Of a stretch of 64,000 bases of DNA, positions 1 through 64,000 are shown one piece after another. The position numbers and the translations under genes are program-made. Position 1 is the stretch's first letter. Each line of letters begins with the position of its first letter. The stretch is taken from NCBI GenBank assembly GCA_000697355.1, contig JNEN01000861.1:62001-126000 (forward strand). The letters are read 5' to 3'. The notes beneath the pieces were generated by a model. That model saw only the letters and a program-made list of their open reading frames with translations. It made no database searches and was not told the origin of the DNA. Source of the DNA: Syncephalastrum monosporum B8922 (Eukaryota; Mucoromycota; Mucoromycetes; Mucorales; Syncephalastraceae).

Positions 1-2822
1 ATGGCGCAGGAGCGATTTGGAGAAGGGCAGAATCAGCTAAGCCAAGCCAAAAAGTACAAAAGAAAACATCATGAGTATTCCCTACATGGAGCAGCTTCAT
101 GCTTCTTCAGCGGAAACTTACAGGCTTTCTGAACTCGCGATGGATCTGGCGGCGCATCACATGGAAGTACTGCGCTGGTGTGGAGGCATAAACGACCTGC
201 ATATTGCAGTCTTGGTGCTGGCGCTGGAGTTTCTCTGGGGACGGGTACACATACGGGTTCTCGTCGCACAACTGAAGGTAGCGCTCCAGACGCGACGACG
301 AGTGCTCGGGGCCTTGACCATCGTAGCCGTGTGGCAGCTGGAGCACCAGCCCCGTTCTCTGCAGCCACTTTTGCTCACCCGCAGCGATGAATTGGTCGAT
401 AATGCACTGCGCATTATTGGCAAAGTCACCAAACTGGGCCTCCCAGATGATGAGCGCATTCGGGTCCACAAGCGAGTAGCCGAGCTCGAAGCCCATGACG
501 CCAAACTCGGACAGGGACGAGTTACAGATCGTGAGCTCGCCTTGCTCGGACGAAATGTGGTTCAACATGGTGTAGGTGCTCTCGTTCTTCTGGTCGTGCA
601 AAATCGCGTGCCGCTGCGAAAACGTGCCACGCTCCACATCTTGGCCGGAGCACCGTACGTGCTTGCCCTCCACGAGGAGCGAGCCCCATGCAAGCGCCTC
701 GGCCGTCGACCAGTCAATGTTCTCGCCGGACTGGATGGTCTTCTCCCGGGTCTGCAGAATACGCTTTAGGTTGCGGTGCACATTGAAGTTTTCGGGCAGT
801 CGGGTCAATGCCTCGCCGACTTGCTGGAGCGTCTCGGTGGGAACGCCCGTGGGGTAATGGGGCAGGATCTCTTCCGCGAGTTCCTTGGGTGACTTGAAGC
901 CCGGCCACGAGCTCGACAGCCACTCGCGCGAGGTCGGCTTGTAATCTTTGCTCTTTGCGTAGCTTTCCTCGAGTATCTTCCACACCCGCTTCTTGGTAGC
1001 CTCGATTTCCTCGTCATTCATGGAACCTTCCGATAGGAGCTGCTTGGCGTAAATCTCGGCCACAGGGGGCTGCTTCGCAATGGCTTGGTACATGGCGGGC
1101 TGCGTGAAGCTCGGTTGATCGGTCTCGTTGTGGCCGTGGCGGCGGTAGCACACCAGATCAATCACAACGTCGCGATGGAAGGTCTGGCGCCAGTCGGATG
1201 CCAGTTGCATCACAAATGTCACGGCCTCAGCGTCATCGGCGTTGACGTGGAACACGGGTGCGGAGATGCTCTTGGCAATGTCGGTACAGTAGGGCGTCGA
1301 CCGGCCGAACTGTGGATCGGTCGTGAAGCCGACCTGGTTGTTGACGACAATGTGGATCGTGCCGCCGGTGCTGTAGTGCGGCAGGTCATGGAAACCCATG
1401 GTCTCGTACACGACACCTTGGCCGGCAAACGCGGCGTCACCGTGCATCAGGATCGCCATGGAGTGGTTCTGCTCGGAATCATTGCTGTAGAACTGAAGCG
1501 CGCGCGTCTTGCCAAGGACGACTGGGTTCACGGCCTCCAAATGAGAGGGGTTCGCAACGAGCGAGAGGTGCACACGCTTGCCCGACGGCGTGGGACGCAC
1601 GTAGTTCATGCCCAAATGATACTTGACGTCACCTGATCCTTCCTCGGAGGGCTCCATCGAGCCGCTAAACTCGCAAAAGATGGACTCATTTGGCTTGCGG
1701 ACCACGTTGCTCAGAACGTTCAGACGGCCACGATGTGGCATGCCAATCACAATCGATTCGACGCCTAGGTCCACAGACCGGTCGATCTAAAGCAAGTGCG
1801 ATGAGTACCGTCCCTTATCCATTATGTCTGTCTGTGTCCGTGTGTGTGTGTGTGTGTGTGTGTTACCATGGCCTTCATGCCCGGAACCAGAGTTTCGCCA
1901 CCCTCGAGACCAAACCGTTTCTCCGAGGGATACTTGGACGCCACAAAACGTTCAAAGCTATCCGACCACGTCAAACGGTCGAAAATGACGCGTTTCTCGT
2001 CGCGCGAATAAGAGTAGGGCGTCGCCTTCTCGATGCGATCGCGGATCCAGTCGCACTGTGCGCGATCCGGGATATGGATGTATTCAATGCCGATCGATCC
2101 GCCTAGAGTCGGAAGGCAAGGATAGTCAGTGAATCAATTTTTCTTTTCCTCCCTCCTTTCCCGTTTCTCTTACAGTAAATTTGCTTGAGGTGGTCAATAA
2201 TCTCGCGCAACGTCATTTTTTTCGAAGACTTGCTGCCGTAAGCAGGCAGGATGCCAGGACCAATGGTGAACGTGCGGTCAAGGTCCTTGTCGGTGAAGCC
2301 GTAGTAAGTGTAGGACAGCTCGCGCGGCGCTTCCGACTTCAAGTCGGCTTGCTGGCGCTGGAGCGGGTCGAGGCTGGCGATATGATGGCCGCGCACCTGG
2401 TAAGCACGGACCATCAATTGGATCTTCATGTGGTCGAGGACGTCCCCGTCCGAGCTCGAAATGACGTCCGAGGGCAGACTGGGGAGACGGGCGCTATCCG
2501 AAGGCACCAGCGTGGGCGGCGGCGTGTAGGCCTGGCCGGGCGAGACCCCGCTCGCCATATTTTTAAAATAGACTTGCCACGACAAGTGGACGGACGACGG
2601 GTCCTTGAGCCAGGCTTCGTACATTTCTTCAATGTAGTTGCTCGACGAGCCTTGCAGAAACGCATCCGACGACGACGGCTCGCCATGGGACGCGTACCAT
2701 CGCTTTTGGCACACAGGTGACACTGCTGCCAAACGCGTCGGGCGGATCAGCGCCCGTCGTGGGGGTGTGTACAGTGCAGGCGAGAGCACACGTCCGTACC
2801 GTGTCATCGCCGAGCGATACAT
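1..2822 (-). CDS. KGD1: 2-oxoglutarate dehydrogenase E1 component (3' end beyond window)
   Basis: Thiamine-diphosphate E1 enzyme of the mitochondrial 2-oxoglutarate dehydrogenase complex in the TCA cycle. Exons on the minus strand: 2822-2174, 2102-1867, 1786-122 and 36-1. The phases join perfectly and give 862 codons with the C-terminus (about 150 residues by family length) missing off the left edge. The start MYRSAM is followed by an Arg/Ser-rich presequence ending near KRWYASHG, which fits mitochondrial import. Family landmarks include [12 protein letters not shown] early, the ThDP/Mg region [10 protein letters not shown] near residue 410, [12 protein letters not shown], and EFRKP joined across the last intron to [12 protein letters not shown]. 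The second intron begins GTAAC and then runs into a long CA/TG repeat. It diverges from the CCS1-like gene, with 213 bp between the two start codons. Identity is secure. Confidence 0.96.
1841..1863. repeat. (TG)n microsatellite inside an OGDH intron
   Basis: About 11 TG units on the plus strand, read as (CA)n in the gene. The repeat begins only a few bases after the 5' splice site of the intron 1787-1866, so repeat-length changes would act directly next to the donor. Confidence 0.9.
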
Positions 2823-3035
2823 GATCAAATCAGGAATAAGAAGGCAAGAAGGGAAAGAGAGAGAAACGGAGAAAAAGAAAAACAAAACGACAAGGAGAAA
2901 ACAAAAAGAATGCTGCAAAAGTGAAAAAGTGACGACATGATGCCTGCATAATGCCAAATTCAATCCCAGCCTTGCCTGCGCGTGCTCGCGCAACACCTAC
3001 AAAAATCCCAAGCGGGATGTCTGGCCCTTCCTTTC
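2823..3035. promoter_or_regulatory. Divergent promoter between OGDH E1 and CCS1-like genes
   Basis: The 213 bp between two divergent start codons must hold both 5' regions. The OGDH side is strongly A/G-rich on the plus strand (pyrimidine-rich in the OGDH direction), typical of fungal leaders. I see no clear TATA box. Confidence 0.5.
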
Positions 3036-4102
3036 ATGGGTTCGACCGAGTCTAAAATGCCTTCACCACCGCCCAAAAAGTTGTTCAAGGTAAATCAACC
3101 CCGTCTCTGTCTAATTCTTTTGGAATCCCTACTGACAGTGCCATAGACCGAGTTTGCGGTCGACATGACCTGCGAAACCTGTGTCAACGACATTACTAAT
3201 GTCTTGAGCAAGTTCCCAAGTAAGCACGTCGCCCATATCAGTAGAGAGAATCCGCAATTGACACGTCCTAATTTGGATTGACAGATATCAAAAACTTCCA
3301 AGTGGATCTCGCCGAGCAACGTGTTCTTGTCGAGGGCAGCAGTAAGTCATTGCACCATGACACACGATCTGTGTAGAAGTCAATGGACAGCGCGCTGACT
3401 AATAATTTCTCGAAAATTGTCGACCACACGAAAATATAAAAAACAAAAAAAGTGGCCCCATCCCAGGTCTCGCGTGCGCTCAAAGACACGGGCAGAACCG
3501 TCATTGTACGTGGCCAGGGCGTGGCAGACGGACAGGGCCATTCGGGCGCGGCGGTCTGCATTTTCGACACTTATGGAGACGACCCGTCCCAGCAACTGCC
3601 GCAGGGCACGCAGGGTTTAGCCCGTTTTGTCCAGATTGACAATGACACGTGCCTCATTGACCTGACCGTGGAAGGTCTGTCACCGGGCAAGCATGGCGTG
3701 CATATCCACGAGTGTGGCGACATCTCGCGAGGCTGGCTCTCGACCGGCGACCATTTCAACCCGACCGGCGTCGATCATGGTGATCCAGACGACGGCCACG
3801 TGGGTGACCTGGGCAATATCGAAGTGGCCGAGAATGGCTGGGGCGATCTCGTCATTGAGAGCGATCGCGTCAAGGTGTGGGACATTATCGGGCGCAGCAT
3901 GGTGATCACCAAGAACGAGGACGATCTCGGCCGTGGGCAGCAGCCGACCAGTCGCGTCGATGGCGGCAGTGGCCCTGGCATTCTGTGCGGTATCGTGGCT
4001 CGGAGCGCAGGGGCTTTTGAAAACATGAAGAAGGTCTGCGCTTGTTCTGGCAAGACGCTCTGGGAGGAGGCCCGCCTAGAGGATAAAAAAGTCTCGGCCT
4101 AA
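3036..4102 (+). CDS. CCS1: Copper chaperone for superoxide dismutase (CCS1-like)
   Basis: Delivers copper to and matures Cu/Zn superoxide dismutase in cytosol and mitochondrial intermembrane space. Exons 3036-3089, 3147-3219, 3285-3341 and 3453-4102 give 277 residues in continuous phase. Three family domains are visible: an Atx1/HMA-like domain with copper site M-T-C-E-T-C (Cys27, Cys30); a central SOD-like domain with HGVHIHECGD, GDHFNPTG and GHVGDLGN, which keeps His/Asp positions typical of zinc binding; and a C-terminal C-A-C copper-transfer motif near residues 257-259. An in-frame ATG at 3057 is an alternative start. The exon 3/4 junction builds an ATG codon from A plus TG. The gene is complete; only the first intron borders carry slight doubt. 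Confidence 0.94.
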
Positions 4103-5457
4103 ACTATAAAAGACATCAACAAGTGTCTATATACGAAGCAAACACACTTTTCAAGATCGCTTCTTTTTTACCCCATTTTGTATAGTGCTTTTAACAAATA
4201 ATGTCACAGCCAATGAAAATCAATGTCACTGGTCAATTAAAGATATTGACCTTGTGATTCTTTTTGAGTTTTTTGAGCACCCTCTGAGCATCCAATTAAA
4301 AACGTGAGAGCACCTTTTATGCACCTTTTTCTTTTTCTGCTGAACCCCATTTTTCTTTGTTTCTTTTGGAGCTCTTACTTTTCACCTTGTTACTGTTATA
4401 CTCGAACCTCGTTTTCTTTATCATGCTACAGGCCACGCAAATTGATCACTGAAGCTCCCAAGCTTCGCGGCGGAAATGTCACCAAGTTAGCATCGCACCA
4501 AGCTGCGACAGCGTTGGGCATTCCTCTTTTAAAGCGAAATTTAGAGTCCATGTAACTCGGCGTGGTGACTCTTTGGAGCCTGTTCAAACTGGTTGTCCCA
4601 GAGTTTAATCTATAGTCCATACTGCACCACTTACGAAGGATGTCTACACCGAGTGCCACTCCTGTCCCCTCTACGTTGAAACACGTACTGACTTTGCGAA
4701 CCATGCAAGCTGCGTTTTGCCGCCTTATCTTACCGGTTCTTCAAAAAATCAAGACCGACCGCGTCAAAGATGTGACTTTGGTAGCACCCCACATGGTCCA
4801 CTCAAGCATGGTGGCCGCTAATCCTGATCATGAGCACGACACAGCCTTTGAACATCCCTTTCGCAAGGAAGACGTCGTTGAACGTATGGCGCTTATCAAG
4901 TAGGACAACATCCTGCGTCATGCCTGGCTGGTGCGCCTACTGTACTTCTTGCTTCATTTGCCTCCACGAATTTCCAATTGGACTGAGACCTGGCGAACCC
5001 CTATCCAGATATCTCGCCTGTTGACACGGCCACTGAACAAGCTAGGAATACAACCGCGTAGCTACGACGATTCGATTTCGTATGCATGTCAACAGCAGGG
5101 CGAGTGTAGTAAGGAGCAGCGCAAGACTTTATACAATGTCATATCTCTCGAACTTGAACCGTACTCAAGACCAATATACACGGTTCTTCAACACAGCGGA
5201 CTAGCTCATCGCACTGATCAATAGAGTTGTGTCATCTTTCCCATCGAATCCCTGCGCGCAGTTATCCCAGCCAAGCGATGGCATGCAGAGTTATCCGAGA
5301 CACTCTGCTCTAGCTGTTTGGTGCCACCACCACAAGGCTTGCATTCAAAGTTTGCCATGTCACCCTGCTCACCCTACTCCAAGATCCTTTTACCTTTTAC
5401 GGCGCACCTTTACTCGCAAATCAATTACAGTAACCGCGCGGGTAAGTTATACTTAGT
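4103..5457. other. Gene-poor stretch downstream of CCS1
   Basis: Short frames such as 4640-4903 (87 codons) show no domain or conserved motif that I recognise and no clear intron structure. The frame at 4640 begins with a plausible ATG and could be the remains of a gene, but nothing decides it. Confidence 0.4.
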
Positions 5458-5601
5458 TAAGTTATATTCTCGCCTAACTTATATTCTTTTGATCTCCCGA
5501 GCGTATAGCTGATCCGCGCTGCTACACCCAAATAAGTTCTATTCTGGCCTAAGTTATATTCTTCTGATCCCCCCGAGCGTATAACTTATCCGTGTGGCTA
5601 C
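5458..5601. repeat. Two-copy tandem repeat, about 68-bp unit with inverted ends
   Basis: Unit 1 (5458-5525) and unit 2 (5533-5601) share the order TAAGTT(A/C)TATTCT, CCTAA(C/G)TTATATTCTT, GATC, CCCGAGCGTATA and GGCTAC- or GCTGCTAC-like ends. The beginning (AAGTTATA) and the region after GAGCG (TATAACTT in unit 2) are inverted copies, so each unit can fold back. This looks like the remains of a small inverted-repeat element. Confidence 0.75.
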
Positions 5602-6179
5602 TGTACTGTATTGTGTCGCTCAACTCTTTGCTGGTGGTATTTTTGCTTCGTGTTGACAACCATCAGGCGATTATGATGAACACTGTTGAGGCGTATGGGC
5701 ATGGAAAGACCGTCGATATTCACCGCGAAGCTTCCGGGATAATAAAAGGCGAGCCGATGCCAACCTCGGAGCCACCGCCGTTCAAAACGCGGTATGCAAG
5801 CGTGTGGCCAACGACTGTGACTGCACGCGACGGAAGAAAGCTGGTGATCGGCATGGAGACGTGCAACGTGCTTGTCACGTCGTCTACGCGACTGGATAAG
5901 GCTTTGCCAGCATGCTTGGGCGCCACGACGACGAATTTCGACCTGCTCGCCAAGGAAGAGTCCATGCAGTGCGCCATCTACCAGGACGCTGATAGCGTCC
6001 GCATAGCTCTAGCATTTGCCAGACATACGGATGCAAACACCGCCAGTGACGCGAGTCTTTATCAATTGCGGCAAGTGAACACCAAGTTCAATGACGACTC
6101 TACGTACTCGCTGAGTCGACCATCCGGCCATATCACTTTTTTGTACGGGATTTTTCTTTCTAGTTTGTGTGCATTATAG
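5592..6179 (+). CDS. Hypothetical protein, directly after the tandem repeat
   Basis: An uninterrupted frame of 195 codons; an internal ATG at 5673 (MMNTVEAYGHG) is a more natural start. The first 25 residues are hydrophobic. The rest has no motif I recognise, though its base composition and codon use look protein-like from about 5670 to 6060. It lies isolated and abuts an inverted-end repeat, so it may be a mobile-element cargo frame, a lineage-specific gene or a broken gene. No function is proposed. Confidence 0.3.
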   Translation: MWLLYCIVSLNSLLVVFLLRVDNHQAIMMNTVEAYGHGKTVDIHREASGIIKGEPMPTSEPPPFKTRYASVWPTTVTARDGRKLVIGMETCNVLVTSSTRLDKALPACLGATTTNFDLLAKEESMQCAIYQDADSVRIALAFARHTDANTASDASLYQLRQVNTKFNDDSTYSLSRPSGHITFLYGIFLSSLCAL

Positions 6180-7149
6180 AACTGAAACTCTATCCTCTGT
6201 TGATCTGAAAACAATGTGCCCTTTTGTCCTCCTATCCTAAGTTTTCTTTTACCGATGAATCTTTGTCCAGCGCTCGTGAGTGTGTGGAATAAATCAGCAT
6301 ACTGTATTCTTCTAGTGAATCCATAATCAACTGCTCGTTCAAGAGCATATACAAATATTGAACGAACGGGAATCATCGGTTACAGGTTAAAGGTAGATCA
6401 GTGGTTTCTCATTGTCCCTGGCTGCTACCTTTTTTTTTTTAAAAGCTAATCGCATGTTCGTTAGGGTCACTACATAGGTTGTCTATCTCGACATCCCAGC
6501 ACTGGTAAGAATGCGAGTATCACGACGTGATTTCTATCTAAAAATATGGCATTGATTTTGATTGGCTGTGGCATTACTTGTTGGGAGCACTGTTCACAAA
6601 TCACTCGCCATCATGGTCTATATTTCGCATGAACAGGCACTCATCGTCACATGCAGAACACAAAAACACACAATATGGAAATAACTCGATTTGCAGCAAT
6701 GGTAATGGTAATAACGGTAGTAACAGTTACTGTATTTTGTTTGAACATATAAAAGCATAGACACAAAAAGTGGAATCACGCAAAAAGAAGCGTTAACGAA
6801 GACAAGAGAAAAAAAGGTCCCCATGAACAGTGGGATGTTCAGGAGAGAAGAGGGTGTGGGACAGAACCTGCTAAAATCCCATAGGTGGGGAGGTTCGGTC
6901 AATGGTTGATATGTACGACCCAAAAAGTAAGAGGTGGCGTTGCAACCCTAAACGGGCTATGGGAAAAAAAGGGGGGTGGTGCCAGGATGGGTTACGACCA
7001 AAAGAGTCTTGAGTCGTCCATAATTAGAGGGGGCCGGCTGATATCACCGGGTGGGTGTCGAGGGGTTCCGTTTGGTTTTTTCTTGGTAGCAAAAGACGTA
7101 GTTCGGGACTTGGCAAAATGTGGAAAAAAGAATGTCAAGGGATGCCTTG
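6180..7149. other. Gene-poor stretch, 3' flank of the C2H2 factor gene
   Basis: A/T-rich with homopolymer tracts. I see no convincing coding frame or RNA. The right part (about 6850-7149) is probably the 3' untranslated region of the minus-strand zinc-finger gene. Confidence 0.4.
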
Positions 7150-8556
7150 TCACACAATGGCATCGTGGCCATGTTTCTGTACGAGATGGCGGGTCAGTGC
7201 GTCCTTGCGGCTGAAAGCGGACTCGCAATCCCGGCAGGCAAAGAGCCGTTCGCCGTGGTGGACGGTCGAGATGTGGCGGTCGCGGTCGTGCTTGCGGTCA
7301 AAGCGCTTCTCGCAGACGTAGCAGCCGAATTCCTTGAAACGGGCCTTGTCGTGCGTCTTCTCGTGCGTGTTGAGGTTGTAGCGACGGTTGAACACTTGAT
7401 GGCAAGTGGCGCACTCAAACTTCTTGGCATCGCCCGAGGTCGAGCGGCGAGGATGCTTGGCCCGCTTGCGCTTGGGCTGCGCACGCTTCTCGTCTTGCTC
7501 GCTGCTGGTCGCTTCCTCGTCGTCGTCATCTTGCGAGAGCGCCTTGCGCTTCTTGTTGTTCTTGTCGTCGTCTTGGTCATCTCCTGCATTGTTGTTGCTG
7601 GGCATATCGTCATAGTTGTCGCTGTAGGGCGAGGACTTGGCAGACGACTGTTGCGAGCTCTCTCGGTGGTCGTCATGGTTCATGTCGTCCAAAGCCGAGT
7701 TGTCGTGGTGAGCAGCGTCGTTAAAGTCAAAGTTCTCGAGGAAGGCGTCAATGTGGTCGAGGTGGTCATAGGAAGGTTTAACGTCATAGGCCTCATCGGG
7801 GGCAAGGGGAGGGAAGAGAGAGTCGGCGGCGCTGGCAACGTCTTCCTGGGGCTGCCAGTCCTTGTTCTTGTCGAGCAAAAGCTGAGACGGATCGCCGTTG
7901 AAAGTGGCTGCTGCGTTGGCCTGGTGATGATCGTGCGGCGTGTGCTGCGGCAGGCCGAGGTCCTTGAACAGATCAGCCGAGGGTTGCTTCTTGAAACCAT
8001 CGAGGTAGTTTGCAACCGAGATGTCATTGTTAAAGTCGCCTTCACCCTCGATAAAAGGCGAGAAGTGAGGCGAGGCCTGGAAAGCAGCCAAGTTGGGAGT
8101 GAAGGCTGTGGCAGGCGTGAAAGGTGTGTAAGGTGTGTTCATCGAGGATGAGTCGAGGTAAGGTGTGTCCAGGCAGGGCGAATCCAACAAGGGGGATTGG
8201 ATGGCAGCAGCGGCAGCGGGGGCCACGTCGCCCATCAGAGACTGCAGGATTTCCTGGGGGCACACAGCCTGCTTCTGGTCCATGGACAGTTGCGCAGCTA
8301 CAGCAGCACGCCGACATTCCACAATCAGTCGACAAGCTATAAGAAACTCGGAATCCTCGATTGACTCACCATTGTACACAGAGCCAAAAGTATTATCGCT
8401 ACCAAAGTAGGCGGCGTTCGGGTTAGAGTAGGGCAGCGCATGCGAAGAGCAAGACTGGCTAGTAGAAGAAGAGGACGGCTGGTAATCCATGGTCGTGTCG
8501 AACAAAATACGGTTCAAATCGTCAGAGTTCAAGGTAGGAGTAGACTGAAAAGACAT
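7150..8556 (-). CDS. C2H2 zinc-finger transcription factor
   Basis: Nuclear DNA-binding regulator, complete. The chosen start MSFQSTPTL at 8556 is the first ATG after a pyrimidine-rich leader; the frame stays open further upstream, but that part looks untranslated. The N-terminal two thirds are low-complexity (Ser, Asp, Asn, Pro and repeated LDTPYL-like TP motifs), as in activation regions. A basic patch KRKRAKHPRR follows, then three C-terminal C2H2 fingers: FECATC...HEKTH, FGCYVC...HISTVH and FACRDC...HLVQKH. A 72-nt segment (8369-8298) has intron form (GTGAGT donor, TAG acceptor, CTGAT-like branch) and is in frame without a stop. Splicing gives 444 residues, retention 468. Target genes cannot be predicted. 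Confidence 0.88.
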   Translation of the reverse strand: MSFQSTPTLNSDDLNRILFDTTMDYQPSSSSTSQSCSSHALPYSNPNAAYFGSDNTFGSVYNGESIEDSEFLIACRLIVECRRAAVAAQLSMDQKQAVCPQEILQSLMGDVAPAAAAAIQSPLLDSPCLDTPYLDSSSMNTPYTPFTPATAFTPNLAAFQASPHFSPFIEGEGDFNNDISVANYLDGFKKQPSADLFKDLGLPQHTPHDHHQANAAATFNGDPSQLLLDKNKDWQPQEDVASAADSLFPPLAPDEAYDVKPSYDHLDHIDAFLENFDFNDAAHHDNSALDDMNHDDHRESSQQSSAKSSPYSDNYDDMPSNNNAGDDQDDDKNNKKRKALSQDDDDEEATSSEQDEKRAQPKRKRAKHPRRSTSGDAKKFECATCHQVFNRRYNLNTHEKTHDKARFKEFGCYVCEKRFDRKHDRDRHISTVHHGERLFACRDCESAFSRKDALTRHLVQKHGHDAIV

Positions 8557-9035
8557 GCAGTGGGTTATCACAGGGGGAAATGAAGTGGTATCACGACTAG
8601 ACGAAGACGCCAGTGTAAGGGTGGGGGGAAAGGGTAAAAGGGTATTAAAAAAAGAAGAGGTGGAGGACAGAAAAAAATTGGGTATTGTCCTGAAAAACCA
8701 GACTGCCGCAGCAACACTTTCTTTGTAAATGAAACCCCGCAAAAATCCTTGGCTTAAATCGCTCGATTTGTCAGCCGCTCCGCATTTGCCAAATTACCAT
8801 AGTGATACATTTGCCTTTCTCTGTCTTCTTTCTGCCCTCTGAGCCACAATCAATTGTTCACATACACGTTCGCACACCCCATTGAGTCAAAATTCATATC
8901 GTTTTCTCCTCGCCGCAGCCAATACGCTAAATCTTAACAACCCCTCCTCATGAGCACATGACACAACATGATACCATACAACAGCACATCCAACGGGAGG
9001 TAAAATAAATTGTATATGCATTATCAGTGGTGTGA
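8557..9035. other. Intergenic: C2H2 gene leader and Swi3-like 3' flank
   Basis: Holds the 5' leader and promoter of the zinc-finger gene and, to the right, the 3' flank of the Swi3-like gene. Both genes lie on the minus strand. I see no additional frame or RNA. Confidence 0.5.
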
Positions 9036-11361
9036 TCAAAGTGATATCAGTGTTCGCTGGGGCTGCTTGTTATCCTCGGATTCAGCCCCTGTCCCTGCCG
9101 TCGCCGCCGCCGCAGTCGCCGTCGCCTGCGAAGCTTGTTCCTGTGTGACGGATGATCCTGCCCCTTCCCATTTGAATGTGCTTTCCTCCAAGGAACACAC
9201 CGGCACCAACTGATAGTTCTCCTTCATCAGATTCTCGTTGACGACCTGCTGGAGACGAGTCGGGTTCAGGCCGTTTTCGAGGGCCTCAGTCAACGTGGCA
9301 CCTTTACTGTCAATCTCGTCTTGCACGAGCTTGGTCGTCTTTTGCAGTGCGTACCGCTGCAAGAACAGGTCTTGCCGCTGCTGTGCCATCTGCTCCAGAT
9401 CATTTTCGAGGACCGTCTCGAGATCTTCAAAGTGCTTCATCTTGAGCTCGAGCTTCTTGGCCTCGATATCGATCACCGAATGCACCAGGCGTCGGATCTC
9501 GCGCTCCTCGATCGTCGCCAACGACTGGGCCTTGGCGGCGGCCGAGCCGAGGGCCACCGCCGCTGCCTTTTCCACCGCATTGCGCGGTTTCTTGACTGAC
9601 TTGGGCTCCTCCCCCGCCTCCTCCTGATCGATCTCCATCGCGTCCGGTTTGCGTTTATGGCGTTCCTGGAGCTGTACAGCGGCCGAGGCGGCGGCGGATG
9701 CCACCTCCGGGTCGACCGCACCGGCCAGATAGGCCAGGATGGACATGACCGGGTTATCCGCCTGGGAGAACGGCGTGCGCTTGAATGCAGCGGCCTGCGA
9801 TCCGGGCTGGGCTGCGACAAAAGGCTCCTCGATGGGCATCTCGAGGAAATGCATCATGCACTGCTCGCGCGTGCGTGTGCCGACGTGCTCTGCGATCGAG
9901 TCCCAGTCATCGTCAAAGAGCTCAATGGCCTCCAAAAGCAGCAGCGTCTCTTCATCGGTCCAGTCCTCCTCCTTGTGCTGGAACCGGCCCGGCTCGCATT
10001 TGATGAATTCACTGCTGTAGACCGTGGAGGGAAAGCGGCCCTCCTTGTAGCACAGCGGACACAGATCCATGTTCTTCGTCTTGAGGCTGTGGTAGCGCTC
10101 GCGGGTGCAGTCGGTGCCACACGTAATACAGTAGGTCGTCTTGCCCTCGTCGGTCGCATTCTCAAACAGATGCTGGCGCAGCTGGAGGCTCAGGCTGAGA
10201 TCATCCTTGTCTGCCTTTTTCGTGGTTGCATGGGCCTTAATGCTCGGCCGAAAGGGTTGCAAGCCCCTGGGTGTGTCCGCTGTCAAGCGGAAATGGCCTG
10301 TAAAAGGAGGACCGACCGAAGATGGCCATGTTGACGGGTCACACTAGATTAGAGAGAACGAGACATACAACACACAGGGTTAAACTCTCTTGTCTTGCTT
10401 TCCTTTTCCTATCTGTCAACAACGGTCTTACCTCGCTGTTGATCAAACCCCACTGCTCCAGAAAAGCATGGACGCGCATAATCGCACACACGTCACCGGC
10501 CAGGTTGCGTCTGCAGGCGGTCACGGCCAGGTATTCGCGTGGATTCAAACGGTAGGTGCTAATCATGAAATCGCGGTAATCCTGGTAAATGTTGGGGGTC
10601 TTTGATTTGTTGCGGCCGGTGAAGAATTCAGGCAATGAGACGCGTTCAATGTCGTGGATCGTGTCCAGGCTGAACCAGGACGTGTAGCTGGGCACACTGA
10701 CAGGCTTCACTTGTTCCCACAGGTATTTGCGTGCTTCTTCTTCCACTTTGGATCGTGCGCCATCTGTTGCTGCTTTGGTGTCAGGCGTGTCTTTCTGTTC
10801 TGCTTCCGGCGGTTGCTGTTGCTGTTGCTGTTGTTCTTGCTGTTGTTGTTGTTGTTCCGATGTGGGATTGGAAGGCACGGCAGACGTGGTTGAGGTTGTG
10901 GTGTCAGCAGGGGGGGGGGTGGAAGAAGGATTGGTGCTGAGAGTGCCATTCGTCTCCTGCGATGGTTGTTCTACGTGTGGTGCTGCTGTTGAATCAGAGG
11001 CTGGTACAGCCGCAGCTGTCTCTGCTGCTGTTGATTCTGATGGTTCTTTAGGTTGCTCTGATTCCGGTGCGGCGGGTTCTGGTGCTGTTTCTGATTCTGG
11101 TTGTGGTTGTGGTTCTGGTGCGGACTCGTGTGGAGGTACCACCGGCGTCTCTTCCTCTCCCTTGTCTTGGTTGGCCTGCTCTTCCTGCTGTTGAGACTCT
11201 GCCAGTGGTGCTTGTGTTTCGTCGACGGGAGCAGGTGCTGCCGCGGTTGTGTCTTCAGCCTCCTTCGTCTGCTGAGGCTCGTCTATCTCCATGGCCTCTT
11301 CTGCCTTGATAGGCTCGTCTGTTTTCATGGGCACGTCCACCGCGTCTGTTGGCTCGTTCAT
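9036..11361 (-). CDS. RSC8: SWI/SNF-RSC chromatin remodeller subunit, Swi3/Rsc8 (SMARCC) type
   Basis: Core scaffold subunit of ATP-dependent chromatin remodellers in the nucleus. Exons 11361-10432 and 10343-9036 give 745 residues. Order of parts: an acidic Glu/Pro/Gln-rich N-terminus with a polyQ tract; a SWIRM domain (PSYTSWFSLD ... NPREYLAVTACRRNLAGDVC ... EQWGLINSE, continued after the intron by CDPSTWPSSVGPPF); a small zinc-binding segment (YCITCGTDC ... LCPLCY); a SANT/Myb domain (EEDWTDEETLLLLEAIEL ... REQCMMHFLEMPIE); and a C-terminal coiled coil with heptads over about 110 residues. The start at 11361 follows a pyrimidine-rich leader; an ATG at 11499 in the same frame is less likely. 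One copy in the window; Swi3 versus Rsc8 assignment is open. Confidence 0.93.
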
Positions 11362-11613
11362 ATTTTCTGGTGTAATTGGAAAGGGAAAAAAAAGGGGGGA
11401 GGACGATTGGCACTGATTTTGATAGACTCGACCCCCTCTTGACGCTCCGCCTACAGAAAAAGTCACACTCGCATTCGAAGCGAAATAGTAGACGCTCATT
11501 ATGCTCGACTCTTGTCCATTATTCTACACACACGAACCCGTCTCTCTTTCCTGAGTTTCTCCATACACCGTCTATACCCGCATTTATAAGTATAAGAGAC
11601 ATCCAGATCTTAT

Positions 11614-12994
11614 TTATTCACTCTTCTCTGCAGGCCACCAGCTTGGCAGAAATGGTTGCAGACACAGGTCGGACCCGGCATTGGGTACTTCCATGCGAAT
11701 CTCCTGCTGTACCGCCTTGTCGACCGGGTCCAAGCGCAGCAAAGCAAGGCCAATATTATGCACGCCCGACGCAAGCTTGCCTGCACTGCGTTTAGCGCCT
11801 TCAGCCTTGACGTCCATCTGCGGCTCGAGTGCAGATGGATAGGTGACGGAGCGATCGACTCTCATCTCCGTGGGTATGCTAAGAAGTGATACCCTGTCAA
11901 TGGATCTTTTAACCCGTTATATTTATATATAATAACTTACCTCTCGTCCTTCTGGTAGTACTGCACGGGTACGATCCGCTTACGTACCACACCTGTATGG
12001 TACGTCCGGATCGTCAGTTCCTGACCGACATAGCACCCCTTCCGGAAATCCACTAAGGAAACCAGCATGAGTGGCCTGACAAGCGGAACAAAAATTGACC
12101 TATTACCTCCATTCATGTAATCCAGATTGGCCTCGAGCGGCAAAGACTGCTCAGGCCATATATCTTGTACCCCCTCGGGGATACCATTGAGGATGCGTCG
12201 GATCGTATACTCGTCGGGGGAGAGTTCTTCGAAATCGCCTGGCAAGATACCCTCGATATCTATTGGGTCCCGGGTTGGGCGTCAGTGCAAAGTCAAATCA
12301 ATCCAAAGCGTCCATGCGCTCGTACCTTGGGTGTTGGGAAGCACAGCACGGTAGCCAAAACCAGGGACACGAGGATCGTGGCACCCAATATCGGACAACC
12401 GTGTGTCTTTTTTGATGAGTAATCCAGCTGGGACCTTGTCCATGGTGGAAGCATGCTCGTGGTTGAGTGCATCGCCCCAGATACTCCACGGAGTATATTC
12501 TTCCGTGACGTCCCGAATCTTGACCTTGGAGCGGAGGACGTATCGCTTCAAATGCTTCAGCAGAGTCTGTGTAGCCGACGCGGGGCATTCAACGATAAAC
12601 TTGGGGTGGGGGAAGTTAACGCCCGCGTTGACTGGATAGACAAAGGCGTCGTACAGCATACGTCCCTGTGACCAGCATGGTTTGAAGGATGAATGAATAG
12701 GGATAGCAATACCCATAGTTCTATCTGTACCTGAGGAGTCAAGAAGGCGGTATAGAAACCATCCCCTCCTGACGCAATGAGTGGCATATGGTTTGTAATG
12801 AGGCCTTGAAGGAATTTGGGCACGTCGACACCGTCCATGGCGAGGAAACCACGGTCGGGAACGCGAGCATAATGGTTGCCATTATGCAGAGGATCCCTTT
12901 CGTTTCTCGTTGCAGTCGTGTAACAGCGTCTAGTTAGGTTCACTGAATGAGGTCGTGTGGGCAGAGAGGAGAGGAAGCGTCGCAATATTGCCAT
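11614..12994 (-). CDS. IBA57: Mitochondrial iron-sulfur cluster assembly factor Iba57
   Basis: Glycine-cleavage T-like (COG0354) protein that acts with Isa1/Isa2 in late mitochondrial [4Fe-4S] cluster maturation. Five exons: 12994-12731, 12665-12326, 12259-12107, 12052-11941 and 11878-11614, giving 377 residues in unbroken phase. An N-terminal Arg/Ser/Thr-rich presequence is followed by [19 protein letters not shown], which is typical of the family start. The signature [10 protein letters not shown] lies near residue 258. The exon 4/5 join makes KDES then IPTEMRVD. It diverges from bL17m with 175 bp between starts, suggesting a shared promoter for two mitochondrial proteins. Introns are 54-66 nt. 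Confidence 0.93.
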
Positions 12995-13169
12995 GACGAA
13001 AGTCTATTCTATATGAGAGGTGAATGAGTAATACAAGAAGTATGAATAATTCACGCGCGAAGCGAGGGAAAAAGTGAAGCTCAGCATTGTATGCCCCGGC
13101 ACAATTGGATTTTCAAGCCACGCAAATCTTGACATATTCCCACTTCTTTTTTAAATATAACAGACAACA
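12995..13169. promoter_or_regulatory. Divergent promoter IBA57 / bL17m
   Basis: Only 175 bp separate the two divergent start codons, so both mitochondrial genes must be driven from this stretch. It contains an A/T-rich patch just before the bL17m start (TTTTTTAAATATAA-like). Co-regulation is inferred from the spacing. Confidence 0.5.
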
Positions 13170-13782
13170 ATGCACCACGGCAAGCACGTCCGTCGCTTGA
13201 ATCGCAATTCAGCCCATCGCAACTCCTTGTTGCGCAACCTTGTCTCATCCCTTATCTCGAGCGGCCGCATCGAAACCACGGTTGCAAAGGCAAAGGAACT
13301 TCAGCCCATCGCAGAACGCTTGATCACCTTGGCCAAAAAGGGCGATTCTAACGCAAAACGACACGCATGCAGCTACCTTTATGTAATGACCGCCTCAAAC
13401 AGGTCCCCTTCCGACTTGCTCACGTCTGACGCTTATGTATCGTATATTATCATAGAGCCGAGATGTCACTATTCCAAAACTATTCGAAGAACTTGCGCCT
13501 CGGTTTGCGAATCGACAGGGCGGATATACACGTGTGAAGCCGATTGGCAGCCGATACGGTGACAACGCGCCGATGGCTGTGATCGAGTATATCGACGGAC
13601 CAAACGACCTGAAGCGTAGTATGGTGAGCAAGGCCATTTCCAGAATCATGTCCAAGGAAGTCTCCGCAGAAGAACTCCTCAACGTCACGCCCGAATCGCT
13701 CAACCTCCCTCCCGCACTCGCCCGTGACCTCAAGAAGGTCCAGTTCGCCAACTCCATCTCTGCTGCTCATAATAAACCATAG
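13170..13782 (+). CDS. MRPL8: Mitochondrial ribosomal protein bL17m
   Basis: Large-subunit protein of the mitochondrial ribosome. Exons 13170-13382 and 13456-13782 give 179 residues. The start [17 protein letters not shown] matches the bacterial L17 N-terminus, which binds 23S rRNA. After the intron (donor GTAATG, acceptor ATAG) the core motif [19 protein letters not shown] is followed by [16 protein letters not shown]. There is a fungal C-terminal extension of about 50 residues. No separate presequence is visible; the basic N-terminus probably serves import. The next gene begins only about 175 bp downstream on the same strand. Confidence 0.94.
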
Positions 13783-13957
13783 ATCCCTTGTTTTGTTTAT
13801 ATGTTCCTGTTATATACACGCACTTCAACCTGTCTCTCTGTATCAGCTCTTTTACCTTTGCTACTTTTCATCGCTTGTGTGACTCGACTTTTTTTGTCTA
13901 GAGATGCCAATTTCGAAACTTTTTTGTTTCTTTCTTTCATTATTACAGTACTCTTTT

Positions 13958-15136
13958 ATGGATATCTTCCAATGCCACGCCGAAGTAAGAGGGCAAGTGA
14001 AGCACCGCCGGAAGCTCCATAAGCAGCTCTTCTTTGTCGACTTGCAACCCGAGCAGCAGGACCGTCCAAAAATTCAGATCCTTTTTCGAACAAACGACGG
14101 CACGACAGACATCGACACCTTTCGCGAAGCTTACAGAGCATGCCGACTCGGCAATACCATCCATCTATCCATCGGCTGGCCCACAGACCCTACAGAAAAC
14201 GAAGGCAAATCCTTCGAGGTCTATCAATCTATACAGGTCCCCACCATCATTAACGAGTACCCCATCGGTCGCCCTTTTGTGAGTGACCATCCGATGGGCA
14301 CAGACAAACCAAAGACATCCATTCGCACCACAGACGGCTCTACCCACCTCAAATCTAATCTCTACTGCAAGTTCTGGATCAACCAGCGTGAATGTGCCCG
14401 ATTACCTGACTGCCCCTTTCTACACCCCTCGGAAGAAGAGTACAAGGCTGCTCGCGAGTCCTGGATCAACGACCGTCTCACTTCACGTCGCATTGTCACA
14501 CACGACCCTCACGATCCTCACGAGTCGAAAAAGTCGCATACCATGCGTGCCATGGTATTCGCAAAGTGGATTCACGAGATGCTAAACCCCAGCATGGTTC
14601 TGGATGTAGCAGGCGGCAAGGGCGACGTGAGCATGTTTCTCACGCATGCCTTTGACGTTCCTGCCGTCTGCGTGGAGCCCAACCCCCGCAAACGCTCCAA
14701 ACAATGGCGCGGCCGTCTCCGTCGTCTGGCCGCCAACCTCCAGCATCCAGACACCGAACGACCCATTGAGCAGTGGCCTTTTGAGCGCGAACCTGAATTC
14801 CTGACGTGCATGATGGATGAGGCCTTTTTGGCAGAACAGACCCGTTTGCTTGACCACGTCACGACCTTGGTCGGTCTGCACGCCGATCAGGCCACAGAGC
14901 CCATTGTGGACACCGCCCTCCGTCTAGGGAAGGCGTTTGCTGTCATTCCTTGCTGCGTGTTTGCCCATGAAAACCGGCACCGTCGACTCCAGTCGGGCGC
15001 ACCCGTTACCACCACTGAGGATTTTGTCCAGTACCTGTGCGAAAAAGATACCCAGGGCAGGGGAAGTGTCCAGAAAGCTTACCTTGATTTCGTTGGCAAA
15101 AATGTTGTTGTTTACTGGATCCCTAACAAGAGTTAA
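13958..15136 (+). CDS. OB-fold-like / CCCH zinc-finger / SAM-dependent methyltransferase fusion protein
   Basis: Predicted RNA-related methyltransferase of unknown substrate, 392 residues from ATG 13958; an in-frame ATG at 13904 would add 18 mostly hydrophobic residues. Three parts are visible. Residues 1-115 (HAEVRGQVKHRRKLHKQLFF and following) look like an OB-fold similar to the anticodon-binding part of class II tRNA synthetases. Near residue 134 there is a C-x8-C-x5-C-x3-H zinc finger (C-K-F...C-A-R...C-P-F-L-H). From about 210 comes a Rossmann-type methyltransferase with motif I LDVAGGKGDVSMFL, the later motif GLHADQATEPIVD and IPCCVF. The last two occur in proteins related to tRNA 2'-O or base methyltransferases, so an RNA substrate is likely; this is inference. 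A TTATTACAG just before the start suggests a 5' UTR intron. Confidence 0.82.
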   Translation: MDIFQCHAEVRGQVKHRRKLHKQLFFVDLQPEQQDRPKIQILFRTNDGTTDIDTFREAYRACRLGNTIHLSIGWPTDPTENEGKSFEVYQSIQVPTIINEYPIGRPFVSDHPMGTDKPKTSIRTTDGSTHLKSNLYCKFWINQRECARLPDCPFLHPSEEEYKAARESWINDRLTSRRIVTHDPHDPHESKKSHTMRAMVFAKWIHEMLNPSMVLDVAGGKGDVSMFLTHAFDVPAVCVEPNPRKRSKQWRGRLRRLAANLQHPDTERPIEQWPFEREPEFLTCMMDEAFLAEQTRLLDHVTTLVGLHADQATEPIVDTALRLGKAFAVIPCCVFAHENRHRRLQSGAPVTTTEDFVQYLCEKDTQGRGSVQKAYLDFVGKNVVVYWIPNKS

Positions 15137-15845
15137 ATGTCCCTCCATTATATGGGATGTCTTCACTTAATACGTTAATCAGCATGCAAACTAGAAGACA
15201 GATTTGATATGTATATTATATAGCCATGTACGTATAAAATACACTGCATTTGCCACTCTCAAAATTAGCGTAAAAAGGGTGCGTGGGATCATTTGCTTGT
15301 TACTTTACACAGCTAGAGAACAAGTTGACTCGCAAAGCCTTCCGGAAAACGAGGAGCTTTTGTTGATCTATCTACTTTCAAGGGTTGCTGTCGTGTGGCG
15401 ATCTCAAGGCACGGTATTCAACAATAGTGGTTTTTATTATGTGATTGATGATCATATGGTGTATTTAAGATTCTATTTGTGTTCAAGTTACAGTAAGAAT
15501 GATTCCGTTATAAAATAGAAGACACCCTCTGGCATGATTCAAACCACGTATTGAGCACGACAGGATGATTTTAGGACGTTCATCCGCAAAAGGGAATAAT
15601 GACGCCAATATCATTAAAGAAGCTGAAAGTCCTCCTTCACTGAGCCAATAGCCACAAAGGGCTGCTCTCAAGGAAATGTAAAATATGTGCAGTCGTATGA
15701 TTTTTATTCGCCGCTTGAGGCCAAGCGGCTGCGGGCTCGGCAGGCGTCGGAGTAAGAAACGAGTCAAATGACCATAAAAGCAGACGCGTCCGTCTTCATG
15801 AGGTCGTCTTCATTCTTTTTCGTTTCTCTTTTCTCTTTCCCACAT
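15137..15845. other. Intergenic, 3' flank of the methyltransferase and IF1 promoter
   Basis: A/T-rich sequence with no frame that looks coding. A pyrimidine-rich leader (TTCTTTTTCGTTTCTC-like) precedes the IF1 start. Confidence 0.45.
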
Positions 15846-16167
15846 ATGCTCTCCAACGTTCGTCTCGCTGCTGCCCGTGTGACCCGTAACATCAGAATGT
15901 ATAGCTCAGCCGGTAAAGAAGGTGACATTGCTGCCTCGCGCGGTGGTATCAGCGACAAGGAGAAGGCCGTCGAGAACCAGTGGGCTCGTCAACACGTAAG
16001 TACTGGAAGAGGAGCCAAAAAGGAACATGCACTGAGATACAGATGTGTTTATCTAGGATGCCGACAAGATCAAGCAGCTTCAGGAGCGCCTTGCCCAGCA
16101 GGAGAAGGCCAACAAGTCACTGGCCGATGATGTCGAGCAGCTCAAGCAGCAGATTAAGAAGAACTAA
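15846..16167 (+). CDS. INH1: Mitochondrial F1F0-ATPase inhibitor IF1
   Basis: Small helical protein that blocks ATP hydrolysis by the mitochondrial F1 motor when the membrane potential falls. Exons 15846-15995 and 16057-16167 give 86 residues. A presequence (MLSNVRLAAARVTRNIRMYSS) is followed by the conserved inhibitory region EKAVENQWARQHDADK across the intron and a C-terminal coiled coil with regular Leu/Gln heptads ending KQQIKKN. The length matches the fungal family. The ATG at 15846 is the first in this frame that begins a presequence; an earlier in-frame ATG at 15768 would add 26 hydrophobic/Phe-rich residues and is unlikely. Confidence 0.95.
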
Positions 16168-16520
16168 AACTTTGTAAACACGCCTTTGGGAAATAACTCT
16201 ATACTGTATAATAAACACGATGGGGATTACTACATCCTAAAATGTACACTGAACTTTACATTTCCTGCTACTGTTGTCTATAAGAAGGGGTCCATGAAGG
16301 GGGAAAGTAAAACTGGTTCTGATTGAATATGATATCATTGAAATGGGGGAACAGTGAGGCTCTATTTTTTGCTGCTTGACGTCAATGCAGCCTTGAGACT
16401 CAGCTCACCCGCCTTGGCCAGCTTTGTGAGTCAAAGCGAGGCCCGACACGTTCCGTAAGAAATTGGCACACACAATGGGCCATGTTTCACATCCCTACTT
16501 TCCATGGAAAAATAGAAACA
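16168..16520. other. Intergenic between convergent IF1 and TDG-like genes
   Basis: Shared 3' flanks of two convergent genes. An AATAAA-like signal (TAATAAACACG) lies about 30 bp past the IF1 stop. I see no other feature. Confidence 0.5.
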
Positions 16521-17300
16521 CTATTCTTCGTCTTTCTTTTCCTTGCTGTACGCCTGTTCAATCTCGTCCGACAAACGAGCCAGATCCTGGAAGAACCTGG
16601 TACGAATGACAAAGTAAGCACGCTTTTTCTTGGAAAGTTTTCGAGGCATGACTTGCCTGATTTTATCTGTTTTCTGGTAGGCCGAAACAATACCGGACGT
16701 GCTAGGCATGACAAACAGACGGGTTGCACCTTGCTGGTTATCCCAGGGGATGCGTCTGGCCTGGAGACCCAGCTTTTGGCACTTGTCGCGCGCAAAGATC
16801 TCGTACATGCCTTTGCCCACAAAGCACGCAATGCGGGGGCGATACTGGCGCAACTTGGCCGTCAAGGCGGGAATTCCCGCTCTTTGCTCAGCGACCGTCA
16901 AATCGGATGCTTTGCGGCTCGTGCGTTGCGTTAGATTCGTCATCCCCAGTCGATAGTCTCTCGCCAAGTTCGTATCGTCTTGAAACGTCACCTTGCGTGA
17001 GACGAGACCTACACGATAACGAACACCGTCAGCACAGGACGCGTTGTAAAGGTCTAAGTGACTCGACTTGCCACTCTCGGATAGACAGGGCCAAAAGTGG
17101 TTGGTGGGCCCTGCGAAATGGTGTCCTCGAGCAGCACTCGTCAGACCTGGGTTGATGCCGACAAACATGACACGCAGATCGTAGTCGAGAATGTCGGGGA
17201 CGCCATCGTACTCGGGGATCTTTGTCAGTGCCGCAGGTGACAAGCTGTCTTCGTCCACGGGTTCCGTTTTCACCGCTTTCTTTTTTCGTAAACTTGGCAT
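16521..17300 (-). CDS. G/T(U) mismatch-specific DNA glycosylase (TDG/MUG family)
   Basis: Removes uracil or thymine from G:U/G:T mispairs in nuclear base-excision repair. The whole span is one open frame (259 codons), but comparison with the family shows two insertions that are best read as GC-AG introns: 17071-17009 (63 nt, GCAAGT donor, TGCTGAC branch) and 16656-16597 (60 nt, GCAAGT donor, TGCTTAC branch). Splicing gives exons 17300-17072, 17008-16657 and 16596-16521, 218 residues, with the joins PCLSESG-LVSRKV and DKIR-FFQDLARL. The catalytic motif GINPG has Asn50; the second motif is MPSTSG near 177-182; FAGPTNHFWPCL is the pocket region. The N-terminus is short and basic. It diverges from the epsilon-COP gene. 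Confidence 0.92.
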   Translation of the reverse strand: MPSLRKKKAVKTEPVDEDSLSPAALTKIPEYDGVPDILDYDLRVMFVGINPGLTSAARGHHFAGPTNHFWPCLSESGKSSHLDLYNASCADGVRYRVGLVSRKVTFQDDTNLARDYRLGMTNLTQRTSRKASDLTVAEQRAGIPALTAKLRQYRPRIACFVGKGMYEIFARDKCQKLGLQARRIPWDNQQGATRLFVMPSTSGIVSAYQKTDKIRQVMPRKLSKKKRAYFVIRTRFFQDLARLSDEIEQAYSKEKKDEE

Positions 17301-17937
17301 ATGAAGGAAAATATGTATTTGAGGGGAATCGAGAAAAGCCTGGTAGAGAAATCAGAAATAAAGCTACAAGAAGTCTACAGAAGAGATATCTGATTGGATG
17401 GCTTTGTGGTTGACGTTGACATGAAAAAATATTCTTGTCGACATGTGTTATATCGCACTTATTGCCAGCTTTTCGGTGCAAACAACGGACATTATACGCC
17501 CAAGAACTGTCTCCTCAGCAGACTGTGTTGAGTTAGATAAACATATAAGCCCATGCAAAGAGCGAAGCGTCATACGGCGCAAATACCGGCCGGTCCGTCC
17601 GCCTCTGGGGTGGCGTTGATAATAAATGAAACGCGTTAACAATATACTAAATTACAGCACTTAGGATGTATAAAGTATGAGTTCTCAGACAGCATCTAAC
17701 GGCAGAATAGACGTGCAATAATGACATTCCTCGGTTAGATACAGGCAAGTATGCGGTGATGGACCATTATGGAGCAGAGAAAAGGCGGCTGTGGGATTCT
17801 TTCAAGCAAAAATGAGCTCTCTGTGTGCGTGTGTAGGCCTGTCGGCCATTCAAAAAAGCGAATCGACAGCACCTTCTCCAGGTTTAAACGAGCTATTCAT
17901 CTCATCTTTCCGTTACTTCAGGAGACAACATTCAAGG
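17301..17937. other. Divergent intergenic region, TDG-like / epsilon-COP
   Basis: Both 5' regions lie here. The frame of epsilon-COP is open upstream to about 17791 and contains two earlier ATGs, but the extra residues do not look like the family start. I see no clear TATA box. Confidence 0.45.
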
Positions 17938-19128
17938 ATGGACGACGAGTCGATTTTGTTTGGCATTCGCAATGCGTTTGCTCTGGGAAACTATCAGATT
18001 GTGATTAACCAAGTGAGCTCTGCACGCGCGTTCCAGTCTGCGTCTGCCCAGCTCGAGAGCCAGTGCCTGCTTTACCGCGCCTACCTTGCTCAAGCAAAGT
18101 ACAATCTCGTCATCAACGACATTGACGAGGCCTCCCTCGAAGCACCCCTCAAAGTCATTCGTCTGGCTGCGGTCTACTTCAAAGCCAAGCAAGGGGGCCA
18201 GCCAACCGAAAGCGCCATTCAGGATGCGCTGGCTCTCCTCGATGAGGGCGCCAATCGCGTCGAGCCTACCATCCAAGTCATCGTCGCCACTATCCTCGTC
18301 AACGACGGCAAACACGAAGAAGCCTTGAAGGTCCTTCATTCTCGGACAAAGAAACTCGAATGGTAAGTACTCGTAGGAATATTTGTACTTGTGCTTGTGC
18401 TTGTGCTTGTACTTTCCATGCCGAGGATACGTGACTACTCGATGCTCACCTCTTCTCGCAGCACTGCCCTGGCAGTCCAGATATACCTGCAGATGGACCG
18501 CGTTGACTTGGCTCGCAAGGAGGTGTCACACGCCAAGGCATGGGCCGAAGATGCCCTGTTGCTGCAAATGATGGAAGCCTGGGTCGATCTGCGCGTCGTA
18601 AGTCTTTTTCTCGCCATCAAAGGGGTAAAATACGCGTACTTACCATCAGAAAGGGCGGCGAGAAATACCAAGAGGCATTCTACATCTATGAAGAGTTCGG
18701 CCAGTCCAATACCGAGCCCTCCATTAAGGTCCTGAACGGCCAGGCAGCAGCCAACATCGCCCTGGGCAGATACCCTGAGGCTGAAAGTGCACTTCTCGAA
18801 GCATTGAACAAGGTATTCCTGGAGCATGACTTCTTTCTATAGGCTACTCACATGCTATTATAAGAACAATGACGACGCGGACACGCTAGTTAACATGATT
18901 GTGTGCGCGACTCTCATGTCAAAACCCTCGGAGGTTGTCAACCGCTACATAAGGTAACCCAAATGAGCGCGGTTATTGTCTCTGGCACTAACAAAGAAAA
19001 CAAAACTTTCGACGACCAGCCAACTGCGGGAGGTGGCACCGCAACACTCGTATCTCCAAGAACTGGATCTCAAGTCTAGCTTGTTTGACAGAGCAGCATC
19101 CCGTTTTTCCCTCGTCGATGCTTCGTAA
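17938..19128 (+). CDS. SEC28: Coatomer subunit epsilon
   Basis: COPI coat subunit in retrograde Golgi-to-ER vesicle traffic, pairing with alpha-COP. Five exons: 17938-18362, 18462-18597, 18654-18812, 18865-18953 and 19020-19128, giving 305 residues in consistent phase. The all-helical TPR-like fold shows conserved stretches: FGIRNAFALGNYQIVINQ at the N-terminus, YRAYLAQ, the ALAVQIYLQMDRVDLARKE helix pair, GGEKYQEAFYIYEE, LLNGQAAANIALGRY-like VLNGQAAANIALGRY, EALNKNNDDADTLVNM, and a C-terminus with LDLKSSLFDRAASRF. The start MDDESILFG is the last of three in-frame ATGs. The third exon uses the AAAG acceptor at 18653 instead of the CAG at 18649, because only that keeps phase. Confidence 0.93.
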
Positions 19129-19149
19129 ATAGAAATATATTTTAACCCG

Positions 19150-19365
19150 TTACCTCTCAAAGGTGTTTCTCAAAACTGTTAAGAGCCTTTTAATGCCCGA
19201 AAAGGCTACCGCTTGCCTCCAGGCGCCTTACTATCACGCCTTTTCAGGCCTTATGTGGCCTTCAAAGATTCCACTGTGCATTTTAAGGTCTTTCAATGCC
19301 TTTGAGGTCTTCTTTGGTTACGCCTTGCCTCTTCACGCCTTTTGATGCCTTTTGATGTGGCTTAA
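19150..19365. repeat. Degenerate GCCTT-rich interspersed repeat tract
   Basis: About 215 bp in which (A/G)(C/T)GCCTT(T) recurs more than ten times at irregular spacing (e.g. CACGCCTTTTCAGGCCTTATG, ATGCCTTTTGATG), with a few inverted AAGGC copies. There is no fixed period, so it is a decayed simple-repeat region. Confidence 0.6.
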
Positions 19366-19560
19366 GTGACCAGTACCCATTATCGACGTGAGACGAGTCA
19401 TATAAGCCTATTTCATTCACTCGTTTCAACACTGATTGATATAAAGATGCCACCGAAGCACAGTTTATTCATATATCGTCCCATGTTGTCAATTTCGATT
19501 CGCTACTTGTGGAAGCTCCGTTGTTGAGCAGAATGACCAATGTACTGTACAAGGTTTACA

Positions 19561-20776
19561 TCATGATTCACCAAGTAGTTTTCGTATTTTGCGTCCTCTG
19601 CTTCGATGCCACATGAACGAGTCGTCTGATTGTCTCAATGTCTCAGCGGATATAACCTTCAGGACCTCGTCGTCACTGTAAGTTCTTCGCAGCGGTGTTA
19701 TTACTTGAAACCCACTTGGATGCACGTTTTCGATATCTGCATACATCCTGACGAGACACAGATCGTTATCTTGCACTGCGACTTTGGTTGTGGGACGACT
19801 TTTTGTCGGCTTCTTGCTTCGTTTGGATTTTATAGAGTCGAGAGGACGCGCAAGAGAGCCCATACAGTATCTACGTACATGTTTTCTTCTTGTGTATAAG
19901 GTGTACGTACTCGAATTGAGACAGGGTCATGTCATTAAACTCTCAATGTCCCATATCATAATGTAAGTGTCTCTGCCTAAATATGTTGAATCCGAACAAC
20001 GACGCAGAAAAGGATGGCGAGTGCGATTAATTGCAGACGAGATGAAATAAGAGAAGAAAAATGTTTCAGGATCCTCAGTCGCAAACATCGTTGAGGACTT
20101 CGTCTAGATTGCCAGAGTCACAGAAGAGCAATACCCAGCGCAACTGCATCCTCTTCGCCCTACGCTTTTCCCAGAATGTGTCTAAGCAAGTGGCATCTTC
20201 TATTGGATCGTCTGCATACGAGTTTCCATACCCGCTTTCAATAGCGTCCAGAGAAGTGACCGGGCCATGGAGAGCTATCGGGTCATCCAATGAAAGTCGA
20301 CGGTAGACTTCAAAAGCGAGCAGCCAACTTACGAGCGGATGGCTATGATTGTCGACAAAGGATCCGCTCGACATTTGTACCGCATGTGTAATCTCGTAGA
20401 AGCATTCGATAGTCTCGCTGTTTAAGCTTTGTGCAATGGCTGCAGGTGTTCGCCATGCGTGCGTTTTTGTCGATACGACTGCGTAGTGTAGCACGCACTT
20501 CGCTTCCTCCGCAGAGTCCCAGAAATAAACCATGTATGCCATGTAGCTTAGCCTTTGCCGATATTTATGTGACACTGGAACCATTGAACGTCTTGTTATT
20601 GGAGCGGAAGCTTTGTTCAGACTAATATAGTACAACGCACAGACCATGTCATCCCCGTATGCTATGTAACGCACCAAGACTTCTACTGGAGCTGCTGCGT
20701 GCAAGCGCAATACAAACCACATACAGTACAGCACTTTGTAACCAACTTGTTTCGTGTACAGTCTATTTGTATGCAT
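19561..20776 (-). CDS. Unrecognised gene, at least two coding segments
   Basis: Two minus-strand frames look coding: 20776-20075 (233 codons) and 19863-19561 (100 codons). The first is rich in helices and aromatic residues (YRQRLSYMAYMVYFWDSAEEAKCVLHY, shown here only in part as YRQRLSYMAYMVYFWD, and HPLVSWLLAFEVYRRL); the second is basic, starting MGSLARPLDSIKSK. A possible first acceptor (GCACGCAG near 20700) and an exon border near AAC-GAT/GTTTGC suggest introns, but I could not join the parts in phase. The helical pattern faintly recalls cyclin boxes, but no cyclin signature is present, so I claim none. It may be a lineage-specific gene or a decaying one. Confidence 0.4.
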
Positions 20777-21039
20777 ACAAAGATGTACACGCCGTGTAGC
20801 AACTCAAAAGTTTATTCTAGGCATAATAGAGCGGTGTTACACGGTGTTACACGGTTACTCCGATACTCAGATTACCATAGAATCATTACAATGTCTACCT
20901 CTTCATGTTGACAATGGACTCTTCCACTTCTTTTCTTTTCACCCACCCAGCACAGCACCTGCCGCAGCACTCACACTCACACGCGTCATTCTCACCTGAC
21001 GCCTGAGAATGAAAAATATTTTCACCAGCGCGAGACCTC
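20777..21039. other. Intergenic upstream of the candidate RNA gene
   Basis: No coding frame seen. It contains a short near-duplication (GGTGTTACACGGTGTTACAC at 20832 onward) and tandem CACTC-type repeats near 20962. Confidence 0.4.
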
Positions 21040-21090
21040 ATTGGCTGCAGATAAAAAATTTTCGCGCTCAGGTGTCAAAAAACTATATAA
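21040..21090 (+). promoter_or_regulatory. Inverted CCAAT box and TATA box
   Basis: ATTGG (inverted CCAAT) at 21040-21044 and TATATAA at 21084-21090, 44 bp apart. The TATA box lies 59 bp before the first strand of the closing helix proposed for the downstream RNA. This is the clearest promoter-like pair in the window and it does not precede an open reading frame. Confidence 0.55.
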
Positions 21091-21139
21091 ACGCGTCTTT
21101 TTTTCGCCTCTCTCGCTTTTCTTTTCTTTTCTTTATTCA

Positions 21140-21413
21140 ATTTGTGGAGGGTGTCCCGGGGTTTGGCAGGCCCTACGACCCAATGAAGCAGACAAGCCGA
21201 CTGCTAAACTAAACTACCGGGCTTGTATAAAAACAAACAGGGAGGAATGTGAGGGCCACTTCCCATGAGGCCATGCCAGGGCCGAAGACGGGTTCCGGTT
21301 TGGGCACGAGTCCCAAAGGGTGGAAGAGGATCGACGGGTGCCCATCTCCAAGCGATGGTCCTCGGGCAACGGACTACCTTCGGGTAGGACGGCTAAGAGG
21401 CACCCATTTTTTT
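21140..21413 (+). ncRNA. Candidate structured non-coding RNA, class unassigned
   Basis: A GC-rich island of about 270 bp without a credible coding frame, packed with perfect short hairpins: AGCAG/CTGCT (21187-21205), GGGAGG/CTTCCC with one G-U (21240-21264), TTTGGG/CCCAAA (21299-21317), CCATC/GATGG (21342-21358), GTCC/GGAC (21358-21374) and CTACC-TTCG-GGTAG, a UUCG tetraloop (21374-21387). The 5' GGGTGTC (21149-21155) can pair with GGCACCC (21399-21405) to close the whole; GGGTGCC at 21336-21342 competes for the same strand. An A-rich hinge lies at 21228-21239. The molecule ends in a run of seven T (21407-21413), as at Pol III ends. I looked for signatures of U1-U6, 5S, tRNA, nuclear RNase P/MRP and a telomere template and did not find them. 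Ends are approximate. Confidence 0.5.
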
Positions 21414-22123
21414 ATGCAAAAGTACAAATGATAAAAAACAATAAAGAGAGGGAAAGGCGGGTAATTTCTTTTTTTGGTTTTCATGCACAGCACGACGCGT
21501 CTTTTGTGCCACCCTTTGAGTGGTTGAGGAGATTCTTGCTTTCTTTTTCTTGCTGCTTACCATGTTTTGAAAGAAAGAGTTCCTTGAGCATGCTCAACGG
21601 TCGGTTCTCTTTTTTAAAGGTGTTCTGATGCCTGATTCTTGTAGGTCATAGATTCACACAAAGACATGTCTCATTTCGCGTTGCATGAAGCACAACTCAA
21701 ACCGAATGCAAGAGGCCGAACACTACCCTTTCCTATTACCACAGCAAAACAAATTACTCTACCGTTTGATAAACATGATTTCCTGCTGCATGCTCACACT
21801 TAAGCATACAGGAATAATATACCGCATAAAACGAAGTGGAACCCACGGACGTCGACTCCAAGTTTTGCCTGCGGTAGCAACCGGAATTACTGGTCAAGAC
21901 CAAAGTGCCTGTCAAATCGATTCCACAGAGATCATGATAATGGAGACGCACACACACACACACACACAAAACAGCATAGCAAAGGCAATGTCCAAAAATA
22001 TTCTGGAAGAGCACGACACTGCCTCATAAGCGAAAAAGCAGTTCCCAGGACAAGTGAAGAGGACAGCAAGTGAACACGCCTAGTCTCTCCCTTCGACGAT
22101 CTCAGCTTGACAACACTGTGCAG
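21414..22123. other. Intergenic between candidate RNA and poly(A) polymerase gene
   Basis: Probably contains the promoter and the first, unlocated exon of the Trf4-like gene. A dinucleotide repeat lies at 21949-21968. No other frame is convincing. Confidence 0.4.
21949..21968. repeat. (CA)n microsatellite
   Basis: Ten uninterrupted CA units. Confidence 0.9.
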
Positions 22124-24219
22124 GAGATGATATTGTCAACAGCCTGGCGTCAGACAGCCTTGCACCACGTGTTTCGTTGGCATCAGAATTAGTCGGCTCC
22201 CCACCGCCGAGGATACCAGGAACGCCTACCAGTGCAAAATCCACGAGTATAAGAACTAGCGAGCAAGTGCCAACCGAGGACGGTGAGTTGTCGCCCGCTG
22301 CCTCCCTCCGGCTGTCATCCCCTCTCCGCTTATGTCGCAATCGGCGACACAAATCGAGTCGGAGGAGTATGACGATGGCGCAACCGAAGCCAACCCGAAG
22401 AGAATGAACTCGCTCAACGATCGTCATTGGTGCCTCGTCACGTCAGCCTTCTACAGTGGATTGGAGAGAAAATGTCATACCCTGATTCACTTCCGTTGTA
22501 AACATGTTATCTATATCACAAATACGTGCATGGAGTAAAAATTATAAGTGATCAGCGTATGACTCCCTGGAGTAATCAAGCATTGAGGATTTGAATAATT
22601 TACGACCCAGCCATCTCAAGCATAAAAAAGATCAAGACGCATGAATTTGAGCCTCGCTCCGCCCCTTCTCAGGTTCAACTTTACGTCCATTTGGACAACT
22701 GACTCCATTTGATCCCATTTGATCCTAGGCGACGAACCACCAGACATGGGCGACGAAGAAGAGTTCATCAGTCTGGACGATGCTGGTGAAGGATCTGGCA
22801 ACTTTCGAGAGGCCACCAGCCCTGTTGTCAGCCGTTTAAGCAGCTTTCCCAAACGGCCTCCGGACTTCTTTCCTTGGCTCAAAACCTATGACCCAACGAC
22901 CATTCCTGCCCCATTAACGGCAACCAAAATGTAAGCGTGATCTACTTTGTACAACCGAGCAGAGCTCATCGTGTTGTCGTAGGCTGCAACACGAAATCAA
23001 GCATGTGCTCGACTACCTCGAACCGAAACCCCACGAGATCAAATTGAGAGAGTACCTACTCTTCAAACTCAAAACGGTCATTCAGAGTATCTTTCCGCGT
23101 GCTGAAGTTGTCGTCTTCGGAAGTCATGCCACGGGCTTGTTTCTGGCGGATAGGTACATTGGCAACAACCGCAAAACATGAAAACTAACATTATGACTAG
23201 CGACATTGATATTTGTATTCGCGACTATACTGATACAAAGCGAGGCTTGCTGATACTTGAAAACAAGTTCTCGGATATGAAGCTGTGTCAGAGTCATCGA
23301 CTGATTCTCAGGGCCAAGGTAAAGTCCTGCTGCTTTTAGCTTCGTACATATTCTAACGAAACGTTAGGTCCCCATTATGAAAATGGTCGATAGCCTTACA
23401 GAACTGCAAGTGGATATATCCTTCGCCAAACCGAGCAACCCAGACAATACCAGCGTTGCCTATATCAGGGAGAAGGCGGCCGAATACCCTGTTCTTCGCC
23501 CATTGACATTGTTACTCAAGCAAATGCTCGCGTGCCGCGGCCTAAATGAAGTTTTCCACGGAGGTCTTGGCGGTTACGCCATAGTCTGTCTTGTCATTAG
23601 TTTCTTACAGGTATGCCGATTCTTCTTCTGTCTGGACTAAAGCACTGATATCTGTCTCGATAGCGACACCCGCACACTGACTTGGATATGATCGAGAATC
23701 CTATGGAAAACATTGGCACTCTATATCTACAGATGCTCCAGCTGTATGGCGCTAACTTCAACTTTCCCGTGGTCGGCATCGACGTAGTAGGGAAGGGACA
23801 CTACTTCAACAAGGTAAAGTATCAAAGTATATCACAAAAGGAAAGAGATAGTTACTCGCATATCTATCTATCGGAAGGATGGTATTGGTGAATATGCGAA
23901 CTCCAGTAGACCCGTATATACCATCAACGATCCAACTCAGTGGGGAAATGATCTCGGTGCCAAGTCGTACGAGGCAGGGAAAGTTCAGGAGGCTATGGAG
24001 GTTGTTTACAACAATGTCCGCAACAAGGTCAACGTGTGTCAGGCCGATCTCGATGATAATCTCGCTCTGCCGTTTCACGATCGCCGCCTCGTGTCGCTTT
24101 GGTCCGTTGCTTTTCCAGTACATATACAGACGCGTTACAAGCGCAGCCTTATGAACTTGGTCTATATGAAGAAGGAATGGAGACGCGAACCGGAGTTCTG
24201 TAGCAGATTTGGCTTTTAG
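22124..24219 (+). CDS. Non-canonical poly(A) polymerase, Trf4/PAPD5 family (first exon not located)
   Basis: Nucleotidyltransferase that adds short A tails to nuclear RNAs, in yeast as part of TRAMP feeding the exosome. Supported exons: 22124-22282, 22729-22930, 22983-23153, 23201-23318, 23368-23610, 23664-23813 and 23878-24219, all phase-compatible. The first begins after an acceptor (TGTGCAG), so an upstream exon is missing from this call; ATG 22746 is a fallback start. Family motifs: FPWLKTYDP, HEIKHVLDYLEP, the helical-turn FGSHATGLFLADSDIDI with the two catalytic Asp, LQVDISF (third Asp), RPLTLLLKQMLACRGLNEVF, GGLGGYAIVCLVISFLQ, and DPTQWGNDLGAKSYE, the last typical of Trf4. The 446-nt intron before exon 22729 is unusually long here. 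C-terminus is short, with no RNA-binding extension. Confidence 0.9.
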
Positions 24220-24569
24220 CGCTTTGCTTGATTTTAAAAGTTATGATACGGCCTTGGACGCCTTTGTATGTAGGAAGTTTAAGAAGTTGCGTACGTGTTC
24301 AATAATGATATCAAGCGGATGGACTGGATAAACATACAGTATATGCTAATTCGACAAACTCTGGGTCTAACTCATTGCGACTCGGCCTCGTTCTTCGGGC
24401 ATACTCCTGGTGGCCTTGTTTAATTTTGTCATGGTGTCTGCAGGATTTTGAACTGAATCAGACCTGCAAAGTGGAGCACTGCGTTGATACGCTCTTCAAT
24501 CGCATCAAAGCTCTAATTTTGTGCGTTTTAAAACGAACAGTGAAAACCGGGATGTCAGTTCACCATATC
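24220..24569. other. Intergenic, 3' flank of the poly(A) polymerase gene
   Basis: A/T-rich, no coding frame or RNA seen. Confidence 0.4.
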
Positions 24570-25760
24570 CCTATAGTCTCACTTTAAACCTGTACCTGTC
24601 GGGATGCAGGAAGCGCAGTCATTTGGGGTGTGATGGATTGTTTTTAGCCGCGGTACAGGATACTCGTCGATCAGCAACAGTTCAGGCACATTTTTGCTAA
24701 TGACCTCGGGTAGCTGGCCAAAATTGTCTACGGCCTGTTGCAAGTGACGGAAGTCATCTTGCATGAGTTATCACACTGCTCTGGTAAATGAGATACAGGG
24801 CTTGCTCGTACATGCCCTTCAGGTACAGCTGGGGGCTTTTGCGAATCTGAATGAGGGTTCGGATCGTCTGCTTCTTTGGCTCGGCAATAAGGTCGTCAAT
24901 GTGCTGCTTATTTCATATTTTTGCAGTGTGTCCAGGGTACATCGCATAAGTGACTCGTCCATCGTGTCATCTGAGATTGATTTGCCCGCGTATGTAATTG
25001 GGTGCTGCAGCACATCACCCAGCTGCGTACTCAGGATATCCACCACCATATTAAAGTTCCTATACAAAACCATCAGCAACTACTGAGGTCAGCTTGGGTT
25101 ACCTACCGCCGCCAATTCGTAGGCCCGAACTGCATCTGCATATCTCGCTTCTTGTGTTTATTTCTCTGCTGCCGGAATCAGGATGGTTTGTATATGCTGT
25201 AATCGCTCTCGGATTTTATGCCAATGAGCTGCTTATATCTATCCAGTAATCCGGACTATGGATGGTGTGAGCTACATCCACATCACATAAAGAAACACCG
25301 TACCTGGCAACCCTTGTCGGCCGAGACGGTGCCCAGAACCTCTTTGATCTTCTTGCTACTGAGGACCAGATCACGAATGTACGATCGACACACACGGTCG
25401 TCATGTCGTCCAAAACAGACTCGTGGTTTTAGGGTCAAAAGGGAAATGTACTGTAAGGCATTCTGAACATAGTCCTGCGGCTCAAAAACGCGGATATATT
25501 GGTGGATGAGTCGCGCACGAAGTCGAGTGTTATACCACCGTCATACTCGAAGTTACTGCAAAAGAGAAATGAGAGAATGGCCTGGTCTCCAGATATATGC
25601 ACTTCACGTCCCTGTACGCCCCTCGAATTGTCCTTGGGTCTGTGCCTACCCTCTCGATGCCCTGTGAGCATTTTCATATCTCTCAGACATTCCGTGCTCC
25701 ATTCTAAATGGCGACAGGAGCCAGATACATATACACACAGCAATAATGAAGTACTCTGTC
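24570..25760 (-). pseudogene. Decayed copy of nucleoporin NIC96/NUP93 (C-terminal half)
   Basis: Six or more short minus-strand segments in different frames match successive parts of the Nic96/Nup93 helical domain in correct order: FLFCSNFEYDGG (about 25560), LIHQYIRVFEPQDYVQNALQ (about 25480), RDLVLSSKKIKEVLG (about 25350), SGLLDRYKQLIGIKSESDY (about 25240), EARYADAVRAYELAA (about 25120), NMVVDILSTQLGDVLQHP (about 25040), LYLKGMYEQALYLIY (about 24810) and FRHLQQAVDNFGQLPEV (about 24740). Relic introns with GT/AG ends are still visible near 25310 and 25090. Reading is broken by a frame change near 25500, another after SESDY with a TAA soon after, and another near 24900. The N-terminal half is absent. 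Nup93 is essential, so an intact copy should exist elsewhere. Confidence 0.8.
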
Positions 25761-26048
25761 AAACCCTTCTGTAACGTATTCTGTACCTACTCGACGCTAA
25801 GTTCTCTCCATGGCATCAGATGGCATGCAAAGTTATTCCCAAGAGGTGCTTTATTTTGTTGCTCATTGCTAAGTTTTAACTGATCACACACTCTTTGCCC
25901 TCTGAGCACTACAGTCAACCTAGACTGCCTCTGTCCCTTGTTTCCTCTACTAAGCGCGATTGCGCCGTGGTAAAGCACATCACCTTGATCCTCGCTCGCT
26001 CGGTTAGGACTCAGTCATTCCTTGTCCTCCCATTGTTGGAGTGTTAAC

Positions 26049-26088
<40 letters not shown>

Positions 26089-27188
26089 GCAGCATCCCTG
26101 CCTTCTCTATCTTGACCTTCCAATTTTGTCTTGTCTGCGTCCTGTCCTATCCGCTTCTCCTCTCTCCTCCCGTTGGGATAACAAGCTTATTATATTCCTA
26201 TGTGCAGCCATCCTGTAATGCAAACATAGAGAAAGTCATTTATTCGGCGTTCACTAAAGTGTTCTTGGTGCTGGCTGGAAACTGTACCACTGGTTGAGCG
26301 TAGCGGACGCGAACATTGATCAAGTCACGTGTACCTGGAACCAGAAGGCGATGCCAGGTTGAGAGGGTCATGGCCAAAAGCAGCCCATGCAGGCAATGCA
26401 CATATGTCTGTGAGTTAATGCCCATGGGACGGAGTCATTTTCAACATGTTATTCTGAGGATCAGAAAGGCATCGGTAATCAAGCTTTCATGAAGAGAGCT
26501 AGGGCGTCCCAAGGGTACAGCCAGATATTACAGCTATCATCACACCCTCACAGAAACGATCACAAACAGGTCAGAACATGCGGGTTGATCTCTCACAGTA
26601 CACTGGAAAGTGTATCAAGATCACTGCTATTACATCCTCATGAACGTGAGTCGTATCGTAACGAGGAGAGTATTTGCATGAATGCTTACCGCAGCCGTTT
26701 TATCCTTTAGCCAGCCAATCAAATCAGCCCCCTTCTCCCCCACAGCTCACCGCCACCCAAACCACCCACCCACTGGATCGGTAGACCACCGTTTTGTCTT
26801 TAACGACTCAAAGTGTCGCGTTTCTCTTGAAGGGTATGAGGTAGCATTCGCAATATGACGGGAAGAAGCACGCAGGTCTTGACGTAGAAATACAAATTCA
26901 TATGCGTATATTTATCAAGTCTAGCGACAAAGTTCAATGGCACGGCGAAATACAAATGGAATGACAATAGCTCGAAAAGAACTGTGTCGCACTGTCCTGA
27001 ATGACTGTAGTAAAATGGGTCTCACTGTTAGGGAAGTCCATGGACAAGGCTTCTTTATTTCCATAGCCAAGCTTGTTGTATCTTGATGTTACCCCGCCGG
27101 GGGGCGGGGGGCGGACACCAGTTTGGTGGCAATGTAGGGGATAACGACTTTTTTAAAATAAATAAATTTTTTCTTTTAAACTTTTGAC
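25761..27188. other. Gene-poor stretch with a TG microsatellite
   Basis: No coding frame that I trust. It probably holds the lost upstream part of the NIC96 copy in unrecognisable form, the TG repeat at 26051-26084, and, near 27090, a G-rich run (CCGGGGGGCGGGGGGC). The PPR gene promoter lies at the right end. Confidence 0.4.
26051..26084. repeat. (TG)n microsatellite
   Basis: Seventeen uninterrupted TG units. Confidence 0.9.
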
Positions 27189-28961
27189 ATGCAACGATTT
27201 GCGTTCTCGCGGGCATGCAGGCACCTGCCCATTGCCACACGTCAGCCTACGCTGGCTCGTCAGGCCTTCCGTTAGTATTGCGATAGCTGGGGAGAATCTA
27301 TGTATCGACTTATACTGTGCTAGGTTTCAACTCGACCTCTGCGACCGCGGCTACCGAGAATAATACCCAGGATGCATTCACGAGCAAACTGATCCGGTTC
27401 AGCCATCCGACTGCTCCTCTGGCCCAGTTCAACCAGAAAATGGCCAATGCCCTTCGCGCCCGACGGGAGCCGAATCGCGTGCTGAAAGAAGTTCTCCAGA
27501 CCGTGGCAGAGATCAAGAAGCAGAATCTCAAGTTTGACGCAGACACCTACCTTGCCATGCTCACGGCCTATGCTCGCACCCGGAACAGTGGCCAGATCTT
27601 CAATATCCTTGACCAAATGGCTGCCGATGGTTTCGAGCCTACCGTCGAAGCCTATAACATTGTCCTGGAGGTAGATACATATTCAGTAGGATATATTTGC
27701 GTACTGACGAACGACATGACAATGCAATTACTAGTCCTACGCTGCCAAGGGCTACTCTCGCTTCCGCAACGACCTCCTGGAGTCGATGAAGAAGAACAAC
27801 GTCTCGTACAATGCCTGGACGTACATGCATGTCCTGAAGGGCCTCTGCAAGGAGGACGAGCTCGAACACGCCCTTGATTTCCTGGAGACCATGAAGAACA
27901 AACGCATCGAGGTTAGCCTCATGTCCTACGTTCAACTCGTCGCCTGCTGTCTTCGTCTGAACGACAGCCAGACCGCCATGTATCTCCTCAAGGAGGCTGA
28001 AGCGACACACCAGAACCTGGAGAGCCAGCCCTTGCTGATCATGGACGCCATGCGCGTCGCTGCGTATACCGACGATGTAAGTTGAACTTTGGGGAAATAT
28101 CGGATCGGATGGCCGGAGCGTCTCTAACATGGTGGATTTCAGCATGAAGGCGTGCGGTACTGCTGGGAGAGAGCCGTCGAGAAGTACAACATGCGTCCAG
28201 ACGAGGGTACGTGCTTGGACGTGCTCCGCGTGGCTGCCAAATCGGCCGACCCGGCCCTGGCCACGGATGTCATCCGTCAATTGAGCAAGACGGGTTTCAT
28301 CTACAAGGAGCACTACTTTACGCCTCTCATTGATGCCTTCGCCAAGCGCAAGGATCTCAAGAGCGCCTTTAACGTGCTCGACATCATGCGTTCCTCGGGC
28401 GTCACACCCACGAAACAGTCGACCCGCGGCATCCTGGGTAATCTCAACACCATTGAAGATATCGACGAGGCGTACTACATCCTCGAGGAGATCCGCAAGG
28501 AGAACCGCAACGTCGATGTGACCGCGTTCAATGCCGTCGTGGAGGCCTGCGCCCTCGCCGAGGACGTGAACCGTACGATCGCGACCTACCGCGAAGCGTC
28601 TGCGCTGGGTGTGGCCATGGATGTCGACACCTACAACGCTGTTTTACTGATGTGCGTCAAGACCCAGTCACGCGGTCTGGGCAACGTCGTGATTGAGGAG
28701 ATGAAGAAGGCTGATGTGGCTCCCAACCTGGACACATACACCACCATGGTCCGTCTCGCGTGCACGCAGCACAACTATGAAGACGCCTTCACCTACATTG
28801 AGGAAATGAAGAGCTACGACGTGGTTCCTCCTGCTGAGTGCTACATCACGCTGGCACGTAAGCTCGCGTATGAAAAGGACCCGCGCTTCCACATCGCGCT
28901 TGAGGAGATGACAACCTTTGGTTACCGTATTCCGGAAAGCACGAAGGCGTTATGGAAGTAG
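27189..28961 (+). CDS. Mitochondrial pentatricopeptide repeat (PPR) protein
   Basis: Organellar RNA-binding protein, probably acting on processing, stability or translation of mitochondrial transcripts. Exons 27189-27270, 27324-27670, 27735-28076 and 28143-28961 give 529 residues. The N-terminus MQRFAFSRACRHLPIATRQ is a basic presequence ending near the first intron. From about residue 95 onward, 35-residue helical repeats recur, e.g. DTYLAMLTAYARTRNSGQIF, EAYNIVLESYAAKGYS, WTYMHVLKGLCKEDELEHAL, HYFTPLIDAFAKRKDLKSAF, TAFNAVVEACALAEDVNR, DTYNAVLLMCVKTQS and DTYTTMVRLACTQHNYEDAF. I count at least eight. No SMR or other catalytic domain is present. RNA target cannot be told; fungal relatives include Ccm1/Ppr-type mitochondrial factors. 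Confidence 0.9.
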
Positions 28962-29380
28962 ATTCCTCCCTTTCTCTCTTCTCTCTCTTAACATACTCTT
29001 CGTTTCATGTACATCCCTTTCCGCACACGCACACATATATACTTTCCTATTTACAGACAACCCACCCACCCTTAACACACACGCATCTGTACCCGAATGC
29101 AGTCCACACGCACGCATCCAACAACAACAAAATAGGTAGATAGTAGATAGTAGATAGACTGATATAAAACACATTGTTTCATGTTCTCTCGGATATAAGG
29201 GTGTGATACATTGGTAAGTATGGATATAAGGATACAATACAATAAGAGGAAGAAGGGGAAAGGGGGCCTGGGAATAAGGGTGGGGAAAAGGGTATGTTAT
29301 TATATATAATGAGTCGATGACGCAGAGAATGAATCATACGACATACGACATATCATTATATACTGTATACGGCTGTATAT
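28962..29380. other. Intergenic between convergent genes
   Basis: 3' flanks. The left part is pyrimidine- and CA-rich, the right part has TATA-type A/T runs and short tandem GTAGATA and ACGACATA copies. No gene seen. Confidence 0.45.
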
Positions 29381-30022
29381 TTATTTATCGTGTTGCTTCT
29401 GACTGCGAAAGTTCGGGACGGAACGCACGGTTTTGAGCAAAGAAGAGCCGGGTCGGTAAAGCGAGAGCCGGTTGCGACGGCTTTGTGCGGTGGAAGCTCT
29501 CTGGGGTATGTCCTGCCAAACACGACCGGATGCGTGCTGCTCTTCTGCAGGTGGCGGCGCTTTCGAGAGCGGCGCGACGTGGCGTGGACGCGGCAAAGAC
29601 CCGAGGAAGCGGCGGTAAGTGGAAGTGGACCGGCGGGGCAGATGGGTCTCTGATTGGTCAGGCTTTTGAAGTAAATACTCAAAGTTGGGAAACGAGCTTA
29701 TTTGAGAGCGGCGTTTATCGTCGTCTTTGGTGTGCGCATCCCATGTCGCTCCCAGGAAAAGTGCCAGATCACGCGATGCACTAAACTCGAGGTCATCGAG
29801 ATGGCGTGCGGGCGATGGCGTGTCTTCCTCAGCCGAAGCAGAAGCGATGGAAGACGTGGTATTTGCGTTGTCCGGGCGTTGGTTGGCAGCAGGCGGTGCG
29901 GGTGATGTATGGGTGTGACTGAGGTCAGTGGTATTGCTGTCTTTGGGCGGTGTTTCTGGTTTGGCAGGCTTGCGGCTAATGGACAGGTGTGAGAGCAATT
30001 GGTTCAAAAGCAGGAGCGCCAT
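29381..30022 (-). CDS. Hypothetical protein, low-complexity
   Basis: Single open frame of 213 codons starting MALLLLNQLLSHLS and ending RSQKQHDK. The middle (DDLEFSASRDLALFLGATWD and SSFPNFEYLLQKPD) has the composition of real protein, flanked by Ser/Thr/Pro/Arg-rich stretches. No domain recognised. It diverges from the SUR7-family gene with 259 bp between starts. The steady codon pattern favours a real gene; it could also be a 3' exon of a longer one. No function is proposed. Confidence 0.5.
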   Translation of the reverse strand: MALLLLNQLLSHLSISRKPAKPETPPKDSNTTDLSHTHTSPAPPAANQRPDNANTTSSIASASAEEDTPSPARHLDDLEFSASRDLALFLGATWDAHTKDDDKRRSQISSFPNFEYLLQKPDQSETHLPRRSTSTYRRFLGSLPRPRHVAPLSKAPPPAEEQHASGRVWQDIPQRASTAQSRRNRLSLYRPGSSLLKTVRSVPNFRSQKQHDK

Positions 30023-30281
30023 CCCGGGGTGTAGCAGACAGATATCCTGGGCAACAGGAATCAGAGAACGAGGAAGAAAAACGACTGTGGACCGATGAAA
30101 CCCCAGGGCGACTTTGCCTTTTCTTCATTCGTGTGCAACGTCCCCTGTCCAACACTAAACCCACAGAGTTATACACATACCCCACCTCACATCTATAACC
30201 CTTCCACTTATCAGCTTTTGCCTGCCTTTTCTTGTGCGCACTTCCTTTACCTTTTCTTTTTTTTCAAAGAGAAATTCAAAC

Positions 30282-31297
30282 ATGTACTCTTTGTGTACAC
30301 TCCTTGCCTCGTTTTTCGTCTTTAGTGCTTTCATCCTCGAGCTCTGGGTTCTCATCGGTCAGCTTTCTGCCAAACCGTTCATCAAGTGGCTCAACTTTGG
30401 CCAGGCTAGCAACAGCCAGCAGACCTACAATTTCGGTCTATGGTATGCACTTCCCCATTTCTCGGTTTTGTTTGTTTGTTCATGCAAACGACGCGTCATG
30501 GCCTCAGCTTGCTCACCTCTGCTTTCTATTATTTCTTTTCCAACTGCAGGAATTACTGCAATGAAGTAGGAGGAGAAGTCCAAAACTGCCAACACCCTGT
30601 CCCCGCCTACAACTGGGCGACAGCGCCCGGAATCAACCAAGCCCTGCCAGGCCAAGCATCGAGCTCGAGCACTCACCGCACTTTTATGGCCTTGTTCTGT
30701 CTCTACTTTATCGGCACTGGCTTCAGCTTCTTGCTGTGGCTAGCAAGCTTGTCGGTTTGCTGTGTACGCAGGCGCGCGTGCGGCATCTCCATGGGGTGGC
30801 TCATCTTTATCAACTTTCTGGTCATGCTTGCCGCCCTCATCTGCGCCCTCGTCGTCACCCTCCGCGGTATCCACCTGCTCTCAGGTGCCAACCAGGGCTG
30901 GTCTGGCCATGCTGGTTACTCCATGTGGATGACCATCGGTGCCGTCGTAGCCCTCTTTCTCGCGTGGCTATCCTACATCATCGGCTCGTGCTTCTGCACC
31001 CCGACTCGTCGCGATACTCGCCGAAACCGAGTGGGCGACTATGAAGCAAACAACAAAAAGTATGGGAAAACCTCCTCACAAATGTCCGCCACGGGCGGTG
31101 ATTACGGACGGGATGGTGGGGATGGTTACGCGCAGCAAAACAACTACCCGCAATCGCAGACGCCCCGCCTGCTTCAATCGTATCAGCAACCTCAGCAGCA
31201 GCAGCAACAGCCAATGCAGCAGCCAATGCATAATGCACCTCAGAGCTACGATAATCCTACAATGGGGCAAACCCCTGCTCAACAGACCTACACATAA
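30282..31297 (+). CDS. SUR7/PalI-family four-TM plasma membrane protein
   Basis: Claudin-like tetraspan protein of eisosome/cortical domains or of the PalI pH-signalling type. Exons 30282-30442 and 30550-31297 give 302 residues. First TM at residues 5-27, then an extracellular loop with the claudin-like pattern FGLWNYC...NCQ (W, Cys, Cys) created across the intron. TM2 FMALFCLYFIGTGFSFLLWL, TM3 GWLIFINFLVMLAALICALV and TM4 MWMTIGAVVALFLAWLSYII follow, and then a long cytosolic tail of Arg/Asp/Gly and polyQ with PMQQ repeats. The start MYSLCTLLAS at 30282 begins TM1; an ATG-like extension upstream is not needed. Confidence 0.87.
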
Positions 31298-31516
31298 TCC
31301 AATGACATGATTGAACATATCATGCGGTCAAAACAGGATTTTTTTCTTCTACTTGTTACATTTTAGTAATTTTGCATAATAAAGCTTAATGATTGGATGC
31401 AAACCCCTCCCGCTTAAAGTTACAGCTAAGCTACGTGAAAAAGCGACTTTAAAAAAGAGATGTCAGTGCCCTCTTGCATAAATCTTCTATCCCTTGAATT
31501 CTTCATTCTAACAACC
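31298..31516. other. Intergenic, SUR7-like 3' flank and small mitochondrial gene promoter
   Basis: AATAAAGC at 31378 is a good polyadenylation signal for the SUR7-family gene. The remainder is the leader of the next gene. Confidence 0.5.
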
Positions 31517-31962
31517 ATGTCTGGCTTTATGGTTCCTACTCAAGGACGCAGCTTACTGCGTTTCTTTGCTATTGATTCAGAAATCTTTCCCTTGATTGCC
31601 ACTGTGTCTTTGACGGCCGGTGCAGCCGGCTATTTTGCCGGAACTCGTCAACGCAGTTCGGATAGGAATGTTGTTCTCGCACAAGACGGTCACCCCTGGT
31701 CCATGAGTAACACAGATGGCAGTTACAAATACCGTTTTTACAAGCATGGCGATCCCAAGGCCGAGACACTGGTAAGTGAAGATTGAGAGGACCAAAAGTA
31801 GCCCTTCAAAGGGACATGCGGGCGAAACTGAACGGTATATTGATGTATATCTACAATTCTTTTATTCTTCATATCTCGCAGGAAGCACCCAGTGCCATGG
31901 TCAGTCAATATTTCACCGTAAAAACGCCCAAGGACCAGATCCCGCGCCATATGCAGAAATGA
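31517..31962 (+). CDS. NDUFA4/B12D-like (MLRQ-type) small mitochondrial membrane protein
   Basis: Probable respiratory-chain associated subunit; NDUFA4 family members bind cytochrome c oxidase or complex I. Exons 31517-31771 and 31882-31962 give 111 residues. One TM helix IFPLIATVSLTAGAAGYFAG is followed by an RxxxxDxNVVL turn, HPW and YKYRFYKHGDP, which fits the MLRQ pattern of one TM followed by a D-V...PW...YK(F/Y)Y stretch. The second exon adds a 26-residue hydrophilic tail ending HMQK. The start at MSGFMVPTQGRSL is preferred to an upstream in-frame ATG (31460) that would add a hydrophobic leader. Confidence 0.72.
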
Positions 31963-32119
31963 AAAATAAAAATACTAATAAAAGTGGAAGAAATTAAAAG
32001 AGAAAACGTTAAAATAGAAGGGAAAAAAAAAAGTAGGACGGCTATGTGCGACAGGGAAAGAATGTGGGAGGTGGAGAAGTATCAATAGGGAAAGATAAAG
32101 ACAATGTACAGAAAGTCTA

Positions 32120-32176
<57 letters not shown>

Positions 32177-32251
32177 CAAGTTGGGAGAGGAGGGCGGGTA
32201 AGCCGCCTGGTGGGGTGTTTGCGGTTGCGTTTCTGGATATTCTTGGTCAAT
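31963..32251. other. Convergent 3' flanks with a GT microsatellite
   Basis: Shared downstream region of the NDUFA4-like and cyclin genes; AATAAAAATACTAATAAAAG just after the stop is a polyadenylation-rich stretch. The GT repeat is listed separately. Confidence 0.5.
32124..32169. repeat. (GT)n microsatellite
   Basis: About 23 GT units, the longest dinucleotide run in the window. Confidence 0.92.
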
Positions 32252-33377
32252 TCACGGGGTATAAGGTGTGGCCGGGGCGACTCTTGAATGGTGTGTATAC
32301 TGGTAATTAGGTTGAGTAGACGCTGCTGGTTCTGATGCTGGTGCTTTTGATTTGGGATTGATGGAGGGAGGTGAAGCAATGATATTTTGGGAGGAAGGTC
32401 GTATTACAGGAGCATCCCGTTTGACAGGGGGAGAATGCGAACAATGGCGCTTTTTGACAGGCCATTCGCTGTCGCTCTTGCTCTCATGGTGCGTCGTAGG
32501 CGGCGTGAGAGGTGGCAAGGGGCGACGTTTTCGAACAAGTTGCTGCTGTTGCTGTAACTGGAATTGCTGCTGCTGCTGTTGTTGTTGTGACATGGCGTGC
32601 AGAAGTAACTGGTCTCCGAACTTTTGCATCGTTTCGAGCCGTACGTGGAGTTCAAAGTCGCACAGGAAAAGAAACTCCAGCTCCAGCTGGTTCAGCTCCA
32701 GTAGTGGGAGACCTCCTACCTGCAATATGGCACAATACGAATAGGTTATTCATTAGATAACTCGCTATTGTCTATCGACATAGGGTACATACCTTGGCGT
32801 ACCGAGAATTGGGATAAAAGACATCGGATACAAACTTGGAAGCTACGACGATGCTGCCCCAGAAAAAATGAAAAATAAAAAAAGATTGTCAACAAAAAAG
32901 CAAAACATGTCGGTGCCTATGCATGTCATATTTTTAGGGTACTTACCCAGATATCAAAAGACGATGAATGTTGAGCGAGGAGACGACAAAGTTGCCTTTG
33001 CGGGCCTTGGCGATTCGGTCAAAGTAGATGGGCAGCGAGAGGACGACTTCATTGTTGAAAGGTGTGAAGCGTAATATGCGTAGCAAATAAGCTTCAATCT
33101 TGATACTGGGAACGGCTCGGGAGTGAAAGATGGTTAGGTTTTGCTGGTGCTCGAGTTTGTCGTTGGCGTGCACGACAGATTCGAGCAGGTTGGCAACCAT
33201 GCGAAGCAGCGTGGCCACGGGAAATCGAGCAATATCGAGCTGGCTCGCATGGCCGTCCCGGTTCTTACTATTCGTCGAAGTTGCGTTCGTTGTTGCGTTC
33301 GTTGCTGTCGTTGTTGTAGTGGCTGCTGTTGTATTGGCATGGTGCTGAGTACGGTCGACAGTGCATGTGGTACTCAT
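32252..33377 (-). CDS. Pho80/PREG-type cyclin
   Basis: Partner of a Pho85-type cyclin-dependent kinase, in yeast linked to phosphate signalling and other nutrient or cell-cycle roles. Exons 33377-32947, 32853-32793 and 32719-32252 give 319 residues. A Thr/Asn/Ala-rich N-terminus is followed by the cyclin fold: VATLLRMVANLLESVVHAND, IKIEAYLLRILRF, LSLPIYFDRIAKA, NIHRLLISGIVVASKFVSD across the first intron, YPNSRYAKVGGLPLLELNQL across the second, and LEFLFLCDFEL. The C-terminus has a polyQ tract and a basic KKRHCSHSP stretch. The frame stays open far upstream of the ATG at 33377, but that part is biased, Phe/Ser-rich leader sequence. Pcl subfamily not decided. Confidence 0.9.
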
Positions 33378-35087
33378 AGGAGAAGGAAAGAAAAGAGAGA
33401 AGGAAAAGAAGCAAGAGAAAGAGAGGTAGAAAAACAGAAAGAAAGAAGGAAGTGAGAAGGGAAAAGCGAAAAAGAAAAAGGAAAAAGCGGGATGCCGGAA
33501 TGAAGACCGGACATAAAAGGTGAAAGCGACGAGGAAGAGAGAGATAAACGAGCGGGTCCAGCGAGCGTCAAAGAGGATAGGCGCGTGCAGGATGCAATGA
33601 CAGTTGGATGCGTAAATGTATGAGTTATGTGCGTGTGGAGACAAAAAAAAGAGGGGCGCCTGTCCGATGTAAGGGGTGCTATGGGCTTCTTGAGGCGCAC
33701 GTTGCGGCCGGTAAGCCATCTGGTTGGCTAACTCGAGAAATCAGTCAAACACTCAACCACACGCTCCGATAGATATTTTTTTCTTTCCATCCTTCTCTCG
33801 CTTTTGACTCTTACACGTGGAGTCCACCGACTTGCCTTGTTTGCTGATCCTATCGTTTTTTCTTTTTTCTTTTTGAATGCTATTTGTCCTTGATGTCGTA
33901 TTTTTTTTCTCATCATGCTTATTAGCCTATTACTGCGTGATGATGGGCATATGTACTTGCATTTGCCTTTCATTACCTGTGCGCCACTCGTATACTTAGC
34001 ATCCGGTTGACTTATTGATCAACCTGTCAGTCCACCTCAGTTCTTTGCACTTCAATCCACGTGTCCCCTGGCTAAGCACCTAAATCGACTCCAAGTCCCT
34101 TGCTCGCTGAATGACAAATCATTTTCTCTTGTAATGTATATGGTCAGGCTACTGTCTCCTATGATGAGGATAACTAGTTTACTCCTTGGCTGTCATCAAT
34201 TCACGACATACGATCTACATACATCACGCTCGATATTTAGCACACATTTTCATACCTATTCGCCATGCTTCTGTGACACCAGGTGGGTTGCAAACTAGCG
34301 CACCATGGGGTATGACTCGGGCGCTCACCATGGAGCATGTGTGTGTGTTATACGATGATGATTGGAAAGACTCTGTACGCCATGTATATATGTGTGTGTG
34401 GGAGCTAATAGCCATTGTGCGCATAACGCTATTAGGGTCTTTTACCGAGCCGCACGTGCGCTCAAGCTGTGCTCTTATCAAATGAAACGCTGGGTCCACA
34501 TGCCAGCACAAGCAAGACAGGGTAACCCAATGTTTGTTTCTAATTGCGTCGCCCAAGGCAAGATGACGCTGATTCACTTTTCTTTTCTTTTTTTTGCTTG
34601 GGAATCATCATCTGGAAAATCCTTTTCTTTCTGGGTGCATTGTGCCATTCAGGTGTGTTACATCGGCCATTCAAGAGTAAAATGTGTTGTCCGATTTAAG
34701 GATGCAAGCGGATTTTAATGTCCACGTGCCCTGTCTATCTTTTCTGACCCTCTCTTTGACTTTCCCACCCCAACTTGATCTCCTTGATTTGTCTTGGCGC
34801 TTACCCATATATGTTAGGCAATGCAGCAATGCCTCTTGTAGAAGAAGATTATCTGATAGCCATGAAACAATTGGAACATAGGTAGAGAAGTTTGGTCCTA
34901 GATAGGTGATCTACGTGTGTATTTCCTCGTATCACGTACTGGCTGAGCGAGTGAGCGGTTGTTCAGACGGAGATGAACAAGGTAGAACCCGAACATGGGG
35001 TCCTGTGTAGGCGTTGATCAATATTTTCATATTTGCTTCGGAGGTGACGCGTCCTCCCTTTTTTTTATTCTTTTGTTCGCCATCATT
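33378..35087. other. Divergent intergenic region, 1.7 kb
   Basis: Begins with a long purine-rich tract (33380-33540; AAGGAAAGAAAAGAGAGAAG-like), the leader of the cyclin gene read from the other strand. Beyond 33700 I see only short frames without motifs. Confidence 0.45.
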
Positions 35088-36300
35088 ATGGAAGCTGGAC
35101 AAATACTGCTTTATGGAACAGGATTTCTCTTCTTTGTGACACTTTTGCAACTGCGTAAACTGTTCCAGAAACGAAAGAAGCTCAACCGCAACCTACGGGC
35201 GCAGTGGTTTGACTCGTGAGCGACATAGGTCGGGGTTTACGCGCTTTTCCCCCGTCTCGTTTTGTCTTCCATTTCACCCGTGGAATGAGCAAACTGACCC
35301 AGAGCTCACCTCTCGTTCATCTCGGCCAGCGATCGGCAGAGCCAGGTGAGTTTCAATCATGTGCGTGTGTCTTCATGTCACTTACGTGCAATGTATAACA
35401 TATAACAATGCAAGTGGTTCGCAAACATGTCAATGAGCCTTTTCTCCGCCGGCAAGGCTCGCGGAGAACCCGTGCGGCCGTCTCTCTTCTGGAACTGCTC
35501 GCCAGACTGGACCTGCTCGTCCGAAAACTTGAGCAAGGCTCTTTCCCTCAGGTAACCCTGGGTACGTGGCTTAAGCCAATAAGAGACTGACATGTGTACC
35601 ATAGCTACAAGAAGAAGCGGATGCCCTGGTCACCACTATCCAATCCACGTGGTCTGCCCTTGCTGGGACGAATCCTACGCTGAAACAGGAGCTGGTTCAG
35701 GCATTACGTCTAGAGAGCCTTTACGGTCATGCGATGCGCTATCTTTCCATGCCTACCGAGGGTCGGGGAACCGATGGGTTTGCAAGTAGGTGCATCTCGA
35801 GCAGAGATCTCGATAACCGCTATCTCTCAACCGCCCAATTTGCATGAACTGATACCAACCCTCTTTAGGCCATTGTAAACAGATGGGCCAATACGATCAG
35901 CTTTATGCCACCGCCTGCCGCCTCTATCGTCATCTCAAGTTACCCAATCATAACTATATACCCTATCAACTCGCACTGATCTACGCAAGTAAAATAATCC
36001 GAAGACACTATACGAAACTAACCATAAATTCGTTTCATCACATAGCAATGTGTTGTGCAGCTTGGAAATCCATTCAAATCCTATCGCGACCGAATCGAGC
36101 AGCAATTCGATGATATCCGGCAATACCAAGCACAACACCCCGGCGGCCGACTGCATCCCAACCAGGTCGAGTGGTTACTCATGCTCACACGTGAGCTGGC
36201 CATGCACACCTGTGTTGTGGGACCTGTCGCGCCAGAAACAGAACCACCCACCTCGTTGCCTCTTTTCGATGCCATGTACTATGCCCGTCACTTGACTTGA
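35088..36300 (+). CDS. Uncharacterised single-pass membrane protein, six exons
   Basis: A multi-exon gene of unknown function, 285 residues: exons 35088-35215, 35305-35345, 35415-35551, 35605-35785, 35869-35984 and 36046-36300. The N-terminus MEAGQILLYGTGFLFFVTLL is a signal-anchor TM helix followed by a basic stretch KRKKLNRN. The remainder is predicted helical, with RAAVSLLELLARLDLLVRK, DALVTTIQSTWSAL, LVQALRLESLYGHAMRYLS and NPFKSYRDRIEQQFDDI. The fifth intron needs a GC donor (GCAAGT at 35985) to keep phase: a GT donor three bases on gives a frame that stops. The 41-nt second exon was placed by phase. No family recognised. Membrane topology suggests a cytosolic helical domain held on an organelle or ER. 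Confidence 0.7.
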
Positions 36301-36450
36301 TCCATCTGTTCTATTTTTTTTTTTTTTTGTAACCTTTTTTCATGTTTTTTTATTTCAAAGGCTTGTCTGGGAATAAAAAGAAAGAACAAGTGTGCATGGA
36401 TGGTAAAAAAAAAAGAAAAGGAAGAAGTTTTACTTTTTCTTTGCTTAAGC

Positions 36451-38524
36451 TTAGGTCCAGACGTACTATGAAGAGGAAGTCCAGTGAGTTACGGTGTGTC
36501 ACGCTCCCTTTTCCCATCGTAATCTTACCTGAGGACCTCCACCGCCCTCGGGTACAGTCCAGTCAATGTTTTGTGACGGGTCCTTGATATCGCAGGTCTT
36601 GCAGTGGATGCAGTTCTGCGAGTTGATCTGAAGTCGCTTCTGACCAGGCTTCTCCTCGTCATCGACGTACTCATAGACACCCGCAGGACAGAAGCGGTTC
36701 TCGGGACCATCAAAGATCTTGAGGTTACGCTCCACAGGCACCTTCTTGTCACGGATGCGCAAGTGGACAGGCTGGTTCTCGGCGTGGTTAGTGCCAGTGC
36801 GCGAGACGTTCTCCAGCAAGTCAAACGAGATTTTGCCGTCCGGCTTGGGGTAATCAATCGGCTTGGCCTCACTATAGACAATATCAATGGATAAGCCGAT
36901 CCCAACGTAGCATTCCGGACTTACGCAGCAGGCTTGAGGCACTGCCAATCAGGCTTGTGGTGCTTGAGCGTCCAGGGCTCCTTGCCCTTGGAGATCATGG
37001 TTGAGAAACCAGAGTGGAGGACACCACCGATCAGGCCGAGCGGGCCGTGGAAGGCAGGCTTGCAGTTGCGGACCGCATAGAGCTCGTCATAAACCCACGA
37101 GTTCTTGATGTTCTCCTCGTAGCTGGTGAGCTGCGCGGCCTGGCCGTCCTCGAGCGGGTTTTCGCCAAACAGGGCCTCGTAAGCCGATTCAGCGGCGAGC
37201 ATACCTGACTTCATGGCGGTGTGGGTGCCCTTGATCTTGGGCACGTTGAGGAAGCCAGCAGAACAGCCGATCAAGGCGCCACCGGGGAACACGAGCTTGG
37301 GAATGGATTGGTAGCCACCTTCGTTCAGCGCGCGGGCGCCGTACGAAATGCAGGTGCCACCCTCAAGCAGGGGCTTCACAGACGGGTGGTGTTTGAATCG
37401 CTAATCGCAAAATCATCGAAATTCAAATGAGCTTTTCCACGCCTTCAATTTGAACTTTCCCACGCTTGTGGGCATGGATCGTTCGTTACCTGGAATTCCT
37501 TGTAGGGGCTCAAGTACGGATTCTCGTAGTCGAGACCGACGACATAACCGAGGGCAACAAGGTGCTTGTCGGCTTCAAAGTGATAGATGAAGCTGCCACC
37601 GTAAGTGTGCATGTCCACGGGCCAGCCGATGGTATGGATCACCGTGCCAGGCTTGTGCTTCTCGGGCTGGACCTCCCACACTTCCTTGAGGCCGATGCCG
37701 TACTTCTGAGGCTCGCTGTCGCTGCGCAGGTCGTACTTGCCAAAGAGGCCCTTGGAGAGTGAGCCGTGGCAGCCCTCAGCAAAGAGGGTGACCTTGGCAT
37801 TGACAGCCATGCCGCGCTCGTAGGTGTCCTTGGGCTCAAAGTTCTTGTCCAGGCCGACGTCGTTGAGGTTGACGCCCGCCACCGAACCGTCTTCGCGGTA
37901 ACGCACCTCGCTCGCTGCGAAACCGGGATAGATCTCAACGCCCAATTCTTCGGCTTGCTCACCCAGCCACTTGACAAAGTTGTTGAGAGAGACAATGTAG
38001 TTGCCCTTGTTGTTCATCTGGGGCGGGTGCGGGATAGGGATGGCCATCGACTTGGTCAAGAAGCGCATGTTGTCGTTGGTCACGGGCGTGTTGAGGGGCG
38101 CACCACGCTCCTTCCAGTCCGGGAACAGCTCGTCCAGGGCGCGCGGCTCGAGCACAGCACCCGACAAGGTATGTCCACCAATCTCACCTGCCTTTTCAAT
38201 GACCATGACACGCATTTCCTGACCCGCGTCATTGGCGAGCTGCTTGAGTCGGATCGCAGCCGACAGACCAGCAGGACCGCCGCCGACGATCACCACGTCC
38301 GTCTCGTCCTCAAACTGCTCGCTCCGTCGCGGATCGTCCTCGGGCAGCTGGTCACGATTGGGCACCCAGATCTTTTGGGGGGCGGTGGTCGACAAGAGAC
38401 GCACGGCCGGCACACGAGAGCGGTGCAGCAAGGCGGCGGAGGCGCGTGCCAAGGAAGGTACGCGTGTCGCTTGGGTTCGCCACATGGCGCGAGCAGCCCT
38501 AGCAGCAGTTCCACGGGCAAACAT
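36451..38524 (-). CDS. CIR2: Electron transfer flavoprotein-ubiquinone oxidoreductase
   Basis: Inner-membrane FAD/[4Fe-4S] enzyme that passes electrons from ETF to ubiquinone during fatty-acid and amino-acid oxidation. Exons 38524-37490, 37400-36925, 36871-36529 and 36465-36451 give 622 residues. An Arg/Ala-rich presequence is followed by the FAD motif [32 protein letters not shown] and [17 protein letters not shown]; the membrane/ubiquinone region contains [19 protein letters not shown]. The C-terminal ferredoxin-like cluster shows [10 protein letters not shown] and [13 protein letters not shown]. The last coding exon is only 15 nt and ends YVWT-stop; it is supported by a good donor (CAG/GTAAGA) and acceptor (ATAG). 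Length and motif order match the family. Confidence 0.95.
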
Positions 38525-39979
38525 GATGGTATTCAGTTCAAACCAGTAAGAGTGGGGAGGAAAAGGGGGATAAAGAATGGGCAGAGCAGAACAAAAATAA
38601 TAAAAGCAAAGTCGGCTACAGGCAACCGGCGATGCTCGGTTAAGAATCACACAAGTTTCACATGCCGCCGCCAATGACGCTTCCTCTCTTGACAAATGCC
38701 CTTGTGTCATTTTCACGCAGGAGAATACCTTTTCCCGTTGACACTCTTACATGGCTTCCTTTCCGTCCATAACGTATCATACGACGAGCAGACGCATGCC
38801 TCATGGCTCTCTATCTGCTTTCTAGACGCCGTTAAAATGATTCAAGTGTCTTGAAGGATCCATATCTGCTCGGTTTTAGATAGGAGATGAATTACTTGCA
38901 TCTCCAAATTTTTTTATGATGACACACTGGAATTCTCGCCTATTCTCATCCTCTTACCATATCTTTTTTGTCACAAAAACAATCGTGCTATCTACCATAT
39001 TATATGCTCATCTCCATTCGCCGGTTTAAAATTTCACATGAATCAGGAGAACACGTATAAATGAATAGAAGAGAGCCCCGGTATGTATGTGAGACTGGCT
39101 GACTGGTAGCAATAGATTTTGGCAACACGTAGCAAAGGGAAGGAAGCAGAATCATCACCGGAATTGACCCCACAAAAATGGAAGATCCTTTTCGCGGGAA
39201 AGGAGATTCCTGCGGGGACGGTGCCTTGCATGGCGTTAGATTTGCGCTGTTATATACTATATACGTAAAACAGTCGGTTGCAAATTTTTGGATGTGGATT
39301 TTTGTGTCACGACGCCAGAACATTTAATCCGTTAGTTCAAGCGTATTCAGGCCACTCCATCCTGCTGATACACTCATTAGGTCCAGTCAGCTAATGCTTG
39401 CAGATCACAGTCACCTATCGGATCGGTTCTCTTTCTTAACTTCTACTGTAAAGACTTACACGGTTCAACGCGATATATACGATGAGTGTGAGCGAGATAT
39501 TAGTTTCCAGACTTGTTTATCCGCCATCGCTGTGATATTTAGAGGGTAGCCAAGCTAGTGTGGCGTCGAAACGTTCCCGTGGAGAGGTCTTTACAAGTTT
39601 TAGGAGACCGTGTATGGCCAGGCACCGTAAGGTTCTCGCGTATGGTGCTGCCCGTCGCCGAGGCGTTCTCTTTAAGACAAGGCGGGCGCCGCTGAGGTTG
39701 CTTGAGAAGGAGCAGTGATATCATTCGAGAAATGTACAACCTTGTCTATCTTACCGAAAAAAAAAAGGTGAACACGGTTTTTTTTTTTTTTTAGCACGAG
39801 TAGAGAAGAGAAAGAGCATTCCTGAAATGAATTTGTGTACTCCATTTATAACATTATGGTATGTATCACGAGCCAACCAGCACTGTCTTCATCACATATG
39901 TCATTACGCGTTTTTCTACACTGTATACTTCGAGTCGCCGGAAAGCACGAATAATAACTATTCGAAATATACATGTATT
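38525..39979. other. Intergenic, 1.45 kb
   Basis: 5' flank of ETF-QO on the left and 3' flank of the BSD gene on the right. I see only short frames; the one at 39739-39539 (minus, 66 codons) has no motif. Homopolymer A and T runs flank 39760-39792. Confidence 0.45.
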
Positions 39980-41371
39980 TTATTCCCAATCACTATCACT
40001 GTCCTCCGCGGCGTTGTTCGGCTCGGCTTTGGGGCCTTCTCCTGGGGACACTGCTGCTGGTGCTGCTGGTGCTGGTGCTGGCGACTTGTCACCATTGGGA
40101 GCAGGTGCTGCTTTGGGTTCTGCAGTTTTACTTTCTTTCTTCTCCTCTTTCTTCTCCTCTTTCTTCTCCTCCTCTTCTTCGTCCTCTGAGTCCCACTTGA
40201 AGTCATCACCATCCTCTTCTTGCTCCGCACCTGAAAAAAGAAAGAGATATTTAAACGGTATAGTAACTACCCTGACGAGTCAGTTATTCACATACCTTGA
40301 GCAATTAACTGTCGTTTCTCCTCGTCCTTCTCAATGATATTGGCATGGTAGAAATAACGCTTCCAAAAGAGCGGGTAGCTCACTTCCACAGGTACTATGC
40401 AGTTTTATGCTGGTTAATTTGAAATGAAAATGATGTCTGCATCTAGAATCACTTACCAAGCTTATCCATCATGACGCGCAATTCGGGCTCAGCCTCCAGA
40501 AGGGCAGAGATTGTATCTGTGCGTTGTTCAATATCCACCTCGAAGGCCGGATCCTTTTTTTCCTCGGCTTCGGCAGGCTTTAAAAATGTGTCTGGATTGG
40601 CGCCCATTTCGGCCAGGAGTCTTTCTTTGCGGGTAGCACTAAAGAGAAGAGAACCATCGAGGGAATCAGCTGAAGATAGATACATAGATAAGCGACGTAC
40701 AAGATCCGTTTGCCATGTTTTTGAGAGCCATCGCTGCTTGTACTACGGCGACTTTCAGGTTCTTCATGCGGGGGTCTTTGTTCTTGATCATGTTCTTCTT
40801 CAGGATCAAGCACTGTGATCGTTTTGCTCAAGACTTGCATAACGTCCGCACCAAATTTCTGCATGTATTGCTCTGCAAACCGCGTGCCCTGATCCATTTC
40901 GTCGCGTAACCGTGCCAGATCCATATTCTCCGGTAGACGAACTGCAGACGAGAGTTGCGCTGTAGGGATCTTTTTGACGTAGCTCCACCAACCATCCTGC
41001 TTTTCTTCTTCGGTTGCGTCTTCTTCTGTCTGAGTATCCTTCTCTCCTCGATCTCCTTGTCCTCCACGAGGCGAGGTCGGTGACAATGCTTCGGTTGCAT
41101 CACTTCGCAGCGTCTGTGCAAAGTCTTGCAAATCACGTCGTGTGACATTGACTACCTCTTCGCCCTAGAAAACAGATAAAGCACAATAAGATTGCGTCGC
41201 TCGTGGAGCAGAAGTACGTGCCTGTTTGCGAACAGATTCGACAAGACTGCTCCACCGGCTGCTGAAACCAAAGTTGTTGAATGCCTTTAGAATGACGTCG
41301 TCTTCTTCCTGGGCATGTGCATTTTGGCTGTCATTGACAGCCCCTGAGGCGTATTGGTACATGTCGTCCAT
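39980..41371 (-). CDS. BSD-domain protein
   Basis: Protein with a BSD fold (found in TFIIH p62, synapse-associated and Dos2-like proteins). Exons 41371-41222, 41164-40701, 40638-40457, 40394-40296 and 40230-39980 give 381 residues. Order: an N-terminal helical part (FGFSSRWSSLVESVRKQ-GEEVVNVTRRDL), an acidic linker, WWSYVKKIPTAQLSSAVRLP, a second helical stretch, RIFATRKERLLAEMGANPDTFL, then the BSD core VEVSYPLFWKRYFYH with the two conserved aromatic residues. The tail is strongly Lys/Glu and Pro/Ala-rich, ending DDSDSDWE, typical of fungal family members. The first intron (41221-41165) keeps phase with a GC donor (CAG/GCACGT); the nearby GT donor would need a different acceptor. Role unknown; possibly ubiquitin- or heterochromatin-linked like yeast/fission-yeast Dos2 relatives. 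Confidence 0.85.
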
Positions 41372-44315
41372 GGTGGATAGGTATTTGGAAGCTACAATGG
41401 GAGGAGGTGTTTAGGGCTATTTCGCGCCAAATCCAGAAGATTTAAAGAGCGCACTCTCATGATGGTTTGATCTCAATTTTCGACCAGCTTTCGCGCCTCT
41501 CCCTGGAGAAAAAGTGCTGGAAGGCGGCTGTGGAGTACGGCCGGTCAAAAGGCAAAGAAAGGCCTTGCAGACGCCGCAAACCTTGAGAGGTATAATGGAG
41601 TGGAGCATGCAAACGACATCTATCTGGCTCTAAGCGATAAATAGTGTGGCCGACCTTTGAGCAGGGACATCCACCGACCTCATGGCGTTTCTGAAACAGA
41701 CCGTAGATCCAGCTGTACAGTATATGTATGTAGATATAGATATAAAACATGAACAACATGAAGAAAACCCTTTTATATTCGGGTTATGCACTTGCCCATA
41801 TTCACATGACGCCCAGAGGCGGCATGGCCGGGCAGGTTGCAGTAAAGATAAAGGTTCTGGGGGTGGTGGCAACCTTGTCGCGCGGAAGTGAGTTCGCATA
41901 GAGTCAAGATTCATTGGATTTACGCCCAAACCAGTGCTCAGTAAACCTTTGAAGTCGAGAAGAACAACAGACGAGCAAGCCCAGATAGAGTGGAAGGGAT
42001 GGATGAGCAAAAGACGACAATGAAAGACTCCTTTAATACTAATTAGCAGATATGATTCTCTTCTCACGGTAAGCCAGGTTTTCCACAGTCTCGACAGAAT
42101 CAACAAGGAGAACCAATAATCATCAAATGGTGTACTGCTTGGAGCTGTAGCCTCTTTACATCTGTTTTCAACACCATGACGATTTGCTCGTGCAACCCTT
42201 GGATTTCTTTCATGGAGACGTATTCCAGTCATTGCCTCATGTGGAAAGTCTCTGACTTGATATGTTGAGGTAGACAACTTGCGCTTATTCTTTGATAGAA
42301 ATAGGAAATTCGACAGTGATGAAAACCATATTCTCTCGTATTCGTTATTCTCTTCGTATTCATTCCTTAAGAATATGCAGCGTATCTTATATATACTCGT
42401 GAAAGACCTGTCCGAGGAGGACATGTTTGAGCTTTCATGACGTGCTATAGCGGAGACCCTTATTAGAGCGTGGGGGCGGCCTTCATCGGGCACGACGATG
42501 GGATTATCTTTTGACCCATTCTCGTGACCTACGGCTGGTGGTGATTTTCCATGTATCTTCTTAGCCTGTTTCGACTTGGTCAGACTAAGCGATAGGTTCG
42601 GTAATGTCTTTGTTCCCATGGTTAGACTTATCTCTAGATCTCCACCAGTCTCGTCGTTTTCACCTGAGCACTCGTAGCGTCGTCAGCGTGCTACTTCTGT
42701 TTCTTCCTTGCTTGTTACAGCTCATCTATTTTTCGGACATATCGCGTTATATTGATAGCCTACAAGAGAGATATAGACAGATGCTTACCGTGTATGATTA
42801 TATCGTCGTGTGAAGGATTCCTAAAAAATCTGACCAAGCTCCCTTATGCAAACATAGAACACCATCATCCATGGGACACCTCCGCCCATCTTTCGACTCT
42901 ACTGAATGAGTGACCATCTCAACTTGACTAGCACATCTTTGTCTTTTACACGTTAGCGACATCTGCTGTTTTTTTTCCTTTCAAAAGATGGCTATGACAC
43001 CAGTAGATCTGTGCTGCAGCAGAGTCTCCATCCGGAAAGCGGGCTGGCAAGCATAATAGCCGGTTTATATATCACAACCCTCATTCCACACGTCGTATAC
43101 GTCGCCTTTCCAAGATAATAGCGTTGCAGAGGTATACTTCTCAATTGCAAGTGTCTGCATCAAATGTATCTGGTGTATGCTCTCTGACGCGTGTTTTTCC
43201 TAATCAAGTTCGCACACACTTTGACGCGTAACTTTATGTCAAAATGCTCAAACAGCGCCACGTGAATTTTTTCGCGTTAAAATCCACTCTGTCGTCGTAT
43301 GGTCTCATTGACATGGAGTAGAGTTCGAAATAACATTGAATTTAGATCTAGATATTTCCAGATCATGAAACATGGGCGCCTCGAAAACAATATCATACTG
43401 ATGTGGCATTGCTGTTACACTTTCAAAAATTATCTTGGTATTTAACGCAAAAGGCGGGGGGGGTGGGGTTTTCTGTTTCCTGTTCGGCCGTCGTAGGTTT
43501 GCACCCGGATTTATTCCTAATAAAGTATATTGTAAGGCTACTGGACGTACAGTGCAGTACAACGCAGTACAATTAGCATAAGCGATCCATGTGCCTTGCT
43601 CAATAACGTACTATGCAGATATCTATGTGATGGTATCAAAGTTGCACTTGATCACACATAAGGAGTGTAAAGAGTACTGTCCATAACACAAGGTCACACG
43701 ATTCGCTGTTCTCTTAGTGCATTGAAATAGCTTTCCGATAGCTGTGAATAGAGTAAAGTCATTGATGACCGATACCGCGTCGCGATACGTATCAATATGT
43801 ATTCCCAAGAAGGAAGACAGTATGATTCGGTCCGATTTTTAAATAAGTCCTGTGCTCAATTCTTCCTTTTTAAACCCATGACCATCCAACAAAAGAAGGA
43901 TTCTGGTTTTTTGGATTTCGATTGAGAGGTACGTTGTCTACATCCAAATGTTTTGAACGGTGCTGACTCATTACCGCGTTTTAGGAACTCTGCCGAATCT
44001 GGATGATCGGAAAAATTTACTTGATCCCTTGTGCTTTTGTCTTCATTACAAATACTACCACCCATGGATTCTTTTTCAAATGGGAATGTTTCAGAGCGCG
44101 ATATTGATAGATAATAAACCGTGCCCTATTAGAACATGCAATTTTTTCCCTGTCTTTTCATCTGTCATTCGCGTTCCGTTTTTCTTCCTAGCTGCATGTT
44201 CTCTTTCTCCTCTCCTTTATGCGATAGAGGTGCAGCAGCAAGCCAAAAAGGGCCAACCATCTTCTCAAGTTGCAACCGATCGCTTTCTGGACACGAACGG
44301 CGACGCGCTTGAACG
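41372..44315. other. Gene-poor stretch between BSD gene and receptor gene
   Basis: Apart from the minus-strand frame 42619-41630 listed separately, I see no coding sequence or RNA. The part 42830-43300 has a few short inverted motifs. The promoter of the receptor gene, with pyrimidine-rich leader, lies at the right end. Confidence 0.4.
41630..42619 (-). CDS. Long open frame, doubtful gene
   Basis: An uninterrupted frame of 329 codons. The first 60 residues (MGTKTLPNLSLSLTKSKQAKK, shown in part as MGTKTLPNLSLSLTK, and KDNPIVVPDEGRPH) look like plausible protein; NPIVVPDE resembles a SUMO-interacting motif. The rest is rich in Arg, Cys, Phe and Ser without any pattern I recognise, and could be open by chance or be an old element. 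No intron structure or good leader was found. I list it because its length is unusual for a chance frame at this base composition. Confidence 0.22.
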   Translation of the reverse strand: MGTKTLPNLSLSLTKSKQAKKIHGKSPPAVGHENGSKDNPIVVPDEGRPHALIRVSAIARHESSNMSSSDRSFTSIYKIRCIFLRNEYEENNEYERIWFSSLSNFLFLSKNKRKLSTSTYQVRDFPHEAMTGIRLHERNPRVARANRHGVENRCKEATAPSSTPFDDYWFSLLILSRLWKTWLTVRRESYLLISIKGVFHCRLLLIHPFHSIWACSSVVLLDFKGLLSTGLGVNPMNLDSMRTHFRATRLPPPPEPLSLLQPARPCRLWASCEYGQVHNPNIKGFSSCCSCFISISTYIYCTAGSTVCFRNAMRSVDVPAQRSATLFIA

Positions 44316-45761
44316 ATGAATTCGTTCCAACATCGCTTCAACGAAACCGCCATGAATATGGGTCGTACCCCGCCTGAGCTTGCAAACCTTGCTTTCAGCA
44401 TAAATCGCATTATGTACTACGTGTCCATCGGGCTCTGCGTGGTGGTCGGCCTGGGCTACCTATTCATCCGTCGGGTCAGCCCGCAATATGACCGTCTCTC
44501 ACTTCGACTCTTGGTTTATGCAAGCATCACCCATATTGTCATGGGCGTCGCCGGTATCCTCCGTACAATCCCTACTACGCGTGGTCCCCGCTGCCGATTT
44601 ATTATGTTCCTCTACATATTCACCGACTTGTTCAGCACTTTCCTCATCGTCTGCATGTCTGCCAACCTTCAAATCTTTTTTGTTCACGAAGTCCGTAATT
44701 TCAAATATCCAGAACGCACCTATGTCATCACCAGCTTTATTCTGGCCTTTATCATCAGCATCAGTCCAGAATTCGCTCAACCACCTGCCTACGGTTTCAA
44801 TGATTCGCTTCTCTGCTGCTGGTATCTCGGTAACACAAATGCCCTCATTTCCCTCTGGACCTTGATGACGCTCTATCTCTGGATCTGCCTTTCGATCAGC
44901 TACTCGGTTGTCGCACTTGTCCTTGTTCTGATCAAAATGCACAGGACGGAGTATCTCGTCAACAAGCATTTGATGGGTTTCCGAGGTGCTATCGGCGCGA
45001 ATTTTCTTCGCCACATGGGATGGCTATGCTTCCGACCCAGCACTACCACCGCCACCGAAAACGTGCAGAATGATCCAGTAGAAGAAGATCCTGATACTGC
45101 AGCTCGCCGTCATGCCATTCTCAACATGGCCGAAGCGAACACGAGCCATGTTTCTTATCTATTTAAGTCCGTCGCTCGTGTAGTATGGTACCCCATTGGT
45201 AAGTCCAGTGTCACTGTTCAGAAAAACGTTGCCATATATCATATACCTTTTCGTCTGAATATCATATATCCAGTCCTCATTATTAGCCGCATCTGGGGCA
45301 TGATCCAATTTTCAGACCTGTATCACCGCGGCCAGGTGCGTGCCTTCTATACCCTCATGTCTAACATCTCAGTAGCTTTACAAGGTAAGCAACCATTGGA
45401 GTGAAGTACATATACAATTTTCAACACAAGACGATATACAGGCATTATTCTTTCTATCCTCTTCATGTGTGATCCTGCGCTCCATAAAGCACTATACACA
45501 GTCTTCGTCCTACGACGCCGCGAACCCGAGATGCCAGCAAGCGAAACGCAGAGAAATTCGATCGTTCTTCCACCCGAGGTGTGCATCTCGAGAGCAGGCT
45601 CGTGGACAACTATGCGCACTTTTGACAACATTCTTATGTCACCGGTTTCTGTAATGTCATCCGTCAAGTCCTCTGAATACAAATCTTCGCCAGGTTCCAC
45701 GGAGATCAAGGTCTACGATAGCTCTTTACCTCAGCATGAAAATGTCCTATCGCCCGAATGA
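44316..45761 (+). CDS. Seven-transmembrane G-protein-coupled receptor-like protein
   Basis: Probable plasma-membrane receptor, nearest in layout to fungal Git3/cAMP-receptor-like GPCRs. Exons 44316-45198, 45274-45384 and 45442-45761 give 437 residues. TM helices: IMYYVSIGLCVVVGLGYLFI; LLVYASITHIVMGVAGIL; FIMFLYIFTDLFSTFLIVCM; YVITSFILAFIISISPEF; LISLWTLMTLYLWICL plus ISYSVVALVLVL; a long intracellular loop 3 of about 90 residues (FRPSTTTATENVQ, EEDPDTAARRH); WYPIVLIISRIWGMI; and SNISVALQGIILSILFMCD. The motif YP-x-x-L before TM6 and NxxVALQG in TM7 occur in Git3-like receptors. The cytosolic tail is Ser/Thr-rich, suitable for phosphorylation. Ligand unknown (sugar, amino acid or other). Confidence 0.85.
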
Positions 45762-48225
45762 TTATATGATAGTAGAAAGTCTAAACCATATATGCCTTTA
45801 CTAGATCAATACTTTGCATAACACGCTATGCCATACCTCTCTCGTCGCTAGAAATATATACGACAAAGCGTTGCTTCTGCAAGCCCTTGTTTTCTTTTTT
45901 GCTTCTACGTACGCAGTATGCTTCTTTCGAATCTCATGTATTGTACTATGATCAAAATATACAATAGTAACATATAATGATGTCAATATATTGGGCGATG
46001 TACAGGTAGCAGCATATTTAGTCAGTTGATCTCGCTCCACACTTTGCTGAGCAACGAAATATACCGACCCATACGCAAGTACATAAAATGGGGTACATAA
46101 AAAAGGACAAAATACATCCATTGGTTTTTTATATTTTTAAACTATGATCCAGTTTTCGGAAATGTGCCATCGTGGGAAGGTGCGCGTTTTTTTGTGTATC
46201 GTCCGTATCAACGTGGCAATACCCAAAGAAGGCAAGTGTGAATGAAAGTTTTGATTTCTAAGCAAAAAGTTATGTAAGTACCTTCGTACCACTATCAACG
46301 CATCACATATACAGCATTTGAAAGCCGGATTATCCTCCACGTTCATTGAGAAAGGGCTTGGACCTTTCTCTTTTATCCATACGTATGCAAATGCCAAGAG
46401 TTGCACGGGATTCGGCGATATTACACTATTGATACTTCTTGCTCCTGGAGCTGACCATCACCGTATACGCCAAAGCTGTAGCAAAGGTGGGCGTTAAACT
46501 ATAATTCGGTCGGTTCAGTCTTCTCGCCACTATGATCTATGATTTATCAAATTTGCATGACGAAAAGTTAAAAGGGAAACTCAGCATGACTATTTTCCAT
46601 GTCATTATCAGATGAAGGGCGGGGGACTAAATGGAAAAATTCGATTCGGGAACTTTTCTGTAAATCACAAACGCGCGCGCGCGCTGAATAAGAGCGATCA
46701 TGGAAAGCTCGACGCGGAAGCAAGAGCGATGCATTGAAAGGGGGAATAGTTGAATGCGCGTGTCGTTACCCGGGTACATGCGCCTTCACAACAACGGGAA
46801 TAGCACAGAGACACCCTAGTACACGTTTAATAATTTGTCCGAAGAAACGGAAGAAGCGGTGGGTCGGCGCCCGATTACCCGTTAAGCTTTGCGGTTCATG
46901 CGGCCGTGGCATCCACATTTGCTGTTGCTGCGGCCGCGGAAGCGGCAAAGACAAGAAAGAACCTTCTGTTGGGGAACTCAATCCATACGAAATAACATGC
47001 AAGCAATGAGTCCATTCATAGGCTTGTACTACCACATGGCTTTGATTTAAAAATGTGCGTGCGTCGCTCTTCGCCGACGACAAAGTAGTTCTATGTTGCT
47101 AGAAATACGCGCGCGCGGTTGCACGAGCAATTAGCGCAGGAGCGATAGATATAGCCATACTGAGCTTGAAACCAATGTTTTTCATGCCCTGATTGCTGTT
47201 TACAAGCGATCGACGGAAGCACATCTAGGCACGTGCGCTGATCCAGACCATTCTGTCTAGTGCTCAGTTTTAGCCGCTGGAAAAAGGGCCCTGCATCCCT
47301 TAACCCCTACATCCACATCGGCTCTTCTTTTTCTCTATTTTCAAACGCGACGTTCATATGGCGCGATAAGTAAACAACCCATCTTGTTCTAGACTTGCAC
47401 CTTTGGTCATCACCGTTTCTAAATATTGACGGATGGATACCGTAGTCCTTCTTAAAAGTTGATTGAAGCTTACGTAGAAGCATGTGAACCAAACGTTGGA
47501 GATACTTCCGGCCAAATGCCACATGTGATCCTGTCGTGCTTTTCTGGCAATACGATTTGCCACATCCGTTGACGATCAATGAACGCAACCGAGCATACTC
47601 GGGAAGAAAAGTTTATTAAGGAGACATCCTTGAGAAATGATGAAAAGGCCGTTCGCAAGGAGGTTGGCTTCGCGTTTCGTGATAGTAAAACATGGGCGGA
47701 TCAACAAAATGAAAACAAAAAAAGGTTCCATGGCAGTTCAAATACAAGGCGGCAGATAAAAAAAAAACATTCGGCGATGTGTTTTCCCGTTCGGCATTTG
47801 TTTCCAGCTCCCCCTCCTGTCCCGTCTCCCCCCATCCACGGGTGAATGATACCGCAGCAAAAAATGAATGAAGCCAGAGATAGAAGAAAAATAACAGAAT
47901 TGTAGAAAATCAAAAAGAGTATCTCTCTCCATGTAGTGATGTGCATGATATAAAGATAGCATAAGCGCACATTTGTGAAATATGAGCAAGCAGAGCAGGA
48001 TAAAGACAAAACGAACAGAAATAGACGGGATGGGGTCATTGTGTGTCATATCGGCACTTGGGGGGTGTTTGGTTCCATGCAATGAAGTTTGCAGAGCCGA
48101 AAATGGATATCCATCGGGCATCGCAAATTTTTTCTTTTTTCCACCCATTCGCCACTTCTTGTTTCCCTTTTCTTTTTCATTGTTTGCTCAGGGCGAGCTC
48201 TTGCCGTTAACTTTTCTTTCTTTCA
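45762..48225. other. Gene-poor stretch between receptor and kinase genes
   Basis: Short frames only. Two are mildly protein-like: 46734-47009 plus (a Cys/Gly-rich CGSCGRGIHICCCCGRG segment) and, at 47658-47307 on the minus strand, three overlapping frames with IVNGCGKSYCQKS and AFGRKYLQRLVHMLLRKLQ. The latter looks like a frameshifted remnant, perhaps of a mobile element, but I could not name it. A CG alternating run lies at 46672-46684. Confidence 0.35.
46672..46684. repeat. Alternating CG run
   Basis: CGCGCGCGCGCGC, a short Z-DNA-type alternating run; a second CGCGCGCG lies near 47107. Confidence 0.85.
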
Positions 48226-50195
48226 ATGAGCCACTACCCCCACAGCGAATCCAAATCAAGACCAGCCTCGCTCTCGCAGCAGGTGCTCGTGCACAATCTG
48301 AGCGACCGCCTGCAAGCTGTCGACTTTAATACCCCGGCCAAGATTTTCCAAAGCAAGCGCAACAACTCGCAGTTCGAGAACGTTACGCCTGATGTGTCGG
48401 TGCCCGGCACGCCGGGGCCCCACGACGAGGTTGACTACTTTAGCTCGCATGGTACGCCGCTGAAGGGGAGCGGCAGCGACCACCACCTTCCACTTACTGC
48501 AGCACATACCCCACCGTCTCTTTCACCTCACGAGAGTGCGGAGCATCCTCATCATGTGGACGAAGATAACGAGGAAGAAGAGACAGATGATAGGCAGCAA
48601 ATTAAGGCAGCAGAAGAGCAGAAACCTTCTCCAACATTGCGGCCACAACCGGCGGCTCGGCATTCGTCGAGCGCGGTCTCGACAGTCGGAAGAACATCCC
48701 CGCACGTGGCATTTTCCAAAGCATCTACACCCGGCACACCTTACTCGCTGTCACAGCCGGCATCTCCGCATCATAGCGACGGCGAGGATGACAGTGGCAG
48801 CAGCACAACCGCGCCAGTCCCAAGCGCGAGCACATCGACATCGTTCCCGAGTCGGCCATCGACACCGTCTCAGTTTGTTTTCAAGAAGCCCCAGTACAAC
48901 AGCAAATACCATCAGACCCATTTCCATCGACTGGAGAAGAAGGGAACGATTCTGCATGACTTGAAGCGGTTCTTCAAGGGCGACAAGAAGCATAAGAAGA
49001 AGTCTTCAAAGAATACGGTGGCAGGCCAGCACAGCAGTGCGCGTAGTACCGTATCGGATTTGTCATTTGCGAATGAATTCAATAAGGACATTGAGAGCCG
49101 ATACGGAAAGTGGGGTAAGGGTTTTGCCATGGAAACAAGGAATGATTACTCATGTGTGACGTACGTGAATGTAGGCCGTTTCGTGGGTAAAGGCGCAGGA
49201 GGCTCGGTCCGACTTATCCGCCGCAGCACAGACAACAAGACGTTTGCTGTCAAGCAGTTCCGCAAGCGACTCCCACATGAGAACGAAAAGGAATACGTCA
49301 AAAAGGTCACGGCCGAGTTCTGTATCGGCTCCACCCTCCACAACGCCAACATCATCGAAACCCTTGACATTATCCAGGAACAGTCGGCTTTCTACGAAAT
49401 CATGGAATTCGCTCCCAATGATCTTTTCAACATTGTCATGAGCGGCAAAATGACACGCGAGGAGGTTGCGTGCTGCTGGCGCCAGATGCTCAACGGCGTT
49501 GAGTATCTCCACGAGACGATGGGTATTGCGCACCGCGACTTGAAACTGGACAATATGATGCTCGACGAGCGTGGTGTGGTCAAGTTGATTGACTTTGGCT
49601 GCTCGGTTGTCATCAAGTATCCTTACGAGTCCAAGGTTCACAAGAGCAAAGGTATGCAGGATGATTTGAAAGCAAACAACAGAACCAGAAAGTCTTATCA
49701 TCATCATTCCTATTTAAAGGTGTCTGTGGCTCGGACCCATACATTGCGCCTGAGCAATACACACAGCCTGAGTATGATGCACGTTTGACAGATTTGTGGT
49801 CATGTGGCATTGTGTTCATATGTATGTCGATTCGGCGTTTTCCTTGGCGTCTGCCGCGTCCGTCGCAAGACCAGTCGTTCAAAAACTTTGTTAGCAAAAC
49901 GGCGAAGGGTGCCGAGCGGCTATTCAAGCTACTGCCGCGAGAGTCGCGTCCCATCCTGTCGCGCATCCTTGAGCCCGATCCGCTGAAGCGCTGCACGCTC
50001 CAGGATGTGCTCAACGACCCGTGGGTGGCCCAGATCCCGATGTGCACGCCGGAAAAAGCGTGCGACAACCACATCCACCATCTGCTTGTGCAGCCCACGT
50101 CGCAAGAAGCGCTTGACCGCGGCAACCAAGTCATCGAGTCGGCTGGCCCACCCTCGCCCGCAGCAGAAGATGAAAAGCAATCCCGGAAAAAATAA
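48226..50195 (+). CDS. Ser/Thr protein kinase, HAL4/SAT4-NPR1 type
   Basis: Kinase of the fungal halotolerance/nutrient-permease group, which regulates plasma-membrane transporters (potassium, amino acids). Exons 48226-49651 and 49720-50195 give 633 residues. A long Ser/Pro/Thr-rich N-terminus with repeated GTP motifs ([15 protein letters not shown]) is typical of TORC1-sensitive Npr1-like kinases. The stretch [17 protein letters not shown] just before the kinase is a hallmark of the group. Kinase parts: glycine loop GKGAGGSV near 320, Lys in FAVKQF near 341, HRDLKLDN near 436, LIDFGCS near 455 (DFG), and [10 protein letters not shown] directly after the intron, then [14 protein letters not shown]. 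No C-terminal domain. Start [12 protein letters not shown] follows a pyrimidine leader. Confidence 0.92.
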
Positions 50196-50956
50196 GGCTG
50201 CTACTGGACGACACTCATCTACCTTCGCTACCCTAATGAAACGATCCAACCTCGTCATGATCTCCCGCCGCCGACTTTATTCTTCGAGAAACCCTATTGC
50301 TACCACCACTGCCATCCTGTCATTATCATCTGTCACTACACCATCCTCATACACGCCTCCATATATTAGATACATACACGCGCACACGCAATCACATAGA
50401 CGCGCTCGGAATGAATGAGTGGCTGTTCCCTGTGTTATGTGTTTGTGCGTGCGTCTGTACGCATACACCCATAGTTTTGCTTGCTTATCATACCTTTGAT
50501 CTTGTTCTCTTTCCTTTGTCTTTCTTTGTATTATATACACACACAGGTTCTTCCTGATCGTCCTTTTGTCATTTTTCCTGTCACGTTTTGTCACTTTCTG
50601 CTTTATCTGTTTCTTTCTGCTTATCATGAAGCAGCACACATTTTAATACCTTCTGGTTGCACGGAGGATGCGCTTTTTCTTATGTGAGAGAAAAAAAACA
50701 GCATGTACGAGCATGGATGGCATGATTAGTCCCTATTCAAACCTCTTTCTTTGTCTCTTTTTAAGTTGTTTGCAGCAGTGATGATAATGAAATAGCCAAT
50801 AGACGGACAAGGGTCCTGACAAGTGGAGTGAAATTGGATGGATGGTGAATTCTGATTGGTCGGACGGTCTCATTTGAGCATACTGTAAATGCGGCGGAAC
50901 AAACGCCGTTTTTCTATTTTTCACCTCTTTCCTTCTTCCCCTCTTTCCCCTTTTCA
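50196..50956. other. Intergenic: kinase 3' flank and Argonaute promoter
   Basis: Pyrimidine-rich throughout, with CATACAC-type runs near 50370. The Argonaute leader is strongly C/T-rich (TTTCCTTCTTCCCCTC-like) just before the start, as in highly expressed genes here. No gene seen. Confidence 0.5.
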
Positions 50957-53900
50957 ATGGCATTGCAACTTTCAGAACTTGCGCTGCGCCCTGGCGCTGG
51001 CACTCAAGGCAAGAAGGTTCGCATCCGATCCAACTTCTTTGAGATCACCTCCCTCCCCACTGCCGACATCCACCATTATGATGTCACCATTGACCCTCCC
51101 AGCGCCCCACCCGCCATGTACCGTAAAATCTGGGCTGCCTTCGAGACCCAAGAAAGCCAGGGTCTTTTGAAGAACGTCTTTGTGGGCTTCGACGGTCGCA
51201 AGAACGTCTTCTCCCCTAAGCCGCTAGCTCTGGGTGAGCAGGATGCCAAGGCCTTTGAGGTATGTCGTCTTTTTTTTTAGTTCTTTACAGCTCCGTTAAG
51301 GTTTCAGTGTGGTCTGGTTTTGTCTGACTGAATACGTGTCCTCCTGTTGTAGGTCTCCCTGTCCGAGGGCGAGGGCGTCAGCAAACGCGTCGGCAACACG
51401 TTCACCATCCGCATGAAGAAGGCTGGTGTCGCCAACATGGAGGAGCTTGCACGCTTCCTCCGTGGCGAGGGTGCGCAGACCAACAACTGCCTTGTGTGTA
51501 AGTTGCCATTAAAAACATAAACACAATTTCATTGTTCGCGTATTTTTTTCTCATCATTCTTCCCCCACCTCTCCCCTCCTCCCTAAAATTGATCTCATCT
51601 ATGTGCAGGTGTCATGGCCATGGATGTTTTGGTGCGCCACAAGCCCAGCATGCTCTACAGCACCGTGGGCCGCTCGTTCTACACTAACCAGGACAGCAAG
51701 CCCCTCCCCAACGGTCTTGAGGTCTGGCAGGGCTACTACCAGTCCGTCCGTCCTGGTGTGGGTAAGTTTGAATATTTTTTTTATCAACGCGATTTTCTGA
51801 TCAAACATCACATCACACACCATGTGACTCAATTTTCTAGGCAAGATGTTTATCAACTTGGACGTCAGCGCCACCGCCTTCTTCGAGTCCGGTCGCGTTC
51901 CTGATCTGGTCGTCAAGTACATGGGCCGCCGTTCTCTGGATGAGCTCCGTCGTGGTATCCCTGACCGCGATGTCAAGAAATTGGAGCGTCAGATGAAGGG
52001 TCTTCGCATCCGCACCACCCACCGTGCTGAAAAGAACAAGAACTACAAGATCACCAAGCTCACCCCTACTTCGGCTGACCGTACCATGTTCAAGGACCAG
52101 AACGGCGAGGAGATGTCCGTCGCCCAGTACTTCCAGCGCGCTTACAATATGCGTCTGGCCTGCCCCTTCCTGCCTTGCATTGTTGTCAAGCGGGATATCT
52201 TTCTTCCCATGGAGATCTGCGAGGTCATTCCTGGCCAGCGCTACCAGAAGAAGCTGAACGAGAAGCAGACCGCTGACATGATCAAGTTCACTTGCCAGAA
52301 GCCCCACTACCGCGCGAATAAGATCAACCAGGGCAACCAGACTCTGCAGTACCGCCAGAACAACCAGCTCATGCAGTCTGGCATCCAAGTCAAGAACGAG
52401 ATGGCCATGATCAACGCTCGCGTCCTCCCCACGCCTCAGATTTCCTATCATAACAGCACTCCTGACCATACCTTCGCTCCTCAGGGTGGTGCTTGGAACT
52501 TGCGTGGCAAGAAACTCGCCCAGGGTGCCACGCTCGGTTCGTGGTCCGTTGTGAACTTCTCGAGCAACACCTCGCCCCAGCAGGTCCAGCGTTTCATCCG
52601 TGAGATGACCCAGACCTTTGTTGACACCGGTTTGGTAAGTTTATCGTATACTGCTTCTTTAAACACGTTTTCGTCTTCCCTTTTTCTTTGCTGATTTATC
52701 TCCCTCTTTCCTTCAGAACGTCATCAACCGCCAGCCCCCGATTACTAACGCTGATCCCCAGGGTCCCATTGAGCGTACCCTCAAGGAGGCCTGGCTCAAG
52801 GCTGGTAACACTGCCAAGGCCAATCCTCAGCTTATTCTGTGTATCTTGCCCAACACCGGTACCCCCTTGTATGCTGAGATCAAGCGTGTCTCTGACACTG
52901 GTAAGCTTTTTTTTTGTTTTGTTTTTCCTTCTTGAGTGCTGCTGAATGTTTATTTACTGATTGTTGCTTGAACAGTGATTGGTGTTCCCACGCAGTGCCT
53001 GCAGTCGAAGCACATTGGTGAGGCTAAGAAGCAGTACTGTGCCAACGTCTGTCTGAAGGTCAACATGAAGCTGGGTGGTATGAACCTGTTCCTGTCGCCT
53101 CCCCAGATTCCCTTCATCTCGCAGCGCCCCACCATCGTCTTTGGTGCCGATGTCACCCATCCCGCGCCTGGTACGTGTATAGATTTAACAGTGTCGGCAG
53201 TTTAGTAGCATGCGCGTCTCACACTATCCTACATAGGCGACTTCAACCGTCCTTCCGTCGCTGCGGTCACCGCCAGCATGGACGCTCGCGCTTCCCGTTA
53301 CGCCAGTGCCATCCGTGTTCAAACCAACCGTACTGAGATCATTGCTGATCTTGGCTCTATGGTTAAGGAGCTTCTCAAGAGCTTCTACCAGTCATGTGGT
53401 CAGAAACCTGAGCGTATCCTGTTCTACCGTGATGGTGTCTCTGAAGGCCAGTTCAAGCAGGTCATGGCCGACGAAGTGACCAAGATCAAGGGTAACTTCT
53501 TACCAACACTATGGATTGTATTTTTAACTCATCTGGGCGTCACTTTTAGCTGCTTGCGCTGAGCTTGACAAGAACTACAAACCTAACCTTACCTTCGTGG
53601 TTGTGCAGAAGCGTCACCACGCTCGCTTCTTCCCCATCGAGCCCCGTGATGCCGATCGCAGTGGCAACTGTCAGCCCGGTACCGTTGTGGATACGGACAT
53701 TGTCCATCCCTTCGAGTTTGACTTCTACCTTCAGTCGCACGCTGGTCTCCAGGGCACGTCGCGTCCCACTCACTACCACGTCTTGAAGGACGAGAATGGC
53801 TTCTCCTCGGATCAGCTCCAGGAGTTGACCTACCGCCTCTGTTACATCTACGGCCGTGCGACGCGCGCCGTTTCCATCGTCCCCCCTGCTTACTACGCCG

Positions 53901-54049
53901 ATCTGGTCGCCGCCCGCGCTCGCTTCCATCGCCGTGGCGAGAACTGGTCTGATACCGAGGCTACCTCGGAGTCGATGGACTCTGAGCAACAGATGGCTTC
54001 GTTCGCTGTGGTCAAGACCGATCTCCAGAAGGTCATGTACTACATGTAA
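50957..54049 (+). CDS. AGO1: Argonaute, catalytically complete
   Basis: Small-RNA-guided effector of RNA silencing. Eight exons: 50957-51259, 51353-51497, 51609-51761, 51841-52634, 52717-52900, 52976-53170, 53237-53491 and 53550-54049, giving 842 residues in unbroken phase. Domain order: N domain ([10 protein letters not shown]...YDVTIDP); linker 1 ([20 protein letters not shown]); PAZ ([16 protein letters not shown] to [15 protein letters not shown]); linker 2 ([17 protein letters not shown]); MID ([30 protein letters not shown]) and PIWI. The slicer residues are visible: Asp in FGADVTHP, Asp in [11 protein letters not shown] and His in RPTHYHVL; a Glu of the fourth position is likely but was not pinned down. 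The C-terminus MYYM is the usual buried aromatic end. Low-complexity N-terminal extensions seen in many Argonautes are absent. Confidence 0.96.
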
Positions 54050-54237
54050 TCTTGCCTTCTGCCTCTTTCTTTGTTTTCCCCCTGCTACAAGATAACACCA
54101 CATGATCCGTTCCTTGCGGTTCCTCCAATTATCACCAGAAAATAAATAGCGAAAAGAACATGCCAATTCCTCTTACAAAACAATGAACTAAGTTCCCTCG
54201 TCGGTCTCTTTTTTTTTTTAGACTTTTGTCTTTGAGT

Positions 54238-54519
54238 TTAATGCAGCTTCTTTCTTTGTGCGGGTATCTTTTTGAACGTCTTCTTTCCCATCAGCAAATC
54301 CACATAGTCGGGCTTGCTGGGTCCCTTTTTCTTTTGGCTGACAGGTTTAGAATCGAGGTCCATCGAAGTGAGATCGGGAGTGGGGATCTTGGTTCGTTTC
54401 GGTTCGTTTGGCTGCTTTGGCTTCTTTACGCCAGGCGAAGGCGTCGTAAATTTGGACAGCGCTTGGGATTCCTTTTCTTTGCGCGAGGGGCGCTTGTAGA
54501 ACTTGGCGCTCTTGCCCAT
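54238..54519 (-). CDS. Small basic conserved fungal protein, function unknown
   Basis: 93 residues, Lys/Pro-rich, start MGKSAKFYKRPSRKEK, conserved-looking C-terminus PDYVDLLMGKKTFKKIP. Fungal proteins of this size with the same MGKSxKFxKRP start are known as uncharacterised; a nucleolar or ribosome-biogenesis role would fit the composition, but that is guesswork. It lies tail to tail with Argonaute (188 bp between stops) and diverges from eEF1B with 203 bp between starts. Confidence 0.72.
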   Translation of the reverse strand: MGKSAKFYKRPSRKEKESQALSKFTTPSPGVKKPKQPNEPKRTKIPTPDLTSMDLDSKPVSQKKKGPSKPDYVDLLMGKKTFKKIPAQRKKLH

Positions 54520-54722
54520 TGGGAGATGAAGGAAGAGAGGCGGTTTATTGCACTCCTCTCATGCTATCTCGTCTGTCTATCACGGCATGGTTCAATCCCA
54601 ATCAGAACGCTACTCCAAGCCACGATGGTTTCGCCGCTCAAAAAAAATTTTCGCTGCGTATAGGCGTAGAAGGAGGAATCCGAAGTGTCTTCCCTTTTTT
54701 TTGTACAAAGAATCTCGCTATA
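54520..54722. promoter_or_regulatory. Divergent promoter, small basic protein / eEF1B
   Basis: 203 bp separate two divergent starts. A translation-factor gene and a possible ribosome-biogenesis gene sharing one promoter would fit co-regulation with growth; this is inference from spacing. The eEF1B side ends in a run of T (CCCTTTTTTTTGTAC). Confidence 0.5.
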
Positions 54723-55563
54723 ATGCCTGTCACCCTCGAAACCCCCATCGCCTTCGCTGTCCTCAACGGTCTCTTTGAGAACGTCTCCTACGTCAAGGGG
54801 TAAGTTGCCTTGGATAACAAGAGAAGAAACTATGCGGGCATGAACCTAATGTTGCCATGGTGTCGTTAAATAGTACTGAGGCCTCTGATGCCGACAAGGC
54901 CGTCTTTGACGCCTTGACCGAGGGTCCCTCGGCCACCGAGTACCCCCACCTTGCCCGCTGGTACAACCACGTTGCCAACGTCAAGGGCTACACCACCAAG
55001 TAAGTGCATTTGTATAGCACGCGTCTCGCTTATCTGACTCTTGTCTTTTTCTACTTGAAATTAGGGCTGCTGTCGAGGGCGCCACCACCGCCGCCAAGGC
55101 TGAGGCTGAGGAGGATGATGACATCGATCTCTTCGGCTCTGACGACGAGGAGGTCGACGAGGAGGCCGAGAAGATCAAGGTAATAATAAGAAACGGTTCA
55201 GGTTCGTTTTAGTGCATGTGACTGAATCGAGTCATATTACAGGCCCAGCGTCTTGCCGAATACAACGCCAAGAAGGCCGCTAAGCCCAAGCCGATCGCTA
55301 AGTCCATGGTCACTCTCGACGTCAAGCCCTGGGATGACGAGACCGATCTTGAGGCCATGACTGCTGCCGTCAAGGATATCGCCATGGAGGGTCTTCTGTG
55401 GGGTGGTTCGCAGCTCGTCCCCATTGGTTTCGGTATCAAGAAGCTCCAGATCAACTGCGTTGTTGAGGACGACAAGGTCATGATGGATGACCTGACTGAC
55501 CAGATCCAGGAGCTCGAGGACTACGTCCAGTCCGTCGACGTTGCCGCCATGGCTAAGATCTAA
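54723..55563 (+). CDS. EFB1: Translation elongation factor eEF1B, beta/alpha GEF subunit
   Basis: Guanine-nucleotide exchange factor that recharges eEF1A with GTP in cytosolic translation. Exons 54723-54799, 54874-54999, 55065-55179 and 55243-55563 give 212 residues. A GST-C-like N-terminal part ([14 protein letters not shown]) is followed by an acidic linker with the conserved [16 protein letters not shown] and the catalytic C-terminal domain: [39 protein letters not shown] and [11 protein letters not shown]. The penultimate Lys that inserts into the eEF1A magnesium site is present in AMAKI. Strong bias to C-ending codons (AAG, GTC, GCC) marks high expression. Confidence 0.97.
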
Positions 55564-55805
55564 AAAGCCCGTAAATACATAGCAGCAGATTCATTCAACA
55601 ATATTTTTTGAACATATTCACACAAACCGTTCGTCTCGCTTTTCTGGTCTATTTCTTTCTGACTTTCATTTATTCCTGCATCGCAACTCTATTGCCTCTC
55701 TCTTTCTCTCATCTTCTCTGTCTTTTTTTCGCTGCTTGCTCCATCTCACGTTTTAGCACCTCACTTTCCGCTTCCGTGTGTTGAAAATGAAATTAATTTG
55801 TTGGA
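55564..55805. other. Intergenic eEF1B / J-domain gene
   Basis: 3' flank of eEF1B, strongly C/T-rich, and leader of the next gene. No feature beyond that. Confidence 0.5.
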
Positions 55806-56747
55806 ATGCCCGCGCGCAAACACAGCAAGCTTGTACATTCTCTTTTGTTTTCTGTTTACTTGTCACTCTCTTTCATTCTCATGCACCGGACTCACTTGGT
55901 CGATACCATCCTTTGCGCTCCAGATTATCACGCTGTCTTGGGTGTCCCCAAGGATGCCACTCCAGATGAGTTGCGACAGGCTTATGTCCAGGTTAGGATT
56001 TTTTTCTATTTGCAGGGCGGCAGAATTTTATTTTTCTCCACCCATGAGAGCGAAGCAGTGTCAAGGATAATAATTACGGCCTTGAGTAGCGCTCCAGGCA
56101 GTGCCACCCAGACAAGTTTGTACCGGTCTACGCACCGGCTACGGAAGCATTTCAATGTAAGTGATACTGAAACCAGATCCCCACTCGTGCACTGACATCC
56201 CAGCAGTGCTCACTGAAGCATACCATGCGTTGTCCGATGAAAAGGAAGGCTTGCAAAAGGGGCCCGGAGACAAATTTGATGAAGCAATCCAGCGGACCTT
56301 TCTTGAGATAAAACAAGACGGCCTGGAAGGTCTCTGCAGAGTGCTACGTACGTTGTTTTGCGTGCTCTGTTTATGCATTGTTTTCGATTGATTAAACCTT
56401 GTTAATCTTTTGTGTGTGTATCAGGGCAATCGCTTGGTCCTGACGCTCGTCTTGCTCACGCTTTCGACCGGCTGAACGAAGTAATACACTGTAAGTGATG
56501 TAGGACAAGGCAATAAGAAGAACGATCCAAAATGCGCTTTCTAAAAGTTATATTGCCTCATTTAATGGATGGTATATGACACAAAGCGACACAAGAGTTG
56601 TTGCATGATGCCGAGTCCGATCTCAAACAACTGCGTACGCTGCAGCAAGTCCTCCACGTTACCCCTTATTATAACGTCTTCGGAAGGATGCGTCTATACA
56701 CCGCCATTCTCCAGACTGTTTTTAACCTCTCCAAAAGGGTCATGTAA
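55806..56747 (+). CDS. J-domain (DnaJ/Hsp40) protein
   Basis: Hsp70 co-chaperone with an unusual plan, 207 residues: exons 55806-55991, 56090-56156, 56204-56347, 56425-56490 and 56587-56747. The N-terminus has a hydrophobic stretch (LLFSVYLSLSFILM) that may be a TM or targeting helix. The J domain follows: DYHAVLGVPKDATPDELRQ, then across the first intron a join giving AYVQ-RSRQCHPDKF with the invariant HPD, then VLTEAYHALSDEKE. The acceptor GAGTAG (56089) was chosen because only it gives seven residues between AY and HPD, as the family requires. The C-terminus (LHDAESDLKQLRTLQQ, TPYYNVFGRMRLYTAILQ) is helical and unlike the Gly/Phe or Cys-rich parts of class A/B DnaJ, so this is a class C member. 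Confidence 0.8.
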
Positions 56748-57345
56748 TACTATTATGCTCCTGTATACTTCCCTCCTCTGCTTTGTGACAAGACAATCAG
56801 CTCCATGCCTCCCATCGTTCTTTCTGCTACTTCCCTGTTCTCGTTTTAATTATTCTACAGCTTACTACTTATTTACAGACACTTTAAATACCATGATATT
56901 CTTTTCAGGATAAACATTCTCATTTTGTTGATACGCACGTGTGGTTCGGAAAATTGGGCATATCAGCAAGCAGTGCAAGCATTTAATCATATGTGCAGCC
57001 ATAAAGAAGTCTGGCCCGCATGTACATATAGGAGCTAGCATATGTATGTAGCTCACATAACTTTGACAAGTTATTCTCAGTAAATATGGGTTGTGGTTTC
57101 TCTTTCCCTTTTGTTCTATTAGCAATCCACGGGGCGCTTAGAAGCGTACGACTTTGTCTTGAACATTACTATTGATTGGGAACAATGCAAGCACTCCTTT
57201 AGCCAGTATACCGATACAAGTACTCCACCGGCCTATAGAATCCGTAGAAGGAGCAACGAAATAATGCATAAGTGACCGAGCGAGCGGGGAATTTAGGGCT
57301 TTAGATAGCTTTGTGCTTTTTGAGCGTAAGTTAGGTAGTCTTTCA
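56748..57345. other. Intergenic before IML1, with an orphan exon-like frame
   Basis: 3' flank of the J-domain gene and 5' flank of IML1. The exon-like frame 57123-57272 is listed separately; otherwise no feature seen. Confidence 0.45.
57123..57272 (+). other. Orphan exon-like open segment, 49 codons
   Basis: Directly after a good acceptor (TTCTATTAG) a frame reads STGRLEAYDFVLNITIDWEQ and goes on to PPAYRIRRRSNEIMHK before TGA. The composition is clearly protein-like. It is not in phase with IML1 by any donor I can see (AA/GTGACC near its end is possible), and IML1 relatives do not obviously carry it. It could be a missed first exon of IML1, an exon of a lost gene, or a gene relic. Confidence 0.4.
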
Positions 57346-60300
57346 ATGCCACCGATCGCACCGACGGGGCCATTGTTGTCTACGAAACCAACCGTGCTAT
57401 GGTTCCACGAACATGGCTCGGTCTTCAGTCATGACGCGGTAATCAATCCCGAGTATTTCCCTTCTGTGCGCGACGGTCAGCTTCTCCGTCTCCATTTCCC
57501 TCGTCCTGCAGCTGTGCCCGAGCTCATTGTCAAGGCTGCTCTCGTCGATCGCGAGACACTTGCTCGTCAGCAGCACTTACAGGTTAACATGTCACTGCGT
57601 TCCTTCACAGAGAAGTCTAAAACTCAACTCGACAAGTAGATCTCGGTCTCCAAGGACATTGCAGAAAAATTTGGGCTTCGCTATCGGTCCGAAGTCTTTG
57701 TCGAGCCGGTAACTTGTTCTCTCCATGTCTCTGTTTCGGCCCGTGCTATGTATTTACAGTACGCATTCAATGGGATAGGTGGAACCTGCCGTGGCAGCTG
57801 TAGATCATGTCGAGCTGTTCTTCAAAGAGCAATACCTGGGCCGCAGTGACATGTGGCGTGTTCAACAGAGTCTCCGCGGCGCCTGCGTCTACGTCGATAA
57901 GAAGATCCTCTTTGCCGGTGTCATCAAGGCCACTGTCAAGCGACTTTTCTCCAAAGATAGAGAGGTAAACAACAATGTATGTTTCCCACTTTGCCTGACC
58001 TTGTTGTTTTGTCCCTTTGAGATAGGTCATTTCGGGTTACATAAACGATACGACACGCATGATCTTCCGTTCCGGGTCAGCCAAATACTTTCTCTTCATC
58101 CAAATGTCTCGCGAGATGTGGGAGTTTGATGAAGACGGCGAACTCTATTTCGAAAAGGTTGTCAACAATTTCTTACCGCAGCTATTCAATAAGTGGAAAG
58201 AGGAAGGCACCAACCATGTGGTTTCCATTGTGCTGTTTACGCGCATCTTTTACGACTCAGCTGTGGATGACATGGTATGCAAGTCCGAGCAGGGAGAGTA
58301 CTACAAGGACTTTTACAAGGTCCTCGCCGACTGGGAGACCACCGACGATTGGATGTCCATCATTGGCCCTCTCAAGGAGGAGCAGCTCAAGTTCCAGCAG
58401 ACCATTTTGACGCGTGTCAAAGACGGTCGCACCGCGATTTGCGGCCGCATCTCCATGGCCTACGATGGCAACGTCCTCGAGGCCGTCAATCTTGCCCTGA
58501 ATCCGTTTGATAACCATTTTGTGGACCGTGATCTGATGCGTACCGGTTTATCCATCATCCTCATCACGCCTGGCGCGGGCAAGTTTACTGTGAATAAGAA
58601 GCTCCTCCGTCTTACGAACGAGCGCATGACCGATAACGGCATTGCCATGGATTTGGTCTGTCTCTCGCCTCAACCGCTGCACATCACCCCTCTGTTTGAT
58701 TACATGTCCTCGCCTCCACCTCAAGAGGTCCAGGAGCATCTCGTAATGCGACACCGCAACTCACCTGACAATACCAATGCCAAAACCAACGCTGGCGTAC
58801 CCATCAAGATGATGTCGCTCGAGTCCTGGGACCCTCTTTATCAGGATGACAACGTCGCTAACAACCACCTCTACTACGCCATCCCACATTGGATTGATTG
58901 CAGCTTTTACCACCATGAAACGGGCCGTTTCTTGAAGCAAGGCAAGTTTCGCACCCGGTGCAAAATGTATGAACTCCAAATGATGGGTATCATGGAGCAC
59001 GACCTAGCGAGCATCTCGATTCCCTTTTTAAATCAACGGTCGAACACGTTGCGCCAAAAACGGAGCAGCAGTAGTCTCAACAAGCTGACGTCGCGCTCAC
59101 CGGACGTCGTCTACGGCAGCAATGGGGAGACCTATCTCTCCAAATCGGCCAACTTTTCAAACAAACGCCAGTCGTTCCTTGGCGAGGCCCTGCGTTGGCA
59201 GACTCCGATCGATTATGCCGAGTATGACAGTTCTCTGTTCAAAGACACGGATGAGCCACGTTTCGCGCGACGCGCACCTGCCACCACCACCACCACCCCA
59301 ACGCCCTCCAAGGTCTCATCAGCGACTAAGCCAAAGACGTCGTTTGACGGTCCGGCAGACCGGTCGGAAAGCTCACAGGAACTGCGCTCGTTCAAGCCAA
59401 ACACGGTAAAACTAAATATACTGATAATTCGGATATGCTGGGTTCGGGCATTCACCTTGGTATATTTTTCTATTAGCAAACATGGCACCACGGGGATCAG
59501 CGGCGCGTCATGTCTATCTTATCCCAGTCGCAGCAAGCAGGTGGCCTGGGAAAAATCACGTTTGACAGTCATGTCCGGAAAGATGACCATATCCCGCGTG
59601 CGAGCGACATCTTTAGAGGCTCACCTCCGGCGCTCGGGGAAGGCATGCGGATCCGACCCTCGCGACGCGGCACGATGAACAGTAACGACGTCAAGCTGGC
59701 GTCTCAGGCAGCTACGACGACGTTGGCCACGGGAGGCGAAGGCGAAGACGACGAGTCCATGGTGGTAAGCTCAAGTACGGTCGACCCGGTGCCGATCAAC
59801 AACAAAGGTACACGCACGGCGGAGGGTCGCTCCAAAAATCCATCGCCGCGGCAGACAGCCGTTTCTGGCAGCTTGCCGTCGATGCACAAGCACTCGGGTA
59901 ACAGTGATCTGATCCGCACGAGCCTAAATCGGTCGTCGCCCTCGCACGGTTGGAGTACCCGCAACAGCGCCGCACGCAACGCACTCATCAACCCGTGCAA
60001 CCCGGCCGACCAGACACTGGTGTTCACGTCGCATCTGCGGCGCTGGCTCCACGCCCTGCCACGGTTTGATCTCGGCGACGTGCTTGTTCACTGGCGGTCG
60101 CTGACCACGCCAGCGTGTCTGCCTCTCACCACAGACTACTTCCCATCAAACGAGGAGCTCAAGATGTTCTATAATCACTACATGTACACAGTGTCTGCCA
60201 GCGAAGATGTCAACTTGTACCAGGCTGGGGACAGGTCGTTATCGGAGCACAAGAAGACAGCCAATCTACTGATGGAGATGATCAGCCAGCGGCTTGCTCA

Positions 60301-62509
60301 GGGTTTCCAGATCATCGTCGATAACACCGGCAGCTCAGGCTATCAAAAGCCTGTGACCAAGGCGTTCAACAGTAACACAAGCAACAGCGGTGAGGTCCTG
60401 GCCAATGCGGCTAGTAGTGGCCCGTCACAAGATGCCCTGTCAAGACAGCCGGCCGGGACGGCTGCGGCGCCTGTCGCAGGTGCAGCGGGCACCACGGTGG
60501 GATCAGGAGGTGGTAACGTAGGCGGCTCAAGTCTGGACGAGAACGGCACGATGGACGAGAAACTCAAATGGAAACATATGGTATGGTGGCTCTCCATGGG
60601 CCACCAAGTGCACCAACTGACATTTGACTCGTCCGGGCAGAATGTCGAGGTGCGGCGCTATGTACGCATCATTAACTTTGACACCAAAAAAATCCCATAC
60701 AAGTGTGAAATCTGGCCCAAGAACGTGTCATCCTATCGGACCAAGACTATCTCCTTCAACTACCCTGGTCTGTTGTATGCATGGAACTACCTTGACCATC
60801 TCGTCGCAGGCTACCAAGAAGACCTGACCGACAATCTGCGTTTCTGGCGCGCACGTTTTATCGTGATTCCACGCGAGACGTTGCCTTCTAACATATCTCT
60901 CAGTGCACCCTCGGACGACCCGCTCGATGAAGAAGAGAAACGCCTTGCACTGTTTGATACATGGTTGCAAAATCTGCGCAAAGCACGCTGGTTGACGCCT
61001 CAAGAACGCGAAGAGATGCAGAAACGACGCCGCAAGGAGCTGGCCATGACCGATTTTGGGCTCAAAATTACCACCATGGACCCATCTGCCTATGTAACGA
61101 CGGAGCTGACCCAGATGGCTTCCACAGGTGAATCCGTCTATAACAGCAGCAACAGCCTGCTCTCCTCTATCGGCAGCCTCGGCCAACCCTTGGGCCTCTC
61201 CAAGGAGAGCAAATCCAAGGATATCGCTCTTGCTATGCGGGATAGCAAGGCAGGCGTCAAATTCATGGACCGGCGGTGGCATTTCAAGATATTCAGAAAC
61301 GCCTTCATTGGCAGCGAATTTGTCGACTGGCTCATAAGCCAGTTCGACGATATCACGACTCGCGAGGAAGCAGCTGCCTTTGGTCAGTCACTGATGGACC
61401 GCAAAGCGCCTTTGTTTGTCTCCTCCACCCGCCGACACGGCTTTCTGGATGGCCACTACTTTTATCAGCTCAGCGGCGAGTTCACGCCTCAGCAACCCAA
61501 GGCATGGTTTGGCATCCAGAACTCAAGCACGACCAGCCATAGCGGCTCGAACGCCAACAGCCCCAACCCGGTCGCGCAGAAAAAGATGCACTTTGATATG
61601 GTGCGCTCAGTCATCATTGATGTCGATCCTTACAAGAAGAGCGACCGTCGCGAGACGGCTATCTTACACTACGACACGCTCCACAATGCCAACAACTGCT
61701 ACCACTTTCAGCTCAATTGGTTGGGCTGCACTGCGCAGCTGGTTCAGGAACTCGTGCAGAGCTGGAGCCAAAAAGCTGAACGATGTGGCCTCCTTGTTGT
61801 CGAAGGCTCAGTCGATCAGGCGTACGACGACTCGGAAAACAATAACCCCTTCCAGTGCCCAGTGCCGATCACGCTTGCCGTGCCGCCCCCGCCCCTGGAT
61901 ATCCAGCTCAAAGACGAGAGCATTCCTGACAATGTGTTTGAAGTGGCGCTTGTGCGCCATCTCGGCTTTGTCCTCGACGTCGAGGGCGACAGCCGATTCG
62001 CCAAAGCCAAACAAGAGGGCGTCCATCTGCACTACTCGTGTATCCGTGAGCCGTACAAATACGATCAGTATATCCACCGCTCCGGTGTCGCCTTTGTCCA
62101 GATCCGACCCGACCACCAGGGCTTCTACTGGGTCAACAATCGACTCTACACCAACCATACCCCAGCCCTTGTCGCAAGTCGCCGCAAGGAGTCCAGCTCG
62201 CTGATGCACCCTGAATTGTTACGCCAAAATTTTGCAGCGTTTTGCCAGAATGAGGAGAAACTTGCCCAGTTCTGGGAGTCTACAAAGCAGAGCTTCGCCG
62301 ATCACCACGGGTGGCTGTTTGAGAATGCGCCCGTCGTCGAACCCGACACCTCCCAGACTAATACCACTGCCAGCTTCTCTGATAATGGCACGACCCCATC
62401 CGCCTCTACAATTACAACACCCCAGCAGACGTCACTGCAAGACAGTGGCTCTATAGGGACCACCACACTCTCTTCGTCCAGCACGACAGATCAAGCGTCA
62501 AAGCAGTAA
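57346..62509 (+). CDS. IML1: IML1/DEPDC5, GATOR1/SEACIT subunit
   Basis: GAP-complex subunit that switches off TORC1 on the vacuole/lysosome when amino acids are short. Exons 57346-57582, 57640-57708, 57779-57964, 58026-59405 and 59477-62509 give 1634 residues. N-terminal part TVLWFHEHGSVFS to DIAEKFGLRYRSEVFVEP; IML1 core VELFFKEQYLGRSDMWR, ACVYVDKKILFAGVIKA, SGSAKYFLFIQMSREMWEFD, NHVVSIVLFTRIFYD, VNLALNPFDNHFVDRDLMRTG; long Ser/Thr-rich inserts; LVFTSHLRRWLHALPRFD; a DEP domain near 1218-1292 (HFKIFRNAFIGSEFVDWL ... GFLDGHYFYQL); and a C-terminal domain with SDRRETAILHYDTLHNANNC. The first intron contains an in-frame readable stretch before TAG. An upstream exon may exist. No catalytic Arg is claimed; GAP activity lies in Npr2-type partners. 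Confidence 0.94.
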
Positions 62510-63069
62510 TCCTAAACATTTGTATTCTCTTTCGCTCCGCTCCCGCGACTTCCCAGTCAATTTTTGTATTTTTCTTTTGTTTTTGTTTTGTTCCCCTATT
62601 GGATATTTATGTTATAACGACACTATCATTTATACGCAAAGTAAGAGCAGAAAAGTTGTTGAAATGCCTTGGATTACTTTAGTACCCATGTGTAGTAAGA
62701 GATTTTGAGAGAATCTGTGTCTTGAGCATGTACTATAGATAGTTAGCAGCTAGGTTGCAGCACAATTATCCCGCTCGGTAAACCGTTTAGGCCGCAATTT
62801 CCCTTCAGGGTTCGCTGCACGACCCATTTGTGTTGTATGTGTATTACCGCACACAGCGCATGCAATTTAGGAAAATAGACGGTACATTTACCGTCCCTCG
62901 GATAGTACGAAACACATCCACAAAAGGAGACTCGCACACACACACACAAAGAAAGGAGACGGCGGTATTACAGTGCAGAGAGTGATAATCAATGGTGAAT
63001 TTTGCATTATGGATAAACAGGGAGAATTTACAAGACGATCTATGCGAGAGACTAGCAATGCTGGACCAT
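62510..63069. other. Intergenic between convergent IML1 and citrate synthase
   Basis: Shared 3' flanks, A/T-rich, with a short CA run at 62935-62947. No gene seen. Confidence 0.5.
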
Positions 63070-63236
63070 TTAGTTGGCACCGAACATCTTCTTGAGGTAG
63101 GCGGTGCTGTACGACTTCGGGCGCTCGAGGGGCATACCAAGGGCACGGTCCCACTAAAGAAAAAGACGGTTAAACGCGCTGTGCGTAGATAAAATTTCTC
63201 TACAAAACTTACGATGAGCTGCGAGGTGACACCGAG

Positions 63237-63267
<31 letters not shown>

Positions 63268-63953
63268 TAGTCCTGCTCGGTGAGGCCATAGTACTGAAGG
63301 AGGACGCCGGAGTGGGCATCGACGTTGGGCCAGGGGTTCTTGGTCTTACCGTGCTCAGTAAGAACACCGGGCTGAAAAAAGAGGAAAAAAAAAATAGGTG
63401 TAGGTTAGAGACTCCGAACCCACGCAATAACCTAGCAATGAAGTAACACTTACGATGATGTGGTAAAGCTTGGAGACGAGGTTGAAGAGAGGGTCATCGG
63501 GCAAGTGCTTGAGGGCGAACTCGCGCTGGGCGGTGTAGCGGGGATCAGTCTTGCGGAGGACGGCGTGACCGAAGCCGGGCACGACCTGGCCACCGTTAAG
63601 GGTGTCCCAGAGGTACTTCTTGATCTGCTCCTCAGAGGCATCGATACCGATGGTCTCCTTGAGCTTCAGGGTCCAGCGGAGGACTTCCTGGTTGGCAAGA
63701 CCGTGGAGGGGACCAGCCAGACCGTTCAGACCGGCGGCGAAGGAGAGGTAGGGGTCAGAGAGAGCGGAGCCGACCAAGTGGGTGCTGAATTAAAAAAAAA
63801 AATAAGATTGATAAGTACGAAATGGAAGTTTAGAAATCCGCACGTGGCTTCCCAAAGTAAAACATTCGGCTCCCCCGTTCGGCCTTCCCGTGACCGTGTC
63901 TCCGTTTCCCAACAAAATAAAATCCCGTGAAGATGACTTACGTGTGGGCGGAG

Positions 63954-63987
<34 letters not shown>

Positions 63988-64000
63988 GGTAGAGACGCAT
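63070..64000 (-). CDS. CIT1: Mitochondrial citrate synthase (5' part beyond window)
   Basis: Condenses acetyl-CoA and oxaloacetate in the first TCA step. Exons on the minus strand: 64000-63942 (continues off the right edge), 63784-63454, 63371-63213 and 63153-63070; 211 codons including the stop. Catalytic residues are present: His in [15 protein letters not shown], His in [14 protein letters not shown] and Asp in [30 protein letters not shown] substrate loop reads [18 protein letters not shown]. The C-terminus [17 protein letters not shown] has no peroxisomal SKL-type signal, so the mitochondrial form is favoured. The ATG at 64000 is an internal Met, not the start. Two of the three introns are A/T-rich with good GTAAGT donors. 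Confidence 0.96.

Follow-up and report, generated by a model that had tools for sequence, protein, structure and literature searches.

What RNA, if any, is made from a GC-rich island that has promoter elements in front of it and a run of seven T behind it? The question is raised by positions 21040 to 21413 of the window, a 64,000-nucleotide stretch of the Syncephalastrum monosporum B8922 genome (contig JNEN01000861.1), in which an original prediction, made from the letters alone, had seen an independent, unclassified RNA gene. That observation is partly confirmed: the independent gene stands, and its key part, a predicted self-cleaving ribozyme, had been missed.

Genomic HDV-like ribozymes have jobs that are best known from retrotransposons. 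A ribozyme that forms the most conserved part of a promoter-bearing, multi-copy gene would be given a role, namely 3'-end formation, and such a role is testable within one organism. The reading that we consider quite likely is that the locus belongs to a dispersed family of noncoding RNA genes, with a CCAAT-TATA promoter, a T-run at the end, and a 3' HDV-like ribozyme that frees an RNA of about 190 nt.

HDV-like variants are already known from fungi. The available text of one report counts 230 of them in 26 species, with an extra nucleotide, usually C, between P2 and P3 (PMC5640933). According to the same text, two-piece constructs of the Penicillium chrysogenum and Aspergillus niger variants cleaved in vitro at the expected HDV site, and the gene associations of the variants were widely variable, with no role assigned.

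Landmarks of the locus

Most of the landmarks that had been read from the window are there. The inverted CCAAT box, the TATA box and the seven-T run are all present (Table 1), with 59 bp from TATATAA to the GGGTGTC at 21149, and the hairpin with a UUCG tetraloop is found as CUACC-UUCG-GGUAG at 21374-21387, inside the GC-rich stretch. The lack of coding potential also holds up: the minus-strand frame that spans 242 aa in the window reaches no more than 152 aa in the other nine copies compared; an upstream minus-strand protein gene was rejected because the reading frame is not kept across copies.

An excess of folding stability is not supported: the fold of 21090-21420 has a z value of +0.30, and 61 of 100 shuffled sequences fold at least as well. 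The folding energy is ordinary, and therefore hairpin counting alone proves nothing. A 7-bp helix that was thought to close the island, GGGTGTC (21149-21155) with GGCACCC (21399-21405), can indeed be drawn in the window, but it is not a conserved feature, with seven of seven pairs in 8 of the 16 window-type copies tested and 5 or 6 pairs in the other copies. The better-kept partner of GGCACCC is GGGTGCC at 21336-21342 (P2 of the ribozyme), which keeps all seven pairs in 13 of 16 window-type copies; one of the three misses, L017, carries a 1-nt deletion there. The object is judged real because of conservation and covariation in paralogues, which were invisible to the original prediction.

Across the whole window, no Rfam family reaches its cut-off. 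A divergent RNase P or MRP RNA had been suggested, but the genome has its RNase P RNA gene at another place (C132, 104.2 bits), and the single match of the MRP model is below cut-off and falls on the same C132 place. For the suggested snoRNA, no snoRNA family of Rfam matched at this locus. Identity of 21040-21413 with RNase P, MRP, SRP or U6 RNA was likewise rejected, the Rfam models matching other places. The word “unclassified” is thus wrong for the 3' third, which is an HDV-like ribozyme, and right for the upstream body.

An HDV-like ribozyme fold at the 3' end

At a relaxed threshold, 21326-21405 matches positions 1-74 of 74 of RF02682, the HDV ribozyme of Faecalibacterium prausnitzii, at a score of 29.2 bits and an E value of 0.0021 for the 651 bases. 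This is the window's best Rfam match; RF02682 differs in being bacterial, and its gathering cut-off is 44 bits, a value that even the best of 20 loci scanned (34.8 bits) does not reach. The Rfam comparison proposed with the original prediction as a check thus yields an HDV ribozyme, but under the curated cut-off. Matches to Rfam HDV models were found at 16 of the 20 loci, the window included (15 to RF02682 and one to RF00094), with E values of 0.009-0.84 at a threshold of E<=1 and all below the gathering cut-off; L048, L052, L055 and L059 have no match to these models at E<=1. Besides the ribozyme, a search of 20950-21600 at E<=10 returned a single chance-level lncRNA match downstream.

Judged by its sequence, 21326-21405 is a complete HDV-like self-cleaving ribozyme, and cleavage is expected between 21325 and 21326. 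The fold is a nested double pseudoknot of 26 pairs, made of P1 (7 bp), P2, P3 (3 bp), P1.1 (2 bp) and P4, and it was followed through an alignment of an 85-nt region in 20 copies (12 of them distinct; 18 window-type and 2 of a diverged type). Over the 12 distinct sequences, 99.0% of the cells are paired, compared to 32-47% for slid versions of the fold. Seventeen cells are changed on both sides, while shuffles that retain the relatedness of the copies give a mean of 4.5, and none of 500 reaches 17. Six pairs carry such double changes, a number that 13 of 500 shuffles attain, and the count of further pair types is not above the shuffles (388 of 500 reach the observed value). The covariation is confined to P1 and P2; P3, P1.1 and P4 show little or no variation in the 20-copy alignment. 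One mismatch in P2 is seen in L015 and L016.

The C at 21393, which we take to be the active-site residue from the role of the J4/2 C in the HDV class, stands in GGCTAAG or GGCAAAG in all 20 aligned copies; L059, which lies outside this alignment, has GGCACAG. The extra nucleotide between P2 and P3 is C or T in all 20, the cleavage-site pair is G-C in 10 and G-U in 2 of the 12 distinct sequences, and P4, examined for the loop E motif of the fungal variants, has a possible tandem G-A step.

A model made from the 20 copies gives the window copy 115.8 bits (this copy being itself among the training sequences) and finds two copies that it had not seen, L048 (85 bits) and L059 (76.9 bits). The same model has zero matches among the 10 searched of 12 unrelated loci that carry the core pattern. 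One exact core DNA pattern has 0 matches in a collection of viral contigs and 0 in a collection of non-eukaryotic genome contigs.

Table 1. Predicted features of the RNA gene, in window coordinates
Feature	Position	Strand	Basis or remark
Core unit (promoter, RNA body, ribozyme, gene end)	20788..21480	+	common to most window-type copies; blastn and alignments of 18 window-type loci; limits approximate, varying among copies
Inverted CCAAT box	21040..21044	-	ATTGG; 45-47 bp before ATATAAA
TATA box TATATAAA	21084..21091	+	ATATAAA/ATTTAAA in 16/18 window-type and 0/4 diverged copies
CT-rich tract	21105..21137	+	sequence and copy comparison
RNA body, predicted 5' cleavage product of ~190 nt	21138..21325	+	no Rfam match; little covariation
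5' domain of body GGAGGGTGTCCCGGGGTTTGGCAGGCCC	21146..21173	+	by-eye comparison; likely diverged-family counterpart GGAGCATCCCGGGATTGCAGGCCC
HDV-like self-cleaving ribozyme (by sequence)	21326..21405	+	RF02682 match; covariation in 20 copies; own model
P1 5' strand	21326..21332	+	pairs with 21357-21363; double changes in 4/7 pairs; pairing in 100% of cells
P2 5' strand	21336..21342	+	pairs with 21399-21405; double changes in 2/7 pairs; pairing in 97.6%
Extra C between P2 and P3	21343	+	alignment; as in fungal HDV variants (available text of PMC5640933)
P3 and loop L3	21344..21356	+	21344-21346 with 21354-21356; invariant in 12 distinct sequences
P1.1	21348-21349 with 21364-21365	+	invariant in 12 distinct sequences
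P4, UUCG loop in window	21370..21391	+	same helix longer in diverged family, still a hairpin
Predicted active-site C in J4/2 (GGCTAAG)	21393	+	invariant in 20/20 aligned copies
T-run, predicted Pol III terminator	21407..21413	+	directly behind ribozyme
3' gene-end element AGTACAAATGATAAA, 15 bp	21421..21435	+	behind T-run

Copies in the genome

The genome itself (27.5 Mb in 198 contigs, with the window on contig C93) holds many relatives of the locus. The core pattern occurs at 33 places, 21 of them HDV-like and 12 others, compared to 10 for the reversed control. A DNA search with the segment gave 22 match rows, which correspond to 18 window-type loci (the window included, with those on C91 and C136 split in two rows) and 2 of the diverged type, and a search with the diverged type added L048 on C134 and L059 on C189. 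This makes at least 22 loci with the ribozyme region, 18 window-type and 4 diverged, a count that leaves out matches covering this region at C115:163717 and C104:224413. The 17 further window-type copies, most with promoter, RNA and T-run, bear out the idea of an independent RNA gene with its own promoter.

Neighbours of the copies are unrelated to each other and include Utp14, TBC, F-box, G-patch, chitin synthase, STE12-like and other proteins, as seen in Pfam scans of 20 of the 116 flanking frames of at least 150 aa. Most of the displayed copy borders fade and differ from copy to copy. Some copies are incomplete: L020 is without the promoter and 5' body, and L024 is without the 5' body. L012 and L019 are short copies with the core alone in common, and L009 has an abrupt right end. 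In its promoter part, at -494 to -131 relative to the ribozyme, L024 is 91% like L023 and L025, while the alignment of L024 with L011 extends much further, for about 1.2 kb (-835 to +434 in L011 coordinates), at 76%. The mosaic look of some copies would fit core exchange by gene conversion.

The flanks of the window copy recur at C117:30345-30996, C90:222948-224205 and C154:283041-283294, outside the ribozyme loci found by the core pattern. The copy L059 (C189:238500-239400), with its changed core and no T-run, is perhaps a pseudogene.

Promoter, body and gene end

In 16 of the 18 window-type copies, ATTGG (ATGGG in L024) precedes ATATAAA or ATTTAAA by 45-47 bp. At the other end of the gene, a T-run of at least 6 is present in all 18 at a nearly constant place, and the 15-bp element behind it has no mismatch in 12 copies, one in 5 and three in L018. 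Allowing one mismatch, AGTANNAATGATAAA is found in 17 of the 18 window-type copies, whereas none of 3984 pieces of 95 nt drawn at random from the window has it. Besides the ribozyme, the diverged family retains the inverted CCAAT box, while the TATA box is missing and the 3' element is poor, with 4-5 mismatches in an ungapped comparison of the four copies. Their T-runs are 5, 6, 5 and none (L059), so that three of the four have at least 5. A splice donor, GTAAGT, behind the diverged ribozymes was considered and dropped; by eye it is perhaps a decayed 3' element instead. An exact AATAAA lies downstream in 6 of the 18 window-type and all 4 diverged copies.

Around the promoter, ACGCGTC boxes at 20981-20987 and 21091-21097 (the latter just behind the TATA box) are kept in most window-type copies; they resemble fungal MCB cell-cycle boxes. 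Several copies also have, by eye, a 13-bp inverted repeat, CCTGAGAGTGAAA upstream and TTTCACTCTCAGG downstream of the CCAAT box, which is imperfect in the window copy (region 21002-21072).

To profile conservation along the gene, pairwise identity was averaged in 40-nt windows across 16 window-type copies, all but L020 and L024, which lack the 5' body. The highest values, 0.92-0.95, lie inside the ribozyme. Identity is 0.79-0.91 in the windows from 21010 to 21190, that is, from the CCAAT box to the 5' body, and 0.63-0.74 across most of the body, which is better conserved at its 5' end; downstream of the ribozyme it drops from 0.79 to 0.51. The lower values at 20970-21030 (0.41-0.69) arise at least partly because a fixed cut 360 nt upstream trims the copies with longer bodies. 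Alignment folding of the body found covariation in 3 of the 55 pairs of subfamily A, in none of the 79 of subfamily B and in 1 of the 43 of the diverged family. Being the least conserved part of the transcript, with faster change than the ribozyme and little covariation, the body may not be the useful product. As far as its sequence goes, it remains unclassified, and our most likely guess is that the released RNA of about 190 nt would be a stable RNP-type RNA.

Signals shared with U6 and RNase P RNA genes

The 15-bp element has 23 exact sites in the genome, and its reversed control has 0. Twelve of the 23 are ribozyme loci, and three lie 20-24 nt behind the U6 genes on C141 and C149 and the RNase P RNA gene on C132. 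Another is found directly behind a T-run, 146 nt past a weak RNase-P-family match (C104:302803-302922; 120 nt, 28 bits, at cut-off), which could be the MRP RNA, although the MRP model did not pick C104. The exact site on C57 was rejected as a gene-end element, being a chance match at a splice donor, and the remaining six are on C19, C86, C142, C179, C181 and C183. In this genome-wide list of 23, no exact element belongs to the U6 genes on C36 and C102 or to the SRP-like gene at C183:150111. The T-run is followed by the element after 8 nt in the U6 genes on C141 and C149, 9 nt on C104 and mostly 7-8 nt in the ribozyme genes.

The likeness to these genes of the same genome thus lies in the TATA box and the AGTATAAATGATAAA element (two of four U6 genes and RNase P), and it divides by gene: U6 has the T-run, and the RNase P RNA gene has a CCAAT box, in the other orientation, 45 bp before its own ATATAAA. 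This equal CCAAT-TATA spacing was counted in favour of the gene-family reading; a CCAAT at the 45-bp spacing is absent in both U6 genes examined. The U6 and RNase P genes differ in having no ribozyme and in making other RNAs, and the RNase P gene has the 3' element without a preceding T-run. A 15-T run lies between TATA box and RNA start in the RNase P RNA gene (L062 93-142), a feature that points to a late start or to Pol II there. The 15-bp element (window 21421-21435; also in L061, L062 and L064) is possibly a gene-end or promoter signal of a gene class.

How the RNA might be made

In the mechanism that we favour, the CCAAT-TATA promoter would start a transcript near 21113-21140, and transcription, most likely by Pol III, would end at the T-run. 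The last 80 nt before the T-run would fold as an HDV-like ribozyme as soon as they are made and would cut before G21326, freeing the body RNA with a 2',3'-cyclic phosphate end and stripping the ribozyme and U-tail from it. What the sequence itself shows is the ribozyme fold with its covariation, the conserved promoter and T-run, the multiple copies and the gene-end element common to some U6 and RNase P RNA genes; transcription and its start site, the polymerase, actual cleavage and the 5' RNA as the useful product are what we infer. Cleavage is likely here because fungal HDV variants cleaved in vitro, as the available text states (PMC5640933). The promoter, the T-run and the 3' element of the U6/RNase P type together suggest a Pol III-type gene that removes its own U-tail. 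By the signs of a Pol III gene with an external promoter, the window-type copies have a TATA box in 16 of 18 and a T-run in 18 of 18; the 4 diverged copies, which have no TATA box by the pattern used, count against this reading.

The choice of polymerase is where the strongest rival lies. A capped Pol II transcript, with the ribozyme as built-in 3'-end maker and terminator and the T-run incidental, is unlikely, and of the rivals it is the one to take most seriously. CCAAT box, TATA box and CT-rich tract are all typical of fungal Pol II promoters, and the downstream AATAAA would suit such a gene. A T7 run and TTTT runs lie between the TATA box and the body in the window, which would be awkward for Pol III if the start is early; these T-runs, together with an RNase P gene that has none before its element, keep Pol II in contention. 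The T-run of all 18 window-type copies, so nearly constant in place, and the gene-end element, which two U6 genes carry about equally far from the T-run, speak for Pol III instead. The copies could also be imagined as a non-autonomous retroelement like the trypanosomatid Pr77/SIDER, with promoter and HDV-like ribozyme and spread via a LINE. Their dispersal beside unrelated genes would fit, as would the core-only copies and the abrupt right end of L009, and HDV-like ribozymes are common in such elements according to the available part of PMC4035085. We nonetheless think this improbable: 0 of 35 reverse-transcriptase matches (the counts being lower bounds) lie near any of the 22 ribozyme loci, and on C181, the only contig in common, the two are about 153 kb apart. 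Also, most of the displayed borders fade and differ between copies, and within the unit the ribozyme is placed at the 3' end, with a T-run right behind it. In the Pfam scans of 20 of the 116 flanking frames, there was no reverse transcriptase and one DDE transposase frame (L018). A LINE origin was rejected on the missing reverse-transcriptase neighbours.

Two further rivals concern what the ribozyme is for. The fragment left after cleavage (80 nt, with a 5'-OH and a U-tail) could be the working product, acting for example on other RNAs, with the body as leader only. The ribozyme is indeed more conserved than the body, but conservation extends to the 5' end of the body, which has a likely counterpart in the diverged family, and known HDV-like ribozymes act in cis; we hold this to be more doubtful still than a retroelement. 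Decay is the least credible of all: a once-active family reduced to relics would account for the changed core and missing T-run of L059, the incomplete L020 and L024, and the P2 mismatch of L015 and L016, but hardly for the double-compensated changes in P1 and P2 across copies or for a ribozyme identity far above that of the body and the downstream sequence.

Relation to known ribozymes

The ribozyme class and its fungal variants are already published. The window's ribozyme has the HDV fold and the extra P2-P3 nucleotide of the fungal variants, but its cleavage-site pair is G-C, whereas C-G is typical of them in the available text, and it stands at the 3' end in a family of promoter-bearing RNA genes, whereas their gene associations vary widely (PMC5640933). 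The R2 and L1Tc/Pr77 ribozymes are alike in being HDV-like ribozymes in dispersed elements, and Pr77 likewise couples promoter and ribozyme; as far as the available parts of these reports go, the R2/L1Tc ribozyme makes the 5' end of its element (PMC3774820, PMC4035085), whereas in the present family it would produce the 3' end of an RNA, and no reverse-transcriptase match lies close by. A Pol III-type gene family with an HDV-like ribozyme at its 3' end was not found in a search of open-licence literature, as far as those texts were available, and within that scope a multi-copy, promoter-bearing RNA gene ended by an HDV-like ribozyme, with U6/RNase P-type signals, looks new.

A bolder reading is that the ribozyme is the regular 3'-end maker of a Pol III family in the style of U6 and RNase P, that the RNA is of a new class, and that AGTATAAATGATAAA is a new signal. 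We hold it tentatively and lean slightly against taking it whole. If it were true, each transcript would remove its own U-tail, and an RNA with a cyclic phosphate would escape the usual U-tail-binding pathway. Also, the released RNA would be a new abundant class of noncoding RNA of early-diverging fungi, and AGTATAAATGATAAA would be a new gene-end signal of the U6/RNase P-style gene class. One could consider the 15-bp element common to U6 and RNase P genes as a handle for finding small-RNA genes in this lineage.

Other observations

A DDE_3 transposase frame (L018 5756-7069) lies about 1.1 kb upstream of a ribozyme copy. Elsewhere in the window, the protein encoded at 107-1786 on the minus strand makes a Mucoromycota-like fungus likely as the source: among the best 120 of 8000 scored candidates it is closest to three proteins without a name (86-87%) and then, where entries give an organism, to those of Mucor atramentarius (81%), Jimgerdemannia flammicorona (77%) and Rhizophagus irregularis (73%).
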